From positions 124,001 to 188,000 of the forward strand of contig JAPPFM010000053.1 in NCBI GenBank assembly GCA_028821605.1: 64,000 nucleotides of DNA. Reading direction: 5' to 3'. This DNA is from Candidatus Poribacteria bacterium. Its GTDB lineage: Bacteria; Poribacteria; WGA-4E; WGA-3G. Positions 1 through 64,000 of this stretch are shown piece by piece. Positions within the stretch are counted from its first letter, which is position 1. Every line of letters begins with the position of its first letter. The translations under genes were made by a program, and so were the position numbers. Under the pieces are notes generated by a model. The model made no database searches. It worked only from the letters and a program-made list of their open reading frames with translations, and was not told the DNA's origin.

Positions 1-98
1 TCCAGAATGTAGAGGGTGAACAGTTCACTGAAACTCGTGTAAGTAGTGTCACAATAAACGCTGAACTTGACGAATCTCTATTTCAGGAGCCGAAGTGA
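1..98 (+). CDS. C-terminal end of an upstream gene (possibly LolA-like)
   Basis: An open frame enters from the left edge (codons begin at base 3) and ends at TGA 96-98, giving about 31 residues that finish VTINAELDESLFQEPK. A final beta-strand of the form 'iN.eLd.slF..P' is typical of LolA/outer-membrane-lipoprotein-sorting and DUF4292-like proteins, but this is too little sequence for a firm call. Its stop codon overlaps the GTG start of the next gene, so the two are probably translated together. Confidence 0.45.
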   Translation, partial: QNVEGEQFTETRVSSVTINAELDESLFQEPK

Positions 99-874
99 AA
101 ACACTAAATTTACGCGTCCAATATTTTCAGGATAGCACGCCAGCTGATGTGCCGTGCCGTGAAACCGCTTTCATCCGGCGCGAATTTGAGATGCCGTTAC
201 CCGTTGATGAGACCGCTTTGGTCCTCGTTGATCTCTGGAACGTGCATTTCATTGAGAGTTGGATAGAACGCGCGGCGCAGATAACGAAGGAGTGCGTTGT
301 ACCTGTGATAAATGCCGCACGGGAGGCGGGTGTGACGATCGTTCATGCCCCTTCTCCGTCGGTAGCAGCGCAATACCCGCAACTCGAACGGCACAAACCG
401 CCTGAACCGGCTACACCTTCAGCATGGCCCCCCTCCGATTTCCGAAGTCGAGAGGGTGACTACGCCGTTTATCAGGGACCTCGCAGCCAACCGCCAGGGA
501 TCGGTATCCATTGGGATAAGCTCGCGTCGCAACTCGCGGTCTCCCCTGCAATTGATGTCAAACCGGAAGAGTTCGTCATTGCAACGGGGCAGCAGTTGCA
601 TGAACTCTTGGAGGAGCGGGGTATCTTGCATCTGCTCTTTGCCGGTTTTGCAACGAATTGGTGTGTCTTGGGTAGGGATTACGGTATCCGTTCGATGGCA
701 CGGTATGGCTATAATATCATCCTCTTCCGTGATGCCACGACCGGCGTGGAATTCCCGGATACTTACGATAATCTGTTTACAACAGAGATCGCCATTCGGG
801 AGGTGGAACAGCAGTACGGGTTTAGTGCATCGAATGCTGATTTTTTTGCAGCTGTTGAGGGGCTTCCAGTATAG
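95..874 (+). CDS. isochorismatase-family cysteine hydrolase
   Basis: 259 residues. A family-typical hydrolase whose members cleave amides or vinyl ethers (nicotinamidase, isochorismatase, carbamoylases). The catalytic set is visible: Asp46 in VLVDLWN, Lys156 in DVKPEEF and nucleophile Cys190 in FATNWCVLGRDYG, followed by the usual helix GIRSMARYGYNI and RDATTG. The start is GTG, overlapping the stop of the previous gene, with AGGAG five bases upstream. A good hairpin terminator lies 35 bases downstream, so this is the last gene of its transcript. The residues around Cys190 do not tell me the substrate; nicotinamidase itself is unlikely because its metal-binding histidine cluster is not evident. 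Confidence 0.85.
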   Translation: MKTLNLRVQYFQDSTPADVPCRETAFIRREFEMPLPVDETALVLVDLWNVHFIESWIERAAQITKECVVPVINAAREAGVTIVHAPSPSVAAQYPQLERHKPPEPATPSAWPPSDFRSREGDYAVYQGPRSQPPGIGIHWDKLASQLAVSPAIDVKPEEFVIATGQQLHELLEERGILHLLFAGFATNWCVLGRDYGIRSMARYGYNIILFRDATTGVEFPDTYDNLFTTEIAIREVEQQYGFSASNADFFAAVEGLPV

Positions 875-908
875 AATTCTGTTAATAAATTCACGTTTTT
901 CATTGTCA

Positions 909-937
909 GGCGAGGTCTCCGTGCCTCGCCTCTTTTC
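909..937 (+). terminator. rho-independent terminator
   Basis: Perfect 7-bp stem GGCGAGG (909-915) / CCTCGCC (924-930) with an 8-base loop, followed by TCTTTTC. It sits just downstream of the hydrolase gene. The same stem recurs at 23281 and, in altered form, at 62378. Confidence 0.75.
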
Positions 938-980
938 GTACGGAAACTTCTTACTGATGTGTGTTTCTACCCAATGTGTG

Positions 981-1010
981 TTGTCCAAATTTTTATAGTT
1001 CCAATATTCT
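981..1010 (+). promoter_or_regulatory. possible sigma70-type promoter for the S9 peptidase gene
   Basis: TTGTCC (981-986), 18-base spacer, TATTCT (1005-1010). Both boxes depart from consensus; support is mainly position, after a terminator and about 90 bases before the peptidase ATG. Confidence 0.3.
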
Positions 1011-1100
1011 CTAAAAAAACCAAAAAACATACGACTTTTGAAGGAGCCATTCGTAGGAATAACAAAACCAAAGCGCATAGGACACAAAATCAAGGATGGA

Positions 1101-3371
1101 ATGATGAAGTATACCGATATGCTGGAAAGTATTAATGATATTCTTTGCCTAGAACTTCTCTCTAATTCTCATTCAATTGCTGTTTCGCCTGATGGCAATC
1201 AGCTTGCTGTTGTTGTTCAGAATTATCGTAGACATCAAGCAAGGAGGATATCTGAACGTTTCCTACCATCAGGTTTGAACAAGGGGTTTGAAGGAAGTGA
1301 AATTTGGCTTGCTACTGTTAGGAACGGAGAATCACGAAATCTCACACCGAATTGGGGGACAAGTTATAGACCTGCATGGTCACCGGATGGAGAGAAACTG
1401 GCTTTTTATTCGGATAAGCATGGGAAGGCACAGTTATGGGTATGGGAAAGGGGCGAAAATGAGCCGCGACTCGCGAGTGAGGGCACAATTCGACCATTTT
1501 CGCAGAGCGGTCCACCGCCGCTCTGGACACCTGATGGAACGCGTATCGTTGTCAAGCTGCAACCGGAACCAGAGGTGATCGAAGAAACACTGCCAGACAA
1601 AGAAGCGGTATCTGTTACAGTCTTTGCGAGTTGTGCTCCTGAGGAAACACCTGTAAACAAAGAAAATCCCGAAGGTGAATCTGAACTATGGTGGCCCTCG
1701 TGGGGACATTGGTTTCGCTCAGATGTAGGGGTGATAACAGTCGCAACAGGTGAAGTCCAGACGTTAGCGCAAGCATTCCATCCATTTGGTCTTCGTCTTT
1801 CACCTGATGGGACAACTGTGGGGGTTGTAAACTTTCGGGGATTTGAGAAATTAGAAAACGCTCAAGGAATATACGAGTTTTATCTTTTTCCGCTTGATGG
1901 CACTCCGCCAAAATTGATTGCGGATTCACTTAAGTTCCATGGAATTTTGTTTAGTTGGTCTCCAGATGGTCGCTATATTGCTTATACAACAGAGGGGTAC
2001 CCCCTCTCAACCGAAGCATCAAAATCGGAACTTTTTCTGATTTCGACAACTGACGGTAGCCAAGTAAACCTCACACAGCGTACCGATATTGAACTGGCAA
2101 ACAGTTCACACCCACCTTTATGGAGCACAGATAGCCAACACCTGTTCTGTGTTGCCCGAGGGCATCTTTGGCGCATTGAGGTCGCCAGTCGAGCCATTGA
2201 AAAACTAACAGATGGATTTGACCGACGTGTTGTTAGGCTTGTTCGACAAGCTGAAGCAGATACCGTCTGGTCACCAGACAATACTAAGTCGGTGTCCGTT
2301 CAGACATTAAGAGGCCCGGAACATGGGTTTCATCGCATCAACCTGAAAACTCGGAAAATCACAAGGTTGGTTGAAGAAACGCGGGTGTATAATAGGAAAG
2401 GAAATATGGATGTTGCACCTCAGACGGGTGATATTTTCTATAGTGTTGAAGATATAAGCCATCCGTCCGAGATGTGGATAGCGGATGCTGACTTTCAAAA
2501 CCCAAGACAACTTACCCGCCTAAATTCCGACATTGAAAAGGCATCTCTCAGTACTTCTCAGAGTATTACTTGGCAGACTCCCGTTGGAAAACAGTTAAGG
2601 GGCGCATTGTTGTTCCCGCCAGACTATGTTGAAGGACAGAGTTACCCGTTAATCACACAAGTTTATGGGGGTTCTTTTCTATCACACAGCGGCAATGATT
2701 TCGGAACAGATGGGACGGGGCATAATTTTCTGCTCACGAAGCAAGGTTACGTTGTCTTTCTCCCAGATATGCCTATGGAAACCAACGCACCGATTCAGGA
2801 ATTAACCGAGTGTGTTCTCTCTGGTATAGATGCAGTAGTTGACATGGGAATTGCTGATGCCAAACGTTTAGGAGTGATGGGGCACAGTTATGGAGGGTAC
2901 TGTGTCAATGCATTGATTACGCAAACGTCTCGGTTTGCGGCTGCTGTCAGTAGTGCACCGATTAGCGATTTGATTAGTTTCTATGGATATTTAACAGGAG
3001 GCGGAGATAGCCCTTGGATCACTTGGGCGGAGAGGAGTCAGGGCAAAATGGGGGGTTCCCTTTGGGAATTCCGAGAACGATATATTGAAAACTCCCCCAT
3101 CTTTTTCCTTGACAAGGTGGAAACACCCTTATTATTGATTGTTGGCGCATTAGACGACTGTGCTGTCCCACAGGCAGGGGAAATGTTCTCCGGTTTACGT
3201 AGACTCGGAAAACAGGCAGTTTTAGCACGATATGAGGATGAAGGGCATACACCGCAACGCGGACGTTATCCGAATGTGGTTGACTATTGGCATCGGGTAC
3301 TTACTTGGTTTGGTGAGCATTTGTTGGAATCTCCAGAAGGCGATCCTGAGTTGCAAAGGGAGCAGCAATGA
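1101..3371 (+). CDS. S9-family prolyl oligopeptidase-like serine peptidase
   Basis: About 756 residues from ATG 1101 (a second ATG follows at 1104, preceded by AAGGATGGA). The frame extends up to a TTG at 1038, but the extra residues are basic and unlike the family, so I prefer the ATG. The N-terminal half is a beta-propeller with repeated PD40-type blades (SPDGNQLAV, SPDGEKLAF, SPDGRYIAY, TPDGTRIVV). The C-terminal alpha/beta-hydrolase domain carries the triad: Ser596 in GVMGHSYGGY, Asp686 in GALDDCAVP and His716 in EDEGHTP. It likely cleaves short peptides (dipeptidyl/acylaminoacyl peptidase type). There is no signal peptide, so a cytoplasmic location is expected. The stop codon lies exactly where a duplicated gene fragment on the other strand begins. 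Confidence 0.9.
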   Translation: MMKYTDMLESINDILCLELLSNSHSIAVSPDGNQLAVVVQNYRRHQARRISERFLPSGLNKGFEGSEIWLATVRNGESRNLTPNWGTSYRPAWSPDGEKLAFYSDKHGKAQLWVWERGENEPRLASEGTIRPFSQSGPPPLWTPDGTRIVVKLQPEPEVIEETLPDKEAVSVTVFASCAPEETPVNKENPEGESELWWPSWGHWFRSDVGVITVATGEVQTLAQAFHPFGLRLSPDGTTVGVVNFRGFEKLENAQGIYEFYLFPLDGTPPKLIADSLKFHGILFSWSPDGRYIAYTTEGYPLSTEASKSELFLISTTDGSQVNLTQRTDIELANSSHPPLWSTDSQHLFCVARGHLWRIEVASRAIEKLTDGFDRRVVRLVRQAEADTVWSPDNTKSVSVQTLRGPEHGFHRINLKTRKITRLVEETRVYNRKGNMDVAPQTGDIFYSVEDISHPSEMWIADADFQNPRQLTRLNSDIEKASLSTSQSITWQTPVGKQLRGALLFPPDYVEGQSYPLITQVYGGSFLSHSGNDFGTDGTGHNFLLTKQGYVVFLPDMPMETNAPIQELTECVLSGIDAVVDMGIADAKRLGVMGHSYGGYCVNALITQTSRFAAAVSSAPISDLISFYGYLTGGGDSPWITWAERSQGKMGGSLWEFRERYIENSPIFFLDKVETPLLLIVGALDDCAVPQAGEMFSGLRRLGKQAVLARYEDEGHTPQRGRYPNVVDYWHRVLTWFGEHLLESPEGDPELQREQQ

Positions 3372-3422
3372 ACCGAGTATGCCGCCTACCATTCCCATAT
3401 TGCTAATCCAAGCTTCATTCAT
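3369..3422 (-). pseudogene. truncated second copy of the adjacent small membrane-protein gene
   Basis: On the minus strand, ATG 3422 opens MNEAWISNMGMVGGILGS, nearly the same as the first 18 residues of the gene at 3415-3819 (MNEPWISNPGMVGGILGS). It also has a matching AGGAGG ribosome site, and its ATG overlaps the stop of the full copy (ATGAATGA). Similarity ends at 3369, precisely at the stop of the S9 peptidase, after which the frame simply runs antisense through that gene. This is the 5' end of a former tandem duplicate cut by a rearrangement. A short readthrough product is possible but unlikely to be functional. Confidence 0.75.
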
Positions 3423-3819
3423 CAGAAACCTCCTTCTCTTCTGTGTTGTTCTTGAGGCTCCCCTCGTTTCCTCCGAGCGTTAAATCTTCAGACATGGATT
3501 TTCTAAGTTCAGCCTCTCTTGCTCTTTTGAGAATTACCCAAAAACCACCACCAAAACCACTTGTGCCGAGGAGTCCAACGAGACCGAATCCGTACCATAT
3601 ACCGTAAGGTTGTCCTGACAGATATGCAACGATACCGACGACGAGCGAAATAAACGAGAGGACAAACGCGAGGGTGTTAACTCCTAAAGTAAGTTTTTTT
3701 GCTTTTCCTCTTGGCACGAACACACTTGCCAATGTTCCAATGACTCCACCGAGAATGCCTATTGTTGAACCCAATATACCGCCTACCATTCCAGGGTTGC
3801 TAATCCAAGGTTCATTCAT
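3415..3819 (-). CDS. small multi-pass membrane protein, unknown function
   Basis: 134 residues. Three hydrophobic segments are visible: roughly residues 12-35 (Gly-rich, GILGSTIGILGGVIGTLASV), 47-68 and 74-95, followed by a charged cytoplasmic tail (KRAREAELRKS... ending EEKEVSDE). Strong AGGAGG ribosome site. It follows the 45-residue frame at 3833-3970 by a few bases and runs into the truncated copy of itself, so a single leftward operon is likely. I do not recognise the family. Confidence 0.7.
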   Translation of the reverse strand: MNEPWISNPGMVGGILGSTIGILGGVIGTLASVFVPRGKAKKLTLGVNTLAFVLSFISLVVGIVAYLSGQPYGIWYGFGLVGLLGTSGFGGGFWVILKRAREAELRKSMSEDLTLGGNEGSLKNNTEEKEVSDE

Positions 3820-3832
3820 TAGAGTTTCCTCC

Positions 3833-3970
3833 TCATTTTGATTCCTCGTAAGCCTTGATAAGTGCTTTTGCTGCGGTTTGCGTCAGGGTCCCTTCCGCCA
3901 CCATCAACCGAATTTTCAGTAAAAACGGATTTTCCGAATTAGTTATTACGTGGGCGAAGATGGATCTCAT
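3833..3970 (-). CDS. small 45-residue ORF, unknown
   Basis: A minus-strand frame MRSIFAHVITNSENPFLL... ending KALIKAYEESK, TGA 3833-3835. It starts inside the 3' end of the protease gene (32-base overlap) and stops just before the AGGAGG of the membrane-protein gene, so it fills what would otherwise be a gap. The composition (LKIRLMVAEGTLTQTAAKALIKAYEE) looks like a real amphipathic helical protein, but there is no clear ribosome site and no homolog is known to me. It could be the C-terminal remnant of a longer gene. Confidence 0.45.
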   Translation of the reverse strand: MRSIFAHVITNSENPFLLKIRLMVAEGTLTQTAAKALIKAYEESK

Positions 3971-4805
3971 CTTGCGTGAAATCGATAAAGACTGAATACT
4001 TGGAAAAGAAATTATGTCCTAAAAAACCGTCTCGCTTGGGATATTCATAGTCCACAAGCATGAAATCCATCGGAGCGAGTGGATAATCACAAGGGGTTCG
4101 GAACTGATTTGAACTAAATTTTCCCAATACTTCAACGTCGCTTGGATCGGGTTCAAGGGTTTCGTTTTGCTGTAGCAACTTACCGAGTTTCGACGCAGAA
4201 CGGATCATCCCGTAGGAATGCCTCTCCTCGTCAACAGCTACAACTCCCGTATCTAAGCAGAAAATGAAGGTTTCCTCATAGTCTTTGAGTTTAACCGGTA
4301 AGCTCAGTGGTGGAACTAACTGAACTTTCGTCCAACCTTGTGATTTTAGGTAATCTGGGTAGAAACCTTTCCGATACAGACCAAATTTTCTATTTGGATA
4401 ATCAATCAGGACGTTGAATGGATTTAATAACACCAGACCGATGAGCCCTCCCAAATCATCGTATCTTGAGAAGAATTCGTAACCTGGCAATTGGTCCAAA
4501 ACGAGAGATCCGATTTCGACTTTGGGTAGAAGGTACTGGCGTGACTCATATTTCTGCCCTTTGAAATCGTGGTTTTCTTTGGTGCCACCTGTGTATATGA
4601 CATCTAATCTGTTCAAAACAGATGGTGGTAGACTCACAGTGCCATACCCGTGTCCAGTATCAATAAAAAGCCTGAGTTTCACTTTATTAACAAACACGTC
4701 AATGTGGGCATCAGAGGGGGAATTGTCTTCGCTTGTGAAATAGATCGGAACTTCTGTGGATTCAAATTCGCTGGGCACGTTAAAGGAAAATGTTGAACTT
4801 GGCAT
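3939..4805 (-). CDS. retropepsin-like aspartyl protease with two DTG motifs
   Basis: 288 residues, no signal peptide. Two hydrophobic-hydrophobic-DTG motifs mark an internally duplicated aspartic-protease fold: FIDTGHG (Asp49) and FCLDTGV (Asp185). Each half carries later strands of the family (LGGLIGLVLLNPFNVLIDYPNRKFGLY; RDGFLGHNFFSKYSVFIDF), the second being the usual 'G.lG..fl..f...iDf' end. Having both halves in one chain means it could act as a monomer, as pepsin does. It lies in a leftward cluster of small unknown genes; substrates are unknown. Confidence 0.75.
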   Translation of the reverse strand: MPSSTFSFNVPSEFESTEVPIYFTSEDNSPSDAHIDVFVNKVKLRLFIDTGHGYGTVSLPPSVLNRLDVIYTGGTKENHDFKGQKYESRQYLLPKVEIGSLVLDQLPGYEFFSRYDDLGGLIGLVLLNPFNVLIDYPNRKFGLYRKGFYPDYLKSQGWTKVQLVPPLSLPVKLKDYEETFIFCLDTGVVAVDEERHSYGMIRSASKLGKLLQQNETLEPDPSDVEVLGKFSSNQFRTPCDYPLAPMDFMLVDYEYPKRDGFLGHNFFSKYSVFIDFTQDEIHLRPRNN

Positions 4806-4997
4806 AGCGTGACTTCAATATAAAAATTGATCTGTCATGTAAGTTGGTTTGAGAGGTTTGACCGGTGAGTTAGACATCAGTTGTGTGTCAGGACAATTAT
4901 GCCTTGCACTCGCGCAGCAGGAATACGCTGTTCCCGGCGTTGATGCTGCTGAAAAACCGATTACATAAAAACAGTGGATTTCTGAGAAATAGGAGTT

Positions 4998-5390
4998 CTA
5001 TAAAGATTCATCGAACTGCTTGAAGAGCCGAGTCCCGTCTTTGGGAGAAATAATCGTAGAGTCCTGATCTTTTGAAAAAACAGATTCAAACTCTTCTTCT
5101 GCTAACAAATTGTCAATTGCTTTACAGATAGTTTGTTCCGTAAGTCTTTGAACAATCAGCATATCAGATGTCCAAAAATACAAGCCATTAGCACCTTCTC
5201 CAGTCTTTTCGTAGTCTTTCATCAAAGTGTCAATATTCTGAAGAGTAAAAAAGACTGCGGAAAAACTTTCACCGTTCGGAAAAGTGACTTGAATATCAAC
5301 ATTATCATTATCGGGATCCAGAGGTGTGATTCCGCAATAGATCGTTAATTTGTAATTATCGCGCTGAAGAGTTACGTAAGGTTTATCCAT
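4998..5390 (-). CDS. hypothetical protein, 130 residues
   Basis: Begins MDKPYVTLQRDNYKLTIYCG. Predominantly beta-like in its first half (DNVDIQVTFPNGESFSAVFFTLQNIDTLM), then a helix (TICKAIDNLLAEEEFESVF). No signal peptide, membrane segment or recognised motif. Its start overlaps the end of the coiled-coil gene by 19 bases in another frame, so the pair is probably translationally coupled. I do not recognise it. Confidence 0.6.
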   Translation of the reverse strand: MDKPYVTLQRDNYKLTIYCGITPLDPDNDNVDIQVTFPNGESFSAVFFTLQNIDTLMKDYEKTGEGANGLYFWTSDMLIVQRLTEQTICKAIDNLLAEEEFESVFSKDQDSTIISPKDGTRLFKQFDESL

Positions 5391-5722
5391 TTTGAGAGGT
5401 TTTGACCAGTGAGACGGTAATACTTATCGGCAAGTAGTGCTCGTTTTGATTGGAGTTGTGTCAAATATGCGCGTGCATCGGTTAGCAGTTGCTTGTGCTC
5501 AGTAACAATATCTTGCAATTGCGAAACGGTTATCTCAAGTTCCGCTTTCTCTTCCTGCAACCGTTGACTCTCTTCCTTCGCGGGTTTTAACGCTTCCGCT
5601 TCCTCGGCATCTAACTCAGCAAAGATGGCTGACAGTTCTGCTTGCTCTTGTTCGGTCAAATTCCCTTCTGCCTCGCGGACTCGCAGCTGCTCTAATCTAT
5701 GTTGTCTGTTTGTATGTTTCAT
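5372..5722 (-). CDS. small coiled-coil protein
   Basis: 116 residues, highly charged and heptad-like from about residue 15 to 95 (EEAEALKPAKEESQRLQ, ELEITVSQLQDIVTEHK), with the N-terminal pattern REAEGNLTEQEQAEL seen in many small bacterial helical proteins. AGGAG lies eight bases before the ATG. First gene of the leftward cluster that continues with the 130-residue protein, the protease and the membrane protein. Function unknown. Confidence 0.65.
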   Translation of the reverse strand: MKHTNRQHRLEQLRVREAEGNLTEQEQAELSAIFAELDAEEAEALKPAKEESQRLQEEKAELEITVSQLQDIVTEHKQLLTDARAYLTQLQSKRALLADKYYRLTGQNLSKWINLT

Positions 5723-5791
5723 TATTGCGTTCTCCTACAGTTTGGTGCCTTAGTTCTCCGTTAGGTTTTCAATGTTTTATATCTTTACTTT

Positions 5792-7684
5792 TCAATCGGC
5801 AGCAACACTTTCCAACGGCGGTAGTTCCGGGTAATTCCCGCGGGCGTTTCGCCACGCGATGACACCTTCGGCGATCATCCAAATCTGTAAGGCTTCGACG
5901 ACAACACCGAATCCGAAGAGCAAATACTTGCCTTCAAAGAGCCAACCTGTCTGAGGATTGAACATCTGGTGTAGCATTGCCCACGCAGGCATGATGAGCA
6001 TGACGATCATGGGAAGGGCTGCAAACCAGATCGGTTTATTCCGGCGGACGAGGTAGAAGACGATGACCATAAACGCTAATCCTGCTAAAAGTTGATTTGT
6101 CGCGCCAAAGAGGGGCCAGAGCGTCAAACCACCACTGCCGGGACCGCTCGGTCCTTGTAGCAGGGCAACTGCAGCGGCGAGGACTAATGCAAGCGCAGTT
6201 GCTATATAACGGTTCATCAACGGCTTGAAGTTAACCGTTTGTGCCAGTTCATAGATAACATACCGTTGGAGTCGAGTGGCTGTGTCTAACGTTGTAGCAG
6301 CGAAACTCGCAACGAGGACCGCCATAATCGCAATCCCCATCTTAAGCGGGATACCGAGGGAGGCGAGAAAATTCCCACCCCCATCAACAAACGCGCTTAC
6401 CTTTGCCTTGAGTCCGTGGCTTACCCAACCACTGACGACCGTGGTAGTTCCATCAGCATTCGTTTCCGTTTTGATAGCATAACGCGCTTTCCAAGCATCA
6501 TGATTCGTAACAGGGACTGCACTATCCGCTTTGACAATAGGTTCAAATGCGTAGTTTGCGCCGGTGCCAGTCCGATTGAAAATTCCCATACCGATGCCAG
6601 CACAACAAGCGAGAATAACGATAACGGCAAGTCCACCTTCGAGTAGCATTGCCCCGTATCCTACATATTGCGCGTCGCTCTCAGAGGCAACCTGTTTACT
6701 GGAGGTGCCAGAACTCACCATACAGTGGAAGCCGCTGACGGCACCACACGCAATCGTGATGAAGAGGAAGGGCCAAATCGGTGGGGCATCGGGTGGAATG
6801 TCTGAGGCAACAGCAGGAGCAGATGCCGTTAAATCTGCTCTGCCTGTCAAGCCTGCTACTGCAAGTCCAAGCACCAGTAGAAGCAGCGCTAATACGAGTT
6901 CGTGGCTATTAATGAAGTCCCGGGGTTGCAGAAGTGTCCAGACGGGAAGGACTGAGGCAATAAAGCAATAGACGAAAAGCACCAGCGTCCAAATTACCAC
7001 GACGTTCAGATAGGTTTGTCCAAGGAGTGGAATACCGAGCCATTGACTTAAATCGATCGGTAAAATGTATGCCCCAACTGCCATCCCTATGTACATGATA
7101 CCAAGTGCGATAATGGAGGGGATGAGAATGTTGCCACCCCTGCGATAGATCCAGATACCGATCGCGATAGCGAGTGGGATTTCTATCCAGACCGATAGCA
7201 CGGACTCTGGATAATAGGAGAAAATAAGAGCAATGACCAAGCCGAAGATAGCAAGGACAATCGTCAAGCCCATGAAGAGAACGAAAAGGAAGAGAAATTT
7301 TGCGCGGGGTCCTATCATTCGCCCCGCAACTTCGCCAACACTCTGCCCTCGGTTGCGTAGGGAGACAACAAGCGCGCCAAAGTCGTGAACAGCACCTATG
7401 AAAACAGACCCAAGAACGACCCACAGCAACGCCGGTAACCATCCCCAGAAAACGGCAATCGCGGGTCCAACGATGGGACCTGTGCCAGCGATGCTTGTGA
7501 AGTGATGCCCGAAGATGACTTCCTTTTTGGTGGGGACGTAATCGACATCATCTCTCAGTTCTTGACTCGGAACCGTTGCTTGGGCATCTAATCCGAAAAT
7601 CTTTCTCGCTAACCATTTACCGTACGTATGGTAGGCGACGATAAAACCGATAAAACTCAAAATCGCAATAATAAGCGTATTCAT
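5792..7684 (-). CDS. cstA: carbon starvation protein CstA family transporter
   Basis: 630 residues with many membrane spans. The N-terminus is diagnostic: DYVPTKKEVIFGHHFTSI then AGTGPIVGPAIAVFWGW and VHDFGALVVSLRNRGQS. Also typical are GFHCMVSSGTSSKQ (around residue 320) and the C-terminal LWPLFGATNQLLAGLAF. Family members import peptides or pyruvate across the inner membrane. The charged 'NADGTTTVV' loop near residue 405 lies between membrane segments. It is preceded by repeat-rich intergenic DNA and a xylose isomerase gene on the same strand. The ribosome site is weak (AAGGT about 11 bases before the ATG). Confidence 0.95.
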   Translation of the reverse strand: MNTLIIAILSFIGFIVAYHTYGKWLARKIFGLDAQATVPSQELRDDVDYVPTKKEVIFGHHFTSIAGTGPIVGPAIAVFWGWLPALLWVVLGSVFIGAVHDFGALVVSLRNRGQSVGEVAGRMIGPRAKFLFLFVLFMGLTIVLAIFGLVIALIFSYYPESVLSVWIEIPLAIAIGIWIYRRGGNILIPSIIALGIMYIGMAVGAYILPIDLSQWLGIPLLGQTYLNVVVIWTLVLFVYCFIASVLPVWTLLQPRDFINSHELVLALLLLVLGLAVAGLTGRADLTASAPAVASDIPPDAPPIWPFLFITIACGAVSGFHCMVSSGTSSKQVASESDAQYVGYGAMLLEGGLAVIVILACCAGIGMGIFNRTGTGANYAFEPIVKADSAVPVTNHDAWKARYAIKTETNADGTTTVVSGWVSHGLKAKVSAFVDGGGNFLASLGIPLKMGIAIMAVLVASFAATTLDTATRLQRYVIYELAQTVNFKPLMNRYIATALALVLAAAVALLQGPSGPGSGGLTLWPLFGATNQLLAGLAFMVIVFYLVRRNKPIWFAALPMIVMLIMPAWAMLHQMFNPQTGWLFEGKYLLFGFGVVVEALQIWMIAEGVIAWRNARGNYPELPPLESVAAD

Positions 7685-7734
7685 TTTTTAATTTTACCTT
7701 GCGGTTAAACAACGCGCGTTTCGACTTTGACGTA

Positions 7735-7812
7735 CGTTGTGTATATCCGCCCTCCGCTACGCTTACGGGCTATAGGTTTCGTTTTTCAATTAGGACTTAC
7801 GTACGACCTCTT
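7735..7812. repeat. dispersed intergenic repeat pieces
   Basis: Two short motifs that recur in other gaps of this window: CCTCCGCTACGCTTACGGG (compare 17045-17065) and TAGGACTTACGTACG (7796-7810; compare 34376 and the ends of the element at 63795-63932). Probably the eroded remains of a mobile repeat between cstA and xylA. Confidence 0.5.
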
Positions 7813-7856
7813 AAAGTCCCCTGATAAGGGGATTTAGAGGGAATAAAAAATTAGTG

Positions 7857-9026
7857 TTACCTGACCCCTGTCAAAATTTCAAATGTGAGTTGGTCCAATT
7901 TCTCGTATCCGAGTCCTTTTTGTGCAAGGGTGTCCGGTTCAAAGTCTATCTTTCTCAGTTTCCCAACGCTCTCAGCGTTATAGTTTGCCATGAGTGCTTC
8001 AAGTTCAGGATCGCGTGCTTGCAGTTCCGCGAGAATCCCTTGAATTTCCGCATCTTCGTTGAAACGGCGTGCTTTTTCCTTCAAAATCAGGTAGCTCCGC
8101 ATGCACCCTGCAGCGAAGTCCCAGACCCCTTGTTCATCTTCAGTGCGATACGCGTGGGCATCAAAGTGGCGGCTGCCATCCCAGTTCATGTCCTCAAGGA
8201 ATTTAACGAGGAAGAACGCACCTTTGATGTTTTCGGAACCGAAGCGCAGGTCTTGGTCGAAACGACTCATCTTCTGGTCATTGAGGTCGATGTGGAAGAG
8301 TTTACCGGATTCATAAGCTTGTGCGACACCGTGGAGAAAGCTTAACCCTGCCATAGTTTCATGGGCGAATTCGGGATTAACGCCGACCATTTCCGGGTAA
8401 TCAAGCGTTTCGATAAAGTGAAGCATGTGCCCTGTCGTTGGTAGGTAGATGTCGCCACGGGGTTCGTTCGGCTTTGCCTCAAGCGCAAATCGGAGATCAT
8501 ACCCTTGGTCTTTGACGTAGTGCGTGAAATAATTCATCGCCTCTCGATTCCACTTGACGGTATCCGGTCCGTTTTTAGAGGCATCTACTTCTGCGCCTTC
8601 GCGTCCACCCCAAAAGACGTAAATGGTCGCACCTAATTCCACACCGAGGTCGATAGCGTTCAAGGTTTTCTGGATTGCAAACGCTCGGACCTTCGGGTCA
8701 TTAGAGGTAAACGCACCGTCTTTGAAGATTGGGTGGTAAAAAAGATTCGTTGTCGCCATTGGCACTTTCATGTCGTGATCGGCGAGTGCCTTTTTGAATT
8801 CGCTGACAATGTTATCGCGTTCAACGGCTGTGGCATCGAAAGGAACAAGGTCGTTATCGTGTAAATTGACACCATAAGCGCCCAATTCGCTTAATTTTTG
8901 GACAGTGTATGTGGGTTTCAAGGGGGGCCTGACAACATCACCAAATGGGTCCCGTCCTGGGTTACCGACGGTCCACAATCCAAAGGTAAATTTATGTTCA
9001 GGCTTAGGCTGATACTGTTCTGACAT
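7857..9026 (-). CDS. xylA: xylose isomerase, class I (actinomycete-type)
   Basis: 389 residues, the short class I form. Interconverts D-xylose and D-xylulose. Active-site residues are all present: His56 and Asp59 (NLHDNDL), the WGGREG loop, Lys185 in [10 protein letters not shown], metal ligands Glu183, Glu219, His222 (NPEFAHE), Asp247 (FHIDLND), Asp257, Asp259 and Asp289 ([11 protein letters not shown]). These fall two residues after the well-studied Streptomyces numbering. AGGAG precedes the ATG. It has its own consensus promoter with a palindromic operator directly downstream, pointing to sugar-responsive control by an XylR/ROK-type repressor; no such regulator or xylulokinase is in the window. 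Confidence 0.97.
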
Positions 9027-9059
9027 TCATTCACTCCTATTGTTTATTAATTTTGGTAA

Positions 9060-9073
9060 GTTAGTAAACTAAC
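9060..9073 (-). promoter_or_regulatory. palindromic operator in front of xylA
   Basis: Perfect inverted repeat GTTAGT-AA-ACTAAC, beginning six bases after the -10 box and so lying over the expected transcription start. The TTAGTTT/AAACTAA character resembles XylR (ROK family) operators of Bacillus-type xylose operons. Binding factor is inferred only. Confidence 0.65.
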
Positions 9074-9079
9074 ATTTAG

Positions 9080-9108
9080 ATTATACCATATTTGGCATAT
9101 TTTTGCAA
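9080..9108 (-). promoter_or_regulatory. sigma70-type promoter of xylA
   Basis: Minus strand: TTGCAA (9103-9108), 17-base spacer, TATAAT (9080-9085). Near-consensus boxes at ideal spacing, about 50 bases upstream of the xylA ATG. The gap from here to 9266 shows no gene or clear signal. Confidence 0.8.
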
Positions 9109-9266
9109 ATTCCTACCAATGCCTTCCTTTGGTTTCAAAGAAGGTGCTCTATTGGATGTGTCGTTGAGGTGCAAAAATGCTGGTTGGAAGATTGTGCTAT
9201 CGTCCTCAGAAAGTCGCTCCTACGGTCTACAACCTTAGGACGGAGGGACGCTTGTGTAAGAGCACG

Positions 9267-10595
9267 TTATGCATCAAGGTGTGTGGAAATCTGTTTCAGA
9301 ACGCCTTCATAGTCTGCTTCCAATTCAACTGGGGCATTTAGGTAACGGGGTGGTGGTTCATCGGGTGTGAAGTTGTGATATGCGACCTTGAAATCCGGAA
9401 ACTTGAGTCCGTTGGCTGTAGAGATAACGATGACCCTATCATCGGGGAGAATCTGTTTGCGCTTGACCATTTTTATGAGTACCGCTAATGCTACTCCGGT
9501 ATGTGGGCAGTTAAATAACCCTGTTCTATCCGCTTTCGCCGCAGCGTCCGCTAATTCCGCTTCTGTTGCCTGATCAACAATCCCATCGAACCGTCGCAGG
9601 GTTCGGATAGCGCGGTGGATTGAGACCGGGTTGCCGATCTGGATTGCTGTGGCTTGTGTAGATTGTGCTGTGATGGCGTGGAACTCCGTGAAATCTGTTT
9701 GATAACTTCGGTAGAGCGGATTTGCGCGTTCGGCTTGGGCACAAGCGATCCGCGGCAGTTTATCAATGATACCGAGTTCCAGCATCATTAGAAAGCCGAG
9801 TCCGAGTGCTGAGACGTTGCCGAGGTTACCCCCCGGAATGATAATCCAATCGGGTACTTCCCAATCGAACTGTTGCACGATCTCGATGCTAATCGTTTTC
9901 TGCCCTTCAATTCGGATAGAATTAATGGAGTTCGCAAGATAGAAATCTTTTCGAGCAGAGAGTTTTTGGACGATTTCCATACAGCCATCGAAATCGGTCT
10001 CAAGCGAAAGGGTCAACGCACCATTGGCGATGGGTTGGATGAGCTGCTCACGCGTAACCTTCTCTTTCGGTAAGAGAATTATTGCTGGGATACCTGCCGC
10101 AGAGGCGTACGCTGCCAAAGAGGCAGAGGTATCACCAGTAGAGGCACACATAACAGCGCGGAGGTCTCCAGACTCAGCCATAATCTGTTTTACCATTGAG
10201 ACCAGAACGGTCATACCAAGGTCTTTAAAGGAGCCAGTATGACTGTTACCGCACTGCTTAATCCATAGGTCGTTCAAGCCGAGTTGGGCACCGAGACGTT
10301 CTGCCCAGAATAGGTTGGTGCCACCCTCATACATAGAGATAATGTTGCCATCATCAATGTTTGGACAGACAAGTTCTTTTTTTCCCCATACACCGCTACC
10401 GTAGGGATATTGTGTCCGCATGTAACGGTGCTCAAAAAGCGATTTCCAGTCCGCAGCACTACGCTGTTTCAGCACATCTATGTCGTGTTGAACTTCTAAA
10501 AGCCCATCGCAGTTTTTGCACCGGTAGATAACTTCAGTGAGCGGATACGTTTCATCACATCCTTCGCTGCACTGGAACCATGCATTGTAGTTCAT
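9267..10595 (-). CDS. thrC: threonine synthase with N-terminal zinc ribbon
   Basis: 442 residues. PLP-dependent conversion of O-phosphohomoserine to threonine. The first 30 residues hold a zinc-ribbon Cys set (Cys9, Cys13, Cys26, Cys29), as in many bacterial and archaeal threonine synthases. The PLP lysine is Lys124 in HTGSFKDLG; the phosphate-binding loop is [12 protein letters not shown]; the [13 protein letters not shown] segment is also typical. Its ATG overlaps the stop of scpB by one base (TAATG), making coupling with scpB likely. No other threonine genes are nearby. Confidence 0.95.
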
Positions 10596-11233
10596 TATTC
10601 TGCGCTCTCCTCCATCATTTCTGGAAGTAGGCTTTCGGTAGGTTCGCTCACGTTAGGTGTGTTGAGGAGTTCGTCAATCTCATCGAGTGAAGGCAATTCA
10701 GAAGCATCCCTCAATCCGAATTGTTGGAGAAATTCGTCTGTGGTTGAGAAGAGGAGTGAGCGACCCGCTTTTCTACCTGCAATACAGACGAGTCCTTTTT
10801 CAAGGAGTGAGTTCAGGACGCTATCACTATTTACGCCGCGGAGTGCTGCGACATCAGCACGTGTGATAGGCTGCTTGTATGCAACGATTGCAAGCGTCTC
10901 TAAGGCAGACGGGGACAGCGTGACGCGAACTTGTCGAGTATAAAACTTCTGAATCCACTCCGCGTATTGTGGACACGTGCAAATTTGGTAGCCGTTTGCT
11001 ATTTCAACAAGGCGGAAACTGCGTCTCATTTCTTGATAGTCTTGGCGCAGGTCGTCGAGTTCTCTCCGGATAGCGCGCTTGTCTAACTCCGGCAGCACTG
11101 CTTGAAACTGGTCCACCGAAATTGGTTCGCTCGCGGCGAACAGAATCGCTTCCAAAATTGATTTAGGTTTTGGCATCGATATTGGGTCCGGTTCCTCTAC
11201 CGGATCGACAGGGGTAACATATTCAGAATCCAT
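10595..11233 (-). CDS. scpB: segregation and condensation protein B
   Basis: 212 residues. Winged-helix subunit that, with ScpA, joins SMC to compact and segregate chromosomes. Diagnostic segments: [36 protein letters not shown] and [20 protein letters not shown]-type second winged helix. Located ten bases after scpA and overlapping thrC. Acidic Pro-rich N-terminus (about 20 residues) and a Glu-rich tail flank the conserved core. Confidence 0.95.
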
Positions 11234-11243
11234 AACAAAGTTC

Positions 11244-12074
11244 CTAATAGTCTCGTTCTTCTGAACGAGGATTTTCTACGATCGGAGGCGGTGCGATCTC
11301 GCGCTCAGACGCTTGATATTCCTGTTTAACGATATAAATGCTCTCGAAGTGGTCGGTTTGAACAGTGACGATTTTCCCTATCCGAATAAGTTCTAAAATG
11401 GCGAGGAACGTAACAATCCAATCCGCTTTGCTTGCGGATAACGGGAACAGTTCATCGAATAAGAGTTGATCTGCGCTCTCCAACTGCCTCTCTATGAAAG
11501 CAATTTTGTCTTCAACAGTGATTGTTTCTTCTTCGACTGTCTCATACATCTCTTCGGAGTCTACCTCCGCAACCCGGTCATTTATAGTCTTGAAAGCGGT
11601 AAGCAGATCAAACAGCGTCGCTTTAATCTCGAAAGAACGCGTCCCATCTAAATCGGCATGCAATTTAGGACTTCTGTTATAGACCCATGTCTGCCGCTCG
11701 GCGTAAACATCGAGAACTTGGGCAGCCTCTTTAAACTGTTTGTACTCTAGAAGTTGTTTAACAAGTTGCTCTTGGTCGCCGATTGCGTGTTCGGTACTTG
11801 GAGTGAGTTGCGGAAGAATGCTCTGCGATTTAATATGCAGAAGTGTCGCTGCCATCACCAAAAATTCGGATGCTACATCAAGATCCAACTGCTCCATTAA
11901 ATTGACATATTCCAGATACCGATCCGTGATTTGCGCAATCTGAATATCGTAGATATCCATCTCTTCTTTCTGAATCAGATGGAGAAGCAAATCTAATGGT
12001 CCTTCAAAACCATCTAATTTCACGGAGTACATCGGGACTGTAGCGTCAGAAGTTGGAGTCGTTTCAGGTAACAT
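11244..12074 (-). CDS. scpA: segregation and condensation protein A
   Basis: 276 residues. Kleisin subunit of the SMC-ScpAB complex. The family opening YSVKLDGFEGPLDLLLHLIQ is at residues 16-35, followed by EEMDIYDIQIAQITDRYLEY and EFLVMAATLLHIKSQSILP. The C-terminal winged helix that contacts SMC is represented by FLAILELIRIGKIVTVQ. Ribosome site weak (A-rich). Lies between the M50 protease and scpB in a leftward operon. Confidence 0.95.
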   Translation of the reverse strand: MLPETTPTSDATVPMYSVKLDGFEGPLDLLLHLIQKEEMDIYDIQIAQITDRYLEYVNLMEQLDLDVASEFLVMAATLLHIKSQSILPQLTPSTEHAIGDQEQLVKQLLEYKQFKEAAQVLDVYAERQTWVYNRSPKLHADLDGTRSFEIKATLFDLLTAFKTINDRVAEVDSEEMYETVEEETITVEDKIAFIERQLESADQLLFDELFPLSASKADWIVTFLAILELIRIGKIVTVQTDHFESIYIVKQEYQASEREIAPPPIVENPRSEERDY

Positions 12075-12145
12075 TTTTATTTTTTTTACTCAACGTAGTC
12101 TCTGTGGTATTTATGGATATGTTTAAGGTAGAGCGATAATTTTTT

Positions 12146-12829
12146 CTATCGTAGACCCACGATTTCTGCTATCAGATTGAGCGTGCCGTAACTGACATCA
12201 CCAAGGAAATTGAACACAATGTTTGGTATACCGAGGATACTCGGCAGAAAAATAAGGCACATCAGAATCGGCATGCCATACGGACTCAATTTTTCAAACT
12301 GGAATGCTGCTTCTCTCGGGAGCAAACCTCTCACAACACTGAAACCGTCTAACGGAAAAAGTGGGAGCATATTGAATGCCGCGAGAAACACACTAATCAA
12401 TGCTGTAATAATGACTTGTCTGTTAATTTCATCATGTAGTGGAGATTGACGTGGATTAAAGCCTGTAAATTCCAATACTATACTAAGTGCTCCCAGAATC
12501 ACGAAAGTGAGAACGATATTCATGAAAGGTCCCGCCGCTGCGATTAACATCAGGTCTCTTCTTGGGTTTTTCAAATTGTAAGGGTTAACCGGCACCGGTT
12601 TTGCCCAGCCGAAGAAACCGCCCCCAAAAAGTGTACCGAGCAGCGGGAGGATGAGTGTGCCAATAACATCGATATGTACACCCGGATTCAATGACATCCG
12701 TCCTTGATCGCGCGCTGTCGGATCTCCTAACATATCTGCTGATTTGGCGTGTCCCCACTCGTGAAAGGTTAACAGAATAATGAACTGGGTAACTCTAAGG
12801 ATTGCTACATAAGGATCGAAATTAGACAT
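12146..12829 (-). CDS. site-2 protease family (M50) membrane metalloprotease
   Basis: 227 residues, about five membrane segments. Zinc motif HEWGH at residues 23-27 within a membrane helix; third ligand region NMLPLFPLDGFSVVRGLLP. This is the compact type without PDZ domain, as found next to scpA/scpB in many bacteria, which supports a role in intramembrane proteolysis of a still unknown substrate. Upstream is the CCA-adding enzyme gene on the same strand. Confidence 0.9.
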   Translation of the reverse strand: MSNFDPYVAILRVTQFIILLTFHEWGHAKSADMLGDPTARDQGRMSLNPGVHIDVIGTLILPLLGTLFGGGFFGWAKPVPVNPYNLKNPRRDLMLIAAAGPFMNIVLTFVILGALSIVLEFTGFNPRQSPLHDEINRQVIITALISVFLAAFNMLPLFPLDGFSVVRGLLPREAAFQFEKLSPYGMPILMCLIFLPSILGIPNIVFNFLGDVSYGTLNLIAEIVGLR

Positions 12830-12863
12830 TATCTATTTGGCACCGCTTGCAAGCCAAATCTTG

Positions 12864-14303
12864 CTATACAAAAGTCCGTAAGCGGGAATATGCCTCCTCT
12901 TTTTTTGTAATTTCTCCGTCTAATTGTGCCGCGAACAGTTTCCAAAGTTGAGTTTCAAAATTCTTGCTCGGTTTTTCCCCCAAGGTAATCAAGTCTTTTC
13001 CTGTGATAAGGGGTTCAATCTTTCGCAGAACAAGAAGGTAGTCTTTTATTTTTTCTCTTTTCCATTTCGGCAGGTTCGTATTTACATAGCCGAGTGCCAA
13101 TGCTTCGGTCGGATAAGGTCTGAGCAATTGATAGATTTCGCTCGGTTTTGCTATCTCCTTCAAAGGCGCAAGTGTTTGTTCCAACTCTCTATAGGCAGTG
13201 AGTGGCGTTTGCACTCGATAGAGATTCCCGTTTTCACATACATAGGTTGCAGCGTTATCTGTATCAAAAATACTCCATTTTCCTTTTTGATATTCGATAG
13301 ACGCGTTCTCTGATAGCGGAATTCCGAGTTTCGCAAAGGCAGCGTGTGTCACTTTTTCGAGAGATACCTGATGTTTTGCAGCCTTCGCTCGGCTTATGAG
13401 TCGTTGAAGTTGATGCTCCAGTACGAGTTTTAAACTAAGTGCCTCAATCTGATAGATTGGGGTTCCAGTTCCTAAAAATGCCATCCAGCGCACGAGTTCA
13501 GACCGAAATTCTTCACCCGCAAGATGTGCTGATGCCCAAGTTATTGCCTGTTCTGCCTTCTTAAAATCGCATGCAAACATCGTTGATATATTCCACCCTT
13601 CAGAGATAGTTTTCCATACGTCGAGTCGTGTAAGAAGTTCTATCATCTTTGGTGCGTTCTGCTCAAGGAGTAACCTGTCAATTTCGTTCCGTATCCGTTC
13701 ACCGCTGAGCTGTGCTAATACAGGTAGTGCTTTCTGAATCAGGCCTGTGTCGGTTTCAGCGATACGAAAACCGTAGCGTCCGGCATACCGAGCAGCACGA
13801 AAAATACGCGTCGGATCGTCTATGAAACTCTGTTTGTGGAGTACCCGAACGATACCGGATTTAAGGTCTTCTAATCCGCCGGTCTTATCGACGATGGCAC
13901 CGAAGGTACTTGTATCTAAACGCATTGCAAGCGCATTGATTGAAAAATCCCGCCGGTGTAAATCGTCCGTAATCGTCCCGCTTTGCACTATAGGTAACGT
14001 GCCCGCGTCTTGATAAGTTTCACGGCGTGCCGTCACGAAGTCCACTTTCGGAAGGTCAACATTTTCAGGTGTGACGGTTGCGGTGCCGAATTGTGGATGG
14101 ACCTCTAATGTCCCGTTCCACCGATCACACATAGCATTTGCAACTCGGACTGCGTCTCCTTCTACAACGATGTCAATGTCAAGACTCGGTCTTTCGAGCA
14201 GTAGGTCGCGGACGAATCCGCCGACAAGGTAGGTCCCCTTTCCACCTACTTCACCGATTTCATGTAACAGGTTTAAGATCGGTTCAGGGATATTAGGTGT
14301 CAT
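12864..14303 (-). CDS. CCA tRNA nucleotidyltransferase / poly(A) polymerase family
   Basis: About 479 residues from ATG 14303 (MTPNIPEP). The frame extends to a GTG at 14396 inside the preceding gene, but the added residues are not family-like. Nucleotidyltransferase head: YLVGGFVRDLLLERP and the catalytic DxD (Asp42, Asp44) in SLDIDIVVEGD; then HRRDFSINALA, IRVLHK-type VRVLHKQSFIDDPTRIFRAARY, and the ERIRNEIDRLLLE RNA-binding neck. Adds or repairs the 3' CCA of tRNAs. Class II architecture with a long C-terminal region; whether it does CCA, A or poly(A) addition cannot be told from sequence alone. Confidence 0.9.
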   Translation of the reverse strand: MTPNIPEPILNLLHEIGEVGGKGTYLVGGFVRDLLLERPSLDIDIVVEGDAVRVANAMCDRWNGTLEVHPQFGTATVTPENVDLPKVDFVTARRETYQDAGTLPIVQSGTITDDLHRRDFSINALAMRLDTSTFGAIVDKTGGLEDLKSGIVRVLHKQSFIDDPTRIFRAARYAGRYGFRIAETDTGLIQKALPVLAQLSGERIRNEIDRLLLEQNAPKMIELLTRLDVWKTISEGWNISTMFACDFKKAEQAITWASAHLAGEEFRSELVRWMAFLGTGTPIYQIEALSLKLVLEHQLQRLISRAKAAKHQVSLEKVTHAAFAKLGIPLSENASIEYQKGKWSIFDTDNAATYVCENGNLYRVQTPLTAYRELEQTLAPLKEIAKPSEIYQLLRPYPTEALALGYVNTNLPKWKREKIKDYLLVLRKIEPLITGKDLITLGEKPSKNFETQLWKLFAAQLDGEITKKEEAYSRLRTFV

Positions 14304-14376
14304 TTTTTTTGGAATCAAATGAGGTTGCCGTGTTGTAATCCTGTCTGAAGGAGAAGTATATCTATCTCTAACTTTC

Positions 14377-15057
14377 CTATACAAACGCGAACACACGTGT
14401 CGGTGCCCCGGAACTCCGTGCTAATTTCAACGGCGCAATGACGACATAGAAATGCGTCGGTAGTTGGCTCAGATTACACAAATCCTCAACGTGCGGGATA
14501 CCGGCTCCGAGAAAAACGAGATGTGCTGGAGGTAAGCCATCGTGTAAGGGTGGATGTCCCGCCACCGAGTCAATACTACATGCGTCCGTTCCGATAACCT
14601 TTATACCTTTTTCGACGAGGAGTTCAGCAGCGTCTTCACTGAAGCCGATCCACTCTCGATTAAATCTGTCCTGATAGACAAATCTGTCCATCCCTGTCCG
14701 CATAAAAACGATGCTGCTTTCTGGAATCTCACCATTTTCGGCTATCCACGCCTTAATATCTTCAGTGGTCACTGCGTCGTTCGGTTTTTTGATCGCAGAA
14801 AAGTCCATCAACACAGCGTGTCCGGTCAGTTTCTCCTTCGGAATCTCGGCGATAGTTGCACCACCCGGATACATTAAACACGGAGCATCCATGTGAGTAG
14901 AGTAGTGTCCAGATGTGTCAATACGGCTTTCAAAATAGCCATCTTTTTCCAACGTCGCTTGGTCATAAATTTTGGCAGGATCAATCGGCAGCTCACATGG
15001 ACTATTTTCATCGACCACATAAGACAGATCCAGCACGTTTTGAAAGTCAAGGTGCAT
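14377..15057 (-). CDS. cyclase-family (kynurenine formamidase-like) metal hydrolase
   Basis: 226 residues. Signature HYSTHMDAP at 51-59 supplies metal ligands His51, His55 and Asp57, equivalent to the HxGTHxDxP of the PF04199 cyclase family; GTDACSIDSVAGHPPLHDGL is the second conserved block. Members hydrolyse formylkynurenine or related amides/lactones; no tryptophan-degradation genes are nearby, so the substrate is open. Own promoter upstream; followed by the CCA-adding enzyme. Confidence 0.85.
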   Translation of the reverse strand: MHLDFQNVLDLSYVVDENSPCELPIDPAKIYDQATLEKDGYFESRIDTSGHYSTHMDAPCLMYPGGATIAEIPKEKLTGHAVLMDFSAIKKPNDAVTTEDIKAWIAENGEIPESSIVFMRTGMDRFVYQDRFNREWIGFSEDAAELLVEKGIKVIGTDACSIDSVAGHPPLHDGLPPAHLVFLGAGIPHVEDLCNLSQLPTHFYVVIAPLKLARSSGAPTRVFAFV

Positions 15058-15112
15058 TTTATTGTGTTTCTCCTTCCTACAAACATCTCGCCCTTACGAG
15101 GCTATGATATGT

Positions 15113-15141
15113 AGTATAACATATCCCCTTGAATTATTCAA
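15113..15141 (-). promoter_or_regulatory. probable promoter of the cyclase-family gene
   Basis: Minus strand: TTGAAT (15136-15141), 17-base spacer, TATACT (15113-15118), about 55 bases before the start codon. Moderate match to consensus. Confidence 0.5.
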
Positions 15142-15248
15142 ATAAATCGTGTTGACAAATAGAGGTTTCGGTTTCTGTTAACCAGAGAAAAGTGCATCCC
15201 ATTTTGTGTATTAGGTGAGTGAACTATTTCGTGATTTAAGGAAAACGT

Positions 15249-16138
15249 ATGCACCATAAAATCATTTACAGACATTGGCAACCCGGCGACGATGACGCAA
15301 TTTTGGAGTTGTTTTTGCAAGACGAACAATTTGGTATTACCAAAGACTATTATGAAAAGAAGTTTAGCGGTCCAGATCTTGAACCGGAAGGTATTCGTTT
15401 GGCATTAGTCGGTGGAAGGGTTGTTGGACATGTATTTGGCTCGCAGACGTACTTATTTGTTGAGGGGAGGAGTCAGGATTTTGGGATGGTAACAGTCATG
15501 TTTGTTGCACCCGACATGCGCCGTCAAGGTATCGCAACGCGCTTGATGCGGGACCTAAATGCATACTTTGAGAAAAAAGGTATCGCGGAGGCATTCTCTA
15601 TGTAGAGACTCCAGAAGCCTATCGGTTGTATTGGAGGGTTGGATATCAGGAGGTTACCAGAGAGTTGCGAACAGAACTCTCACCACGTCCAAATTCCTCT
15701 CACCTCAAATGGACAGAGGTAACCCCTGAAGATTTCGATATCTTGCATCAAATTAAAAAGAGATGGGCAAGCCAGAATTTTCCAGTTTATTGGAATGATA
15801 AATACCCGGAGGTGCATCAATACAATATCAAGCAATACCGCGCTTTACGTCGCGGAGCAAACGTCGTCGGTTATGCGAAATGGGATGAACCCTCAGTACA
15901 TCGCCCACGAGGATTAATTCAGGACCCAATGGTGCCAGACGAAGATCCGATGGAAGTTGCTATATCCGTGCAGGCAGCGATTTCCGCACCGCGCGCATGG
16001 CAAACTGCTGTCGGAAGTAGATATGAAGACCCACTTCACTCACTCGGTTATACACTTGAACCGACAGAATGGGTGGATATGCTGTTCTCCATTGGTCCCG
16101 GGATTGATTGGACGAAACTTGCCCGAACCTTTTGGTAG
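15249..16138 (+). pseudogene. GNAT N-acetyltransferase gene interrupted by one frameshift
   Basis: From ATG 15249 the frame encodes a normal GNAT core (HWQPGDDDAILELFLQDEQF; acetyl-CoA loop FVAPDMRRQGIATRLM), then hits TAG at 15603. The next frame continues the same protein without a gap: YVETPEAYRLYWRVGYQEVT, the expected end of a GNAT domain, followed by a further 150 residues to 16138. One base is missing near 15597-15599. Joined, it is about 296 residues with a second C-terminal domain (SHLKWTEVTPEDFDIL...). No slippery heptamer is present, so programmed frameshifting is unlikely; a recent mutation or an assembly error is more likely. Confidence 0.8.
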
Positions 16139-16167
16139 TAGAAGGCTAAATACTACTGATTCTACGG

Positions 16168-16935
16168 TTAGGCATCTTTAAAGTAATCCAATACAGTGTT
16201 ATGCAAAACCCCATTCGTTGCTACGAGTGACGCAGTCTCTTTCGTAATGGGTTGCCCCTGTATATCTGTCACCTTTCCACCGCCTTCCTGCACGATAACG
16301 GTGATGGCAGCGATGTCCCAAATACTAATCGCCGCTTCAACGACTGCATCCGCTCTTGCAGAAGCCACGAGATGATACATGTAGAAGTCGCCGAATCCTC
16401 TGGTACGTGCAGTGTCATTGATAAGGTTGTAAATACCTGGGAAGGTGCCTTTTTCTACAAACCACTTCAGCCCGCCGTGGCATACCATTGCGTCTTCGGG
16501 GTGTGTTACACTGGAAACGGTTATCGGTTCGCCGTTCAGGAAAGCACCCTCGCCTGCTTCCGCGTAAAGAAGTTCGTTCAGAAGCGGCGCATTGGAAACG
16601 CCGAGGATAAGTTCATCACCTTTCATCAGGGCAATCTGTGTGCCGAAAATCGGGATTTTACGAATGTAGTTTTTAGTGGCATCAATTGGGTCGATGATCC
16701 AGACATAAGGTGAATCTCCTTCTTCGATTCCGTATTCCTCGCCTAAGAATCCGTGGTCTGGAAATGCTTGTTTGATGGTTTCACGGATGACTTTTTCCGC
16801 GCCTCTATCGGCAAGCGTGACTGGCGTTTCATCGGCTTTCATTTCAACCTCTATATCACCAGTGTAGTAAGCGGTGATAATTTCTTCGGCATTTTTGGCT
16901 GCTTCTAAGGCAACCGTTAAAAATTGACTGGGCAT
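16168..16935 (-). CDS. inositol monophosphatase-family phosphatase, HisN-like
   Basis: 255 residues. Mg-dependent phosphatase motifs: GEEYG (around 70), WIIDPIDATKNY, with Ala in place of the usual Gly after the second Asp, and SIWDIAAITVIVQEGGG. The segment TRGFGDFYMYHLVASARADAVVE resembles the histidinol-phosphatase (HisN) branch more than inositol monophosphatases. Likely a cytoplasmic phosphomonoesterase; histidinol phosphate is the leading guess. AAGGAA ribosome site. Downstream genes are convergent. Confidence 0.8.
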   Translation of the reverse strand: MPSQFLTVALEAAKNAEEIITAYYTGDIEVEMKADETPVTLADRGAEKVIRETIKQAFPDHGFLGEEYGIEEGDSPYVWIIDPIDATKNYIRKIPIFGTQIALMKGDELILGVSNAPLLNELLYAEAGEGAFLNGEPITVSSVTHPEDAMVCHGGLKWFVEKGTFPGIYNLINDTARTRGFGDFYMYHLVASARADAVVEAAISIWDIAAITVIVQEGGGKVTDIQGQPITKETASLVATNGVLHNTVLDYFKDA

Positions 16936-16974
16936 ATTTTAATTATTCCTTGCGGTTCGGTCAGGTAAATTTGA

Positions 16975-17080
16975 TAACTGAAGTGCCTTTACGTAGATCT
17001 GAAGAAATCCGCAGAAACACCCAAGCAAAGACCCCAAGCAAAACCCCTCCGCTATGCGTACGGGCTACGCGTTTAGGTTT
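16975..17080. repeat. dispersed intergenic repeat
   Basis: Contains GAAATCCGCAGAAACACCC followed by AAGCAAAGACCCCAAGCAAA, nearly matching 63835-63875 (GAAATCCGCAGAAATACCC...), then CCTCCGCTATGCGTACGGGC, matching the piece near 7751. It fills the gap between the phosphatase and the DCC/LMF fusion gene. Non-coding; a short frame across it is not credible. Confidence 0.65.
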
Positions 17081-17121
17081 GAACACCTCTTTACCGATTG
17101 CTGATTGCCAGCTGCCATATT

Positions 17122-18936
17122 TTAACGAAGTGAAATTGCAGGGCAATAAATCCTTTTCCATTCGCGGGACCACCATGTACCTTCTGAACGTTTTGTTGTG
17201 AGGTCCGTGAATCTGTAATCGTAAAGGGTCGCGCGAACATAACGAGGCGGAGACTCTGAAAATGGATTTTCTGCGAATAACTGTAGCACCTCAGATTTAC
17301 CTTGTAGCAACGCTCCCATAAAATTGAGAAACCATGGCGTGTTGTGATAACTACCTTGGAGTGCCGCAAACCACATCTGCCAATCGAGTCGTGGTTGGTG
17401 TGGAGCAACCCATTTAGGAGCGACCTTCAGGTCTCCAGGTTTCCACCGGAATTGGTAAGTCTTCCATGTTATCCGATCGTTGCTGCCTTCAACGATAATT
17501 TCTGGACGCGATTCCGTCATATCCGCAAAAAGTCCGTAGGTATTCACACTCCGAAATGGCGCGATCCATGCAACATTTGGGAGTTGTGCCTCTCTAAAGA
17601 GTTGCCCGCCGAATCGGATGCCGCTCAGCAGAAAGAGAAGCACTGCCGCTACCGCTATGCCGATACGTCTGTATTGACGAGGCGGTTTTTCGATTGTGTG
17701 GATGGTCGGCATAAACCGTTTCGGAAGAAGTGATTTCCACATCACATCGTCAATGAGCAAGAGACACAACAAAATTGTCAGTAGGTTAAAGAAGCAGTAA
17801 TTCCCTGTCAGAGTAATGAGTATTTGGAGTACTATCAATCCAAGGCATCCCACAGTTCGAGCACGTCGCGGGGCGAAAATCAGAAACGAGACGACCAACT
17901 CAGCCGCGAACATACCGATAGTTGAGGCTTTATGAAACCATTCCGGTAACTGATGGACATACCATCCGAACCACGTCGGCAGGGGTTGTGTCTCATAGTG
18001 GAAGTTGAGGGCGGTAAGGTTTCGCCACACCTCATCACTGGCGAGTTTAACAAACCCGGAGGCAAACATCAAGCGGAACAGGAGCCAACGTAATAGCCAC
18101 AAAAACGCGGTGGAGGATTGGGACGCGCGTGTGAATGTATCACGGAGTTGCAGTGGCGCGAAAAAGATCGCCAGAAAGCCCGCCTCCAAGAGCAGGACAT
18201 CCCATTGGAAACTCAGAAAAACTTGTCCGACTGTCACGAGCGATAAATAAAACGCCCACAAACCGACTAAAGCAAATGACGGAACGAAGCCTGCGATTAA
18301 AACCAGAGACAGAAGAACGCCACCAGCGCACAAGAAGTGGAGGAAAATATCTGACGGGTTCAACCAGAACAGTGTTGGAACGAGGTAGTAACCTTCTGTC
18401 CCGATTTGCTGGCGGACAGCCTCCAAATACTGCCCTGCTGGTAGGATGCCGTTGCTGCCGACAAGCCCGTGAATCTGCACCCACAAGGACAAAAAGGCAA
18501 TGAGGTATATACAACCGAGTCCTCGCAGAAACAGCCAACGCGATAGATGGAACGTTGTTCTCTCAGTGTGTGTCCCCCAAAACCAGCGCGTTAGTGCCGA
18601 GAAAAATGGACGGTGCTGTGCAACGAAACGGTAAACTCCTTCTGACACACCCGCGAACCCGGGCAAACGGTTATAACACCAAAGGAAAAAACCGTTGTTT
18701 AAAGCACGTAGGACAGCCCCTGCACCGCTCAAAACTGTTCCGTTTTGGAGAATTAACTGGACTGAGTCCTCAAATGCTGAAGGGGGTATATCCGGGAATT
18801 CCGCAGCCACCTCTTGATACGGGGCATACTCAATGCTGTCGCCGGTGGTATGCTGCCACTGAGCGATCCAATATCGGCAAAAATCGCAGTCATTATCGTA
18901 GACAAGGAGCGGTTTGCTGCTTTGTGGTTGCATCAA
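17122..18936 (-). CDS. DCC-family thiol-oxidoreductase domain fused to lipase maturation factor-like membrane protein
   Basis: 604 residues. N-terminus (1-110) is a DUF393/DCC domain with the redox-like motif VYDNDCDFC (Asp14, Cys17, Cys20). The rest is a multi-span membrane protein of the lipase-maturation-factor/HTTM type: NGILPAGQYLE, FQWDVLLLEAGFLAIFFAP, RWLLFRLMFASGFVKL and NFHYETQPLPTWFGWY-HQLPEWFHK are hallmark segments. A C-terminal soluble part (from about 470) contains the matching LMF tail with Trp-rich strands. In animals LMF1 helps fold lipases; in bacteria the role is unknown. The added redox domain suggests thiol or quinone chemistry coupled to the membrane part. It follows the aminotransferase gene. 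Confidence 0.85.
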   Translation of the reverse strand: MMQPQSSKPLLVYDNDCDFCRYWIAQWQHTTGDSIEYAPYQEVAAEFPDIPPSAFEDSVQLILQNGTVLSGAGAVLRALNNGFFLWCYNRLPGFAGVSEGVYRFVAQHRPFFSALTRWFWGTHTERTTFHLSRWLFLRGLGCIYLIAFLSLWVQIHGLVGSNGILPAGQYLEAVRQQIGTEGYYLVPTLFWLNPSDIFLHFLCAGGVLLSLVLIAGFVPSFALVGLWAFYLSLVTVGQVFLSFQWDVLLLEAGFLAIFFAPLQLRDTFTRASQSSTAFLWLLRWLLFRLMFASGFVKLASDEVWRNLTALNFHYETQPLPTWFGWYVHQLPEWFHKASTIGMFAAELVVSFLIFAPRRARTVGCLGLIVLQILITLTGNYCFFNLLTILLCLLLIDDVMWKSLLPKRFMPTIHTIEKPPRQYRRIGIAVAAVLLFLLSGIRFGGQLFREAQLPNVAWIAPFRSVNTYGLFADMTESRPEIIVEGSNDRITWKTYQFRWKPGDLKVAPKWVAPHQPRLDWQMWFAALQGSYHNTPWFLNFMGALLQGKSEVLQLFAENPFSESPPRYVRATLYDYRFTDLTTKRSEGTWWSREWKRIYCPAISLR

Positions 18937-18993
18937 AATCCCCGACGAGATTTGCCCAATCCTTCACGCTTTGTGCTAAACATACGGAGAAGA

Positions 18994-20223
18994 TTAATGC
19001 CATGCCTGATGAATTTTAGCAATGGCTTCCGCAATCTGATCCATGTCCCTTGTCGAGCCGAGGAAGAGGTTCTGGAAAAGCCACACGCTTTGTTCACAAA
19101 CTAATACCGCATTTGGGCAAGGCAATGATCGGATGAGGTGAGGATATTTCTCCGCGACGTGTGCCATTCCCGGTTCCTGTGAAAGTGGAGAACGGTAACC
19201 GATGGAACACGGAATGCCTTCAGCAGAGAGCGCGTCCACAAATTCCTGTCGCGATTTGCCACCGAAGCCTTTGGAATCGTACCGCAAGCAGTAGAGGTGA
19301 TACCCGTGTTTGGTAACCCATGGCGCGAGTTCTGGCGGTGTGATGCCTTCAATTGTCGCCAGAGCGTTGGAGAGATAAGCAGCGTTTCGGTTTCGCAGAT
19401 CGGTTTGTGCCTCCAACAGTTCCAAGCGCACCTGCAATATCGCTGCAAGATATTCTGAGGGGCGGTAATTCCAACCGAGTCGTGGATATTCCCATCTTGC
19501 ACCACCCGGAGCACGTCCGACGTTCATAAAGGCACAGACTCGGTCGTGAATATCTTTGTCATTCGTCGTGACCATGCCCCCTTCACCGGAAGTCAAATTC
19601 TTCGAGGCTTGGAAACTAAACGCACCGACATCACTGAGAGAACCAACCTTTTTCGTCTGATATTCTGCGCCGTGTGCCTGCGCGCAGTCCTCAATAATCG
19701 CAAGTTGGTGGCGTTGGGCAATCTCACGTAATGCCCCCATATCTGCTGGATGACCGCCGAGATGGACGGGGAGGATCGCACGAGTTTCAGGACCAATAGC
19801 CGTTTCAACACCTGCCGGGTCAATCGTAAACGTCTCTGGTGAAATATCCACAAACACCACGGTGCATCGACGTTCCAACACTGCGCTCGCAGTTGCTACG
19901 AACGTATAGTTCGGCACGATGACTTCACCGCCATCGCTGAATCCGTCGAGATCCAGCGCACCGGCTAAGGCAGCACTAATTGAATCGGTGCCGTGCGGCA
20001 TGAAGAGGGCGTAGTTTGTCCCGGAGTATTGGGCGTATTGTTCGTTGAAACGTTCAATCATCGCGCCTCCGGAGCCTTCGTTACCACTCAGATACACTTC
20101 CCGAAGCAGCGGTTCAACTTTTGACTCCCACTCTTCAGTTGTCTTGAGGGGCCATGAGGACCACGGTTCGCTTTCTATGTCGCGGACAGGTGTGCCGCCT
20201 GAAATTGCCAGTTGGTTGGACAT
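18994..20223 (-). CDS. DegT/DnrJ/EryC1/StrS-family PLP aminotransferase
   Basis: 409 residues. Sugar-aminotransferase fold: PHGTDSISAAL (phosphate binding), NYTFVATASAV, Asp179 in IIEDCAQAHGAE (pairs with pyridine nitrogen) and the PLP lysine Lys208 in FSFQASKNLTSGEGG. Typical substrates are keto-sugar nucleotides for surface polysaccharide, or AHBA-type precursors. It stands without other sugar-nucleotide genes; its only close partner is the DCC/LMF gene 57 bases downstream. Confidence 0.9.
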   Translation of the reverse strand: MSNQLAISGGTPVRDIESEPWSSWPLKTTEEWESKVEPLLREVYLSGNEGSGGAMIERFNEQYAQYSGTNYALFMPHGTDSISAALAGALDLDGFSDGGEVIVPNYTFVATASAVLERRCTVVFVDISPETFTIDPAGVETAIGPETRAILPVHLGGHPADMGALREIAQRHQLAIIEDCAQAHGAEYQTKKVGSLSDVGAFSFQASKNLTSGEGGMVTTNDKDIHDRVCAFMNVGRAPGGARWEYPRLGWNYRPSEYLAAILQVRLELLEAQTDLRNRNAAYLSNALATIEGITPPELAPWVTKHGYHLYCLRYDSKGFGGKSRQEFVDALSAEGIPCSIGYRSPLSQEPGMAHVAEKYPHLIRSLPCPNAVLVCEQSVWLFQNLFLGSTRDMDQIAEAIAKIHQAWH

Positions 20224-20243
20224 GCAAATCTCCGATTTATCAG

Positions 20244-21008
20244 TTAGTTATCTGTCTTGGGGATGGGGTTTCCCTTCTCATCCAAATATACAACTTCCCA
20301 ACCCTCTGGTTCCACCCCGGTGTTCAAGAGATCAAGTTTCTGTTCCTCAGAGAGCTCCGGTCCGTTAACCGACGGAATCGCTCCAGTCTCCGATGTTGTT
20401 GTGGAAAGTCTGGAGTGCCAAATATGAGTCGTTGATTCAGTTTCCTGTACGTAGATTCTCCCTGGGATATTGGGTAACGCCTTTTCACTTATCACAAACC
20501 AATTTTTCACTTTTGGATTGGCTTGCTTCGCTTCAGAAATGAGTTGATACTCCCGGATCTGGGTGTCAATATGACTTACTTTGATGGTTTCCCAATCCTC
20601 TTTTTCCCACTCATTTTGGGTGTGGAATTCTTTCAGGACCATATCCGATCGTAGATTTAAGTATCCACTATAATCCTTAAAATTCTCTATCGTGATACCT
20701 TTATTGAGAAGTATCTGAAGCCATTCTTCACGAGGATATTTGGCATCTATATGTTCCAGTGTAAACTCAAGGTGGCGTTTTTTGCCAGAAAGTGTCTCTG
20801 AAGCGGTAGCCCATTTTATTGCTTGGGAACTGTATCTCGCATCAAACGCTTCCATAAGACCTTCAACGGTTTGGGGTCCGGTATATTTCTCTATGGGTGT
20901 TTCAAAGCCCAACTCTCTCCGTATTTCGAGATTCGATATTGCCTGACACCCAACAAAAAAGGTTACGAAAATGAGAAGGAATAGCATGGTTCGTACGACG
21001 TATTTCAT
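20244..21008 (-). CDS. lipoprotein with one copy of an unrecognised 'KGITI' repeat
   Basis: About 254 residues from ATG 21008. Lipoprotein signal: hydrophobic LFLLIFVTFFVGC with Cys21 as the lipid site. The frame could start at 21077, but that adds a basic leader before the signal. Residues about 46-155 match the repeat found twice in the protein at 23330-24655: QTVEGLMEAFDARYS, DAKYPREEWLQILL, NKGITIENFKDYSGYLNLR and EDWETIKVSHIDTQI. Likely periplasmic, anchored to a membrane. I do not recognise the family. C-terminal region includes GWEVVYLDEKGNPIPK. Confidence 0.75.
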   Translation of the reverse strand: MKYVVRTMLFLLIFVTFFVGCQAISNLEIRRELGFETPIEKYTGPQTVEGLMEAFDARYSSQAIKWATASETLSGKKRHLEFTLEHIDAKYPREEWLQILLNKGITIENFKDYSGYLNLRSDMVLKEFHTQNEWEKEDWETIKVSHIDTQIREYQLISEAKQANPKVKNWFVISEKALPNIPGRIYVQETESTTHIWHSRLSTTTSETGAIPSVNGPELSEEQKLDLLNTGVEPEGWEVVYLDEKGNPIPKTDN

Positions 21009-21179
21009 ATTTTTCCCTTTTGAGTGTGGTATCGGATGTTTGAAGAAAATTTTTCTGTGAAGAACACTTGCATTCAACTATATGATTAAGTTTATATATT
21101 ATTCAAAAAACTGTCAAGCAAAAAGTATTACCCAGGCGGACTATCGTTTAGTTCTTTACACTGAAACGTCCTATGAAGA

Positions 21180-22010
21180 CTAAATGATTGTGGTCGTGAT
21201 GCCAAAGACGATGCCAGCCAAGGCTACTCCGGCGAGTGCATCAATCGCATAATGGAATCTACCGTAGACGGTGCCGAGGGTTAATCCAATACACATTGGC
21301 AGTAGAATTAGAAACGCTGTACTATCGTAACGGAGGGCGTAAAGCAGCACAATCACTGATAGCGAGACGTGTGAACTCGGAAATGCCGTGCCTTTCGATG
21401 AACCTCTTGAGATAATTGAATGTGTCAGTTTGAAGAAGAAACCCTTGGACAATTTCCCTTGAATCTTTTCAAAAAGGTAGCGCGGACCGGTAGCAGGCAG
21501 AAATGGATAGCAGAGTAGACTCAGATTAAAGGTCAGTGTCTCCGCGAAAACTGTTTCTTGAAATGGACCTATCCTTCCACTAAAATAGAGCCACGCCGCT
21601 AAAAACACGGCAATGACGTAGTAACTAAAGTAGCAGAGGTGTAAAATCTCCGATAGAATTATAGACGGAAACCGATCGCTGAGTTCAAGGCTTGGCATCC
21701 CTTTGAAGACCCGTTTTTCGCAGCGGATCACTGTTTCATCGAAATAGTGTTGAAACACCATCTGTGTCAATTTTCCCATCTCAAAATAGAAAATTGCGAT
21801 GGTGGACAGTGGGTACCAATCGCGTAGAAATTGCAAGGGAAACGCCATCTGTTCATTGACGAACGTTAGCGATATAATTCCAGCAATCCAGAACGCACGT
21901 GTGAGCAAATGGAGGGACCAGCGTACGACATTTCTGTGAAAAATCAGGATGAGCATGCCTGTGAGGGCTAAGTATCCGATGGCAACCCAATCATAGAGGA
22001 GAAAGTTCAT
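21180..22010 (-). CDS. PAP2-superfamily membrane phosphatase/transferase
   Basis: 276 residues, about six membrane spans. PAP2 signature pieces: ATGPRYLFE, GTAFPSSHVSLSV (catalytic His) and GRFHYAIDALAG (second His and Asp). The arrangement is that of lipid phosphatases and inositol-phosphorylceramide-synthase-like proteins; substrate unknown. Transcribed divergently from the Cache lipoprotein. Confidence 0.85.
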   Translation of the reverse strand: MNFLLYDWVAIGYLALTGMLILIFHRNVVRWSLHLLTRAFWIAGIISLTFVNEQMAFPLQFLRDWYPLSTIAIFYFEMGKLTQMVFQHYFDETVIRCEKRVFKGMPSLELSDRFPSIILSEILHLCYFSYYVIAVFLAAWLYFSGRIGPFQETVFAETLTFNLSLLCYPFLPATGPRYLFEKIQGKLSKGFFFKLTHSIISRGSSKGTAFPSSHVSLSVIVLLYALRYDSTAFLILLPMCIGLTLGTVYGRFHYAIDALAGVALAGIVFGITTTII

Positions 22011-22093
22011 AGATTTGTTTTTAACGCAACGTTGTGAGTTTTTTCAGAGAATTTACTCTATTGCAGGGAAAATGACAAGAAAAATTGACGCAT

Positions 22094-22122
22094 TTGACAA
22101 TTGGGGTATGAGTGTATACAAT
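22094..22122 (+). promoter_or_regulatory. promoter of the tandem-Cache lipoprotein
   Basis: TTGACA (22094-22099), 17-base spacer, TACAAT (22117-22122). Near-consensus; about 40 bases before the TTG start. Confidence 0.7.
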
Positions 22123-22163
22123 TAAAGTGAACTAAATTCTATTGACTAAAAAGGAGTCAAAAA

Positions 22164-23093
22164 TTGAGGAATTCTTTGCTGATTTTACTTCTAATAGGGC
22201 TTGTTGTCGTTGGTATCACCGGATGCGAAAGAGCAATGACGAAACCGATGATGGATGCCCTCACACCGACTGAAATGCCTACGATGGATGATCCAGAGAC
22301 TTTTACAGTTGCCCTCGTCCAAGCTGCGATCAATCTTTATAAGACAGAAGGGCGCGAAGCCGCTATAGCCTACCACAACGATCCAGCAAGTATTGACGGG
22401 CAGTGGTATGTGTTTATCCTTGATGAAAACGATCTGTTTGTCGCACAACCGGCGGCACCACACTTCATTGGTAAAGGCATAAAGGAGGCTCCCGGACTTG
22501 ACGGATCGCTGATAGGTTTAGATATCACTGGGGCGACAGAAGAAGGTCGTTGGACTGAGTACTTGTGGCCGAATCCTGAAAACGGCAAATTAGAACTGAA
22601 ACGCACATGGTCAATCCGGTACGACGGTTACCTCTTCGGTTCGGGATACTACGAATCGTGGAGGCCAGACCCTGCCACGCTAACACTTACCTCGAAAGAC
22701 GATCCAGAGGCATTTACGCATGACTTCGTTCTGGCAGCGGTTGCCCGTTATGAATTTGCCGGTCTTGATGCTACGGCAGCCTACTACAATGACCCAATGA
22801 ATATTGATGGGCAGTGGTATGTGCTCATTGCTGACGAGAACGATATCTATGTCGCTCACCCGCTGAGACCAGACTTCATAGGGATGGATATTAAGGATAT
22901 TCTCGGTCTTGACGGAGCACCTGTCGGGGCAGAAATTGCCAAAGCAACAGGAACAGGACTCTGGATTGAGTACTTGTGGCCCAACCCTGAAAGCGGCGAG
23001 GTAGCGTTGAAGCGCACATGGGCAATTCGACATGACGGTTATCTCTTCGGTGCTGGATATTATCAACCGGTGGAAGGAGATTCTGCACCATAA
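22164..23093 (+). CDS. lipoprotein with two tandem Cache-like sensor domains
   Basis: 309 residues from a TTG start, with AAGGAG seven bases upstream. Signal ILLLIGLVVVGITGC, lipid Cys21. Two repeats of about 125 residues follow (roughly 44-165 and 174-300), each with IDGQWYVFI/VLIADENDIYVAHP, FIGxxIKDxxGLDG, a middle TEYLWPNPE, and the closing KRTWxIRxDGYLFGxGYY. This is the single-Cache type 2 pattern of extracytoplasmic ligand sensors, but there is no kinase, cyclase or chemotaxis domain attached. It could be a free binding protein. Gene ends shortly before repeats and a terminator; convergent with the repeat-protein gene. Confidence 0.85.
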   Translation: MRNSLLILLLIGLVVVGITGCERAMTKPMMDALTPTEMPTMDDPETFTVALVQAAINLYKTEGREAAIAYHNDPASIDGQWYVFILDENDLFVAQPAAPHFIGKGIKEAPGLDGSLIGLDITGATEEGRWTEYLWPNPENGKLELKRTWSIRYDGYLFGSGYYESWRPDPATLTLTSKDDPEAFTHDFVLAAVARYEFAGLDATAAYYNDPMNIDGQWYVLIADENDIYVAHPLRPDFIGMDIKDILGLDGAPVGAEIAKATGTGLWIEYLWPNPESGEVALKRTWAIRHDGYLFGAGYYQPVEGDSAP

Positions 23094-23117
23094 GCATTCA
23101 ATTTAACGAACTTGGTA

Positions 23118-23203
23118 GGTGCGGAATGTAATACAAGCAACGGATTTAGTCTCTCCCCAGACTAAATCCAGTCTATTCCCAGACTAAATCCCCTAACCGC
23201 ACC
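23118..23203. repeat. nested inverted repeats
   Basis: Outer pair GGTGCGG (23118-23124) / CCGCACC (23197-23203). Inside it, a perfect 11-bp stem GGATTTAGTCT (23142-23152) / AGACTAAATCC (23159-23169), and a further direct copy AGACTAAATCC at 23181-23191. No coding potential. Probably a transcribed structure or a small non-autonomous repeat. Confidence 0.65.
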
Positions 23204-23280
23204 GAACCTACACGATAAGTTTTATTGTGCAAATGTTCGGTTTCGCTGTTTTCAAATGAAACTGTCCGGTTAACAAGAAT

Positions 23281-23310
23281 GGCGAGGTTCTAAGACCTCG
23301 CCTTTTATTT
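23281..23310 (+). terminator. rho-independent terminator, probably bidirectional
   Basis: Perfect 8-bp stem GGCGAGGT (23281-23288) / ACCTCGCC (23295-23302) with a 6-base loop, then TTTTATTT. It lies between two convergent genes. Confidence 0.8.
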
Positions 23311-23329
23311 ATTCCAAGTTCAGTACATG

Positions 23330-24655
23330 TTAGCGGTCAAGTAGTGGGAGACGAGGACGCTGAGACCGTTCTATTTTTTCAAGCTGCTCCCTTGCTCGCT
23401 TAAGTGCTTCCTCTGCACCCGTAAGTGCCTCCTCTGGGTCAACTTTGCCGAAGTACACTGCAGCCTTCCTGTTCCGACGGTGAAGTTTTTCAAGCATCTG
23501 CTTCAGATATGCGTCTTTATAGGTTTCCCAATCCTCAGTGGGGGCGATGCCAAAGAGTCTGGAGGACCAGACCTCTGGATTTTTTTCAAGTTCCATCAAT
23601 TCATCCCGCTTGGATAGATAGGTCCAGTACTCTTCAAAATTGTCAATGGTAATTCCTTTATCAATGAGCATCTGGAGCCATTCATCCCGCGGGTATTTCG
23701 CATCGACTTCGCTCATAGGGAGTGGTACCTCATACTTAAAGACAGTGGTGCCTTCACGTGCGTAGCTGACACTTCCTGAAGTTATAGCGTACCTTTCGTT
23801 ATACTTCTCGTCGTAGGCATTCCGCAGTGCTTTGACAGTCTGTGACACTGTAAAATCCTTAAAAAATATGGGTGGAGACGGAGCCTTCGGAAAATCTGGG
23901 GGTAGGGCATGAAGCAGGTACTCATCTACATTGTCTTTCTTGAGTAGATCGCTGTACTTTCCTAAAGCTGTATCATAGTTGAGTATGAATGGGTGCCCTT
24001 CTTTTTCCAATCTTTCTTGAATCCGATCGATTTCTCGCACAATATATGCGTCTTTATAGGTTTCCCAATCTTCAGTGGCTGGAATGCCGAAAAGCCCGGA
24101 GGTCCACACCTGCGGTTGTCTCTCAAGATGAACTAATGTATCCCGAAGGAATAGGTATTTCCAATACGCCTTTGCGTTCTTGATCGTAATCCCTTTGTCA
24201 AGCAGCATCTGGAGCCATGCGTCACGCGGATATTTCGCGTCAACCTCAGCGAGCGGAATATTCTCGTCGTAAGCAAAGATTTCAGCGTCCCCTACCGTGT
24301 ACGACACACGCACCGTGGTATCCTTATGTTTGCGGTTGTAGTCTTCGTCATAAGCGTCCCGCAGTTCCTTAACCGTTTGCAAGATGGCATAGTCCTGCGT
24401 CTGCGGCGGTGACGCGATCTCATTTTTCAGTTCGGCAGCGAGTGCTGAGAACTTTGCCCGAATGCTGGCGCGCATTTCAGCACGGCGTGCCTCGTCCATT
24501 TCTCCAGCGGACTTTAGCACAGTGTCCGTCTGTTCGTCTACCCAAGCTTCCCAAGGGGCTTCGGCAGTTTGTGCATCTGGTTGCAATACCAAAAATGCGA
24601 CTGTTCCGAGAGCGATCAGGAGGGTAAGTATGTGGACAATATGTTTGGCTTTCAT
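23330..24655 (-). CDS. exported protein with two copies of the 'KGITI' repeat
   Basis: 441 residues with an N-terminal signal anchor (HILTLLIALGTVAFLVL). Two long repeats, about 90-215 and 268-390, share the order QTVKxLRxAYDExYN, a beta pair, EVDAKYPRDxWLQM, DKGITIxN, a helix YWxYLxxRDxLxxLE, PxVW, LFGI, and TEDWETYKDAY. The same block occurs once in the lipoprotein at 20244-21008. A charged C-terminal helix (ALTGAEEALKRAREQLEKIE) follows. It is probably periplasmic, with the repeat as a protein-interaction module; I do not recognise the family. Confidence 0.75.
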   Translation of the reverse strand: MKAKHIVHILTLLIALGTVAFLVLQPDAQTAEAPWEAWVDEQTDTVLKSAGEMDEARRAEMRASIRAKFSALAAELKNEIASPPQTQDYAILQTVKELRDAYDEDYNRKHKDTTVRVSYTVGDAEIFAYDENIPLAEVDAKYPRDAWLQMLLDKGITIKNAKAYWKYLFLRDTLVHLERQPQVWTSGLFGIPATEDWETYKDAYIVREIDRIQERLEKEGHPFILNYDTALGKYSDLLKKDNVDEYLLHALPPDFPKAPSPPIFFKDFTVSQTVKALRNAYDEKYNERYAITSGSVSYAREGTTVFKYEVPLPMSEVDAKYPRDEWLQMLIDKGITIDNFEEYWTYLSKRDELMELEKNPEVWSSRLFGIAPTEDWETYKDAYLKQMLEKLHRRNRKAAVYFGKVDPEEALTGAEEALKRAREQLEKIERSQRPRLPLLDR

Positions 24656-24759
24656 TGTTTATCTCCTTCAGTTAGGTTATCGGTGATGTGTATTAACTGC
24701 TAAGTCTTACGGATTGTCACACCAAATCCCAAAAGAAGTTCCACTGTTCTCTCAAATTA

Positions 24760-25821
24760 TCAGTTAGCAACTAATTGACGGATTGCCTGTACTGCTGTCT
24801 CTGTGTCTTGGAATGGGGTATTTGGAACACGTGAGGTAAGCGCACTCTTGATGTGCTGTGCTAACCCCTCAAGTCTACACTGACTCACGATGGCGTGTTG
24901 TTCCATATACTCGTAAACTTTATGTCGTTTCGGCAATCTGACATTTTTTGCGGACATCATTAGGACGATAACCTTGCGTCCACTGCTCGCCGCCTCACAT
25001 ACCATTGAGAAACTATCTGCAGTGACGATGAGCAGGTCGCTTAAGGCAAGAATGGCTTGATAGGGATCTTCGAGTTCTGAAGGCGTGTCCGGCAGGATGA
25101 ATAGCGGACACCAATCGGAATGTTTCACCGTTGAAACCAGATGCGCAGTCACATCTGATGGGGTTCGGCGGGAAGTCGTCACCAATATCTGTGTATTCAT
25201 TTCCGTTGCGACTGTCTCACAAATCTTGCTCAGCCGCTCGGCATCAGCAACCGTGATCGTTTCATGCCGGTCTGCCCCCCCGATAAGAAATCCGATACGC
25301 AGACTCTCTGGCAAATTCAGGTCATCCTTCAAGCGTTTCCGATTAGCGTCCAGTATGTCTGGCGAGATAGGATTCGGCACGCCGATTGTTTGACAGACAT
25401 TGTTCTTAGACGTAGCGTTGTGCCAAGAGAGCATCGGGAGAATTGCGAGATCGAAATAACGGGTTCCTACCGGTGAAGGTCTGCGACATGTAACCGTCTT
25501 AGCACCCAAAATTCTGCCGAGGAGTAGATTAACGGCTGCGACAGATGAACCCGTTGAAAGTGTAATATCAGCCATTTGAAGGTGGGTCAATGCGCCATAA
25601 GTCTCGGATGTGAGACTCCATCGCAGAAGCGTATGAATAAGCAACATAGGGAGCGGTATGCCACCGAAGATACACATAAAAACCCGCAAGAGATTATCAC
25701 GCCACTTGCGTCGGAATTCTACCTCAAGCCATTCCACTTGACATTCAGGCATCTTTTCCACAATGCCTAAGGATTGCTTGTAATGTCCCGGTTTCTTATC
25801 GCTTAAGATTACAACTTTCAT
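24760..25821 (-). CDS. ELM1-family (mitochondrial-fission ELM1-like) protein
   Basis: About 353 residues from ATG 25821 (MKVVILSDKKPGHYKQS); a GTG at 25836 is an alternative, and neither start has a clear ribosome site. Family marks: DKKPGHYKQSLGI, LSTGSSVAAVNLLLGRILGAKTV, IGFLIGGADRHETI and LIVTADSFSMVCEAASSG, a GT-B-like sugar-nucleotide-binding fold end. In bacteria these are often linked to envelope glycolipid genes. Followed closely by the lipoprotein and thioredoxin genes is the reverse order: those two lie upstream on the same strand, so one operon is likely. Confidence 0.85.
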   Translation of the reverse strand: MKVVILSDKKPGHYKQSLGIVEKMPECQVEWLEVEFRRKWRDNLLRVFMCIFGGIPLPMLLIHTLLRWSLTSETYGALTHLQMADITLSTGSSVAAVNLLLGRILGAKTVTCRRPSPVGTRYFDLAILPMLSWHNATSKNNVCQTIGVPNPISPDILDANRKRLKDDLNLPESLRIGFLIGGADRHETITVADAERLSKICETVATEMNTQILVTTSRRTPSDVTAHLVSTVKHSDWCPLFILPDTPSELEDPYQAILALSDLLIVTADSFSMVCEAASSGRKVIVLMMSAKNVRLPKRHKVYEYMEQHAIVSQCRLEGLAQHIKSALTSRVPNTPFQDTETAVQAIRQLVAN

Positions 25822-25857
25822 TAAAGTAGTAGGCACGCTCCGTGTGCCGTAAACTTC

Positions 25858-26625
25858 TCAATCGTGGATTATGGATGCTAAAGTATAGGCAATCAACTCC
25901 GTTGCCCCGCGTTCATCTTCGACTTTGACAATCCCGACGTGCGGGACAAACCATACTGTCTGATTCAATTGTGTTGTCTCCGTTTCCGAAAAAAGAGAGT
26001 GTGTGATCTCTGTCTGATATTCGATCTGGTATGCTTTTTCAAAGTTCCCCGCAGGTGTTTCAAGCGGACTTTCGGCAACAACCGCTGCTTTGATACGCAT
26101 AAGTACTTCAAAAGGGATCTGAAGCAGTGCAAGATTTTGCGGCATGATGCTCCCGTTGACCTTTACATTGAAGGCATCCCACTGAGCGTTGAGGGTTAGT
26201 GGAACTTGTAAAAAGATGAGTTCAGTATGCAAGATTGGTTCTACTGCGACAGTCAATTCCAAGCCCGCGAGTTCGTCCTGCGCTGCTTTAGGGAGTTCGG
26301 TTTGCACGTAGCGATCTATCTTTTCACCGATGGAAAAAAGAACTCGGTTTTGTTCAACGCGAAAGGCATCCGGTTTCAGAAGGTCGAATCCTATTGTCTC
26401 AATTGGTGGCGTGGTCTTGAAGGTTCTATAGTCCTTTCCCTCAATATTTGTCTCGTCACTAATTTCAAGCGTCCATTGAAGCCCATCAGTACTTCGGTAA
26501 ATCCATCGGCTTCCGACCACATCGGGAAAGTAGTTCGGTTTACCTTCTATCGGGGCAGAAGTTTCATCGGAACCGCATCCGAATAAAATAAAAATACCAC
26601 ACAGCATCAGAGAGGTCAGTCGCAT
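25858..26625 (-). CDS. lipoprotein, unknown function
   Basis: 255 residues. Signal MRLTSLMLCGIFILFGCGS, lipid Cys17. The mature part begins PNYFPDVVGSRWIYRSTDG and ends WFVPHVGIVKVEDERG, with ETPAGNFEKAYQIEY between: a beta-rich pattern common to many secreted proteins of environmental bacteria that form a lipocalin-like barrel. The function is unknown. One base separates its ATG from the stop of the thioredoxin-like gene, so the two are co-translated. Confidence 0.8.
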   Translation of the reverse strand: MRLTSLMLCGIFILFGCGSDETSAPIEGKPNYFPDVVGSRWIYRSTDGLQWTLEISDETNIEGKDYRTFKTTPPIETIGFDLLKPDAFRVEQNRVLFSIGEKIDRYVQTELPKAAQDELAGLELTVAVEPILHTELIFLQVPLTLNAQWDAFNVKVNGSIMPQNLALLQIPFEVLMRIKAAVVAESPLETPAGNFEKAYQIEYQTEITHSLFSETETTQLNQTVWFVPHVGIVKVEDERGATELIAYTLASIIHD

Positions 26626-26626
26626 T

Positions 26627-27907
26627 TTATTTCTTCACTGCCTCTGCTACCAATTGTTCTAACGCGTCCCCTCTCGCTTGATGGGTAATTAATGTGCCAT
26701 CTTTATCAATGAGCCACGGTGCTGGGATCGCTCGAATACCATACTGTTGTGCGACGGGACTCTTCCATCCTTCGCCACTGAAAACCTGCCGCCAGGGAAT
26801 GTCGTTCTCTTTGAGGTAATCCCGTAGCCTATCTTCATCAGTGTCAAGACTAATACCGATAATGTCAAACCCTTCAGCTTTGTAGCTATTGTAAACCGCT
26901 TTGACATTTGGCATTTCCGCAATGCACGGACCGCACCAGACTGCCCAAAAATCGAGTAGGACGACTTTGCCGCGGTATTGCTCAAGCGAAATCGGGTTGC
27001 CGTCAAAGTCTGTCGCTGAAAAGTCAGGCACAGTTTTACCAATTAACGCCAGGGCCGGATCAGCTTTTATACGGTATTTATTTGCCAGTTCGGTGTTACC
27101 TAATCTTTCATGAATCTCGGCAAGTTTTCTGAAAACACTACGGTTTTCTGGAGACTGTTCCTCAAGTTTCGTAAAAAGCTGCAGCATCTCTTCATCCCGA
27201 TGCATCAGTTCAAGCATATCACCAAGGACAAAGTTTCCTCGCATGTTGTCAGGTTCTAAGGTTTCTTTATAATGGTTGATAAGATTCTCGGCATCTTCCT
27301 CTCGTTCAACTTGAATGTAAAGGCGGACAAGCGCAGGGTAATAAATAAGCTTTGCACTATCAGGATGCTGTTGAATTCCAGCAGCCAGGGTAGCAATGGT
27401 TTCTTCAACGCTTTCGTATATCTCTTCGGGGTTGTATTCCCATAAACTGGATGACCGGTAAACTTTTGACGAGAAACTCAGGTTTAGAACCTCAAAATCA
27501 TCGTTTTCATGATGGCGACAACGCACGAGCGGCATGGCATCGCCATATACCTTACGTTGTTCAGTTTTCCACTCTCTATAGCTGGGGTAAAGTTCGTAAC
27601 TATAACTCACGGGCATTTCTGGATCTGTGCTCTGCTTAAAAATCGGTTTGCCGTTCTCTTTATCTGCTGGACAGATTAACGCATTTCCATCTGCCAAGTG
27701 TTTCGGATGCAGATCTGAAAGCCAGACTGGAAAATCACCATATTCTTTCTCATAAGTGTCAATCGCCTTGCCGATAACGAGCAAGTTTTGCGTGCACATC
27801 TCAATATTTTTTTCATGCTGTTCAGCCGATTCTGGTGTCGCTACGTCTGCGTGAGCGAAGCTAATCAGCAGATTCAATACGGTTGCTGCGATCACAATAA
27901 CTTTCAT
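26627..27907 (-). CDS. exported TlpA/ResA-type thioredoxin with pseudopilin-like and helical-repeat N-terminal regions
   Basis: 426 residues. Signal peptide to about residue 20. Residues 38-100 resemble the body of GspG-like pseudopilins (LVIGKAIDTYEKEYGDFP ... LICPADKENG). Residues 160-285 are helical and TPR-like. The C-terminal thioredoxin domain starts at VPDFSATDFDGNPISLEQY and has active-site Cys325 and Cys328 in FWAVWCGPC and a cis-Pro loop IRAIPAPWLIDKDG. Likely a periplasmic disulfide reductase. A decayed tandem copy sits upstream at 28073-28393. Confidence 0.85.
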   Translation of the reverse strand: MKVIVIAATVLNLLISFAHADVATPESAEQHEKNIEMCTQNLLVIGKAIDTYEKEYGDFPVWLSDLHPKHLADGNALICPADKENGKPIFKQSTDPEMPVSYSYELYPSYREWKTEQRKVYGDAMPLVRCRHHENDDFEVLNLSFSSKVYRSSSLWEYNPEEIYESVEETIATLAAGIQQHPDSAKLIYYPALVRLYIQVEREEDAENLINHYKETLEPDNMRGNFVLGDMLELMHRDEEMLQLFTKLEEQSPENRSVFRKLAEIHERLGNTELANKYRIKADPALALIGKTVPDFSATDFDGNPISLEQYRGKVVLLDFWAVWCGPCIAEMPNVKAVYNSYKAEGFDIIGISLDTDEDRLRDYLKENDIPWRQVFSGEGWKSPVAQQYGIRAIPAPWLIDKDGTLITHQARGDALEQLVAEAVKK

Positions 27908-28072
27908 TTGGTGGTCCTCTTTTGATTTTTTGAGCGTTCGCTGATAGTATTGGGCATTTTTCTATCGTTTATCGGAGCGTTATTTAAACACAGGAGATAG
28001 TATAACACACCAGGATGGGAAACTCTACGATTATTTACTTGGATTTCCTATTATTTCCAAGTATTGACTGTA

Positions 28073-28393
28073 TTAGTTTGACGTAACCCTCACTGCCTCT
28101 GATACAAGATGTTTGAACAGAAGTCCGTTGGCTTGCTGAGAGATTAGGGTGCCATCTCTATCAATGAGCCACCCGGTGGGAATGTTGCGAATACCGTATT
28201 GCTGTGGGATAGGACTATCCCATCTTTTCCCGCTATAAACCTCTTGTATTTCTTCAAGGTGTTGGTCAAATAATATTGAGAGATATTCTGCTGTGTCGAG
28301 TATTGGGGTGTTGTCGAAACTTAAAGATAGTATAGCACATTGCCCAAGAAACTCAACTGTTTTTGCTTGACTGATTGTGTCAGACGAAGTATT
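28073..28393 (-). pseudogene. remnant of a second TlpA-like gene, active site deleted
   Basis: An unbroken minus-strand frame without start codon ends at TAA 28073-28075. Its last 45 residues match the end of the neighbouring thioredoxin: VYSGKRWDSPIPQQYGI, RNIPTGWLIDRDGTLIS. Earlier it reads VEFLGQCAILSLSFDNTP, which fits the strand before the active site joined directly to the strand after it, so the CxxC segment is missing. About 107 codons remain. The region also contains the leader of the ADP-ribosylglycohydrolase gene on the other strand. Confidence 0.75.
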
Positions 28394-28436
28394 CTGGAGA
28401 AAACATCTTTCTAATCACGAGTTTTGAGGAGCAAAT

Positions 28437-29216
28437 ATGCTGGGCGCGATTATAGGCGACATCGCCGGTTCCATCTACGAGGGAGATCCAATCAAAACCA
28501 AGGATTTTCCTTTCTTCGGTGACTATTGCTGTTTCACGGATGATTCGGTGTGCACTGTCGCCGTTACGGATATCCTGCTGCACGACCTTCCGCCAGCAGA
28601 GACGATGCAGCAGTGGTGTCGTCATTACCCAGGACGCGGCTACGGTGAAAACTTTGGTATGTGGATTTATACTGATCCGCCTGAACCGTATAACAGTTAC
28701 GGCAACGGCGCAGCGATGCGCGTCTCACCAGCAGCGTTCCTGAACCGCGATAATCTGGATGCTGCACTCCTTGCCTCCGACAAGGTAACCGAGATTACCC
28801 ACAATCACCGTGAAGGCATGAAAGGCGCGCGGGCAACAACACACGCCATCTGGCTTGCATTTCAAGGCGAGAGTCCAACAAGCATTCGTGAGGTTATCGC
28901 CTCCGAATACGGCTACGACCTCACCAAGACTGTGGACGAAATCCGTCCATCCTACTTTTTCGACATAACCTGCCAAGGCACTGTTCCGCAGGCGATAACG
29001 TGCGCGCTGGAATCCGTGAGTTATGAGGACGCGGTGCGTAACGCCATCTCCCTCGGTGGCGATGCCGACACACTTGCTGCCATCGCTGGTCCCATCGCCG
29101 AAGCGTTGCACGGCATTCCTGATGAGTTCAAAGAGCGGACAGAAAGTGTCTACCTCACAGATGCTCCGGACATGCTTGACATAATGCAGGAAATGTATCG
29201 AATTTTAGATAAGTGA
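28437..29216 (+). CDS. ADP-ribosylglycohydrolase, catalytic-type
   Basis: 259 residues, GAGGAG before the ATG. Removes ADP-ribose from proteins or small molecules with two Mg ions. Both metal sites are intact: GDIAGS (Asp8), FTDDSVCT (Thr34, Asp35, Asp36) and SLGGDADTLAAIAG (Asp209, Asp211, Thr212); substrate loop GNGAAMRV and HNHREGMKGA are conserved as in DraG/ARH-like enzymes. Cytoplasmic. It is followed 90 bases later by a paralog, and the gap between them is itself similar to the C-terminal extension of that paralog. Confidence 0.92.
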   Translation: MLGAIIGDIAGSIYEGDPIKTKDFPFFGDYCCFTDDSVCTVAVTDILLHDLPPAETMQQWCRHYPGRGYGENFGMWIYTDPPEPYNSYGNGAAMRVSPAAFLNRDNLDAALLASDKVTEITHNHREGMKGARATTHAIWLAFQGESPTSIREVIASEYGYDLTKTVDEIRPSYFFDITCQGTVPQAITCALESVSYEDAVRNAISLGGDADTLAAIAGPIAEALHGIPDEFKERTESVYLTDAPDMLDIMQEMYRILDK

Positions 29217-29305
29217 TGTAGACAAGGATGTTTATGTCGTGAAGACGTTCCAAATAATATGCCAAGTTATGATCTGAATAACTCTACTTACATACAGGAG
29301 CAAAT

Positions 29306-30445
29306 ATGTTAGGTGCAATTATAGGCAACATTGTAGGTTCCATTTATCACAAGGAAGGAAACCGAATTAAAACCAAAGAATTTATTTTTTTCGGTGATTC
29401 TTGTCATTTCAGAATTGATTCGGTGTGCACTGCTGCAGTCGCTGATATTTTGCTGAATGGACGTCAACCGGCGACGACAATGCAGGAATGGTGCCGTCGG
29501 CACCGAGAACGCAGCGGTAGTAGAAAATTTAAAAGATGGATTGATACTGATTCACCTAAACCGTACAAGAGTTCCGGAAATGGAGCAGCAATGCGCGTTT
29601 CCCCCGCAGCATTCCTGAACCGAGGAGACCTAGACGCTGCGCTGTCCGCATCTGACAAGGTTACTGCAATCACCCATAATCACCCAGAAGGCATGAAAGG
29701 GGCACGCGCAACAACACATGCTATCTGGCTCGCATATCAAGATGAAAATGCCGAAGATATCCGCGAGGTGGTAGTCACTGAATACGGCTATGATTTAACT
29801 AAGACAGTTGATGAGATTCGACCTGGATATTTTTTCGATGGGACATGCAAAGGCACGGTGCCTCAAGCGATAACATGTGCCTTGGAATCAGAGAATTTTG
29901 AAGATGCGATACGTAATGCGGTCTCTTTGGGGGGAGATTCCGACACACTTGCTTCAATTGCCGGTCCTATTGCCGAGGCACTGCACGGTATTCCTGATAC
30001 TATCAAACAACAGGCAGAAAGTCGCTACCTCACCAAAGCTTCAGACATCCTTGAAGTGATGCAGAATATGTATCGAATTTTTGATGTGCAGGACGACAGG
30101 AGGCATATTCGTCATGGTAGTCGTTCCATAAACTGTCCAAATTGTGATCCAGAGTGGAGATTAGTTGGTATTTCTCATAGATTTGCTCATCGTTATGGCT
30201 ATGGTCATGTTGATAACGAGTTTGCTATTTCCCGAAAGTCTATGAAGTATAGAATTGTGGAACCTGATCTGCACAGAAGGGGTTGGATACGAATGGTTGA
30301 GATTAATGGCACCAATCGTACCTTTCGAGAAATAGGTTATGCTTCTGAACCTCTTGATCGATATTGGGAGTATCATCAGCTTAGTTGTGGTTGTAAGACT
30401 ATTGTTCTTTCCGACTTAAGAGAAATTCCAAACATGCGATATTGA
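29306..30445 (+). CDS. ADP-ribosylglycohydrolase paralog with altered metal site and Cys-rich C-terminal extension
   Basis: 379 residues. Residues 1-258 are clearly paralogous to the preceding gene, but metal ligands are changed: GDIAGS is GNIVGS (Asp to Asn at 8) and FTDDS is FRIDS (Thr-Asp to Arg-Ile at 36-37), while GNGAAMRV and SLGGDSDTLASIAG remain. Catalysis is therefore doubtful though ADP-ribose binding may persist. Residues 260-379 are absent from the first copy: CPNC (277-280) and CGC (361-363) could form a zinc ribbon around HRFAHRYGYGHVDNEF. Possible role: ADP-ribose reader or inactive partner. GAG-rich ribosome site CAGGAG. Confidence 0.8.
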   Translation: MLGAIIGNIVGSIYHKEGNRIKTKEFIFFGDSCHFRIDSVCTAAVADILLNGRQPATTMQEWCRRHRERSGSRKFKRWIDTDSPKPYKSSGNGAAMRVSPAAFLNRGDLDAALSASDKVTAITHNHPEGMKGARATTHAIWLAYQDENAEDIREVVVTEYGYDLTKTVDEIRPGYFFDGTCKGTVPQAITCALESENFEDAIRNAVSLGGDSDTLASIAGPIAEALHGIPDTIKQQAESRYLTKASDILEVMQNMYRIFDVQDDRRHIRHGSRSINCPNCDPEWRLVGISHRFAHRYGYGHVDNEFAISRKSMKYRIVEPDLHRRGWIRMVEINGTNRTFREIGYASEPLDRYWEYHQLSCGCKTIVLSDLREIPNMRY

Positions 30446-30548
30446 ATACAATATTGGTGCTGTCACAACGAAAATCTACGAAATCAAACGAGTAGACTCT
30501 GATTATTTTGCCGAAGGTTCCGAATAAGATAGAACGTCCCAATATACG

Positions 30549-30586
30549 GGTTGTGTGAACCGTGGAAATCTGAGATTCACACAACC
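30549..30586. repeat. 11-bp perfect inverted repeat
   Basis: GGTTGTGTGAA (30549-30559) / TTCACACAACC (30576-30586), 16-base loop, between convergent genes. No T-run follows, so a classical terminator is uncertain. Confidence 0.55.
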
Positions 30587-30596
30587 GACTGTTGCA

Positions 30597-31778
30597 TCAA
30601 ACCACTTCCATCCAAACCCCAGGTACAAATCCGGGATACTCTCCCTCACTGAACGCTGGATAGTAGACACTCTCTCCATCAAAATCGTGAACCCTCTCTC
30701 CGCCGCTTTCGTTCGGGATATGTACCCTGCACGTATAATCCGTCTGATTGAACAACTGCTGCGGTGTCGGTGTGGATTCCTCAACGCGATATTCTGCTAA
30801 TGCTGCTTCATCAATGTCAACACCGAGTCCTGGCGACTCCGGGACCTGAATCTTTCCGTCAACGACATCAAGCCGTGTTTCAAGCAGATCCGATTCCCAT
30901 AATTCATGGCAGGTAATCGCTGGCAATTCGGCTTGCGATAAGACTGCACCGAGATGCACGGAATATGCCGTTGTAATACCCGTGCCGACCATCTGGAGCC
31001 AGTAGGGTTGCTCAAACGAGGCACAGAGCGCGTTTGTCCGCCGTAACGAGTTCACGCCACCGCCGACAACAAACCCGCCACAACAGCGCGCATGCAGACA
31101 GGATTCGTTGAAATGCTCAACAATCCGTTTCTCAACAACCTCTTGCAGTCTCGCTGCACCCTCTACATCCGTGCCAAGGTAGTATGGACTCTCATAAATT
31201 GCAACATTCGGGTGTTTGTCTAACTGTTGTAAGACAGGTATGGCGTTATCCGCAGTCCGCAGGAATCCGTTGAAGTCTATGTCGAGCCGATAGTCCGCTG
31301 GAACGGCATCGCCGACAGCGTCTACCTGTGCGAAGATGTCGCGCCAGGGACGCGCTTTGAGTTTCGCGGATGTGTAACCCCGTTTCACCGACTCTTGGAC
31401 TTCCGCAACCCAATCCTCTGGCGGCATATCGATATCCCACCACGAAATAGGACATCTCTCCCGAACCTTAGGTCCGATGAGTTGATAGACGGGGACATCA
31501 ACGGATTTGCCAATCGCGTCAAAAAGGGACATCTGGATGCCGAATCCGACGCTGTCATTGTTCATACAGGCAAATGCATTCTGTCCGATCACTTGTTCGA
31601 TGTTTGCCGATTCGTTTGATAAATTTTCGCCGTATCCGACGACACCGTTGCTGAGTTCGACGCGGTAGACGTAAACCCGTTCTCCGTGTGTCAGTGCGCG
31701 GTGCATGTGTCGGCTGACCCGTTCGTGATAAAATGGAACGTTCAACGGAATCGCTTCAAGATGTTTGATGCTAAGCAT
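30597..31778 (-). CDS. enolase-superfamily enzyme (mandelate racemase/muconate lactonizing type)
   Basis: About 393 residues from ATG 31778, which has a strong AGGAGGG; an in-frame ATG at 31805 is less likely. Capping domain first, then barrel motifs: KxK at Lys139-Lys141 (SAKLKARPW), Asp168 in LDIDFNG and Glu196 in YESPYY as metal ligands. Substrate is probably a sugar acid, abstracting an alpha-proton. The C-terminal region GERVHDFDGESVYYPAF is longer than in most relatives. No neighbouring dehydratase-pathway genes. Confidence 0.88.
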   Translation of the reverse strand: MLSIKHLEAIPLNVPFYHERVSRHMHRALTHGERVYVYRVELSNGVVGYGENLSNESANIEQVIGQNAFACMNNDSVGFGIQMSLFDAIGKSVDVPVYQLIGPKVRERCPISWWDIDMPPEDWVAEVQESVKRGYTSAKLKARPWRDIFAQVDAVGDAVPADYRLDIDFNGFLRTADNAIPVLQQLDKHPNVAIYESPYYLGTDVEGAARLQEVVEKRIVEHFNESCLHARCCGGFVVGGGVNSLRRTNALCASFEQPYWLQMVGTGITTAYSVHLGAVLSQAELPAITCHELWESDLLETRLDVVDGKIQVPESPGLGVDIDEAALAEYRVEESTPTPQQLFNQTDYTCRVHIPNESGGERVHDFDGESVYYPAFSEGEYPGFVPGVWMEVV

Positions 31779-31955
31779 GAGTTCCCTCCTCAAATTGATA
31801 AACAATCGTTCACGAGGTTTTCACTTTTTGCTGGTATGGTTTCGGAATTGTATCACATTTCCGAAATTGGCGGTGAAAATATTATGAAGATGTAGTGATT
31901 TCGTCTCTACCTACTGACAACTGAAAGCTGACAACCAGGAACTGCTTCATCGCGG

Positions 31956-31985
31956 TTGACACGTCCTCCGTTTTGTTGGTATAAT
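31956..31985 (+). promoter_or_regulatory. promoter for the PhyH-family gene
   Basis: TTGACA (31956-31961), 18-base spacer, TATAAT (31980-31985). Leaves a leader of about 185 bases before ATG 32179. In the rest of the 400-base gap (31779-32178) I see two copies of CTGACAAC (31914-31921, 31928-31935) and the hairpin at 32092; no gene. Confidence 0.75.
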
Positions 31986-32091
31986 ATCTTTAACGCATAC
32001 AATAACCCAAATTACTACGGACAAGATTTAGACAACGAGGCTGATTATCCGTGGCATTTCACAGCGTCCATTGTTAGTTTGCCGATGCAAA

Positions 32092-32114
32092 AGCACAGAC
32101 TAACAGTCTATGCT
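32092..32114. repeat. hairpin in the leader of the PhyH gene
   Basis: AGCACAGACT (32092-32101), AAC loop, AGTCTATGCT (32105-32114): 9 of 10 positions pair. Could be a REP-like repeat or leader structure. Confidence 0.5.
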
Positions 32115-32178
32115 ACAAAGATGGCAACTTGCGTTACGATATTGAAATGCTGATACTTTCGCAAGTGAGGGACACATT

Positions 32179-33042
32179 ATGACAGAACTTCAACCGTTTA
32201 ATGTTTCAAATGGACTCTTAGATCAACCCGAAAAACTCCGAGAACAGGCGCGGCAAGACGGTTATCTTTTCTTTAGCGGCTTGATTGATGCCGATTCTAT
32301 CTACGAGGTGCGCAAGGACTTCTTGGAAATCTGTCACCGACACGGATGGGCGGAAGGTGGAGAAACACTGATGGACGGTATCCGCATCGGAGGTCCGTTC
32401 ATGGAAGGCGATGACGGTTATTGGCCCGTATTGGACGAATTCCAATGCTTGGAATCCTTCCACGCCTTCGCACATCATCCAGCGATTTTGGACGTGTGTG
32501 ATAAGCTGTTCGGCGAGAAGACGCTCGTGCATCCGCGGAATATTGGAAGAATTATGTTCCCAGAGAACACAAAATATACAACGCCTGCACACCAAGATTT
32601 TATCCACATCCGAGGGACAGAGGAAACCTATACCGGATGGATACCGCTCGGTGATTGTCCAATGCATTTGGGCGGGTTGTCCGTGTTATCTGGATCGCAC
32701 CAAAACGGCATATATCCAGTCAAACCGGCGTTCGGTGCTGGAGGCGTTGGTGTTGATACAGAGCCTTTGGAGGCGGATGGATTCCACTGGGTTGGCGGCG
32801 ATTACGGGATTGGCGATGCGCTTTTCTTTCACAGCCACGCTGTGCACAAGGCACTGCCGAATCAGACACCGGATCAGATTCGCCTCTCCGTGGATTACCG
32901 CTATCAGGGATGCTCCAAACCGGTCACCGAAGGGTCGTTATTGCCACATTTCAATCGGATGGCGTGGGATGAAATCTATAAGGATTGGACATCCGCGGAA
33001 TATCAGTACTATTGGAATGCGTTCGATTTAAATAGGGTTTAA
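32179..33042 (+). CDS. phytanoyl-CoA dioxygenase (PhyH) family oxygenase
   Basis: 287 residues. Non-haem Fe(II)/2-oxoglutarate-dependent hydroxylase fold: AHQD supplies His138 and Asp140, distal His223 in HAVHKALPN, and RLSVDYRYQ the 2-oxoglutarate arginine. Middle segment TGWIPLGDCPMHLGGLSVLSGSH is family-typical. The true substrate is unknown; this family is very diverse and often expanded in sponge-associated and marine bacteria. AGGGA ribosome site. Followed within five bases by an FGE-like fragment. Confidence 0.93.
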   Translation: MTELQPFNVSNGLLDQPEKLREQARQDGYLFFSGLIDADSIYEVRKDFLEICHRHGWAEGGETLMDGIRIGGPFMEGDDGYWPVLDEFQCLESFHAFAHHPAILDVCDKLFGEKTLVHPRNIGRIMFPENTKYTTPAHQDFIHIRGTEETYTGWIPLGDCPMHLGGLSVLSGSHQNGIYPVKPAFGAGGVGVDTEPLEADGFHWVGGDYGIGDALFFHSHAVHKALPNQTPDQIRLSVDYRYQGCSKPVTEGSLLPHFNRMAWDEIYKDWTSAEYQYYWNAFDLNRV

Positions 33043-33047
33043 CAACC

Positions 33048-33221
33048 ATGAGAAACGTATTAGGCGTTTTACTCTGTAGCAAATCGAAACGTGTTGTGCG
33101 GGGAGGATCGTGGAGTTTCAATGCGAAAAGCGGGCGTGTCGCGAATCGTCTTGCGGAGAAACCGTCGCTGTTGAGCAGCGATGTCGGGTTTCGTTGCGTG
33201 CGTGATGTAAATCCGAAGTAA
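33048..33221 (+). pseudogene. C-terminal fragment of a formylglycine-generating-enzyme (FGE-sulfatase) domain
   Basis: 57-residue frame MRNVLGVLLCSKSKRVVRGG ... GFRCVRDVNPK. The two diagnostic end motifs of the FGE/SUMF1 family, RVVRGGSWSF and GFRCVRDV, are present with the usual spacing and ANRL between. The rest of the roughly 250-residue domain is missing; upstream is the intact PhyH gene. An insertion or rearrangement probably replaced the front. Short enough to be expressed as a small protein, but most likely debris. Confidence 0.75.
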
Positions 33222-33272
33222 TAATCACACACCGTGTGCCGTCACAATAGACAGAATAAAAAGAGAAACCAA

Positions 33273-34367
33273 TTGATTAAATTACAACAAAAATCTAATA
33301 CCGTATATCTCATCCGTTTTGTAGTGATACTCATCGGATGGGGTTGTATTGCTGTTTTACCCACTGCTGCCGAAAACTACACTGGAGACTTTTTGACGAA
33401 CGGTGTTGGGGGTCGCGCCCTCGGATTGGGAGGTGCTTATGTTGGCATTGCCGACGATGCCACCGCTGCCTATTGGAATCCTGCTGGTATTGCTGGTGTT
33501 CCTGACAAGTATCAGTTTTGTCTGATGCACGCTGCACGGCGTTCAGGATTGGGCTCGTTCAATTATGTCGGTGGGACGACACAGGTGTTGCCGAACCTCA
33601 ACCTTGGAGTGTCATGGCTTCGAGCAGGAGTAGACGACATTCCTATCTATCCACTCGTACCAGCGTTCGATCCGAATATTAGTAGCGAGCAACGCCGAAA
33701 CCTCGCGAAAAATCGGCCGAGGGAATCCGACTTCATTCCAGCAGGCTACCTCAACGACAGTGAAAACGCCTATATTCTGACGCTCGCGAAGCGTTGGGTG
33801 GTCAGCCAGTCGTGGTGGGACAATTTCGGAAGAGATTCAGTGCCACCCGAATTTATGGTCGGTGTAAATACCAAGTTGATTACACAGAGCGTAGGTGGAA
33901 GCGATCTTGAGGCATACAACTATGGGAGTTGGGGGTACGGCTTTGATACTGGCGTGCTTGTTCGCTTGCCCGATTTCAACGCCCTTTTCGGTTTAGAGGA
34001 CTTCGGGAGCCTCACCTTTGGTATGAACCTTCAAGACATCTCAAAGACGACCTTGACATGGAACACGCTATCTGCGCCAAAAGAATCTATTCCTGCAAAT
34101 TGGAATATTGGCGTGGCGTATACGAACAATCGCGTTTTCAATCGAGAGCTTATCTTTTCCTACCAGTGGCAGCAACGCTATGGCGGGCAGACGCATCTCG
34201 GCGTGGAGTATCATATTAGCAAACCGTTGGCACTTCGCGTCGGTTATCGCGATGACCGTATTACAAGCGGGATCGGCATCCAGCTCCGAAAATTTCGACT
34301 CGATTACGCGCTTCTCTTTGGTGATCTGATTAGCACGCATTTTTTGAGTCTTCTATGGCATTTTTAA
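33273..34367 (+). CDS. PorV/PorQ-family outer-membrane protein
   Basis: About 364 residues from TTG 33273; GTG 33234 is an alternative, and neither has a strong ribosome site. Signal segment IRFVVILIGWGCIAVLPTAA, then the family opening TNGVGGRALGLGGAYVGIADDATAAYWNPAG, followed by alternating beta-strands to a terminal LSLLWHF (aromatic end, as in outer-membrane barrels). The PorV/PorQ group is related to FadL-like barrels and, in Bacteroidetes, works with type IX secretion; no other type IX genes are seen here. A second member lies at 46363-47298. Confidence 0.85.
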   Translation: MIKLQQKSNTVYLIRFVVILIGWGCIAVLPTAAENYTGDFLTNGVGGRALGLGGAYVGIADDATAAYWNPAGIAGVPDKYQFCLMHAARRSGLGSFNYVGGTTQVLPNLNLGVSWLRAGVDDIPIYPLVPAFDPNISSEQRRNLAKNRPRESDFIPAGYLNDSENAYILTLAKRWVVSQSWWDNFGRDSVPPEFMVGVNTKLITQSVGGSDLEAYNYGSWGYGFDTGVLVRLPDFNALFGLEDFGSLTFGMNLQDISKTTLTWNTLSAPKESIPANWNIGVAYTNNRVFNRELIFSYQWQQRYGGQTHLGVEYHISKPLALRVGYRDDRITSGIGIQLRKFRLDYALLFGDLISTHFLSLLWHF

Positions 34368-34373
34368 CTAACT

Positions 34374-34469
34374 ATAGGACTTACGCAGCCCTTTTCGACA
34401 TGGTTTTGCGGCGTACCTCACCCATCGGAAACTGGGTTTTGACGTGAAGAAAATCCGAGAAAAACCCAA
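34374..34469. repeat. dispersed repeat, partial
   Basis: Starts TAGGACTTACGCAGCC (34376), the same end as the element at 63795-63932, and later has GAAAATCCGAGAAAAACCC, related to GAAATCCGCAGAAATACCC there. No right-hand inverted end is present, so this copy is incomplete. Confidence 0.55.
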
Positions 34470-35699
34470 TCATTGGGGCGCAGGTTTGGACAAATCCGGC
34501 TGGTCACGTAATAGCAACAGGAGCGGCGCGAGCACCAACGGCAGCATCACCAAACCGTCTAACACAATCGGCAAACCGAATTGATCTCCCAAATCACCCA
34601 CAATTTTATTCAATAATCCGCCGACACCCCATGCAGCACCCATCATCAAGCCGGATGCAATGTTTTCATGCCCGCGTAGGATCATCTGTGCTAAGATAAT
34701 GTTAATCGTTATGGAACTGGTGAGGACCACATTGCCGCAAAAGAGGAGTGCGAGGAAACTAAATCCGTCAGTGTGTAACGACGCATAGAGCAGCGGTGGA
34801 GCACCGAGCAGCGAGACTAATAAAAGGACATAGGTGTTTATACGACTCATAAGCCACCCACTTGACATGATACCCATAGAACCCGCGAAAATGAAAAGCG
34901 CGATAACAAGAGAGCGCACTTGATCCGAGTAATCTTGATCGTCTAAGTGGACCGATAGAAAAGTTTCTAAACCCGTTAGCGTAACGGTTCGGAGTGCCGC
35001 AATAATGAAAAGGACGATGAGTGGCAGCATACGTGGGGAAGCAACAGTCCAAAGAGGTTCTCGCGGTCTCGGTTCCTCGTTTGGCGTTCCGCGGGTGGTA
35101 GCAGTTAAATCAAGATGCTTCTCAAATCTCAATACTTTTGGCACCAGTAACGCCACAAGTAAACCCGGTATCATCTCCCAAACGAGGTATTTCAAGCCGA
35201 ATCGATACGGGATGAACATCAGTACCAACGGACCGAGTGCACGTCCAATGTTACCGCCTGTGAGAAAAATGGAGGTCCCCAACCCTCGATCCTCAGATGC
35301 AAGGGCACCAGCATAAGTTGTCGCCTGCGGATGGAATGCGGCAATCCCAATACCACCAATAGCTAACAGCAAATATACGATATTAGCAGATGGGGCAAGC
35401 CACAAGAGGCTTAAACCGATTGCGCTAAACGCAACACCGATCGTCAGAAAATGCACTGTCTGCACCCGATCTGACAGCCATCCAAAGACAATCTGACCGA
35501 ATGAGCTAAAGACACTATAAATTGCGACGAAGTTCCCCGCTAAACTGTTTCGTGCGCCAGCTGCGGCTAACTTTGTCAGTAGGAGGGGTTGTAGATGCGA
35601 TAGAAGTGTCGCGTAGGAATCAAGAACGGTATGTGATAACGTCAGAAAATAGAACTGTTTTCGAGAGGATGTTTTTGATGAATCTTGATCGTTTTTCAT
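34470..35699 (-). CDS. MFS transporter, fosmidomycin-resistance (Fsr)-like
   Basis: 409 residues, 12 predicted membrane spans. Fsr-like marks: LSHTVLDSYATLLSHLQPLL at the first span, IGIAAFHPQATTYAGALA in span 4 and GLGTSIFLTGGNIGRALGP in span 5. A proton-driven exporter; Fsr pumps fosmidomycin and similar small molecules in E. coli, but the native cargo here is unknown. Divergent from the flippase-like gene, each with its own promoter. Confidence 0.88.
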   Translation of the reverse strand: MKNDQDSSKTSSRKQFYFLTLSHTVLDSYATLLSHLQPLLLTKLAAAGARNSLAGNFVAIYSVFSSFGQIVFGWLSDRVQTVHFLTIGVAFSAIGLSLLWLAPSANIVYLLLAIGGIGIAAFHPQATTYAGALASEDRGLGTSIFLTGGNIGRALGPLVLMFIPYRFGLKYLVWEMIPGLLVALLVPKVLRFEKHLDLTATTRGTPNEEPRPREPLWTVASPRMLPLIVLFIIAALRTVTLTGLETFLSVHLDDQDYSDQVRSLVIALFIFAGSMGIMSSGWLMSRINTYVLLLVSLLGAPPLLYASLHTDGFSFLALLFCGNVVLTSSITINIILAQMILRGHENIASGLMMGAAWGVGGLLNKIVGDLGDQFGLPIVLDGLVMLPLVLAPLLLLLRDQPDLSKPAPQ

Positions 35700-35755
35700 G
35701 AGGCGAAATAAGGACCGCGTTTCTATGAAGATTTAGCGATTGTATGATGTGGTAT

Positions 35756-35784
35756 ATTATAGGGTACATTCCCCTAAAAAGCAA
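35756..35784 (-). promoter_or_regulatory. promoter of the MFS transporter
   Basis: Minus strand TTGCTT (35779-35784), 17-base spacer, TATAAT (35756-35761), 57 bases before the start. Confidence 0.6.
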
Positions 35785-35836
35785 ATCTTTTTTCCACTAT
35801 GGAACGGACCTCCGATTTTCGACATCCTATTTCCCC

Positions 35837-35865
35837 TTGACAATTAAACCTCCGGCATATATTAT
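35837..35865 (+). promoter_or_regulatory. promoter of the flippase-like gene
   Basis: TTGACA (35837-35842), 17-base spacer, TATTAT (35860-35865), about 44 bases before the GTG start. Confidence 0.7.
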
Positions 35866-35908
35866 GATACGAATTCTGTAAGATAAAAAATCATTCATAA
35901 TTTGCATA

Positions 35909-36907
35909 GTGAGTTTGCATTTGAACAGAGAACAGTTCCGACGGGTTACGAAAATCGGTTTACCGACGGTATTGACTATCGTCATAGCTTACTTCCTTTT
36001 AAAAGAGATCGACATTCAAGAGATACCGCGAACCCTGAGCCGATTGGCCATAAAGGCACTCTTAATCGGCTTCGCGTGTTATTGTTTATTGGTTTTGGCG
36101 AAAGCCCTCCGGTTTCGAGCACTGCTCAATCTTGGTAGCAGTGTCCATCAGATATTCCCAATCTTGGCGTTGCATACCTTTTGGGGCAATATCCTCCCGA
36201 TGCGGACAGGGGATGTCTCTTATGTCTATCTGATGCAACGACGACAGAAGGTCGATGCAACGCAGGGCATAGCGTCGCTTCTGGTCGCAAGTTTGATTGA
36301 TCTCGTCCTGTTAATAGGTTTGGTGGTTGCCACCGCATGGCTGCTGCGTGCCGAGCTTCGCGACACATTCTCTGGGACAGTCCTTTATATTACACCACTT
36401 CTGATGGCGGGTGCTTTGATTGTCGGGATGGTCTTCGTCTACATCGTGCCAAACCTCTGTGTAAGGCTCGCTGAAAAATGTGCAGTGCCACTCTTGCGTC
36501 TTCAGAAACGACCTCTTACCTGGGCAGTCAACAAGGGACTAACAGTGGTCCAGGAACTGACGGGGTTCCGGTCAAATCGGCAGTTTTTAGAGGTGTGGGG
36601 ATATTCCGTAATCTGTCTTGCAATCCGCTTCGGATTTCAGTGCTACCTCGTCACTGAAATGGGTGTCGATATTCCGATGGTTGAGGTTTTGTTCGCACTC
36701 GCTTTTACCAATGTCTTTAACCTATTGCCTGTCCAAACGATTGGGAACTTCGGAACAACGGAATTTCCGTTTGTCTGGTTGCTAAATCATTTCGGCACCT
36801 CGGTGGAGACCGCGACTGTTACAGGGTTTAGTTTACATATTCTGATCCTGCTTTACTGTCTACCTTTAGGGCTGTATGGATTCTTCAGAAAACAGAAGGA
36901 GCAATAA
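35909..36907 (+). CDS. flippase-like membrane protein (lysylphosphatidylglycerol synthase TM / UPF0104 family)
   Basis: 332 residues, about eight spans, GTG start. Family segments: LRFRALLNLGSSVHQIFPIL, HTFWGNILPMRTGDVSYVYLMQRR (the conserved 'n.llP.r.Gd..r...l' motif) and NVFNLLPVQTIGNFGTTEF. These proteins resemble the membrane half of MprF and are found with glycolipid genes; a lipid-handling role is inferred. Two bases separate it from the amidohydrolase gene, so they share a transcript. Confidence 0.85.
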   Translation: MSLHLNREQFRRVTKIGLPTVLTIVIAYFLLKEIDIQEIPRTLSRLAIKALLIGFACYCLLVLAKALRFRALLNLGSSVHQIFPILALHTFWGNILPMRTGDVSYVYLMQRRQKVDATQGIASLLVASLIDLVLLIGLVVATAWLLRAELRDTFSGTVLYITPLLMAGALIVGMVFVYIVPNLCVRLAEKCAVPLLRLQKRPLTWAVNKGLTVVQELTGFRSNRQFLEVWGYSVICLAIRFGFQCYLVTEMGVDIPMVEVLFALAFTNVFNLLPVQTIGNFGTTEFPFVWLLNHFGTSVETATVTGFSLHILILLYCLPLGLYGFFRKQKEQ

Positions 36908-36908
36908 G

Positions 36909-37730
36909 ATGAGAATTATCGATCCACATGTTCACGTTTGGAAAAATGATCCGCAATTCCCGTGGGCACCGGAAACGACAAATCCGCCAGCGGAAGATGC
37001 TACAGCGGAAATGCTATTGGAATTGATGGCGGCGAACGACGTTGAAAAAACGGTTCTCGTTCAAGTCATCCATTACCGATGGGATAATCGTTATGCAGCG
37101 GATGCAATGAAAAGGTATCCCGATAAATTCATGGGCGTTTGTCGGATTAACCCTGAAGACCCAGAGGCACCAGACCATCTCAGTCGCTGGGTCGAGGAGG
37201 ATGGTTTCCATGGGGTTCGGCTCAGCCCTTCCATTGGTGAAGCAGGGGATTGGTTCACTGGTCCCTTAATGCCCCCTATCTTTCGTCGTGCGGAAACGCT
37301 CGGTGTGCCGATGCTTCTTCTCACTGGAGCCGAGCGATTGGTGGATCTCGTGCCACTTTTAGAGCAGCACCCAGAACTTGACGTTATGATAGATCACATG
37401 GCGAGCTGCTCGCCTGATGCACCTGAAAAACTTGAATTACTGCTTAACCTCGCGCAATTCCCTCGTGTTTATGTCAAGATAAGCCATACGTGGTCGATAT
37501 CGAAAACGGGTTATCCGTGGGCAGATACGTTTGAACAGGTGAAAAAAGTATATCATGCCTTCGGTGGTTCGCGGATTATGTGGGGGACCGATTGGCCCGT
37601 CTGCCTCAGCCGAGCAAGTTATGCAGAGACCTTGTCGGTGGTTCGTGATGAAATGGACTTCTTTACGCCGGAAGATCGAGAATGGGTGTTAGGCAAAACG
37701 GCACTCCGCCTCTGGCAATTCCAAGAGTGA
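36909..37730 (+). CDS. amidohydrolase family (PF04909-type TIM barrel) enzyme
   Basis: 273 residues from ATG 36909 (the frame opens earlier inside the previous gene; AGGAG lies eight bases before this ATG). First metal motif DPHVHVW, later MIDHMA and WGTDWPVCLS near the end, the terminal Asp of the family. Related enzymes hydrolyse lactones or decarboxylate small acids (e.g. 2-pyrone-4,6-dicarboxylate or fucono-lactonase types). The substrate cannot be fixed from sequence. Confidence 0.88.
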   Translation: MRIIDPHVHVWKNDPQFPWAPETTNPPAEDATAEMLLELMAANDVEKTVLVQVIHYRWDNRYAADAMKRYPDKFMGVCRINPEDPEAPDHLSRWVEEDGFHGVRLSPSIGEAGDWFTGPLMPPIFRRAETLGVPMLLLTGAERLVDLVPLLEQHPELDVMIDHMASCSPDAPEKLELLLNLAQFPRVYVKISHTWSISKTGYPWADTFEQVKKVYHAFGGSRIMWGTDWPVCLSRASYAETLSVVRDEMDFFTPEDREWVLGKTALRLWQFQE

Positions 37731-37745
37731 TTCGTGAATTAATAT

Positions 37746-37775
37746 TTGACAAATTCTTTACGCTTATGTTATTAT
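37746..37775 (+). promoter_or_regulatory. promoter of the zinc-ribbon/DUF2007 gene
   Basis: TTGACA (37746-37751), 18-base spacer, TATTAT (37770-37775). The leader that follows is about 140 bases and contains the hairpin at 37879. Confidence 0.65.
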
Positions 37776-37878
37776 GCAAAGAATAGGTTAAATGTCGTCA
37801 TGTATCCCGTTCCCAACCCTCTGCAGAAAAACAGCACCGTGGCAAGGCACCAAACGATACAAAACGCTATGCTCTTTT

Positions 37879-37905
37879 ACGGACAAGATTTCTATCCTTG
37901 TCCGT
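37879..37905 (+). promoter_or_regulatory. 9-bp leader hairpin directly before a ribosome site
   Basis: ACGGACAAG (37879-37887) / CTTGTCCGT (37897-37905), perfect stem with 9-base loop, ending five bases before AAGGAGG of the next gene. Its position suits control of translation or mRNA stability; no T-run, so not a terminator. Confidence 0.55.
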
Positions 37906-37923
37906 TCACAAGGAGGAAAAACG

Positions 37924-38271
37924 ATGCCCTTCTGTCCACAATGCAATGCTGAATATAAGATAGAAGTCTCGACATGCCCGGATTGTCAGGTAGACCTCGT
38001 GGCTCAGTTGCCCCAAACCGAGTTTACGGAATATGGAGACTGGTCCCCTGTCGAATCTGTGCCGAATGAATTGGCGGGAAACATCCTTCAAAGCGTCTTA
38101 CAGGAGGACGGCATCCCTGTATATTTACGCTGCCATGATGTGCCTAATTATGGCGCGGTGAAAGGCAACGCGAGTCAATCCGAGTGGGGTGATGTACTTG
38201 TACCGGCTAACCTACTTCCGCAGGCGCGGGAGTCTCTCAAAGCCTATTTTGATTCGCTAAAGGAAGAGTAA
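37924..38271 (+). CDS. zinc-ribbon protein with DUF2007-type signal-transducing domain
   Basis: 115 residues from ATG 37924 behind AAGGAGG. N-terminal ribbon FCPQCNAEYKIEVSTCPDC (two CxxC pairs), then the DUF2007 core: LAGNILQSVLQEDGIPVYLR ... WGDVLVPANLLPQARESL. DUF2007 resembles the fold of PII-like small ligand-binding proteins, and the ribbon-DUF2007 combination is common in bacteria of unknown function. Followed by a small basic protein 19 bases away. Confidence 0.85.
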   Translation: MPFCPQCNAEYKIEVSTCPDCQVDLVAQLPQTEFTEYGDWSPVESVPNELAGNILQSVLQEDGIPVYLRCHDVPNYGAVKGNASQSEWGDVLVPANLLPQARESLKAYFDSLKEE

Positions 38272-38290
38272 TACACGCAAGCAGGTTGCC

Positions 38291-38512
38291 ATGAAAGCCA
38301 AGCAGCTCTATCTCATTAAGGAAGCAAAATCTCACGTCCGCATGGCTGGAAAAATCCATGTGAGAGCGCACCGTAGACGCAACGGTAGTTACGTCAAAGA
38401 GCATTGGCGGCGGAAACCGAGTAAAAAGGTTGGCACTCACAGACAATTTGAGCAAATCCGCTTTTTTGAAGACGATATGCAACTTCCACTCTTTGAAGAC
38501 GACAACACCTGA
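38291..38512 (+). CDS. small basic protein, 73 residues
   Basis: Rich in Arg/Lys/His in its first two-thirds: HVRAHRRRNGSYVKEHWRRK, a 'V.aH.R..G.yV..H.R' pattern seen in short basic segments of many bacterial proteins, then an acidic end (FFEDDMQLPLFEDDNT). Could bind nucleic acid. No clear ribosome site. Function unknown. Confidence 0.55.
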   Translation: MKAKQLYLIKEAKSHVRMAGKIHVRAHRRRNGSYVKEHWRRKPSKKVGTHRQFEQIRFFEDDMQLPLFEDDNT

Positions 38513-38546
38513 CGTTGACAACACGTCGAAAGGGTTATGTGAGCAG

Positions 38547-39776
38547 ATGGCAGTCCGATGGTGTCTGTGGTATCATCGAGCGAGTCACATCTTCTCCCAA
38601 AATGCTATGATCTACTTTTTGCGAAGCTTGCAAGGATCCCGTTTTACATTATGGCACTTGCAAGCTCTGATTATTTTGCTGTTTTTCATCGCAACGACCA
38701 CACTTTTCGGTGATGTTTACCGCATCAAAAAGGGAGACACACTCCTGATTGCGGTGATCGGGCAGCCGGAGTATACACATTCCGTGCAGGTCCGTGAAGA
38801 TGGCAGAATTAGTTACTTTGGCGGCGATTTTGACGTTGCTGGACAGACAGTCTCGACGGTCAATCAGCAAATTCGCGAGTTTCTCGTTACGGAAGGGCTT
38901 GTCAGTAATCCCGTCGTTATGGTGTCGCCAGTGTTGCAAGAGAGCGGTGTTTTCGTCGGTGGTGCTGTGAAAGCACCGGGACGTTATCCCATTTCACCGG
39001 AAACTGACATCGGTTTATACCGTGCCATCGCGCTCGCAGGTGGTATGGCAGAGAACGCTGATCGCCAAGGGGTGCAGTTAATTCGGACCGACACAGCGCA
39101 AAAAGTTGAGACTTACGATCTCTCGACAAACCGTCCTTACAGCAACATCCGTGTCAATATCAACGATTTGGTGTTCGTCATGCCGCTAAGTGTCGTTGAG
39201 GTGCAAGGGCAGGTGCAGACTCCCGGAAAGCTTTTTATTCAAAGGCAGATTAGCATTGTGGAGGCACTTGCACGTGCAGGAGGTCCCACCCAAGAGGCAG
39301 ATCTCACCGCGGTGGTGAAAGTTGAAAAAAACGGAAAACTCTCCGAATTCAATCTCTCAGAACAGTTTTGGAAATCCCCACCGAACGGTACGCCTTTTCC
39401 CGCTTTATCAAACGGCGATGTGTTGTTTGTTTCCAACGTCTTCAAAGTCGAGCCTATCTATGTAACCGGCTATGTTCATAGTCCCGGTGCCCAACGCGTT
39501 CGGGGACCCTTGAAACTCTCACAAGCGATCGCCCTTAGTGGTGGGTTTGAAGCAGCAGCGAACCGCGAGGAGGTCCTCATTCACCGTCGTGAGGGCACAA
39601 TCTTGGAGGTGCCTTTTACGAGCGGTCCTACGGATGGTACGACACAACAGGTTTTGCTCTACCCGGGTGACATCTTAGAAGTGAAAAAGAAGTTTCAGAT
39701 AAATTGGGGTCTTGTCAGTACGCTTGGCTACTTCGTCCTCAGCGGCGTGGGCATTATAATCCAACTAACGAAGTAA
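38547..39776 (+). CDS. polysaccharide biosynthesis/export protein (Poly_export plus SLBB domains)
   Basis: About 409 residues from ATG 38547; ATG 38607 is equally possible, while the upper start at 38430 overlaps the basic-protein gene. A membrane/signal segment (ALIILLFFIATTTLFGD) precedes the Poly_export domain (VYRIKKGDTLLIAVIGQPEY, VREDGRISYFGGDFDVAG). SLBB repeats follow: VFVGGAVKAPGRYPI, VEVQGQVQTPGKLFI and YVTGYVHSPGAQRV. A final hydrophobic stretch (LVSTLGYFVLSGVGIII) resembles a membrane anchor. It is Wza-like and so forms or lines an exit for extracellular polysaccharide. No polymerase or glycosyltransferase is nearby. Confidence 0.88.
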   Translation: MAVRWCLWYHRASHIFSQNAMIYFLRSLQGSRFTLWHLQALIILLFFIATTTLFGDVYRIKKGDTLLIAVIGQPEYTHSVQVREDGRISYFGGDFDVAGQTVSTVNQQIREFLVTEGLVSNPVVMVSPVLQESGVFVGGAVKAPGRYPISPETDIGLYRAIALAGGMAENADRQGVQLIRTDTAQKVETYDLSTNRPYSNIRVNINDLVFVMPLSVVEVQGQVQTPGKLFIQRQISIVEALARAGGPTQEADLTAVVKVEKNGKLSEFNLSEQFWKSPPNGTPFPALSNGDVLFVSNVFKVEPIYVTGYVHSPGAQRVRGPLKLSQAIALSGGFEAAANREEVLIHRREGTILEVPFTSGPTDGTTQQVLLYPGDILEVKKKFQINWGLVSTLGYFVLSGVGIIIQLTK

Positions 39777-39801
39777 ATTGTAAGAAAGGGAAAATAGGAA
39801 T

Positions 39802-40641
39802 ATGAACGAGAATCCTTCGCAGGAGTTTGCTCTTGGTCAAATTGTTTTTTTGGAATCAGATCCCTCTATCCGTGGGGTCGTTGTTGAGGTATTAGCTGGG
39901 AGTAGTGAAAACCAGATCACCGTTTTTGCTGATGGTAAGATCCAGAGTTTTGATGCTTCTCAGTTGCAGGTGAGCACATCTTCGGATATTCTCAACCAAA
40001 TTATTAATGCCTCACCTGAGACAATTGAGCAAATTGAGTCATTGCTCCAATCGCCCGCCGAATCTACGCCGACCATCTCACCGCCACCTCAAGAGGAATC
40101 AAGCGTTGCGTCAGCAGAGCAGGACGAGAAGCAGCAGAAAAAATCTCAACCATCGAAGAAAAAGAGCAGTAATTGGGACGCTGACAGGCTCCTAAGCCAA
40201 TATTTCGCGCAACCTGTCCGCTTTATCACATATACAGGTATAAAGGATCTATCCGAAATTAAAGCAAAACCTTATACCGTATGGGGCAGTGATGCCAAGG
40301 GTAAAGAGGTTAAGATGGCGAAAATTCAGGTCCTGTTTGCATTTCCGAAGGAGAAGATGCCGGACCTGAAACCTTATGTGAAAGTAAGGCAACCGTTGAA
40401 AGTGCAAAACCTTCAGCCGATTGAGAACCCAGACGAACGGTTCCATGTTGATGACGAACTTCTTAAGCAGGCGCGAGAAAACAAATCTAACGTCAATATT
40501 GTCACACGGGCAGGATACGTCTTGAATGGCTGGCTCCAACATTTTGACGAATATGTTCTCTATATGCGGATCGGAGAGAAGGTCGTAGTTGTGTATCGAC
40601 ACAGCTTGTTTGAGTTCACGGTTGGGGAGCAAGAAAGCTAA
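39802..40641 (+). CDS. protein with probable tandem Sm/Hfq-like domains
   Basis: 279 residues. Residues about 8-58 form a small beta domain (FALGQIVFLESDPSIRGVVV) like KOW/Tudor-type modules. A Pro/Ser/Lys-rich linker (about 85-125) follows. Residues about 127-185 read DRLLSQYFAQPVRFITYTG, a middle strand YTVWGSDAKGKEV, then KMAKIQVLFAFP. Residues about 220-275 read LLKQARENKSNVNIVTRAGY, LNGWLQHFDEYVLYM and VVVYRHSLFEFTV. The last block lines up with Hfq from its N-terminal helix through Sm1 (G...L.G....FD.yV) to Sm2 (vYrHsl). The first block fits the same plan less closely. It would be an RNA-binding protein, untested. GAAAGGG-type ribosome site. No other RNA-regulation gene nearby. Confidence 0.6.
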   Translation: MNENPSQEFALGQIVFLESDPSIRGVVVEVLAGSSENQITVFADGKIQSFDASQLQVSTSSDILNQIINASPETIEQIESLLQSPAESTPTISPPPQEESSVASAEQDEKQQKKSQPSKKKSSNWDADRLLSQYFAQPVRFITYTGIKDLSEIKAKPYTVWGSDAKGKEVKMAKIQVLFAFPKEKMPDLKPYVKVRQPLKVQNLQPIENPDERFHVDDELLKQARENKSNVNIVTRAGYVLNGWLQHFDEYVLYMRIGEKVVVVYRHSLFEFTVGEQES

Positions 40642-40650
40642 CCTTCTGGA

Positions 40651-40796
40651 ATTATAGTAAAATCCGAAAACATGTTTGCAGTTCGTCAGTGAACGGGAGC
40701 CCCACCGCCGCTGGCGAGGGTGTTTTTGCTGGGGTGTTTCTTCTAGTATCCTCGCCATTGCATTGGTGTATAGGTAATTACGGGTTTTACTATAAT
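40651..40796. mobile_element. MITE-like foldback element
   Basis: 146 bases bounded by 16-bp inverted ends: ATTATAGTAAAATCCG (40651-40666) and CGGGTTTTACTATAAT (40781-40796), one mismatch. An internal stem GGCGAGG / CCTCGCC adds a foldback. No coding capacity. No clear target-site duplication. It sits at the border between the Sm-like gene and the restriction-modification gene. Confidence 0.65.
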
Positions 40797-40824
40797 CAAA
40801 CTCACGTCAATTAGGAACGCTCCA

Positions 40825-40867
40825 TAATCCTATAAATCCTATAATCCTGTAAATCCTGATTCAGACA
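40825..40867. repeat. short tandem oligonucleotide repeat
   Basis: About four imperfect copies of an 8-9 base unit AATCCTRTA (ATAATCCTATA, AATCCTATA, ATCCTGTA, AATCCTGATTCAGACAA). Sequences of this kind recur in the gaps before accessory genes in several environmental phyla, as I recall. Non-coding; not a CRISPR. Confidence 0.6.
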
Positions 40868-40884
40868 ACAAGCAAAAAACACCG

Positions 40885-43800
40885 ATGCCACACCTTAACA
40901 TAAAACCCACACACAAACCTATCAAGACCTACTACGCCGAGCTCCAAGAATATGACAACATCGGTGTAGCACACGAAGGCGCAGTCCGAACCGCATTCCA
41001 AAATCTACTCCAACACTACTGCCGACAAGCATCCCTAACCCTTGTTTGTGAAAGACCGCACTACACAGCGGAAAATAAGCGCATCCGACCCGATGGCGAA
41101 GTCGTCGATACCTTCGGGCTGCCTTACGGTTATTGGGAAGCAAAGGATACGCAGGACGACCTCTACACCGAAACAGCCAAAAAGTTTGACGCGGGCTACC
41201 CCTCAAAAAACATCGTCGTCCAATCCCCGACGCATGCACTCCTCTATCAGCACGGGCAACTGCAGTTGGACTTGGACATCACTGAGCCGAGAAACCTCGT
41301 CCATGTTCTCCAGACTTTCTTCGCATATCAGGAGGAGAACATCTCGGCATGGCATACGGCAGTTGCTGAGTTCAGGGAAACGGTGCCGGAACTCGGCAAG
41401 AAGTTGACGGTACTCATTGAAACGGAACGCCAAAATAACTCTCAATTTCAGGTCGCATTCACCAATTTCCATCAGCAATGCCAGGCTTTAATCAACCCGA
41501 ATCTCTCCATCGCTGCGGTGGAGGAGATGCTCGTCCAACACCTGCTAACAGAACGCATCTTCCGCACCGTCTTTAACAATCCTGACTTCACACGTCGTAA
41601 TATCATCGCACGCGAAATTGAGAACGTCATTGACGCACTCACCTCACAGACGTTTGACCGCAACCGGTTCCTCCAGAGTTTAGATCCGTTCTACGTTGCG
41701 ATTGAGCAAACCGCTGCTGCTATCACCAACTTCTCACAAAAACAGGGATTCCTCAACACTGTCTATGAGCAGTTTTTTCAGGGTTTCTCCGTCAAAGTTG
41801 CAGACACGCACGGCATCGTCTACACACCGCAGCCGATCGTCGATTTCATGGTGAAAAGCGTTGAGCATATTTTACAGACCGAATTCAACCGTTCTCTTTG
41901 CGATAGCGGTGTAAATATCATTGATCCATTTGTTGGCACCGGCAACTTTATTGTCAGAATTATGCAGGAACTTGATCCCATCTCGTTAGAGCGGAAATAC
42001 ACTGCCGACCCACCAGAACTCCAGTGTAACGAAGTGATGCTCCTGCCCTACTACATCGCCAATCTCAACATAGAGCACGAGTTCTACACGGCGACGAACC
42101 GGTATGTTCCTTATGAAGGTCTATGCTTGGTGGATACCTTTGAGGTCGCTAAAGCGCGGCAGGTACCGCTATTCACCCCGGACAATACGGCGCGCGTTGA
42201 GAAGCAGAAGGAAACACCGATGTTCGTTGTTATCGGCAACCCGCCCTACAATGTGGGACAGGTCAACGAGAACGACAACAACAAAAACCGGAAGTATGAG
42301 GCGATGGACAAGTTGATTGCTGAGACATACGCGAAAGACTCCAAAGCGACACTCAGAAGTCAACTTTACGATCCTTATGTCAAGGCAATTCGATGGGCAT
42401 TGGACCGAATTGGTGAGGAAGGCGTTGTTGCTTTCGTAACAAATAACAGTTTTCTTGAAGGACTGGCGTTTGACGGCATGCGGAAACACCTCGCAGAAGG
42501 CTGCGACGCGATCTATATTTTGGATTTAGGAGGCAATGCCCGGAAAGGATTGAAGGTCTCCGATGCGAATGTGTTTGGAATTCGGGTGGGAGTGAGCATC
42601 AACCTGTTTGTGAAAAAGAAAGGACGTTCGTCGAGGGCACCGCGACTCTTTTACTATCGCACTGATGACCTATGGAACAGAGAACGGAAATTCGTTTTTC
42701 TGAATGAACGTCAACACATCGGGAACCGTATTGTGTGGCAGGTGATTACACCTGATGCACGGAATACATGGCTAACCGAAGGACTCCACGCCGAGTTTGA
42801 TACCTTTACCCCAATGGGAACTAAGGAGACAAAGGCAGTAGAAAGTGAGGCAGTGGACGTGATTTTCAAAACCTACAGCAACGGTGTGAAAACCAATCGT
42901 GATGCATGGGTTTGCAATTTCAACCGAAACGCACTTGTTGAAAATACAAGCAAAATGATTGAAACTTACAATGCGGAAATGGCTCGATGGGTGCAACGGA
43001 CGAATCGGGATACTAATCTTGATGATTTTGTGATCTCTGATGAGACGAAAATCAAGTGGAGTTCAACTTTAAAGCAAAAGTTGCAGAGCGGTCAAATTGT
43101 GGCATTTACAGATACAAGAATTCGACAATCCCTTTATCGGCCATTTATAAAATCGCACCTTTACTTTGACAGAATAATGAACGATAGGGTACTCAGGTTT
43201 CCTTTTATCTTCCCTACACCGAAAATCGAAAGCGAGAATCGGGTGATATGGCTTAAAGTCGGGAAAGAGTGGCCTATGTTTGGACTAATGGTCAATCAAC
43301 TTCCTGATCAGTTACCGCAGGGCGGTTCTCAATGTTTCCCCTTCTACATCTACGACGAGGACGGCACAAACCGCCGCGAGAACATCACTAATTGGGCGTT
43401 GGCGGAGTTCCGAGCGCATTACGAGGATGACACTATCACCAAGTGGGACATCTTCCACTACAACTATGGATTCTTGCATCATCCTGCGTATCGTGAAAAA
43501 TACGAAGCGAACCTCAAGCGCGATCTTCCGCATATTCCGTTCGCGAAGGGCTTCTGGGCGTTTGCGGAGGCAGGCGCACAGTTAGCGGACCTCCACGTCA
43601 ACTATGAATCCCAACCCGAATACGATAAACTAAAGTTCATCCAGAACCCGGATGTGCCGCTCGATTGGCGTGTTGAGAAAATGAAGCTTTCAAAGGACAA
43701 AACCTCGCTTGTCTACAACGATTTTCTAACGATCAGTGGTATTCCTGAAAAGGCGTTTGATTACCGGCTCGGCACCCGCTCCGCGTTAGAATGGATAATT

Positions 43801-43962
43801 AATCAATATTGTGTTAAAATAGATAAACGGAGCGGAATCGTCAACGACCCGAACCGTGCAGATGACCCACAGTACATCGTCAAACTCATCGGGAAGGTGA
43901 TTACCGTCAGTTTGGAGACGGTGGATATTGTTGAGGGATTGCCGGACTTGGATTTAGGATAG
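40885..43962 (+). CDS. type ISP-like single-chain restriction-modification enzyme
   Basis: 1025 residues. N-terminal PD-(D/E)xK nuclease: Asp70 (RPDGEVVD) and Glu85-Ala-Lys87 (YWEAKDT). Then a helical part, and an N6-adenine methyltransferase with SAM motif I DPFVGTGNF (347-355) and catalytic NPPY (452-455). The rest includes a target-recognition region (KVGKEWPMFGLM..., YDEDGTNRRENITNWALAEFR). No helicase motifs are evident between nuclease and methylase, so it is shorter than the classical type ISP translocating enzymes and may act more like a type IIG enzyme. It opens a probable defence island continuing to 46271. Confidence 0.9.
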   Translation: MPHLNIKPTHKPIKTYYAELQEYDNIGVAHEGAVRTAFQNLLQHYCRQASLTLVCERPHYTAENKRIRPDGEVVDTFGLPYGYWEAKDTQDDLYTETAKKFDAGYPSKNIVVQSPTHALLYQHGQLQLDLDITEPRNLVHVLQTFFAYQEENISAWHTAVAEFRETVPELGKKLTVLIETERQNNSQFQVAFTNFHQQCQALINPNLSIAAVEEMLVQHLLTERIFRTVFNNPDFTRRNIIAREIENVIDALTSQTFDRNRFLQSLDPFYVAIEQTAAAITNFSQKQGFLNTVYEQFFQGFSVKVADTHGIVYTPQPIVDFMVKSVEHILQTEFNRSLCDSGVNIIDPFVGTGNFIVRIMQELDPISLERKYTADPPELQCNEVMLLPYYIANLNIEHEFYTATNRYVPYEGLCLVDTFEVAKARQVPLFTPDNTARVEKQKETPMFVVIGNPPYNVGQVNENDNNKNRKYEAMDKLIAETYAKDSKATLRSQLYDPYVKAIRWALDRIGEEGVVAFVTNNSFLEGLAFDGMRKHLAEGCDAIYILDLGGNARKGLKVSDANVFGIRVGVSINLFVKKKGRSSRAPRLFYYRTDDLWNRERKFVFLNERQHIGNRIVWQVITPDARNTWLTEGLHAEFDTFTPMGTKETKAVESEAVDVIFKTYSNGVKTNRDAWVCNFNRNALVENTSKMIETYNAEMARWVQRTNRDTNLDDFVISDETKIKWSSTLKQKLQSGQIVAFTDTRIRQSLYRPFIKSHLYFDRIMNDRVLRFPFIFPTPKIESENRVIWLKVGKEWPMFGLMVNQLPDQLPQGGSQCFPFYIYDEDGTNRRENITNWALAEFRAHYEDDTITKWDIFHYNYGFLHHPAYREKYEANLKRDLPHIPFAKGFWAFAEAGAQLADLHVNYESQPEYDKLKFIQNPDVPLDWRVEKMKLSKDKTSLVYNDFLTISGIPEKAFDYRLGTRSALEWIINQYCVKIDKRSGIVNDPNRADDPQYIVKLIGKVITVSLETVDIVEGLPDLDLG

Positions 43963-43988
43963 AGAGGCATGGGTTTAGGGAGAAAGTC

Positions 43989-44741
43989 ATGGGAATCATA
44001 GAGTGGCTAAACGCAAATAGTGGCGCAATAATCGTGATTGTCGCTATCGTGCTTGTTGGTGTCATTAGTTATTACGCCTATCTGACGTGGCGGCTACTGA
44101 AAGCGAGTAACATACCTGAAATTGTTGTCTCTTTGCGTCCGCATCAAGTGCACGTTCAGCTCGTCATACTCTGCATAGAGAACATAGGGACGGGGGCAGC
44201 CCGTGATCTACAGTTCACAACAAATCCCACTTCTATACCTAATCTTGACGTGCCATTTGAGAAAATTGGTTTTCTCAAAAGTGGAATCGCTTACTTTGAA
44301 CCGGGACGAAAGATTGAGCAATTTATAGTTAGTGTAACAAACAAGTTTGATGAACTAAAACAGATGCCATTCGAGGTCAGTTTAACATATAGGGATTCAG
44401 TTAACCAGAAACATAAACGCACATTTCAACTTGATTTTGGTGAGAATGAAGGCTTCTCACAAATTGACAACCCACCATTGTTTGAAATTGCCAAAGCTAC
44501 AAGAGATATCCAAAGGGATATACGTAATATTGCCACGGGTATGCATAAACCCATAATTCTTACGGAAACAGTGTCTGAGCATCGCTTGAGGCAGCGCGTC
44601 AATGCCTTGGAGAGTCGGATAGAACAACTTCCTAACGAGGTTCAAGAAGAAATTTTACAGGAATTAGTCATTGTTGTCACTAAGCGAGAGCAGGAAAAAG
44701 ATCAAAGTGAAGAGCCAATAACGGTAGAAAATTTATCATAA
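43989..44741 (+). CDS. single-span membrane protein in the restriction island
   Basis: 250 residues. Membrane segment about 12-34 (IIVIVAIVLVGVISYYAYL), then a beta-rich domain (VHVQLVILCIENIGTGAARD ... VSLTYRDSVNQKHKRTFQL), a helical segment (IAKATRDIQRDIRNIATGM) and a final coiled coil (RLRQRVNALESRIEQLP). GGGAGAAA ribosome site 27 bases after the restriction-modification gene. Family unknown; the neighbour suggests but does not show a defence role. Confidence 0.7.
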   Translation: MGIIEWLNANSGAIIVIVAIVLVGVISYYAYLTWRLLKASNIPEIVVSLRPHQVHVQLVILCIENIGTGAARDLQFTTNPTSIPNLDVPFEKIGFLKSGIAYFEPGRKIEQFIVSVTNKFDELKQMPFEVSLTYRDSVNQKHKRTFQLDFGENEGFSQIDNPPLFEIAKATRDIQRDIRNIATGMHKPIILTETVSEHRLRQRVNALESRIEQLPNEVQEEILQELVIVVTKREQEKDQSEEPITVENLS

Positions 44742-44757
44742 AGAGGAGGTGAGATAA

Positions 44758-44988
44758 GTGCCAATTACAGTCTATATTCACTCTAATAATGGTTTTGTTA
44801 TAGAGGTTCCTGATGGCAGAGAGGAGCCGTTGGCGGGTAACAATCAACAGTTATCGCATAAGGAATTTAAAGCGGCATTACAGAGATTAGCAGAACTATC
44901 TATGAAATTTGACGCTCGTGATTCCCAACCATTATCTGATTACGCGATGAGCCGCGAAAGCATATACGAAAATCACCCAAAATTATGA
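44758..44988 (+). CDS. probable antitoxin of a VapBC-like pair
   Basis: 76 residues, GTG start with AGAGGAGG upstream. MPITVYIHSNNGFVIEVPDG, then LSHKEFKAALQRLAELSMKF and an acidic tail. Its stop overlaps the start of a truncated PIN-domain frame (ATGA), the classic antitoxin-toxin layout. No known DNA-binding motif is clear, so the antitoxin call rests on context. Confidence 0.5.
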   Translation: MPITVYIHSNNGFVIEVPDGREEPLAGNNQQLSHKEFKAALQRLAELSMKFDARDSQPLSDYAMSRESIYENHPKL

Positions 44989-45122
44989 TTTATCTGGTTG
45001 ATACCAATGTTTTATTGGGGGTTGCACATCGTACTAATGTTCGTTATTCAATTGTTCAGAATTTCTCATTTTTCCAAGAAAAACAATCCTATTTTCAACA
45101 AACAGAGCATGTTAGCACTTAG
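44985..45122 (+). pseudogene. truncated PIN-domain (VapC-like) toxin
   Basis: 45 residues starting MIYLVDTNVLLGVAHRTNVR, the opening strand and first catalytic Asp of PIN ribonucleases followed by the usual 'hr.n.r...v' helix. It stops at TAG 45120-45122 where a full toxin would be about 130 residues. The rest of the gene is gone, replaced by the leader of the AAA ATPase gene. Confidence 0.7.
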
Positions 45123-45161
45123 TTTCCGCACGGTATTGAACTTTAGCAACGGGAAAAGTAG

Positions 45162-46271
45162 ATGAGACGTTTTGGAACTCAGGGACGTGTATATCCCGAC
45201 AGACACTATGTTGTCTCCCGCACCGAGGAGGTCGCCGATTTTATTGACCGCATCAAAGAGGGGCGGTACATTGTCCTATTTGCGCCGCGGCAAACCGGCA
45301 AGACCACCTTTTTTCGCTTGGCACTTGAAGCACTCACAACCCAAGATACAACCTACTTCCCAATACAATTGGACTTTGAAGATTGTGAGGAATACACTTC
45401 GGGTGATTTTTACGCCTCTCTCCATCGGGAGATTCAAAAAGAGATTGAGAGGATTTTTCAAAAACGCGAGGAGGTAACCTTTTCCGCATTAGTGGAATTC
45501 TTAGTGAATACAAAGATAACCGATCATGTTTCAATGATAGATTTCTTTGATGGATTTGCGAAGCATCTCGCTACTTATTATAATAATGCCCAACAAGTTA
45601 TCCTTTTCATTGATTCGTTTCATGGGATCCCCCTGGCACTTGAAAACGGTTTTTTAGCTGCACTTCGGCACATCTACCTCACCGATAAACCTTATTGCCC
45701 TCACAGCGTCTGTTTCGTGAGTGTCAGGAGTATCATCCAACGCGACATGGTCAACGCTGTATCTCCATTCAATATCCAGGATGCGTTCCACTTACCCGAT
45801 TTCACACTTGAACAGGTGTGTGAACTTCTCACACAGTACACGGAGGAAGTGGGGCAGACCTTCGGAGCAGAGGTTGTCGAAGCAATCCATAAACAGACTG
45901 CTGGCCAACCTTTCCTTGTCAACCGACTCGCTGAGATTCTTACTGAGGAAATGGAGATTCTGAAAACCGAACCGATTACGATAGAGCATTTTTCAGAGGC
46001 ACACACGCGAATACTTCAAGAACATAACGCCAACTTTGAGCATTTGCTTACCCATATCCACAGAGACCCTCGATTTGAAGGCATCCTAATGCGGATCGTG
46101 TCTCATTCTGGCAGGGGTGTGTTCTTCGACCGGTATGATGAACGCATAGATGAACTTACTACAAACGGCGTAATCTCTGAAGGTAATCATGGAATTTGTC
46201 AAATTGCTAATCCGATTTATTTCGATTATATCAAGCAAGTGTTCAGTAGACAGCTTAAAGCACGTGAATAG
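45162..46271 (+). CDS. AAA ATPase (AAA_35-like) with unusual Walker B
   Basis: 369 residues. Opening FGTQGRVYPDRHYVVSR, ribose-proximal YIVLFAPRQTGKTTFF with Walker A Lys47, Walker B VILFIDSFHGIP in which the acidic residue expected after Asp151 is Ser152, and the sensor-like FVSVRSIIQRDM. A winged-helix-like C-terminal region follows (LLTHIHRDPRFEGILMRIVS ... NGVISEGNHGICQIANPIYFDYI). The family is widespread, usually next to mobile or defence genes. The Ser may slow or abolish hydrolysis. Confidence 0.85.
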   Translation: MRRFGTQGRVYPDRHYVVSRTEEVADFIDRIKEGRYIVLFAPRQTGKTTFFRLALEALTTQDTTYFPIQLDFEDCEEYTSGDFYASLHREIQKEIERIFQKREEVTFSALVEFLVNTKITDHVSMIDFFDGFAKHLATYYNNAQQVILFIDSFHGIPLALENGFLAALRHIYLTDKPYCPHSVCFVSVRSIIQRDMVNAVSPFNIQDAFHLPDFTLEQVCELLTQYTEEVGQTFGAEVVEAIHKQTAGQPFLVNRLAEILTEEMEILKTEPITIEHFSEAHTRILQEHNANFEHLLTHIHRDPRFEGILMRIVSHSGRGVFFDRYDERIDELTTNGVISEGNHGICQIANPIYFDYIKQVFSRQLKARE

Positions 46272-46362
46272 GAGTCTTTTCTTGAAAACGCTATCACAGA
46301 CTTTGTTGAAAAATCAGTGGAGAACACCTTCCCAACTTACGTTGTGCTGTCGGGAGAACTTT

Positions 46363-47298
46363 ATGAATCAATGTTTTACATACGCACTCATTATCTTATT
46401 CGTTTTTGTGTGTCTGCCCGCCGCAGCGGATAGCACGGACATCCACGAAAACGCCGGCACCCGCGCTATGACCTTTCTCAAAATCGGGGTAGGTGCGAAG
46501 GCGATGGGGATGGGAGAATCTCACGTCGCTGCGACCGATGACCTTTACGCCTCGTATTGGAACCCTGCAGGGCTTGCGAGACTCCAACACCCACAACTCG
46601 CACTCATGCATAACGAATGGTTCGCGGGGATCAATCACGAGTTCGTCGGATTTGCACACCCGTTTGGAAATGCTGGAACCCTCGGTGTGAGCGCGAATTT
46701 CTTGTCCTTCGGTGAGTTGCAGGGACGCGATCGTGAGGGGAACGAGACGACTATTTTCCGTCCTTATGATCTGGCGTTGGTTCTGTCGTATGCCCGTGGT
46801 TTCGGTGATTCACTCGCCTTCGGTGCGAACGCGAAATTCTTGCGAGAGCAGATCGCTGACGAAAGCGGCACCGGTGTTGCCTTCGATCTCGGTGGGATAT
46901 ACACCTTTTCAGAGATGCCTTTTCTTGCATTGGGGTTCAACGCACAGCACGTGGGACCGCGAGTGAAGTTTATAGAGGAGGCTTTCGGTCTACCCTTTAC
47001 CTTTAGACTCGGCGCGGCTTACAGAACCTCGAGTCAACCATTCATCCTAACAGTGGACATCATCCGCCCCTCTGACAACGACATCGCAATCGCAGCAGGG
47101 GCAGGCTACACGATTGGCAATATTTTGGAACTCCGCACCGGTTATAAATACAAAATCGGTGGCAACGATTTAGGCGCGATTTCTGGTCTCACAGGCGGTT
47201 TTGGGTTGACGCTCCTTCGCTTCCAAATCGATTACGCGCTCGTGCCTTTCGGTGTTTTGGGGTTGACACATCGGTTCTCATTGATCGCCAATTTTTAG
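46363..47298 (+). CDS. PorV/PorQ-family outer-membrane protein (second copy)
   Basis: 311 residues from ATG 46363 with GGGAGAA upstream; the frame extends to 46189 inside the AAA gene but that part is not plausible. Signal YALIILFVFVCLPAAADS, then NAGTRAMTFLKIGVGAKAMG, DDLYASYWNPAGLARLQ, and beta-strands to a C-terminal FSLIANF. Distinct from the copy at 33273-34367 in length and in the middle part. Likely a FadL-like outer-membrane barrel. Confidence 0.87.
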   Translation: MNQCFTYALIILFVFVCLPAAADSTDIHENAGTRAMTFLKIGVGAKAMGMGESHVAATDDLYASYWNPAGLARLQHPQLALMHNEWFAGINHEFVGFAHPFGNAGTLGVSANFLSFGELQGRDREGNETTIFRPYDLALVLSYARGFGDSLAFGANAKFLREQIADESGTGVAFDLGGIYTFSEMPFLALGFNAQHVGPRVKFIEEAFGLPFTFRLGAAYRTSSQPFILTVDIIRPSDNDIAIAAGAGYTIGNILELRTGYKYKIGGNDLGAISGLTGGFGLTLLRFQIDYALVPFGVLGLTHRFSLIANF

Positions 47299-47329
47299 TG
47301 ACATGCAAGTGGGTTGCTTACTAAAGGGC

Positions 47330-48022
47330 TTAGGAACAAGCGTCAATAAATGCGGTAAATAGTTTTGCCGAATGTTCCTGAAGATCCAAAGAACTTGGCT
47401 CTTTGAACATCCGCTCCGGATGGTATTGCACACCGAGCATGAATTTTTTTGATGTGTCCTCTATTGCTTCAATAATCCCATCTTTTGATTGCGCCGTTAC
47501 GGTAAACCCCTCACCAATTACTTTTAAGGACTGATGATGTCTTGAATTGACTTCAGTGGTGGTTTCACTTGTAATTTGGTTGAGTAGACTGTCCGGTTGA
47601 ATCTGAATATCGTGCCAAGAATCGTCGGTGTTTTCTATTATCTTATGCGTCAAATGGTCTGTAAACTGTGAAGGGATATCTTGGTACAGGCTGCTCCCAA
47701 TTGCGACGTTCATAATCTGGATGCCGCGGCAGATTCCGAAAACGGGGAGATCTGCTTCCATGGACTGCTTACACAGTGGTAGTTCCAACTCGTCGCGCTC
47801 AAAATCAATGTCTGTCGTTTCGTGTTCTTCTTCACCGTAATGGATTGGGTCAATATCACGCCCTCCGGTGAGTAAAAGCCCTTTTAGACCGCTAAATGCC
47901 TCTGGTGGTGCCTCTGGATACAGCGGACGGGCTATGCCGCCGTGTTTTTCAATGGCGCGGATGTAGTTGTTGGTTGGGTCCTTTTCATTGTAGCCAAATG
48001 TAATTCCAATAATAGGTTTCAT
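47330..48022 (-). CDS. gamma-glutamyl-GABA hydrolase-family class I glutamine amidotransferase (PuuD-like)
   Basis: 230 residues. Nucleophile Cys98 in VFGICRGIQIMNV, His201 and Glu203 in GVQYHPERM complete the triad; GLLLTGGRDIDPIHYG is the oxyanion-side block. Typical substrate is gamma-glutamyl-GABA in polyamine breakdown, but the family is broader. Good AGGAGG ribosome site. No other putrescine genes nearby. Confidence 0.9.
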   Translation of the reverse strand: MKPIIGITFGYNEKDPTNNYIRAIEKHGGIARPLYPEAPPEAFSGLKGLLLTGGRDIDPIHYGEEEHETTDIDFERDELELPLCKQSMEADLPVFGICRGIQIMNVAIGSSLYQDIPSQFTDHLTHKIIENTDDSWHDIQIQPDSLLNQITSETTTEVNSRHHQSLKVIGEGFTVTAQSKDGIIEAIEDTSKKFMLGVQYHPERMFKEPSSLDLQEHSAKLFTAFIDACS

Positions 48023-48074
48023 ATAAAAATCCTCCTTTTAATTTTGTTTCCTGAATAAAAACGATTTCCCGAAC

Positions 48075-48176
48075 GTAGGTCGGGTTGAGCAGTATCTGAC
48101 AAACCACGTCTGTTTGCTGCAGTAATCTTTACATATTTAAAATACCTACATACTTCAAAACCGAGCGAAACCCAAC
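48075..48176. repeat. split inverted-repeat motif in the gap before the PmoA-like gene
   Basis: GTAGGTCGGGTTGAGC (48075-48090) and GAGCGAAACCCAAC (48163-48176) look like the two halves of a hairpin of the type intact at 62418-62435 (TGGGTTTAGCGAAACCCA). The middle is 72 bases of AT-rich DNA. The rest of the gap holds only the promoter at 48252. Confidence 0.4.
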
Positions 48177-48251
48177 GTCTTTCTAAACTCGCGGTCCCTG
48201 TTAAATTATATCCTATTTTGCAGCCAAATAACAAACCAATCTGAATCGCAT

Positions 48252-48280
48252 TTGCATTATACGTAGATGCGTGGTATAAT
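48252..48280 (+). promoter_or_regulatory. promoter of the PmoA-like gene
   Basis: TTGCAT (48252-48257), 17-base spacer, TATAAT (48275-48280). ATG 48296 lies about 15 bases after the -10 box, so the mRNA leader is only about nine bases and has no ribosome site; an upstream in-frame TTG at 48281 would not be transcribed. Confidence 0.7.
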
Positions 48281-48295
48281 TTGCACATAGCACTT

Positions 48296-49051
48296 ATGTT
48301 ACACGAATTTAACGAGAAAGAATTATCCATCACAGAAGACGAAGCACCGATACTCACGTGCTATCATGGTGATGTGGCATGTCCGCCATATCTGCATCCG
48401 CTCTATGCCCCGAATGGACAAGTGGTAACGGATGACACAAGCATTGGGCATCAGCATCTTCCGGGAATCTGTTTCACTCGCGGAACCGTCAACGGAGCGC
48501 AGTTGGATCACGATGAGATTACGCGCGACACAAAGGCTGATTCAGCGAGGTTTTCTGTTGTCACGACGTGGAAGAACTCCGGGGAACCGTCGCTGATGGA
48601 AACCTGCGCGGTGAGGGTACACCCGCGTCAGACCGAAGTACAGGTCTTGGATATAGAAATCTCGCTGCAGGCACTCCGTGATTCTCTTGAATTTAGGGAC
48701 AACACAGGGCTTGGCTACCTCGCCGTTGAGATGGAGTACCGTAAAGCAGCGGACGCGGACGGACGGATAGGCGAGTCGGAAGTGAATGGCAAGACATCGG
48801 CGTGGGGAACGCTCTGCGGTCTCACTGCTGCTGAGCAAGAAGCGGTCGGAGTCGCAATTTTCCCGCATCCATCAAACGACGAAACGATATTTCTCGCCGA
48901 GGATGCATCCTTCGGATTTCTCTTCGCACAGGCAACACCTTTCACCGTGAATGCCGGTGAGACGCATACACTAAAATATCAGGTGCTTGCATATACAGGT
49001 GATCTCTTTACTTTTGACGTGTGGGGATACTATCAAAATTATATCGGATAA
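48296..49051 (+). CDS. PmoA-family (PF14100-like) protein
   Basis: 251 residues from ATG 48296. Block YLHPLYAPNGQVVTDDTSIG followed by HLPGICFTRGTVNGAQLD matches the 'Pl.pl..pnG..vt...DH.HHrg.w' core of the PF14100 family, though the His pair is weaker here (IGHQHLPG). No signal peptide. These proteins are not methane monooxygenase subunits despite the name, and are frequent in carbohydrate-degrading bacteria; function unknown. Stop is two bases before the miaB ATG, so they are co-transcribed. Confidence 0.7.
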   Translation: MLHEFNEKELSITEDEAPILTCYHGDVACPPYLHPLYAPNGQVVTDDTSIGHQHLPGICFTRGTVNGAQLDHDEITRDTKADSARFSVVTTWKNSGEPSLMETCAVRVHPRQTEVQVLDIEISLQALRDSLEFRDNTGLGYLAVEMEYRKAADADGRIGESEVNGKTSAWGTLCGLTAAEQEAVGVAIFPHPSNDETIFLAEDASFGFLFAQATPFTVNAGETHTLKYQVLAYTGDLFTFDVWGYYQNYIG

Positions 49052-49053
49052 GT

Positions 49054-50487
49054 ATGAAAGACCAGACGCTTTTCCCGCTCTATAATGAAAATAAGGGCGC
49101 AGACACACCGCATCCACCTCCACAAGGATTGCAAGCGGGGGTGCCACAGGCGGACGCGCGTCGCGTCTATATTGAAACGTACGGATGCCAGATGAATGTC
49201 AGTGACAGTGAACTGATGGCAGGCATCTTGACGCAGAGCGGACACCAAACTGTGCCGCATCTTGACGATGCGGATGTCGTGCTTGTGAATACCTGCGCGA
49301 TACGGGAAAACGCCGAAACAAAAGTGATTAATCGGCTCAAGCATCTGAACCATCGGAAACGCCGTCAACCGGAACTCATCATCGGTGTCTGTGGTTGTAT
49401 GGCACAACACCTCCGAGACAAACTCTTAGACGCGGCACCCTATGTGGATCTTGTGATGGGTCCCGATGCTTATCGGGATCTGCCGGTGGCACTGGATTCT
49501 TTGGCGCGCGGCGTGGAAGCGCACGTCTCGCTGACCGATCGGGATCCGTTTGTAGGTTTGCGGTTGGACAAAAGTGAGGATTACGCCGACATTGCACCCA
49601 TCCGAAAAGAGGGAATTCGGGCGTGGCTCACCATTCAGCGTGGGTGTGATAAGATGTGTACCTTCTGCATCGTTCCTTTTGTCCGCGGCAGAGAGCGGAG
49701 TCTTCCGCTGAAACTCCTCGTTGAAGATGTCGAAAAATTGGTGGACCAAGGGTTCAAGGAGGTCGTTCTGCTTGGACAGACTGTTAATTCCTATCACGAC
49801 GACAGTGCCGATTTCGGAGACCTCCTCTATGCTGTCGGCGAAGTCAACGGATTGGAACGCGTACGATTTACCTCCCCACACCCTGCTGATGCTACGGACA
49901 GTATGATTGACGCAATGGCGAGTTCACCGAGTGTTTGTAAGCATTTGCATCTTCCTCTGCAATCTGGTTCAACAGAGGTGCTGGATCGTATGCGCCGTAC
50001 CTACACGGCGGAAGAATATCGCGCGCTTGTCTCGAAGCTCCGTGAACGTATCCCCGATATTGCACTCACGACCGATATTATCGTCGGTTTTTGTGGTGAA
50101 ACTGATGCGGAATTTATGGAAACATATCAGCTGATGGCGGATATCCGATACGATTCGGCGTTCATGTTCAAGTATTCTGAGCGTGAGGGGACCCTTGCAC
50201 ATAAAACCTTACCGGATGATGTGCCTGAAGTGGTGAAGGGGGAACGTCTCAAACAGATTATTGAACTTCAGGAAAGTATTTCTGCAGACATCAACAGTAC
50301 TGCAGTCGGTAATACTGTCGTGGTGCTTGTAGAAGGTGAATCGCGTCGGGATGCAGATAGATACCATGGAAAAACGGATGGCTTCAAAACGACTGTGTTT
50401 CCGAAAGCGGACAGTGAAATCGGTGAGGTTGTCAACGTTCGCATTGACAGCACTACAGCGCATACCTTGATTGGACAGATCGTCTAA
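49054..50487 (+). CDS. miaB: tRNA-2-methylthio-N6-dimethylallyladenosine synthase
   Basis: 477 residues from ATG 49054. Methylthiotransferase: N-terminal cluster Cys45 in YGCQMNVSDSE, VNTCAIRENAE and GVCGCMAQ; radical-SAM triad Cys198, Cys202, Cys205 in RGCDKMCTFC; VRFTSPHP and HLPLQSGS; TRAM domain at the end. Adds the methylthio group to A37 of tRNAs reading UNN codons. About 35 extra Pro-rich residues precede the first strand. Its stop overlaps the map start (TAATG). Confidence 0.95.
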   Translation: MKDQTLFPLYNENKGADTPHPPPQGLQAGVPQADARRVYIETYGCQMNVSDSELMAGILTQSGHQTVPHLDDADVVLVNTCAIRENAETKVINRLKHLNHRKRRQPELIIGVCGCMAQHLRDKLLDAAPYVDLVMGPDAYRDLPVALDSLARGVEAHVSLTDRDPFVGLRLDKSEDYADIAPIRKEGIRAWLTIQRGCDKMCTFCIVPFVRGRERSLPLKLLVEDVEKLVDQGFKEVVLLGQTVNSYHDDSADFGDLLYAVGEVNGLERVRFTSPHPADATDSMIDAMASSPSVCKHLHLPLQSGSTEVLDRMRRTYTAEEYRALVSKLRERIPDIALTTDIIVGFCGETDAEFMETYQLMADIRYDSAFMFKYSEREGTLAHKTLPDDVPEVVKGERLKQIIELQESISADINSTAVGNTVVVLVEGESRRDADRYHGKTDGFKTTVFPKADSEIGEVVNVRIDSTTAHTLIGQIV

Positions 50488-51272
50488 TGGACAAACTTAG
50501 AATCAAAAGTAAGGTCGAAATTGAGAAGATGAAGCGGAGCGGTGAGGCGGCAGCGACCGTGTTGAAGCGTATCGGAGAGGCAATCGCTCCGGGTGTATCG
50601 ACCGCCGATTTAGAACGCATCTCGCGTAAGACAATCGCTGAGGTCAGTGCCACATCTTCCTTTTTGGGTTACCAACTTCCTGAACACGACCCTTATCCTT
50701 CCACAATATGTACCTCGATTAACGATGTCGTGATCCACGGGATTCCAAACAAAAGGGATGTTTTGAAGGATGGAGACATCGTCGGGATTGATACGGCTGT
50801 CAGCATTGACGGCTACCACGGCGATAACGCCTATACCTTTCCCGTTGGAGAGATTTCACCATCAGCCAGTCGGTTGCTTAAAGTAACGCGAAATTCGCTT
50901 TACGATGCGATTGCAGAGGCGAAGCCGGGAAACCGTATCGGCGACATTTCCTCCAAATTACAAAAAGGAGCAGAGTCTCAAGGGTTTTCCGTCCTTCAGA
51001 GTTTTGCGGGACACGGGATTGGGCGGAGTCTGCATGAGGCACCGGAGATCCCTTGCTTGGGGGTTGCTGGACGTGGTTTGCGTTTAAGACCGGGGATGGT
51101 GCTCGCAATTGAAACGATGGTTAACATTGGACTGCCCGATGTGGAGATGTCAGCGGATGGCTGGACGATTACGACCTTAGACGGTAGTTTGTCTGCCCTT
51201 TTTGAGCATACGGTCGCCGTCCTTTCGGACGGACCTGAAATTCTAACGGGGAGCGAATTGTGGGAAGCCTAA
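50487..51272 (+). CDS. map: methionine aminopeptidase, type I
   Basis: 261 residues. Removes initiator Met. All five metal ligands are found: Asp102, Asp113 (IDTAVSIDGYHGD), His176 (GHGIGRSLHEAPEIPC), Glu209 (AIETMVN, where Pro is usual in place of Thr) and Glu240 (FEHTVAV); each is five residues after the E. coli position. Overlaps miaB by one base and ccmC by 13, so translation is coupled along the run. Confidence 0.96.
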   Translation: MDKLRIKSKVEIEKMKRSGEAAATVLKRIGEAIAPGVSTADLERISRKTIAEVSATSSFLGYQLPEHDPYPSTICTSINDVVIHGIPNKRDVLKDGDIVGIDTAVSIDGYHGDNAYTFPVGEISPSASRLLKVTRNSLYDAIAEAKPGNRIGDISSKLQKGAESQGFSVLQSFAGHGIGRSLHEAPEIPCLGVAGRGLRLRPGMVLAIETMVNIGLPDVEMSADGWTITTLDGSLSALFEHTVAVLSDGPEILTGSELWEA

Positions 51273-51937
51273 GTGGAAAAATTATAGCCGTTATCACCGC
51301 AATCCTCATCTTTGTTTCGCTCTATCTCATCTTCGGATATGCGCGGGTTGAAGGCACAATGCTGGAAGTGCAAAAGATCTTCTACTATCACGTCTCCGCA
51401 GCACTAACTGTTTATCTGGCGTTCGGTGTCAACTGTGCCTTTAGTGTTAAGTATCTCATTCAACGAAAACCTAACGATGATCTGTTAGCGTCTGCAGCTG
51501 CAGAATTAGGTCTTATTTTTTGTACTGTTGTACTTCTCTCCGGTCCTATCTGGGCAAGGTACGCATGGAACACATGGTGGAATTGGGAACCACGCCTCAC
51601 AAGTACCCTCATCTTGTGGCTTATGTACGTCGGTTATTTTATTCTCCGCTCCGCTTTAGAAGCGGATAAACGTAGACTCTATTCAGCAGTCCTCGGAGTT
51701 ATTGCTTTTTTAGACGTACCTATTGTCCATTTCGCTACGAAATTCTGGAAGAGCGAAGCACATCCAGAGCGAGGAGCAAAATTTGATATAGCCCCATCAA
51801 TGCTATACACATTTCTGGTTGTGTTGGGCGCATGTATTATGCTATTTACACTGATTCTAATCGTTCGGTATCGTATGAAAAAGACGCAAGCGCGTTATGA
51901 AATAATGCGGCAGAAGCATTTAGGGGAGGCACTTTGA
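51260..51937 (+). CDS. ccmC: cytochrome c assembly/heme exporter protein CcmC
   Basis: 225 residues, six membrane spans. GTG start inside map. CcmC features: VQKIFYYHVSAA (His44), the Trp-rich heme-handling loop WNTWWNWEPRLTS (about 103-115, with Glu where Asp is usual) and periplasmic DVPIVHFATKFW (His157). Presents heme to the CcmE chaperone in system I cytochrome c maturation. No ccmA, ccmB or ccmE in this window. Confidence 0.9.
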   Translation: MGSLSGKIIAVITAILIFVSLYLIFGYARVEGTMLEVQKIFYYHVSAALTVYLAFGVNCAFSVKYLIQRKPNDDLLASAAAELGLIFCTVVLLSGPIWARYAWNTWWNWEPRLTSTLILWLMYVGYFILRSALEADKRRLYSAVLGVIAFLDVPIVHFATKFWKSEAHPERGAKFDIAPSMLYTFLVVLGACIMLFTLILIVRYRMKKTQARYEIMRQKHLGEAL

Positions 51938-52278
51938 TGAAAATAATCGTTGTGATAAGTTTTTTGGTAGTTTTGGGGTTATTCTTGTTCGCAACGCAAG
52001 TGCCGATCACCTTGACAGATGATGAAGTCGCGAAGGCTGTTTCAGAGACAAGTTCGGAATTGCCTGTGGACGAAGAGCTCCTGGAACGGGCAATGAAACT
52101 ATCCGTTGAGAAACTCGAAAAGGGACAAAGCACTCGCCTCAAGTATCTTGCCGCTGCCTATTTCGTCATTTGGTTGGTCTTCATGCTGTACCTGCTACGC
52201 TTGGGACAGCAGCAGCGAGAGCTCGACAAACGGCTTTCTCAATTGGAAAAAACACCTGACGACGAGGGACAAGGATAA
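51937..52278 (+). CDS. CcmD-like protein with an extra N-terminal membrane segment
   Basis: 113 residues from ATG 51937, overlapping the ccmC stop (TGATG). C-terminal part LAAAYFVIWLVFMLYLLRL followed by a basic coiled stretch is the CcmD pattern (about 40-50 residues in total in most species). Here an additional hydrophobic segment (IIVVISFLVVLGLFLFA) and an acidic periplasmic linker come first. Likely a stabiliser of the CcmABC complex. Confidence 0.65.
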   Translation: MKIIVVISFLVVLGLFLFATQVPITLTDDEVAKAVSETSSELPVDEELLERAMKLSVEKLEKGQSTRLKYLAAAYFVIWLVFMLYLLRLGQQQRELDKRLSQLEKTPDDEGQG

Positions 52279-52304
52279 AACTTTTCTCTTACCTTCATTC
52301 AATC

Positions 52305-52772
52305 ATGAAAACCTTCCTTTTCAAAACACAACGGACGATTGAGCGTCCACTCACAGAAGTTTTTGAATTCTTTTCTAATGCTCATAACCTCGCTGCGATT
52401 ACACCGCCAGAACTCCATCTTGAAATATTAACCCCTGCCCCAATTGAGATGTTCGCTGGAACACTTATTGATTATCGGCTGAAACTCCACGGCATTCCAC
52501 TTCGCTGGCAGACCGAGATTACGGAGTGGAACCCACCTCATTTTTTTCTTGATGAACAACGTCGCGGACCCTATCGGCTCTGGAGGCATACACATATATT
52601 TTCGGAGACAGAAGATGGGGTTGTTGTGGACGATTCAGTTGAATATGCTGTCTGGGGCGGTCAAATCGTTAATAAATTTTTTGTCCGTCCCGATTTGCAG
52701 AAAATCTTTGCCTATCGCTCCGAGCAGTTGGCTGAAATCTTCCATCAGAGAAAGAATAGCAACTTATCGTAA
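52305..52772 (+). CDS. SRPBCC-family (cyclase/dehydrase-like) ligand-binding protein
   Basis: 155 residues. RTIERPLTEVFEFFSNAHNL, then ITPPELHLEILTP, RWQTEITEWNPPHFFLDEQRRGPY and a C-terminal helix FAYRSEQLAEIF: the START-like hydrophobic-cavity fold, near the SRPBCC/YndB and CoxG-like groups. Ligand unknown. Its end overlaps the end of the convergent transglycosylase gene by 28 bases. Confidence 0.85.
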   Translation: MKTFLFKTQRTIERPLTEVFEFFSNAHNLAAITPPELHLEILTPAPIEMFAGTLIDYRLKLHGIPLRWQTEITEWNPPHFFLDEQRRGPYRLWRHTHIFSETEDGVVVDDSVEYAVWGGQIVNKFFVRPDLQKIFAYRSEQLAEIFHQRKNSNLS

Positions 52773-53416
52773 AAACAGATACGTTCGTAGTAGTGCATCA
52801 CCCGCTCTACGTAGTCTAACGTTTCGTTGAATCCTTCAAAATAACCGTGGGGCGGTTTTCCGTTTTCCCACACTTCGCTATGCAGATGTGTATGCTTCTG
52901 GGTCAACTGGCTAAGTGTACGACTCACCGGCTCCCATAAAATCGGATTTCCTACCTTATGATGACGGACGAGTGCTTGTGCGTCGCGAACGCGTCCGAGA
53001 CCGCCGTTGTAACTCGCTAATACCAAGCGGTGACGATGCTCGTGCGGACTTTGTGGGAAAGCGCGGTATAAATTCCTTAGATGACGCGCTGCACCCGCAA
53101 TGTTCTGCGCCGCGTCAAGTGGATCTTGCACACCGAGTTCTTCTGCTGTTTTGGGCATGAGTTGGGTCAATCCTTGCGCACCTACTGGGCTTTGTGCATT
53201 TTCGTCAAACCCAGATTCCTGCACAATCAACGCACAGACCAGCCGAGCGTCTAACCCTTGTTTGACGGCGTGTTGCTGAATCAGCCCTCTATACTTAAGC
53301 ATCTTCGGTGTCAGGACGAGCAACCGCAAATCTGACGGGACGCTCATGACAGCACTTAACAGGACGATTAAGACGAGTATTAGTATAAGAAAGAAGAGTG
53401 TGCGTTTACGCAGCAT
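52745..53416 (-). CDS. lytic transglycosylase (SLT domain)
   Basis: 223 residues. N-terminal membrane/signal segment LFFLILILVLIVLLSAVM; catalytic Glu67 in ALIVQESGFDENAQS, then PVGAQGLTQLMPKTAEELG and LASYNGGLGRV. Cleaves peptidoglycan between MurNAc and GlcNAc with 1,6-anhydro ends, in the periplasm. Slt70/MltC-type fold; about the usual length for small members. Confidence 0.92.
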   Translation of the reverse strand: MLRKRTLFFLILILVLIVLLSAVMSVPSDLRLLVLTPKMLKYRGLIQQHAVKQGLDARLVCALIVQESGFDENAQSPVGAQGLTQLMPKTAEELGVQDPLDAAQNIAGAARHLRNLYRAFPQSPHEHRHRLVLASYNGGLGRVRDAQALVRHHKVGNPILWEPVSRTLSQLTQKHTHLHSEVWENGKPPHGYFEGFNETLDYVERVMHYYERICFYDKLLFFL

Positions 53417-53457
53417 TTCTGTTTACTCAGTGAGGTGATAGGATATTTCGGTTACTT

Positions 53458-55056
53458 TTACCAGAGGTAACCCATCTGAAACGTGAGTCGATGCGTTTGG
53501 CTGGTTTTCCCCTTACGGTGTTCACTGTTTTGTGTGTGCTGCCACGCGTAAGAGCATAAGGCGTTCCAGCCATTTAATGGACGGTAAGAGAACCTCGCGC
53601 CGATCTCTGTGGTTTTTGCGACGACACCTGTGGGAAACGGGAGTGCCTCGAAGTCTTCGCCGTAAAACCGATCGGCGATTGTACCTTCACCGTGTCGGGT
53701 TAGCACAGCGCGAATCTCCGCTTGCGTCGAGACAGTCAATTGATAAGCGGCTAAAAATCGCAGTGTATCCGAATCAGGACCGATCGGATGTCCGATTGCG
53801 TAACCGAAGTGCGTGAACTGGTTATCAGGCACGAGATGTGTGTATGCCCATCGGTTAACGCGGGCATATTCACTATGGAGTCCGAGTTGACGGTCGAGAT
53901 ATTTCGGATACCATGTTAATCCCAAAAGCCAGGCGACAGCGTGCGGATCGTTCGCGCCAGGGACATATTGGATGTCATCGATGATCCATTCCCCGTAAAG
54001 ACGCACGCCATCGACGGGTCGAATGGCTGCATCGAAGGCGAACATGACATTATCGTCCGCTTTGGCATTATACTGTAGCGCGTAATAGAAGGTAATCGGG
54101 TTCGCGTATTTCCATTCCAAGGTTTGTGCATCGCCGCCGTAAAGCACCCATTCAGCGACACCGATTTCCACACGGTCGTTGAATTGGTAATCGAGTCGAT
54201 GCCCACTGATGTAGCGTTTCGCCAGATAGCGTTTCTTGCCGTCATCATACCACGTTGAATCAAGTTGTGCGGTGAAGGCTGTCGCTTTGAGTCGTTTTCC
54301 TAATCTACCGGTGAGTCGTACCTGATCGAACGGCGGTGAGTTATCCGAGATGCCAACCGTTTTATGGTCGCTTGCCCCCCAATAAAGCCAATCTCTCCCG
54401 ACGAGCAGGTTGAGATATGCGCTGTTGACTTGTAAGTATCCTCTTTTGAAATCGCCAGTATACCCGCCTCGCCAACGTTCCAAGCGTTGTTCCGCTGTTT
54501 TCCCGGCGAGTGGCGGACTCTCGAAGTTATGTGCCTCAAATTCAGAGTAGAACATTAAGCGCGGTGCGGTGCTCTTTTCGAGTGTCCCCAGTGTATAGTG
54601 AAATCCAGCCTCAAATGCGGGTGCTATCTTTTTTTCTATCGCTCGGAGTTGCGGGAAAAATCGGACGCTCCGTCCTTCACCGTGCATGCGTTCCTTGATA
54701 AACTCCCGTTTCAATTTCTCTAAGAGTTTCTTGTCTATTGCTGATGGGGCAACAGCACCTGTATGAATCCGAGATTCCGCCTGCTGAATTATTTGTGCGA
54801 TCTCGTTCCGTGAGAGTGGCGCGGTGTGCCGATGAAATCCACCTGTGATGCCGTTAGTCTCTAACTTCGCGAGTGCGTCGGTAACCCATCCGTCGAAATT
54901 CAGAGGGACATCGGGGGCACCGGACGCAGTGTTCAGAGTAAACATGAATGCAAAGAGAAAAATTGGAAAGGTGGGAGATTGGAGGATTAGAGATGTTTTT
55001 CTTCCATCCTTCCATCCTTCCGTCTTTCCGCACTTGTTTTGTAAAGTCGACTGCAT
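53458..55056 (-). CDS. outer-membrane capsule-assembly protein, Wzi-like
   Basis: About 532 residues. Start ATG 55056 overlaps the stop of the NAD synthase (TGATG). Signal LQSPTFPIFLFAFMFTLNTA follows 25 hydrophilic residues coded by an 8-base tandem repeat, so a start nearer Met37 is possible. After a helical N-terminal domain (DALAKLETNGITGGFHRHTA) comes an 18-strand-type barrel: GYLQVNSAYLNLLVGRDWLYWG is the Wzi/capsule-assembly landmark, with WKYANPITFYYALQYN, and the C-terminal HRLTFQMGYLW ends in an aromatic residue. Wzi anchors group 1 capsule to the surface in E. coli. Confidence 0.85.
   Translation of the reverse strand: MQSTLQNKCGKTEGWKDGRKTSLILQSPTFPIFLFAFMFTLNTASGAPDVPLNFDGWVTDALAKLETNGITGGFHRHTAPLSRNEIAQIIQQAESRIHTGAVAPSAIDKKLLEKLKREFIKERMHGEGRSVRFFPQLRAIEKKIAPAFEAGFHYTLGTLEKSTAPRLMFYSEFEAHNFESPPLAGKTAEQRLERWRGGYTGDFKRGYLQVNSAYLNLLVGRDWLYWGASDHKTVGISDNSPPFDQVRLTGRLGKRLKATAFTAQLDSTWYDDGKKRYLAKRYISGHRLDYQFNDRVEIGVAEWVLYGGDAQTLEWKYANPITFYYALQYNAKADDNVMFAFDAAIRPVDGVRLYGEWIIDDIQYVPGANDPHAVAWLLGLTWYPKYLDRQLGLHSEYARVNRWAYTHLVPDNQFTHFGYAIGHPIGPDSDTLRFLAAYQLTVSTQAEIRAVLTRHGEGTIADRFYGEDFEALPFPTGVVAKTTEIGARFSYRPLNGWNALCSYAWQHTQNSEHRKGKTSQTHRLTFQMGYLW
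55001..55030. repeat. 8-base tandem repeat in the 5' end of the Wzi-like gene
   Basis: Plus strand CTTCCATC-CTTCCATC-CTTCCGTC-TTTCCG: two perfect units and two degenerate ones. On the coding strand it gives residues near 11-19 (KTEGWKDGRK), ahead of the signal peptide. Confidence 0.6.
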
Positions 55057-57152
55057 CACATCTCCGCCTCCAGTTTCTTAACACGGGCATCGATGTGACG
55101 GAACTGCCAGGTCCATTGGACGTTATAGAGGAATTGTCGCAGGTCGAAACGGTTGTCATCTGGCGAATAAGATTCAGCGTGGTAGGACGGGGTTAGTGTT
55201 GTCATTTTGTGCCGATTGATGGCATAATATCTAAAGAACCGTTTTACCTTCTCAGCAACTTCATGCGGGGGCAGATGATCCCATTCTTGCACTAATTTCT
55301 CAAACATGCTGACGGGACCGCACTGCTCCATTTTTCGGAGTCGCCCGAAACGGCTCAATTCGGCGTAGGTCATTCCCATGTCATCTTCATCAATTTGCGT
55401 GTAGGTTTCGGTTATCGGTTCCAATTCTGCTGTCGGCGGCGCGTCAACAATTTCCGAGAGTGTCGTATAGCCGAGGTTGTCCTTAGCCCAGTTAAGGAAC
55501 CTGCGTAGGTCGTGTTTACTAATCCCACCAATTGGGTTGATGTCGCCGCTACTGCAATCATATTTTGTGAGGTAGCCACGGAGTGCTTCGTCAACGTTAC
55601 CCGTGCCTAAAACGAGGAGGGTGCCTTCACGGTGCCGCACCCACGGCATCATCTGAGCGAAGAGGTAACTGAGCACCATTCGTAGTCGTGCCTGTATGTT
55701 CTGGAGTGCCTGATTTTCTCTATACGATCCACCCTCCACTTTGAAGCGAGGCGTTTTCTGTGTAATGCGGGTAAAAAGGGTTTGCAACGCGTTCACAAGC
55801 CCATCCATATTGATGTTTAGGTGATATGCTCCGATTTGCTCAGCGAGTTGTTTCGCTCGTTTCTGTGTGTCACGGGAACTATTCTCTGTGCCGATGTAAC
55901 ATGTATATAGCAAACGATTCGCAAGTACACACGGATCTGTGAGGACATCAGGGGTTTCACCCGCCTCTAACCATCGACTGACATCACGCGTAACCGATTC
56001 ATTCTTTTCGCGGATGGCTTTAGCGACAAGTTGGCACATTGAACCGACGATTGTTGCGACGGCACCGCTGTCCGCACCCCCAGAGAGGGGAATAAAGAAC
56101 CCCGCAGCACCCGATCTCCGCAGGTAGTCCCAAAGCCAACAAGCGGGACCGAGAGCAATTTCTTCTTCAGGGATGTGATAAGGGTGCGGTTCAATCTTTG
56201 GTGTCGCTCTCGGCATGCCTTCCGACTGCGGGGGATTGAGCGCAAAATCAACATCTATCTGTGGAAGTTGTTCCGTTTTACTTGCCTGTACAGCTCGACT
56301 CGCCTTTGCACCGCGATATGCCCGGACATCGTGCAGATTCACTGTAGCAGTGACAACCTCGACATCTTTGAGTGAGAACTGGGAACCTTGTGCCAAGATT
56401 TCACCGTTTTGTGCAATCAGTGCGCAGCCGTCGAAATAGAGCCTGCCGCCGTCACACCCTTGTTGGTTTGCATAAAGGTAGACCCCACCGCTTTTGGCAC
56501 TGGCGTTCCGAATGAGTGCAATGCGCGTGTCCAATTTCCGTAACTCGTGATGTGAGCCTGACCCGTTCGCTATGATTTCGACACCAGCGTTCCCAAAATG
56601 GATATGAGGACTCATCGGGACGAAGAGCTCCTCACAGGTTTCAGCTGCCAAGAGTGTGTCTGTGGTGGCAATCGCTGCAATACCGATAGGCACTTTCCGT
56701 TGTCCAGTCAGTTCGGCAATTTCGTATGGCAGCGTATAATCTTCGGTTGTCCAACCGCGTTCCCATGCAGTAAACCAGCGCGCCTCTCGGTAGTTGCCAT
56801 CGCTTGCGAGTATCATCTTCGGTCGGATTAACAGCAGTTTGCCATCTAACACAAAAACCCGACAGTTATACCGGACGTTTTTGTGCATGATAGGCATCCC
56901 GATGTCGCACAGAATGCCATCTGTGTGTCCGCCTTTGAGAATACACGCCAACGATTCCCAGCTGTGCTGAAGTGTGTCTAACTCCAGAAAATGGTCTTCG
57001 CAAGAGTATCCTGTGATTTCCAGTTCCGGTCCCAATCGGTACCTTGCACCGCTCGCTTTCGCTATCTCTATGGATTCAATGATACGGGCGGTATTGCCTT
57101 CAAAGTCAAGGCTCCATTGGTTCAGGTTACACGTGGCAAGGACTGCTTTCAT
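55056..57152 (-). CDS. nadE: glutamine-dependent NAD(+) synthase, long eukaryotic (NADSYN1/Qns1) type
   Basis: 698 residues. N-terminal nitrilase domain releases ammonia from glutamine: Glu45 ([14 protein letters not shown]), Lys112 (RPKM), Cys173 (ETCEELFVP). C-terminal synthetase has the PP-loop SGGADS (357-362), [33 protein letters not shown] and [15 protein letters not shown]. Segments such as [62 protein letters not shown] and WQFRHID agree with my memory of human NADSYN1, as does the total length, unlike the usual bacterial forms. Starts upstream of Wzi on the same transcript. Confidence 0.93.
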
Positions 57153-57233
57153 AGCTTAATGGTTTTCAGTTTTCAGTTAAGAGGCATTTCTGTTAATCAT
57201 AAGTCTCTTTAACCGATAACTGACAACCACCTC

Positions 57234-58553
57234 CTACGTTTTCTGCGGTTTCTTGCGGGCAGCTGGAAACAGGATATTGTTCAGTATCAATCTGTAACCG
57301 GGTGAGTGTTTATGCAGGTCAAGGTTCGTCGGAATTTTTCCCTCTCCGACAAGATGGCGATAGTCTTCAGGATCGTGTCCACCGAGGAACGTAAAGGTGC
57401 CTTTTCCCAGTTTACCGTGGATATATTTGGCATAATTACTGCCTTCTACCTCCCCTAAAATCGTGATGGAACCTCGAATCCTGTTCATGTTAAACGATGT
57501 CGTCTGCCCAAGAAAGCCCGGTACAACACTGACATGGTTTTGCGTGAGCATCGTCGGGATCGGATCGTGCTTTGCGGCAAATTCAAAGAGTTTGAAATCT
57601 TCAACCCCGCTCTGTGCGTCTCGATCTGGGTTCGGATTGTCTATGTCCGAGAATTCGTAACGGTACGGATTCGTATAGAGATTGAAATTTTCAAATGCCA
57701 AGGTGCGCTGAAAGTCAAGTTTCGCGTCAGTATCTGCTTCAATCGGTGTGCCATCCAATTCCGGAGCGACGATGTCGATTGCCCCACCGTGTGTCGCCAA
57801 TGCGATGTCGAGTGTTTCTGGGGCTGAACACATTGCGAAGATGAACCCACCGTTGGCGATATAGTCAGCAATCATTTGCGCTGTCTGCCCTTTATGTCGT
57901 GCGACCCGCTTAAATCCGGCTTCCGTGGCGGCTTTCTCGAACATCAGCATCCGCTGCTGGTACCAAACCTGAGATGAAAACGAGGCGTGGAATTTACCGT
58001 GCTGTCCCGTGAAGTCTTCGTGGTGGAGGTGCAGCCAGTCGTACTCACCGAGTTCCAGTATCCCGCTTTGGACCTCTTTATCCCAGATTTCGTCGTAAGG
58101 GATCTGTGCGTAGTCCAGTGCGATTTTGACCGCATCGTCCCAAGGGTCTCGGTAGGGCGACGCTTCTGATGGCGCGTATACGGCGATCTTCGGTGCCTTT
58201 TCTAACAGAATCTCGTCCATGTTGCTACTTTCGAGGACGGATTCCTTTATACTGGTATAGTCAGCGTGGTTTATCGGTTCAAAACGGACACCCATTAATG
58301 TCGCTTGCAGTCGTACATCTTGTGAATCCGGCAGAACGAACGCACCACCGCGGTAATTGAGCCACCAATAACACCGGTACTCGCGCGGAACCTCTAATGC
58401 CCAGTACGTCAAGCCATAAGCCTTCAGATGATTGGTTTGTGCACCGATCTCCATCGGTATCAAGAGCCATTGCGCGCTGGCGACGTTCACGCCGAAGCAG
58501 GAGAGTATCAGTATGAAAACGAAGGTAATACGGATAAGTCGAATATGGAACAT
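57234..58553 (-). CDS. secreted protein of the Bacteroidetes 'asparagine synthetase B' family
   Basis: 439 residues, signal peptide to about 28 (FVFILILSCFGVNVASA). Opening WLLIPMEIGAQTNHLKAYGL then WLNYRGGAFVLPDS match a family often annotated 'asparagine synthetase B'. No synthetase signature is present: Cys2 for glutamine hydrolysis and the PP-loop SGGxDS are both missing. Later parts (YIANGGFIFAMCSAPETLDI, GTFTFLGGHDPEDY) resemble a glutamine-amidotransferase-like (ThuA/BPL-type) fold, as inferred from the pattern. Role unknown, probably periplasmic or outer-surface. Confidence 0.75.
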   Translation of the reverse strand: MFHIRLIRITFVFILILSCFGVNVASAQWLLIPMEIGAQTNHLKAYGLTYWALEVPREYRCYWWLNYRGGAFVLPDSQDVRLQATLMGVRFEPINHADYTSIKESVLESSNMDEILLEKAPKIAVYAPSEASPYRDPWDDAVKIALDYAQIPYDEIWDKEVQSGILELGEYDWLHLHHEDFTGQHGKFHASFSSQVWYQQRMLMFEKAATEAGFKRVARHKGQTAQMIADYIANGGFIFAMCSAPETLDIALATHGGAIDIVAPELDGTPIEADTDAKLDFQRTLAFENFNLYTNPYRYEFSDIDNPNPDRDAQSGVEDFKLFEFAAKHDPIPTMLTQNHVSVVPGFLGQTTSFNMNRIRGSITILGEVEGSNYAKYIHGKLGKGTFTFLGGHDPEDYRHLVGEGKIPTNLDLHKHSPGYRLILNNILFPAARKKPQKT

Positions 58554-58637
58554 TTTTGATTTTCCTTGTGGCTCGGTTCGGAGGGTTTAGCAAGGAAGCA
58601 AAGGGCAGCCACAAGGGCTGCCCCTACACTTCTATTG

Positions 58638-61367
58638 TTACCTTGCGCTTGGTGATTCATCGGAAGCCTGTCCTAAAACTGCGGGTTCATACCCAAACAC
58701 GACCTGTCCGTTGTACATCAACGGTGATTCGGTTGCCTCTGGATTCTCCGTGTCAATTGTCCAGAGTTGCCCGTTATTCTCGTACAAGATCCAGCGTCCC
58801 TGCGGTGGTATCCATGCCGGATGGGAGCCACCCTTTTGGGTTAACTGTCGTTCCGTCGGAACGCCTTCATCCGAGTAGGTGACGAGCCAAACCTGTTGAT
58901 AATTGCCTTCCGTTCGAGTGAACGCCAATTGGTTCGGATTGGTGGGCGACCACGCTGGGTCTGTATCATCTGTCGTGGATACGACAACTGGTTCCACGCT
59001 GTTTGTCAATTGGTCAAACGCATAGATATTTTGTCTCTGTTCCGTAGCATCTGGATTTTCGATGGTTCCACTTGTGACGTAAGCCAGTACTGTCCCATCG
59101 CTATTCCATGTCGGTGTGAAACTCTGCATCGCCGTTGATGGCAAGACAAACTCAGCGTCAGTAGAAATATGTCGGATAACAACGCGGCTGCGGTTTCCGA
59201 ATTCTGGACGTGTGTATGCGATATATTTCGCGTTGGGTGATATTGCTACATCTCTTGCCATCTGTCGGCTATCAAGGAGCAAGGCACCCTGCAGTTTCTC
59301 ACGGCTCCGAACGATAACGTTTCCATCCCTGTCTTGATAAACAAGCGTCCCGTCGTTCGCGACTGTTGGGTTGTGTCCAGCACCGAGCGGCGCATTACTG
59401 CCATCTGGGGCAATACCCCAAATAACATCGTCGTAAGCGAAATAGATAAACGCGGGCAAATCTTCTGTTGAAGATGGATTTTGTGGCAGATCTATCGTTG
59501 TGCCTCCAGGTTCAAATGTTTCTGTTCTACTACTGTTTATCTGTTCTGCGGTGATTCCTTTTTTCGGCGTAAAGGGTTCTTCGCCTCCAAATTCCCAGCC
59601 TGCGCCGTTAGCTTTCCAAAGAAAAGTGAGTCCCTTTGTCCAGTATGTCCATTCCTCATTCACGCGTCCATTACGGGTAAGTCTAAAAATGTCTTCAGGC
59701 TCACCGTACCGTTTTCTAATTTCCCAGCGTCCACCGTCCTCAATTTCCGCCATATTCCCTTCTTCATCAATATAGGTGGCGAAAATGTCAATATCAATGT
59801 GCGATGTTGTCTGACCCGGGAACACATTGATCATCGTAGGTTCACCGCGCGCCGGTTGGCGTGTGCCATATATCCCAACGCCATCGGTGATACCCGTTTT
59901 TCCGTCTTTGTTTGCGTCCATCACTGCCATCACATAGTAGCTGCCGGGCAGGGCGGAGACCTGATAACTCCCGTCACTTGCAACGGAAATTGGCATGGCG
60001 ATGGGTGCACTAAAATCGAAAGTATAGGAGAGCGTCAAAATGCCGTGTTGAATGGTGTGCCCATCCCACACGATTCGTCCGGTGATGTTGCCCTGTTCGA
60101 TGTGTGTTTCAATGCCGGGTGGTGCAGGGTGAAGATGTCCGTTCGTGTCATAGCGAGCACTTATCACGAGTTCGATGTCAAGGTTTTCTCCCTCTGCAAG
60201 TGTGATCGGAGCCGGGGGTTGCATCGTGATGTCCACTGTTCCATACCCCCCCAAACCGTCGCCATCGCTGTATCTGCCGTCTTTGTCAGCATCGAAGTTA
60301 ACGATGACATAGTATTCACCCGCTGGAAGCGCGATGCGGAATATACCTCCGGCAGCTGTATCTCCACTTGCAATAGGGGTGACCAAAGTGGGTTCGCCAT
60401 ACACTTCGACGCGTGCGGTCGCATCTTCAGGAAGGGATACGTGCCCTGTGAGGATACTCGTGTTTTTAGTCTGTGTCTTTTTGCGTGTCTGATAGGTCGC
60501 TGTAATCCCTATCGCAATGTCTTCAGTGAATTTATTTGGGGAGATCAGCACCGGTTCTGGGAATTCGCCGCGCTTCCGCATATTTTCGACACCGTAGAAC
60601 CCGAAGTCATCGCCTGCATCCAATTTATTCGTGTTGTTGTTGTCGACAATCGCCATGAGGTAGTATTTCCCCGGCAACAGATTGAGTTCCCATGTTCCTG
60701 ACTCTGTTACTGGGGCAATACCGGCGCGATATTTCCAAGAGAGGTCTGTATACGCCAGAATTAAGGCTTTTCGATTTTCGAGAGGTGATTGTGAACTTTG
60801 CTTCGTCTGAGCAACACTGAGTGTGCCACTACAGCCAGATGTTGCGGTGCGCAATTCCGTTTGGAATTGTTGGAGTTGACTCGGTTCATATTGAGAAGTT
60901 GAAACAATTTTAGGCTCTCTGTTAACGTAAGTCATCCGTGCGGTTATCGGAATCTCTATGCCTTGCACTTTTTCTTTGTCATCCACTTCGATTAACTGAT
61001 ACTTTTGCTGTTGATCGTTCCAATTGGTAATTCCAAAGATACCCAAACCATCGCCTGCATCAAAATTGCCGGATTTATCGACATCAACGTAAGCGACGAG
61101 ATAATAGCGACCCGGTTCAACACGGAGCGTGAATCGACCGTCGCCGAGTTGCGGAATCCCGCTAATATATAGATCTCTGAGTTTATCGTCCCGATAGACC
61201 GATATGCTCGTATGTGATAGATCTTGCCCCTCCCAGATAACATTTCCCGCTAAGGTTGCGGTCATCCGTTTTGTGGCAGGATTCTCTTGGGCGGATAGGT
61301 CTTGACAGACAATTTCACTGACAAGCCCAATGCTAATAGCGAGTAGCAACAGCATCAATCGGTTCAT
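58638..61367 (-). CDS. large secreted protein with four Ca-loop beta-sandwich repeats and a TolB-like propeller
   Basis: About 909 residues from ATG 61367 (AAAGGA upstream; the frame opens further at 61439). Signal peptide to about 26. Four beta-sandwich repeats (about 37-150, 175-290, 303-405, 425-510), each ending in an EF-hand/dockerin-like Asp loop: DVDKSGNFDAGDG (95-107), DNNNTNKLDAGDD (242-254), DADKDGRYSDGDG (359-371), DANKDGKTGITDG (484-496), always followed by a G.YG-type turn. The last 300 residues carry PD40/TolB-type blades (SPNAKYIAYTRPEF, NSDGTVLAYVTSG, SPTNPNQLAFTRTE). Probably a calcium-stabilised surface protein; binding partner unknown. Confidence 0.85.
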   Translation of the reverse strand: MNRLMLLLLAISIGLVSEIVCQDLSAQENPATKRMTATLAGNVIWEGQDLSHTSISVYRDDKLRDLYISGIPQLGDGRFTLRVEPGRYYLVAYVDVDKSGNFDAGDGLGIFGITNWNDQQQKYQLIEVDDKEKVQGIEIPITARMTYVNREPKIVSTSQYEPSQLQQFQTELRTATSGCSGTLSVAQTKQSSQSPLENRKALILAYTDLSWKYRAGIAPVTESGTWELNLLPGKYYLMAIVDNNNTNKLDAGDDFGFYGVENMRKRGEFPEPVLISPNKFTEDIAIGITATYQTRKKTQTKNTSILTGHVSLPEDATARVEVYGEPTLVTPIASGDTAAGGIFRIALPAGEYYVIVNFDADKDGRYSDGDGLGGYGTVDITMQPPAPITLAEGENLDIELVISARYDTNGHLHPAPPGIETHIEQGNITGRIVWDGHTIQHGILTLSYTFDFSAPIAMPISVASDGSYQVSALPGSYYVMAVMDANKDGKTGITDGVGIYGTRQPARGEPTMINVFPGQTTSHIDIDIFATYIDEEGNMAEIEDGGRWEIRKRYGEPEDIFRLTRNGRVNEEWTYWTKGLTFLWKANGAGWEFGGEEPFTPKKGITAEQINSSRTETFEPGGTTIDLPQNPSSTEDLPAFIYFAYDDVIWGIAPDGSNAPLGAGHNPTVANDGTLVYQDRDGNVIVRSREKLQGALLLDSRQMARDVAISPNAKYIAYTRPEFGNRSRVVIRHISTDAEFVLPSTAMQSFTPTWNSDGTVLAYVTSGTIENPDATEQRQNIYAFDQLTNSVEPVVVSTTDDTDPAWSPTNPNQLAFTRTEGNYQQVWLVTYSDEGVPTERQLTQKGGSHPAWIPPQGRWILYENNGQLWTIDTENPEATESPLMYNGQVVFGYEPAVLGQASDESPSAR

Positions 61368-61476
61368 TTTTTGTTCCTTTGCCCCTGTTTCTTTGGTGTT
61401 GTTATTATGTGTAGATGGCATTAATGGTAACACATACAAGGATAATTTGCAAGTAGGAATGATTTCCTTAAAACAT

Positions 61477-61506
61477 TTGACTTTGGCACGAAATGTATGT
61501 TATAAT
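61477..61506 (+). promoter_or_regulatory. promoter of the first LamG-type gene
   Basis: TTGACT (61477-61482), 18-base spacer, TATAAT (61501-61506); about 90 bases of leader before ATG 61600. Confidence 0.7.
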
Positions 61507-61599
61507 ATATTTAATTCGTTTACCTATTGCGGGTAGGTACAAAACCTTTTTTCTGCCCGCTCCAAACCACAACTTGAACCTAAAGAGGAGCAATTGGCA

Positions 61600-62367
61600 A
61601 TGAGAATAAAGGGCTATTATATATGTGTCGTACTGCTGATGTTGAGTCTATCGGCACCTGCAGTATTCGCACAAGATGCACAAGCAGATAAGCTGCTTGG
61701 GTGGTGGTTGTTTGATAGTGAAAAAGACGAAATCGGCAATTGGGATGACATAGATCTTCACGGTGCGGAACTCAAAGATGGTCAACTGATTGTTGAGACT
61801 GGGAAATGGGCACACGCCCTTGAATACGAGGGGCCTGATATCGAAGAGAAAACTTTGATGACATGGGTTGCTCTGGACAACCTTGCCGCAACGAAAGGCT
61901 CAGCACTCACGTTAGATAAAGCTTCCGAGGACCAGTTTAACGCAATTGTCTACGCCGAACGGCAACCGAATCAATGGATGTCTGGAAGCAGTTGGTTCCA
62001 TCGCACTGAGGATTTCCCAAAAGCGCACAATGAAAAGAAAGAAGGCGAAATGGTGTACTTAGCCTTCACTTACGAAGATAAAGGTGGGACTTACAAGATA
62101 ACTGGTTACCGCAACGGTGTGAGCCTCGGAAGTTATGAAAAGGGCGACATCAAAACCTGGCCCACAGGTGATGCCGAAGCGATCTGGGGGAAACGACATA
62201 CAAACGGACTCGGCGGTCCCGGAGACCTCAACGCTCATATTGAGGAATCGCGTATTTACTCCGTTGCATTGACAGAAGACGAAGTTAACGAAATGGAAAT
62301 CGGAACGCTTTCTGTTGATCCCAAGGGCAAACTTGCCACCAAATGGGCAAAACTTAAAGCGAAGTAA
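61600..62367 (+). CDS. secreted LamG/concanavalin A-like domain protein
   Basis: 255 residues from ATG 61600 with GAGGAG upstream (an in-frame TTG is two codons earlier). Signal YYICVVLLMLSLSAPAVFAQ. The LamG-like opening KLLGWWLFDSEKDEIGNWDD and ending HIEESRIYSVALTEDEVNEM are typical of the laminin-G-3 family, which binds sugars or proteins. The last 16 residues, DPKGKLATKWAKLKAK, match the tail of the next gene. Followed by a terminator, then the second LamG-like gene. Confidence 0.85.
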   Translation: MRIKGYYICVVLLMLSLSAPAVFAQDAQADKLLGWWLFDSEKDEIGNWDDIDLHGAELKDGQLIVETGKWAHALEYEGPDIEEKTLMTWVALDNLAATKGSALTLDKASEDQFNAIVYAERQPNQWMSGSSWFHRTEDFPKAHNEKKEGEMVYLAFTYEDKGGTYKITGYRNGVSLGSYEKGDIKTWPTGDAEAIWGKRHTNGLGGPGDLNAHIEESRIYSVALTEDEVNEMEIGTLSVDPKGKLATKWAKLKAK

Positions 62368-62377
62368 GACCTTAAGG

Positions 62378-62413
62378 ATAGGGCGAGGTTCTCGGACCTC
62401 CTCCCTATTTTTT
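62378..62413 (+). terminator. rho-independent terminator
   Basis: ATAGGGCGAGGT (62378-62389) / ACCTCCTCCCTAT (62396-62408), imperfect stem with one bulge, then a T run to 62413. It follows the first LamG gene. Confidence 0.65.
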
Positions 62414-62417
62414 CCGT

Positions 62418-62435
62418 TGGGTTTAGCGAAACCCA
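62418..62435. repeat. short hairpin
   Basis: TGGGTTT-AGCG-AAACCCA, perfect 7-bp stem, 10-19 bases before the start of the second LamG-like gene. A split relative lies at 48075-48176; a family of small dispersed hairpins is likely. Confidence 0.55.
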
Positions 62436-62453
62436 CCAACCGTGATGGGCGTT

Positions 62454-63128
62454 ATGAAAAGCGGACTCACACTCTTTGTGATGTGCATCAGTGTCTATTT
62501 TGCTTCCTCTGCGACTGCTGGTGAGCACGTTTGGACGTTTGACAACAATGCCGCCGATTGGACCCCCGCGAATGGTACTTGGGAAGTCGAAGAGGGGGTC
62601 TATAAACAGACGACGCGCTGGGGTGAAGCACAGAAAGCGTTGGTTGATGGGATGGAATGGACAGATCACACGCTGGAAGCAAAGGTCCGTGTTGATGACG
62701 GACATTGGGGTGGTATCGTTTTTCGGGCGCAAAATGAGTTTGAGTACTATGTGTACCTCATCTGCCCGAAGGAAAACAAATCTGAATTGTGGCGACATCG
62801 GCGCAGCACCGCCTTTAAAGACGGGTTTGAGGCACGTGATGAAATTGAACACGACATTGAACCTATCGGGCTTACAATTACTCGCAACGAATGGTTCACA
62901 CTCCGCGTCGCCGTTGAAGGCAGCCGCATCGCAGTCGCAATTAATGGGATAGAACAGGGTGTCTTTTTTGATGGTACATATCCCATTGGAAAAGTCGGCG
63001 TTTGGACGTGGGATACACAAGCCAGCTTTGATGATGTAAGCGTTAAGGGTGACACAACAACTTCCCTCACAGAAATTGAGCCTCAGGGAAAGCTTGCGAT
63101 GTCGTGGGCAGCCTTGAAAAGACGATAA
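62454..63128 (+). CDS. secreted DUF1080/LamG-like domain protein
   Basis: 224 residues from ATG 62454 (starts at 62442 and 62445 also possible; no clear ribosome site). Signal MKSGLTLFVMCISVYFASSATAG. Core: VWTFDNNAADWTPANGTWEV, VRVDDGHWGGIVFRAQNEFE and VGVWTWDTQASFDDVSVKG, the concanavalin-like DUF1080 pattern of sugar-binding or glycosidase proteins. Tail EPQGKLAMSWAALKRR parallels the previous protein. Confidence 0.8.
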   Translation: MKSGLTLFVMCISVYFASSATAGEHVWTFDNNAADWTPANGTWEVEEGVYKQTTRWGEAQKALVDGMEWTDHTLEAKVRVDDGHWGGIVFRAQNEFEYYVYLICPKENKSELWRHRRSTAFKDGFEARDEIEHDIEPIGLTITRNEWFTLRVAVEGSRIAVAINGIEQGVFFDGTYPIGKVGVWTWDTQASFDDVSVKGDTTTSLTEIEPQGKLAMSWAALKRR

Positions 63129-63197
63129 TCTTATACAAACGAAGAGGAATAAATTTATTTTAAACGCGCTTTTTGAGCGTATATTAGGAGGATCTTA

Positions 63198-63665
63198 ATG
63201 TCAGATGTAGGAAGTGCTGCACCAGATTTCACCTTGACGGGTGCAGTCAATCAAGAAGATACCGAAGTTTCATTGAGCGATTATGCGGGTAAAAACTTAG
63301 TTGTTCTTTTCTATCCGCTCGCTTTTTCCCCGGTCTGTGCTGAGCAGGTGCCAGATTTTAATGACAATCTCGCTGCAATTCGGGCGAAAGGTGCTGATGT
63401 CATTGCTATCAACCGCGATTCGACATTTGCCCACAAAGCATGGAGCGAGGATCTCGGTGGTGTCGATTTTCCGCTTCTCGCCGATATGAACCTCGCTGTT
63501 TCCAAGGAATTCGGCATGGCACTTGAAGAGGTTGGGATTACCACGCGCGGCGTGTTTATTATTGACAAGGCGGGGAAGATTGCCTTTAAACACGTTGAAG
63601 AGGCTCCGCCGGATAACACACTGACAGCTGAGCAAGTTCTGGGCGAGTTGGACAAATTACAATAA
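63198..63665 (+). CDS. peroxiredoxin, AhpC/TSA (BCP/AhpE-like)
   Basis: 155 residues, strong AGGAGG. Peroxidatic Cys47 in PLAFSPVCAEQ, with Ser where Thr is usual (PxxxT/SxxC); DFTLTGAVN and ADMNLAVSKEFGM are typical. No second Cys is present anywhere, so this is a 1-Cys enzyme that needs an outside thiol. Detoxifies hydroperoxides in the cytoplasm. End of the local rightward run. Confidence 0.93.
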   Translation: MSDVGSAAPDFTLTGAVNQEDTEVSLSDYAGKNLVVLFYPLAFSPVCAEQVPDFNDNLAAIRAKGADVIAINRDSTFAHKAWSEDLGGVDFPLLADMNLAVSKEFGMALEEVGITTRGVFIIDKAGKIAFKHVEEAPPDNTLTAEQVLGELDKLQ

Positions 63666-63794
63666 ATATTCCGGCGTAACCGATATTATAGGCACGGTCT
63701 GTGTGCCTTAACGAAACGGAGAAGCGGGTGTCTGGCGGAACTTGCAAATGATGATTGTATATCATGCCAACACCCCTTTTCATTTTAACTTGAT

Positions 63795-63932
63795 TAGGGC
63801 TTACGCAGCTTCCTTCGCGGGCGAGGTTTCTAGGGGAAATCCGCAGAAATACCCAAGCAATACCCCCAGCAAAAACATCTCGCCAGCGGCGTGCGGTACG
63901 TAGGTATTCATAAGAAAATTGCGTAAGTCCTA
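63795..63932. mobile_element. MITE-like dispersed element
   Basis: 138 bases with 13-bp inverted ends TAGGGCTTACGCA (63795-63807) / TGCGTAAGTCCTA (63920-63932), one mismatch. Internal GAAATCCGCAGAAATACCC is shared with 16975-17080 and, more weakly, with 34374-34469. Left end also seen near 7796 and 34376. No ORF. The remaining gap (63666-63979) holds only the tRNA promoter. Confidence 0.65.
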
Positions 63933-63941
63933 TTGATAACA

Positions 63942-63970
63942 TTGACAATGCCAAAAATGTATGATATAAT
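63942..63970 (+). promoter_or_regulatory. consensus promoter for tRNA-Gly
   Basis: TTGACA (63942-63947), 17-base spacer, TATAAT (63965-63970); both boxes perfect. The tRNA begins nine bases after the -10 box. Confidence 0.85.
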
Positions 63971-63979
63971 ACCATTAAT

Positions 63980-64000
63980 GCGGGTGTAGCTCAGCGGTAG
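63980..64000 (+). tRNA. tRNA-Gly, 5' part only
   Basis: GCGGGTGTAGCTCAGCGGTA opens an acceptor stem and D arm with the conserved TAGCTCAG-GGTAG. The GCGGG start is usual for bacterial tRNA-Gly. The anticodon lies past the right edge, so isotype is inferred from the acceptor only. Confidence 0.7.

Follow-up and report, generated by a model that had tools for sequence, protein, structure and literature searches.

Gene B of a Candidatus Poribacteria genome encodes a protein of the ADP-ribosylglycohydrolase (ARH) fold in which four active-site residues are replaced and to which a Cys-rich C-terminal tail is fused. Our preferred reading, to which we give slightly better than an even chance, is that B is a conserved bacterial pseudoenzyme, most likely binding ADP-ribose, an ADP-ribosylated target, or an ADP-ribose-derived signal without cleaving it. 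Put simply, a few sponge-symbiont bacteria appear to carry a conserved dead version of an ARH, fused to a Cys-rich domain, that may recognize ADP-ribose.

Genes A and B and the B family

The window, the whole stretch of DNA analyzed here, comprises 64,000 nucleotides (contig C53, positions 124001 to 188000) of a 6.0-Mb assembly. Two ARH genes, A and B, lie in it on the same strand, separated by 89 bases (Table 1). The first-pass annotation had placed both open reading frames correctly and read their motifs accurately. A has GDIAGS, TDDS, and GGDADT; B has GNIVGS, RIDS, and GGDSDT, together with 120 extra residues that include CPNC and CGC. Both proteins match PF03747 well above the cut-off of 26.2 bits (A, 115.3 bits, E = 5.6e-33; B, 106.4 bits, E = 2.8e-30), and the genome of the window holds one more PF03747 gene, on contig C59. 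Against the NCBIfam equivalogs for DraG and Tri1 (TIGR02662 and NF041672), the A and B proteins scored 38 to 50 bits, compared with cut-offs of 337 and 490, and the PADLOC models gave no match to A, B, or the tail at E values up to 1. An AF2 model of B (mean pLDDT of 80) matched structures of ARH3, DraG, Tri1, and MJ1187, with PDB entries 1t5j and 6dre among the structures matched and a best E value of 6.6e-10; identity between ARH3 and the B model is about 20%.

Table 1. Positions of genes, domains, and active-site and tail residues at the A/B locus
Feature	Positions	Strand	Comment
Gene A: ADP-ribosylglycohydrolase (PF03747), two-metal site intact	28437..29216	+	259 aa; locus common to other genomes of the genus
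Gene B: putative ARH-fold pseudoenzyme with C-terminal Cys-rich tail	29306..30445	+	379 aa
B ARH domain, residues 1-258	29306..30079	+	PF03747 over residues 1-229; AF2 structure matches
B Asn8 = ARH3 Asp34 (GD to GN)	29327..29329	+	Asn in 4/4 B; Asp in 73/73 fully covered non-B
B His15 = ARH3 Glu41, Glu flap	29348..29350	+	His or Tyr in B copies; profile alignment, PMC8319183
B Arg36-Ile37 = ARH3 Thr76-Asp77, MgA ligands lost	29411..29416	+	R/K-I in B copies
B Asp211-Ser-Asp213-Thr214 = ARH3 Asp314, Asp316, Thr317	29936..29947	+	MgB site kept
B tail domain, 105 aa	30128..30442	+	Below cut-off for all curated families; relatives found in the B clade only
Tail CPNC, Cys277 and Cys280 (residues 277-280)	30134..30145	+	Invariant
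Tail CxC (CGC, residues 361-363), Cys361 and Cys363	30386..30394	+	Both Cys invariant
Mrr-type restriction gene remnant: last 28 codons and stop	30441..30527	+	Overlaps B stop in another frame
Mandelate racemase/muconate lactonizing enzyme-like gene	30597..31805	-	Right border of the A locus

Among 40 genomes, including its own, full-length B with its tail was found in three others (G018, G006, and G013), at 70 to 71% identity to the window copy; these are Candidatus Poribacteria MAGs of the same genus, and B is thus known from four MAGs of one genus. A profile of the tail, run over 84 genomes of the phylum, recovered the same four B genes only. All four copies are open reading frames of 374 to 381 codons, and since four MAGs contain this frame together with its tail, we judged an assembly artefact unlikely. 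A maximum-likelihood tree built from 31 ARH domains groups the four B sequences in one clade, with support of 100/98, and does not pair B with its neighbor A as sisters. The idea that B is a recent tandem copy of A was rejected, since A is nearest to other A genes (82 to 90% identity) and B is nearest to other Bs. Across the six B pairs, Nei-Gojobori dN/dS was 0.10 to 0.25 for the ARH domain and 0.18 to 0.38 for the tail, values that are approximate for the several pairs with dS > 1 and that indicate purifying selection on both parts.

Tandem pairs of tail-less ARH genes were also seen in two other genomes (L028/L115, G038 C28:32313-33960; L084/L111, G052 C92:6590-8206). Both members of each pair retain the full metal site, and we take this to mean that genes of this family have been duplicated with their catalytic residues intact.

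Altered active site and Cys-rich tail of B

ARH3 holds one magnesium ion, MgA, through T76, D77, D78, and D316, and a second, MgB, through D314, D316, and T317 (PMC8141533). Residues of B were equated with those of ARH3 through a profile-based alignment of the family with ARH3 structures, and the ARH3 numbering was taken from chain offsets and the residue names in PMC8141533. The homologue set had 84 rows, 4 B and 80 non-B. Ten sites were read in 75 loci, which represent 76 of the 80 non-B rows (27 + 48 loci, with two G056 rows in one locus); 73 loci were readable at every site, 2 were incomplete but consistent wherever they could be read, and 4 short fragment rows were left out. Every B copy is altered at four sites: D34 to N, E41 to H or Y, T76 to R or K, and D77 to I. 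The 73 fully covered non-B homologues, which are tail-less, have D, E, T, and D at these sites without exception, and none carries any of the B changes; the pattern is far beyond chance. D78 (Asp38 in B), D314, D316, and T317 are kept in all 77 sequences, that is, the 4 B and the 73 fully covered non-B, and the Thr-His motif is retained in every B copy. The Tyr of the SYGNG loop is S, S, H, and Y across the four copies and is thus lost in three.

Judged by what an active two-metal site needs, A has T76, D77, and D78 of MgA and the E41 flap, whereas all four B copies have R/K, I, D, and H/Y at these positions; the MgB ligands Asp314, Asp316, and Thr317 are present in all four. The two altered metal motifs reported by the first-pass annotation need separating: in ARH3, the first two residues of TDD, Thr and Asp, bind Mg directly, but the Asp of GD lies outside the direct Mg ligands tabulated in PMC8141533. 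The change of the SIYE Glu (ARH3 Glu41) to His or Tyr is a fourth one that it had not listed. It had also described the substrate loop and the distal metal motif as kept, which holds for the latter in all four copies and only in part for the loop, given the variable SYGNG Tyr.

Loss of catalytic residues, taken alone, would fit a decaying gene copy. The same four sites are changed (E41 to H or Y and T76 to R or K among them) and the four tail Cys kept in all four diverged genomes, with open frames and with dN/dS far under 1 for ARH domain and tail alike; decay is refuted by these data and has become barely credible. The description of B as an apparent pseudoenzyme paralog has held up, in the sense of a conserved and probably noncleaving relative.

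The changed sites have been explored one by one in ARH3. Activity is severely reduced in the D34G, E41A, T76R, D77N, and D78N mutants (PMC8319183), and Arg is the residue found at the T76 position in three of the four B copies. The D77A mutant loses MgA and is inactive, yet binds ADP-ribose 23-fold more tightly (KD of 0.06 versus 1.42 μM), whereas D314A, which loses MgB, binds it 44-fold more weakly (PMC8141533). E41A still binds ligand and has been used for trapping and crystallizing uncleaved substrates (PMC8319183). Because single mutants of ARH3 are impaired at the same sites and D77A binds more tightly, B is probably a noncleaving ADP-ribose binder, and the simplest reading of its site would be that it traps ADP-ribose instead of cutting it free. 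The comparison with D77A has limits, as that mutant was made in human ARH3, whose identity to the B model is about 20%, and carries a single change set against four in B. Loss of the SYGNG Tyr in three of the copies counts against binding, although Tyr149Leu is tolerated in ARH3 (PMC8319183).

Two other readings of the altered site have to be weighed. Purifying selection over the whole ARH domain and the retention of most pocket residues would suit an enzyme that is still active, using one metal or a metal-free mechanism assisted by the Arg/Lys, perhaps on another ADP-ribose linkage; we think this very unlikely, since each changed position is individually near-lethal for ARH3 activity (PMC8319183) and single metal-ligand mutants abolish the activity of ARH1 and ARH3 (PMC6309922). 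More serious, though in our judgment still unlikely, is that B has lost ADP-ribose binding altogether and that its surface or tail serves a scaffolding or regulatory role, as might be the case for the vertebrate ADPRHL1. With R or K in place of T76, a bulky charged side chain enters the metal site; it might take up more than the MgA hole, or obstruct the pocket rather than fill that hole. The adenine-side Tyr varies, and ADPRHL1 offers a precedent for a pseudoenzyme of the same fold; an unused pocket, however, would not be expected to retain all MgB ligands and the Thr-His motif in four of four B copies.

The tail contains a CxxC...CxC arrangement in which all four Cys are invariant in the four copies, along with His, Trp, and Arg residues. 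The zinc ribbon suggested by the first-pass annotation is a candidate assignment, and zinc binding by the tail is plausible. A match to zf-HYPF (E = 0.007) fell below the cut-off. The tail is modeled with low confidence by AF2 (pLDDT of 59), and a fold search with it gave no significant match, the best being an AP2 tandem repeat at E = 0.34. A PDB sequence search returned no significant match, PHROGs and NCBIfam held no tail family above cut-off, and viral contigs, plasmids, and phages yielded no relative. In its own genome, searched at E values up to 10, the tail gave one chance match (E = 0.94). A search of genome contigs returned the same three MAGs; it was seeded with a pattern, by which remote relatives could be missed. 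The tail has a pI of 6.0 to 9.0, and its charge gives no specific pointer to DNA binding.

Genomic loci of A and B

The A genes form a clade of ten members in the 31-domain tree, with support of 92/92, and a gene of the Mrr restriction type follows A in eight of the ten loci (one such gene was tested against Pfam and matches PF04471; the rest were recognized by tblastn or blastp). In the G005 locus, only a short ORF resembling the N-terminal part of Mrr follows A; in the window, B stands in place of the Mrr-type gene. The fetched flanks of 17 other tail-less loci contained no Mrr homologue. In the window, mrr homology resumes at position 30441, within the last codon of B. The Mrr proteins are mutually 43 to 88% identical and differ most in their N-terminal parts. 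Right of the slot, by comparison, four conserved genes are 81 to 99% identical to those of the window, and we conclude that the slot changes fast. Given the Mrr-type gene in eight of ten A-clade loci and the 28-codon remnant that survives here, B entered this locus by replacement: it replaced an Mrr-type restriction gene.

Two further features of the A loci were noted. The A-type ARH and Mrr genes together look like a small ARH-endonuclease cassette (window, 28437-30527; L044, L045, L047, L048, L050, L012, L013, and L023). A thioredoxin-like gene lies upstream of A, single in the window (26627-27907) but repeated in tandem, as at least two copies or fragments, in G006, G017, and G005 (L044:4771-8703, L047:10534-13133, and L049:2323-5113).

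The first-pass annotation had suggested that A and B could be an ADP-ribose reader/eraser pair, taken here to mean two genes dedicated to each other and forming a single unit. Their closeness on one strand in the window and the presence of A-type genes in three of the four B genomes fit this proposal, but the comparison of loci largely refutes it, and we now hold it to be highly improbable: B adjoins A in the window only, one genome of four; A is on a different contig from B in G006 and G013; no A-type match was found in G018, a 91% complete MAG; and B took the place of mrr.

Elsewhere, B lies in other surroundings. G018 and G013 share a locus, different from that of the window, in which B lies beside genes of Ssp phosphorothioation. 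By profile score, the neighbors of B in G018 are SspB, SspC, and SspD (PADLOC), GIY-YIG, and DndB; a TIR_2 gene and a Hypoth_Ymh gene flank B on its opposite side there. The neighboring genes in G013 match their G018 counterparts at 64 to 96% identity. A GIY-YIG gene lies between the SspB/C/D-like genes and B, together with one or two genes that are DndB-like (L042:1080-14427 in G018; L043 in G013). In G006, B is at the end of an 18.7-kb contig, which stops 175 bases upstream of it, beside WD40 genes; no defense genes were recognized by eye on this contig. The same contig (C4, L041) carries at 1324-9582 a metal-handling-like cluster, whose genes were named by eye as a CobW-type GTPase, a metal-binding lipoprotein-like gene, and a TonB-type receptor.

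SspB-type genes (PF13182) are present in 46 of the 84 genomes of the phylum, which makes the link between Ssp and B weak. Ssp as a fixed partner of B was rejected, since B is present in only 4 of the 84 and the window genome has B and no SspB. Among the four B genomes, searches gave no DarT, no ART, and no PARP over the cut-off (one sub-threshold PARP match in G013); the controls of the ART and PARP searches were also silent, which leaves the ART result uninformative and the search for a transferase partner a weak one. Macro domains and TIR genes are present in all four, too common to be counted as partners.

Proposed function and comparison with known systems

From the sequences, we infer how hydrolysis would have been lost and ADP-ribose retained, what the tail would do, and which role B would play. 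The MgA half of the site is dismantled by the change of Thr76 to Arg or Lys and of Asp77 to Ile, and the catalytic Glu flap is lost with Glu41 to His or Tyr, alongside Asp34 to Asn. The MgB half, which holds the terminal ribose (Asp314, Asp316, and Thr317), is kept together with Asp78 and the Thr-His motif. The Arg or Lys may substitute for the missing Mg charge. The tail probably binds zinc and would relay the binding event to a partner, to nucleic acid, or to an activity of its own.

B moves between loci, having been found in an Mrr-type slot and at a site beside Ssp genes, and so probably serves defense or another form of conflict. The link to defense is weak; on the evidence of its loci, B would most likely be a mobile ADP-ribose-reading accessory of defense-type loci. 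A bolder version, which we consider quite unlikely, makes B a mobile ADP-ribose-gated immune effector, in which a high-affinity ARH trap, lacking MgA and the Glu flap, senses phage ADP-ribosylation or ADP-ribose signals made by TIR proteins and the Cys4 tail serves as an effector or DNA-binding arm, replacing the endonuclease beside an active ARH eraser. The general prediction from B is that, in bacteria, an eraser has been turned into an ADP-ribose reader. If B does bind, it would represent a novel type of such reader, might be of use as a reagent, and would offer a lead to a new domain of conflict loci.

The comparisons below draw on PMC8141533, PMC9503650, PMC8319183, PMC6309922, and PMC7050489; in searches of the open-licence literature, we recognized no described bacterial ARH-fold pseudoenzyme. 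The vertebrate ADPRHL1 (ARH2) is alike in being an ARH-fold protein considered catalytically inactive. B, however, is bacterial, has a Cys-rich tail of its own, and lies in changing loci, and the likeness drawn here is one of fold and presumed inactivity. The natural changes of B fall on ARH3 sites at which mutations have been made to inactivate the enzyme or to trap it (E41A, D77A/N, T76R, and D34G). Relative to the D77A and E41A mutants (PDB 7l9h; 7akr, 7aks, and 7arw), B is changed at both sites and at T76 and D34 with the MgB ligands kept, but it is only about 20% identical to ARH3 by its model, combines four changes, and carries a tail.

The Ssp (SspBCD) phosphorothioation defense adjoins B, as SspB/C/D-like genes, in G018 and G013, whereas most genomes with SspB lack B and the window genome lacks SspB. 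The last comparison is with the ARG-centered conflict systems of PMC9503650, where it is predicted that transferase-less ARG-domain genes, sometimes linked to genes of the restriction endonuclease fold, counter phage ADP-ribosylation. The A loci are similar in that no transferase was found with A and that it is followed in eight of ten loci by an Mrr-type endonuclease with a variable N-terminal part. They differ from those systems in that no Nudix/WYL regulator, phosphatase, or chaperone gene was seen directly beside A, and in the window the slot is held by B. The A and Mrr genes would partly resemble the proposed ARG-domain antiphage arrangement, to which B in the slot would add an ADP-ribose-binding component.

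What the first reader, a model, noticed from the sequence alone, without database searches (positions are those of the whole stretch)
39802..40641. A single protein with an N-terminal beta module and two tandem Sm/Hfq-like domains
The C-terminal block (residues about 220-275) follows the Hfq plan step by step: a helix (LLKQARENK), strand and Gly turn (VNIVTRAGYVLNG), a FD.yV strand, and VYRH with a terminal strand. The block at 127-185 repeats the plan more loosely (LLSQYFAQPVRFITYTG, then YTVWGSDAKGKEV and KIQVLFAF). Tandem Hfq-like folds in one chain would give a ring with half the number of subunits, and I know of no described example of this layout with a KOW-like front and long linker.
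Basis: partly seen in the sequence, partly recalled or inferred. Interest (0 to 1): 0.8.

Follow-up and report, generated by a model that had tools for sequence, protein, structure and literature searches.

The report
Tandem Hfq protein in Poribacteria
This gene encodes a protein with two fused Hfq-type RNA-binding domains, one clear and one strongly diverged, belonging to a module that seems to stand in for ordinary Hfq across the sponge-associated phylum Poribacteria and has been joined repeatedly to anti-phage-type proteins.

Summary
The ORF (39802-40641 +, 279 aa, Ca. Poribacteria) is real and under purifying selection (omega 0.20-0.38). The C-terminal half is an Hfq domain (Pfam Hfq 38 bits, cut-off 27). 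The first half (about 124-187) matches no library, but it is homologous to the first half of a phylum-wide family, which in turn matches Hfq plus single-domain poribacterial Hfq relatives (hhalign E 7e-8, 0/200 shuffles). So tandem Hfq is supported by sequence; both AlphaFold runs were low confidence and the fold stays unconfirmed. The tandem occurs in 55 of 56 good Poribacteria genomes. The own genome has three copies and no ordinary single-domain Hfq. The commonest forms are a cold-shock-domain fusion and stand-alone tandems; others sit on GmrSD, sacsin-like ATPase, UvrD/GajB-like and RNase-H-like proteins. This copy's 'KOW-like' front is the N-terminus of DrmD-like SNF2 helicases of the same locus in relatives, and its linker matches sacsin-like ATPases there: a mosaic inside a defence island. 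The halves are asymmetric: Lys174 only in the first, Arg-His266-267 in the second. Best mechanism: three chains form a pseudo-hexameric Hfq-like ring (inferred). Tandem Hfq chains were already known (NF010691), so this is a new variant.

The parts
39802..40641 (+). tandem-Hfq protein, 279 aa (P0001)
   Evidence: omega 0.20-0.38 against orthologues
39802..39972 (+). residues 1-57, N-terminal beta-rich module shared with the N-terminus of DrmD-like SNF2 helicases
   Evidence: phmmer E 6e-20 to 1e-16 to the first ~62 residues of ~1020-aa helicase ORFs; helicases score PADLOC DrmD 1e-111; no Pfam family
39973..40164 (+). residues 58-121, charged linker; 58-104 resemble a stretch of sacsin-like ATPase (TmtA-like) proteins (DILNQIINAPPETIEQIESLLQS)
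   Evidence: blastp 43% over 88 aa, E 6e-14 against two sequences
40165..40362 (+). residues 122-187, first Hfq-type domain (diverged); K174 at 40321-40323
40363..40434 (+). residues 188-211, inter-domain segment, conserved in the family
   Evidence: alignments
40435..40629 (+). residues 212-276, second Hfq domain with Y-R-H at 265-267 (40594-40602)
38430..39776 (+). upstream ORF, polysaccharide-export/SLBB-like by inspection; its stop is 25 bases before the start codon of the tandem gene (true start of this ORF not determined)
   Evidence: same order in relatives
40885..43962 (+). Type ISP/IIG restriction-modification enzyme, 1025 aa
   Evidence: Pfam Type_ISP_C E 4e-98; PADLOC REase_MTase_IIG E 6e-232

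Best explanation
P0001 is an asymmetric tandem-Hfq protein of Poribacteria. Shown by sequence: the second domain is an Hfq domain; the first is a diverged Hfq-type domain; the pair is one inherited module found in nearly every Poribacteria genome, most often behind a cold-shock domain or standing alone, and repeatedly fused to nucleic-acid-acting, defence-type proteins; the gene is under selection. Inferred: three chains close into a pseudo-hexameric Sm-type ring with alternating first and second domains. The pore would carry Arg-His from the second domain and a single Lys from the first, at the positions of the proximal-face Lys56-His57 of E. coli Hfq, so the ring binds RNA three-fold rather than six-fold. 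The cold-shock-fused copy is proposed to do the general Hfq-like job. P0001, with a helicase-derived N-terminal module and a place beside a restriction-modification enzyme, is proposed to be an RNA-binding accessory of a locus that in relatives holds a DrmD-like helicase and a sacsin-like ATPase.
For: Second domain: Pfam Hfq 38.3 bits. First domain: profile chain with 0/200 shuffles at both links; the single-domain relative L206, which passes the Pfam cut-offs for Hfq_1 and Hfq, scores 33.9 bits with the cold-shock-type first-domain profile against a shuffle maximum of 10.3. Distribution: 79 of 85 genomes, 55 of 56 good ones; the own genome has only the three tandem copies above noise. Conservation: K174 92%; R236 90%, G238 99%, G243 100%, R/K266 about 90%, H267 88%. 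Fusions: GmrSD, sacsin-like ATPase, RNase_H_2, UvrD/GajB-like with GrpE and S1 domains, cold-shock domains. Locus: tandem gene, then DrmD-like helicase, then sacsin-like ATPase, between the same flanking genes in relatives. Selection. The residue match to E. coli Hfq is my reading of the alignments plus established knowledge of Hfq.
Against: No structural confirmation: AlphaFold pLDDT 38.8 and 36.9. The P0001 subtype of the first domain has no significant direct match to Hfq (3.5 bits to L206; hhalign E 0.09). Ring assembly and RNA binding are untested. The N-terminal module's omega against the nearest relative is about 1 over 57 codons with few changes. The tandem gene also stands without helicase and ATPase in many genomes, so the defence link for P0001 is by position and shared pieces only.
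Confidence: 0.6

Rival explanations
1. Only the C-terminal half is an Sm domain; the first half is an unrelated beta-rich domain that co-evolved with it, and the protein forms an ordinary hexamer of second domains.
For: No Pfam hit for the first half; P0001-type first half against Hfq is not significant; AlphaFold inconclusive.
Against: Profile chain to Hfq through cold-shock-type first halves and L206, 0/200 shuffles at each link, in the expected register.
Confidence: 0.2
2. P0001 is a leftover of a lost DrmD-like helicase and sacsin-like ATPase pair, an in-frame deletion product without function.
For: The N-module matches the helicase start and the linker matches the ATPase; the same slot holds helicase and ATPase in relatives.
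Against: Intact in several species with omega 0.20-0.38 overall; a P0001-like gene coexists with helicase and ATPase genes in G026 (L046).
Confidence: 0.07
3. The tandem module is a protein-protein assembly scaffold (ring former) in defence complexes rather than an RNA binder.
For: Fusion to many different large effectors, at the N- or C-terminus, suggests an oligomerising module.
Against: Conserved basic pore-type residues and frequent pairing with RNA-binding CSD and S1 domains.
Confidence: 0.2

Closest known systems
Hfq (PF17209, TIGR02383)
   Same: The second domain matches over its length, including the two glycines of strands 1-2 and the Y-R/K-H motif.
   Different: Two domains per chain, long N-terminal extension, first domain diverged and without the His; below the NCBI Hfq equivalog cut-off (32.1 versus 61.7 bits).
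NCBIfam NF010691 / PRK14091, long Hfq with two Hfq halves
   Same: Two Hfq domains in one chain: single domains of our set match it at 23-76 and at 106-174.
   Different: P0001 scores 15.4 bits against a cut-off of 270; about 24-30 residue inter-domain segment and strongly unequal halves.
Hfq_1 (PF21979) and cyanobacterial Hfq-related proteins (NF047718)
   Same: The cold-shock-fused paralogue of the own genome matches over the cut-off in the genome search (29.4 bits); the single-domain relatives L206 and L207 match.
   Different: Those are single-domain models; P0001 itself is closer to PF17209.
PafBC with two WYL domains of Sm fold (PMC6789036)
   Same: Two Sm-fold domains in one natural chain, proposed to bind nucleic acid.
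   Different: Transcription factor with HTH and WCX domains; no sequence relation seen here.
DrmD of DISARM (SNF2 helicase)
   Same: Shares the first about 60 residues with DrmD-like helicases of the same locus in relatives.
   Different: P0001 has no helicase domain, and no other DISARM gene was looked for.

Membership tests
Hfq | Sm/Hfq sequence domain over curated cut-off | tested here: met
   PF17209 38.3 bits, cut-off 27, residues 218-270
Hfq | NCBI equivalog cut-off for Hfq proper | tested here: not met
   TIGR02383 32.1 bits, cut-off 61.7
Hfq | Proximal-face Y-K-H type motif | tested here: met
   Second domain VYRH; R/K about 90%, H 88% in family
Hfq | Homo-hexameric ring | not testable with these tools
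   no complex prediction available; single-chain models failed
Hfq | RNA chaperone activity | not testable with these tools
   needs experiment
Tandem Hfq (two Hfq-type domains per chain) | First half homologous to Hfq | tested here: met
   indirect, via cold-shock-type first halves and L206
Tandem Hfq (two Hfq-type domains per chain) | First half folds as five-stranded Sm barrel | tested here: inconclusive
   AlphaFold pLDDT under 40; the full-length model draws helix 127-134 and five strands, the tandem-only model draws two strands
NF010691 long Hfq | Curated cut-off | tested here: not met
   15.4 bits against 270
KOW domain | Match to KOW or another SH3-like family model | tested here: not met
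   no Pfam hit for residues 1-58 better than E 0.1
DISARM | drmD-type helicase next to the gene | tested here: not met
   absent beside the gene in the window; present in relatives
DISARM | drmA, drmB, drmC and a methylase | not tested
   only the neighbouring Type ISP enzyme was examined

The most novel reading that the evidence does not exclude
Poribacteria have replaced hexameric Hfq by a gene-fused pair of unlike Hfq domains that forms three-fold pseudo-hexameric rings, and use the same ring module as an interchangeable RNA-sensing part of anti-phage enzymes, so that RNA on an Hfq-type ring gates helicases and nucleases in immunity.
Probability: 0.2. Interest if true: 0.9.

Novelty: new variant of a known kind. 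Interest (0 to 1): 0.62.

Why it matters
Hfq is usually treated as one small protein that assembles six-fold. A phylum in which an asymmetric fused pair seems to be the main or only Hfq, often tied to a cold-shock domain, offers a bacterial parallel to the heteromeric Sm/LSm rings of eukaryotes. The repeated fusion of that module to restriction, helicase and ATPase proteins raises the testable idea that Hfq-type rings take part in anti-phage defence.

Tried and rejected
Searching viral contigs with the tandem region gave nothing, nor did plasmids and phages; the cold-shock-type tandem gave only one weak partial plasmid hit in the second domain. One genome-contig scan found only Poribacteria, but its peptide patterns were specific, so absence from other phyla is not shown. 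Direct first-half versus Hfq comparison failed for the P0001 subtype alone. An early first-half comparison was contaminated by mixed subtypes and was redone. A non-functional remnant was rejected on selection. The literature library gave no account of tandem Hfq in Poribacteria; most subscription papers are not held. The meaning of PADLOC's TmtA label was not found in the library.

Full report
Observation. The ORF lies exactly where stated, 39802-40641 on the + strand, 279 aa, 25 bases after the stop of the preceding ORF on the same strand. The reverse strand in this register is broken by stops. The genome is a Candidatus Poribacteria assembly, judged by the titles of its nearest relatives.

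Second domain. Residues 218-270 are an Hfq domain by Pfam (38.3 bits, cut-off 27), by NCBIfam as a weaker match below the equivalog cut-off, and by sequence match to solved Hfq structures (with a family profile E 3e-10 to 1kq1).

First domain. Residues 127-185 match no Pfam family alone. The tandem recurs in two subtypes: the P0001 type, and a type mostly fused behind a cold-shock domain. Alignments separated by subtype and realigned independently gave: P0001-type first half versus cold-shock-type first half, hhalign 87%, E 3.7e-6, 0 of 200 column shuffles reaching it; cold-shock-type first half versus canonical Hfq plus three single-domain poribacterial relatives, 95%, E 6.6e-8, 0 of 200; cold-shock-type first half versus the family's second half, 76%, E 2.4e-5, 0 of 200. 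The single-domain relative L206, which Pfam calls Hfq_1 and Hfq above cut-offs, scores 33.9 bits with the cold-shock-type first-half profile against a shuffle maximum of 10.3. The P0001-type first half has no significant direct match to Hfq, so the inference is transitive.

Structure. Two AlphaFold jobs gave mean pLDDT 38.8 and 36.9. The full-length model draws one helix and five strands for residues 127-182, the tandem-only model draws only two strands there; neither is evidence either way.

Family and distribution. A profile of the tandem matches 79 of 85 genomes of the phylum and 55 of 56 good ones. The own genome has three copies: P0001; a GmrSD protein with the tandem at its C-terminus (L002); and a cold-shock domain plus tandem, 316 aa (L003). 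Pfam Hfq finds no other domain above noise there. Single-domain forms were seen only in outlying lineages (L206 and L207 from G061; L209 from G053, which is a cold-shock domain plus one Hfq domain and may resemble an intermediate). Across fetched loci a motif-based count of distinct tandem sequences gives 49 cold-shock fusions, 49 short tandem-only ORFs, 5 with the N-module and 23 large or other fusions (rough, since the motif misses some cold-shock domains and some ORFs are cut by locus ends).

Fusions. Tandems sit in proteins with GmrSD (L002, L052, L054, L195; L053 and L058 are similar in length but were not family-scanned), sacsin-like HATPase scoring as PADLOC TmtA (L046, L047; L049 is similar by position), RNase_H_2 (L055), UvrD helicase with GrpE, and S1 in two of three, scoring as GajB-like (L191, L192, L194), and S1 plus cold-shock domains (L082). 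PADLOC matches name families, not tested function.

Anatomy of P0001. Residues 1-57 match the N-terminus of DrmD-like SNF2 helicases that follow the tandem gene, or occupy its slot, in relatives. Residues 58-104 match a stretch inside the sacsin-like ATPase, whose own C-terminus carries the tandem in L044. P0001 therefore looks like a mosaic of three pieces of one locus; which direction the pieces moved is unknown. G026 has a P0001-like gene together with helicase and ATPase genes (L046), so P0001 is not simply the scar of their loss. In the window the next gene is a Type ISP restriction-modification enzyme.

Selection and residues. Nei-Gojobori omega over the whole gene is 0.38, 0.20, 0.23 and 0.27 against four orthologues; the first domain 0.13-0.37, the second 0.12-0.25; the N-module 0.19-0.26 in three comparisons and about 1 in the closest pair, where changes are few. 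In 113 tandem sequences the first domain keeps Lys174 (92%), Tyr144 (88%) and Phe141 (83%); the second keeps Arg236 (90%), Gly238, Gly243, R/K266 and His267 (88%). By alignment, Lys174 and Arg266 fall on Lys56 of E. coli Hfq and His267 on His57; this correspondence is my reading and rests on established knowledge of Hfq.

Mechanism. Best supported: a pseudo-hexameric ring from three chains with two kinds of pore residue, binding RNA. Assembly and RNA binding are inferred. The cold-shock-fused copy is the likely general RNA chaperone because it is widespread and no ordinary Hfq was found in the own genome; P0001 is a specialised, defence-associated paralogue. The main alternatives are that only the second half is an Sm domain, or that the module mainly oligomerises its partners.

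Comparison with the known. Two Hfq domains per chain is not new: NF010691 is a 176-position Hfq model both halves of which match single Hfq domains, and fused PafBC has two Sm-fold WYL domains (PMC6789036). New here, as far as the held literature shows, are the unequal halves, the phylum-wide use apparently in place of ordinary Hfq, the cold-shock fusion and the reuse in defence-type proteins. Presence in other phyla was not tested adequately.

Noticed in passing
window 38430-45000; L046, L047, L048, L049, L050: A syntenic slot between an SLBB-like gene and a Type ISP restriction enzyme holds variable sets of DrmD-like helicase, sacsin-like ATPase and tandem-Hfq genes in related Poribacteria: a likely defence hotspot.
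   Followed up: partly
L003:1498-2448 (-), own genome C59: Cold-shock domain plus tandem Hfq, 316 aa, with counterparts in most genomes of the phylum; likely the main Hfq-type RNA chaperone of Poribacteria.
   Followed up: partly
L209:1116-1700 (-), G053: Cold-shock domain plus a single Hfq domain, 194 aa; may resemble the state before the Hfq domain was doubled.
   Followed up: partly
L191, L192, L194: Very large proteins joining UvrD helicase, GrpE and tandem Hfq, with S1 domains in L191 and L192 and a GIY-YIG match in L192 and L194.
   Followed up: no
L054:3715-7095 (+): GmrSD protein with two tandem-Hfq pairs (four Hfq-type domains) and two cold-shock stretches in one chain.
   Followed up: no
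L010, L062 (G008:C33) versus window 39802-39972: The N-terminal module's omega is about 1 between the two closest relatives while the rest is constrained; too few changes to say whether it is released or adapting.
   Followed up: no
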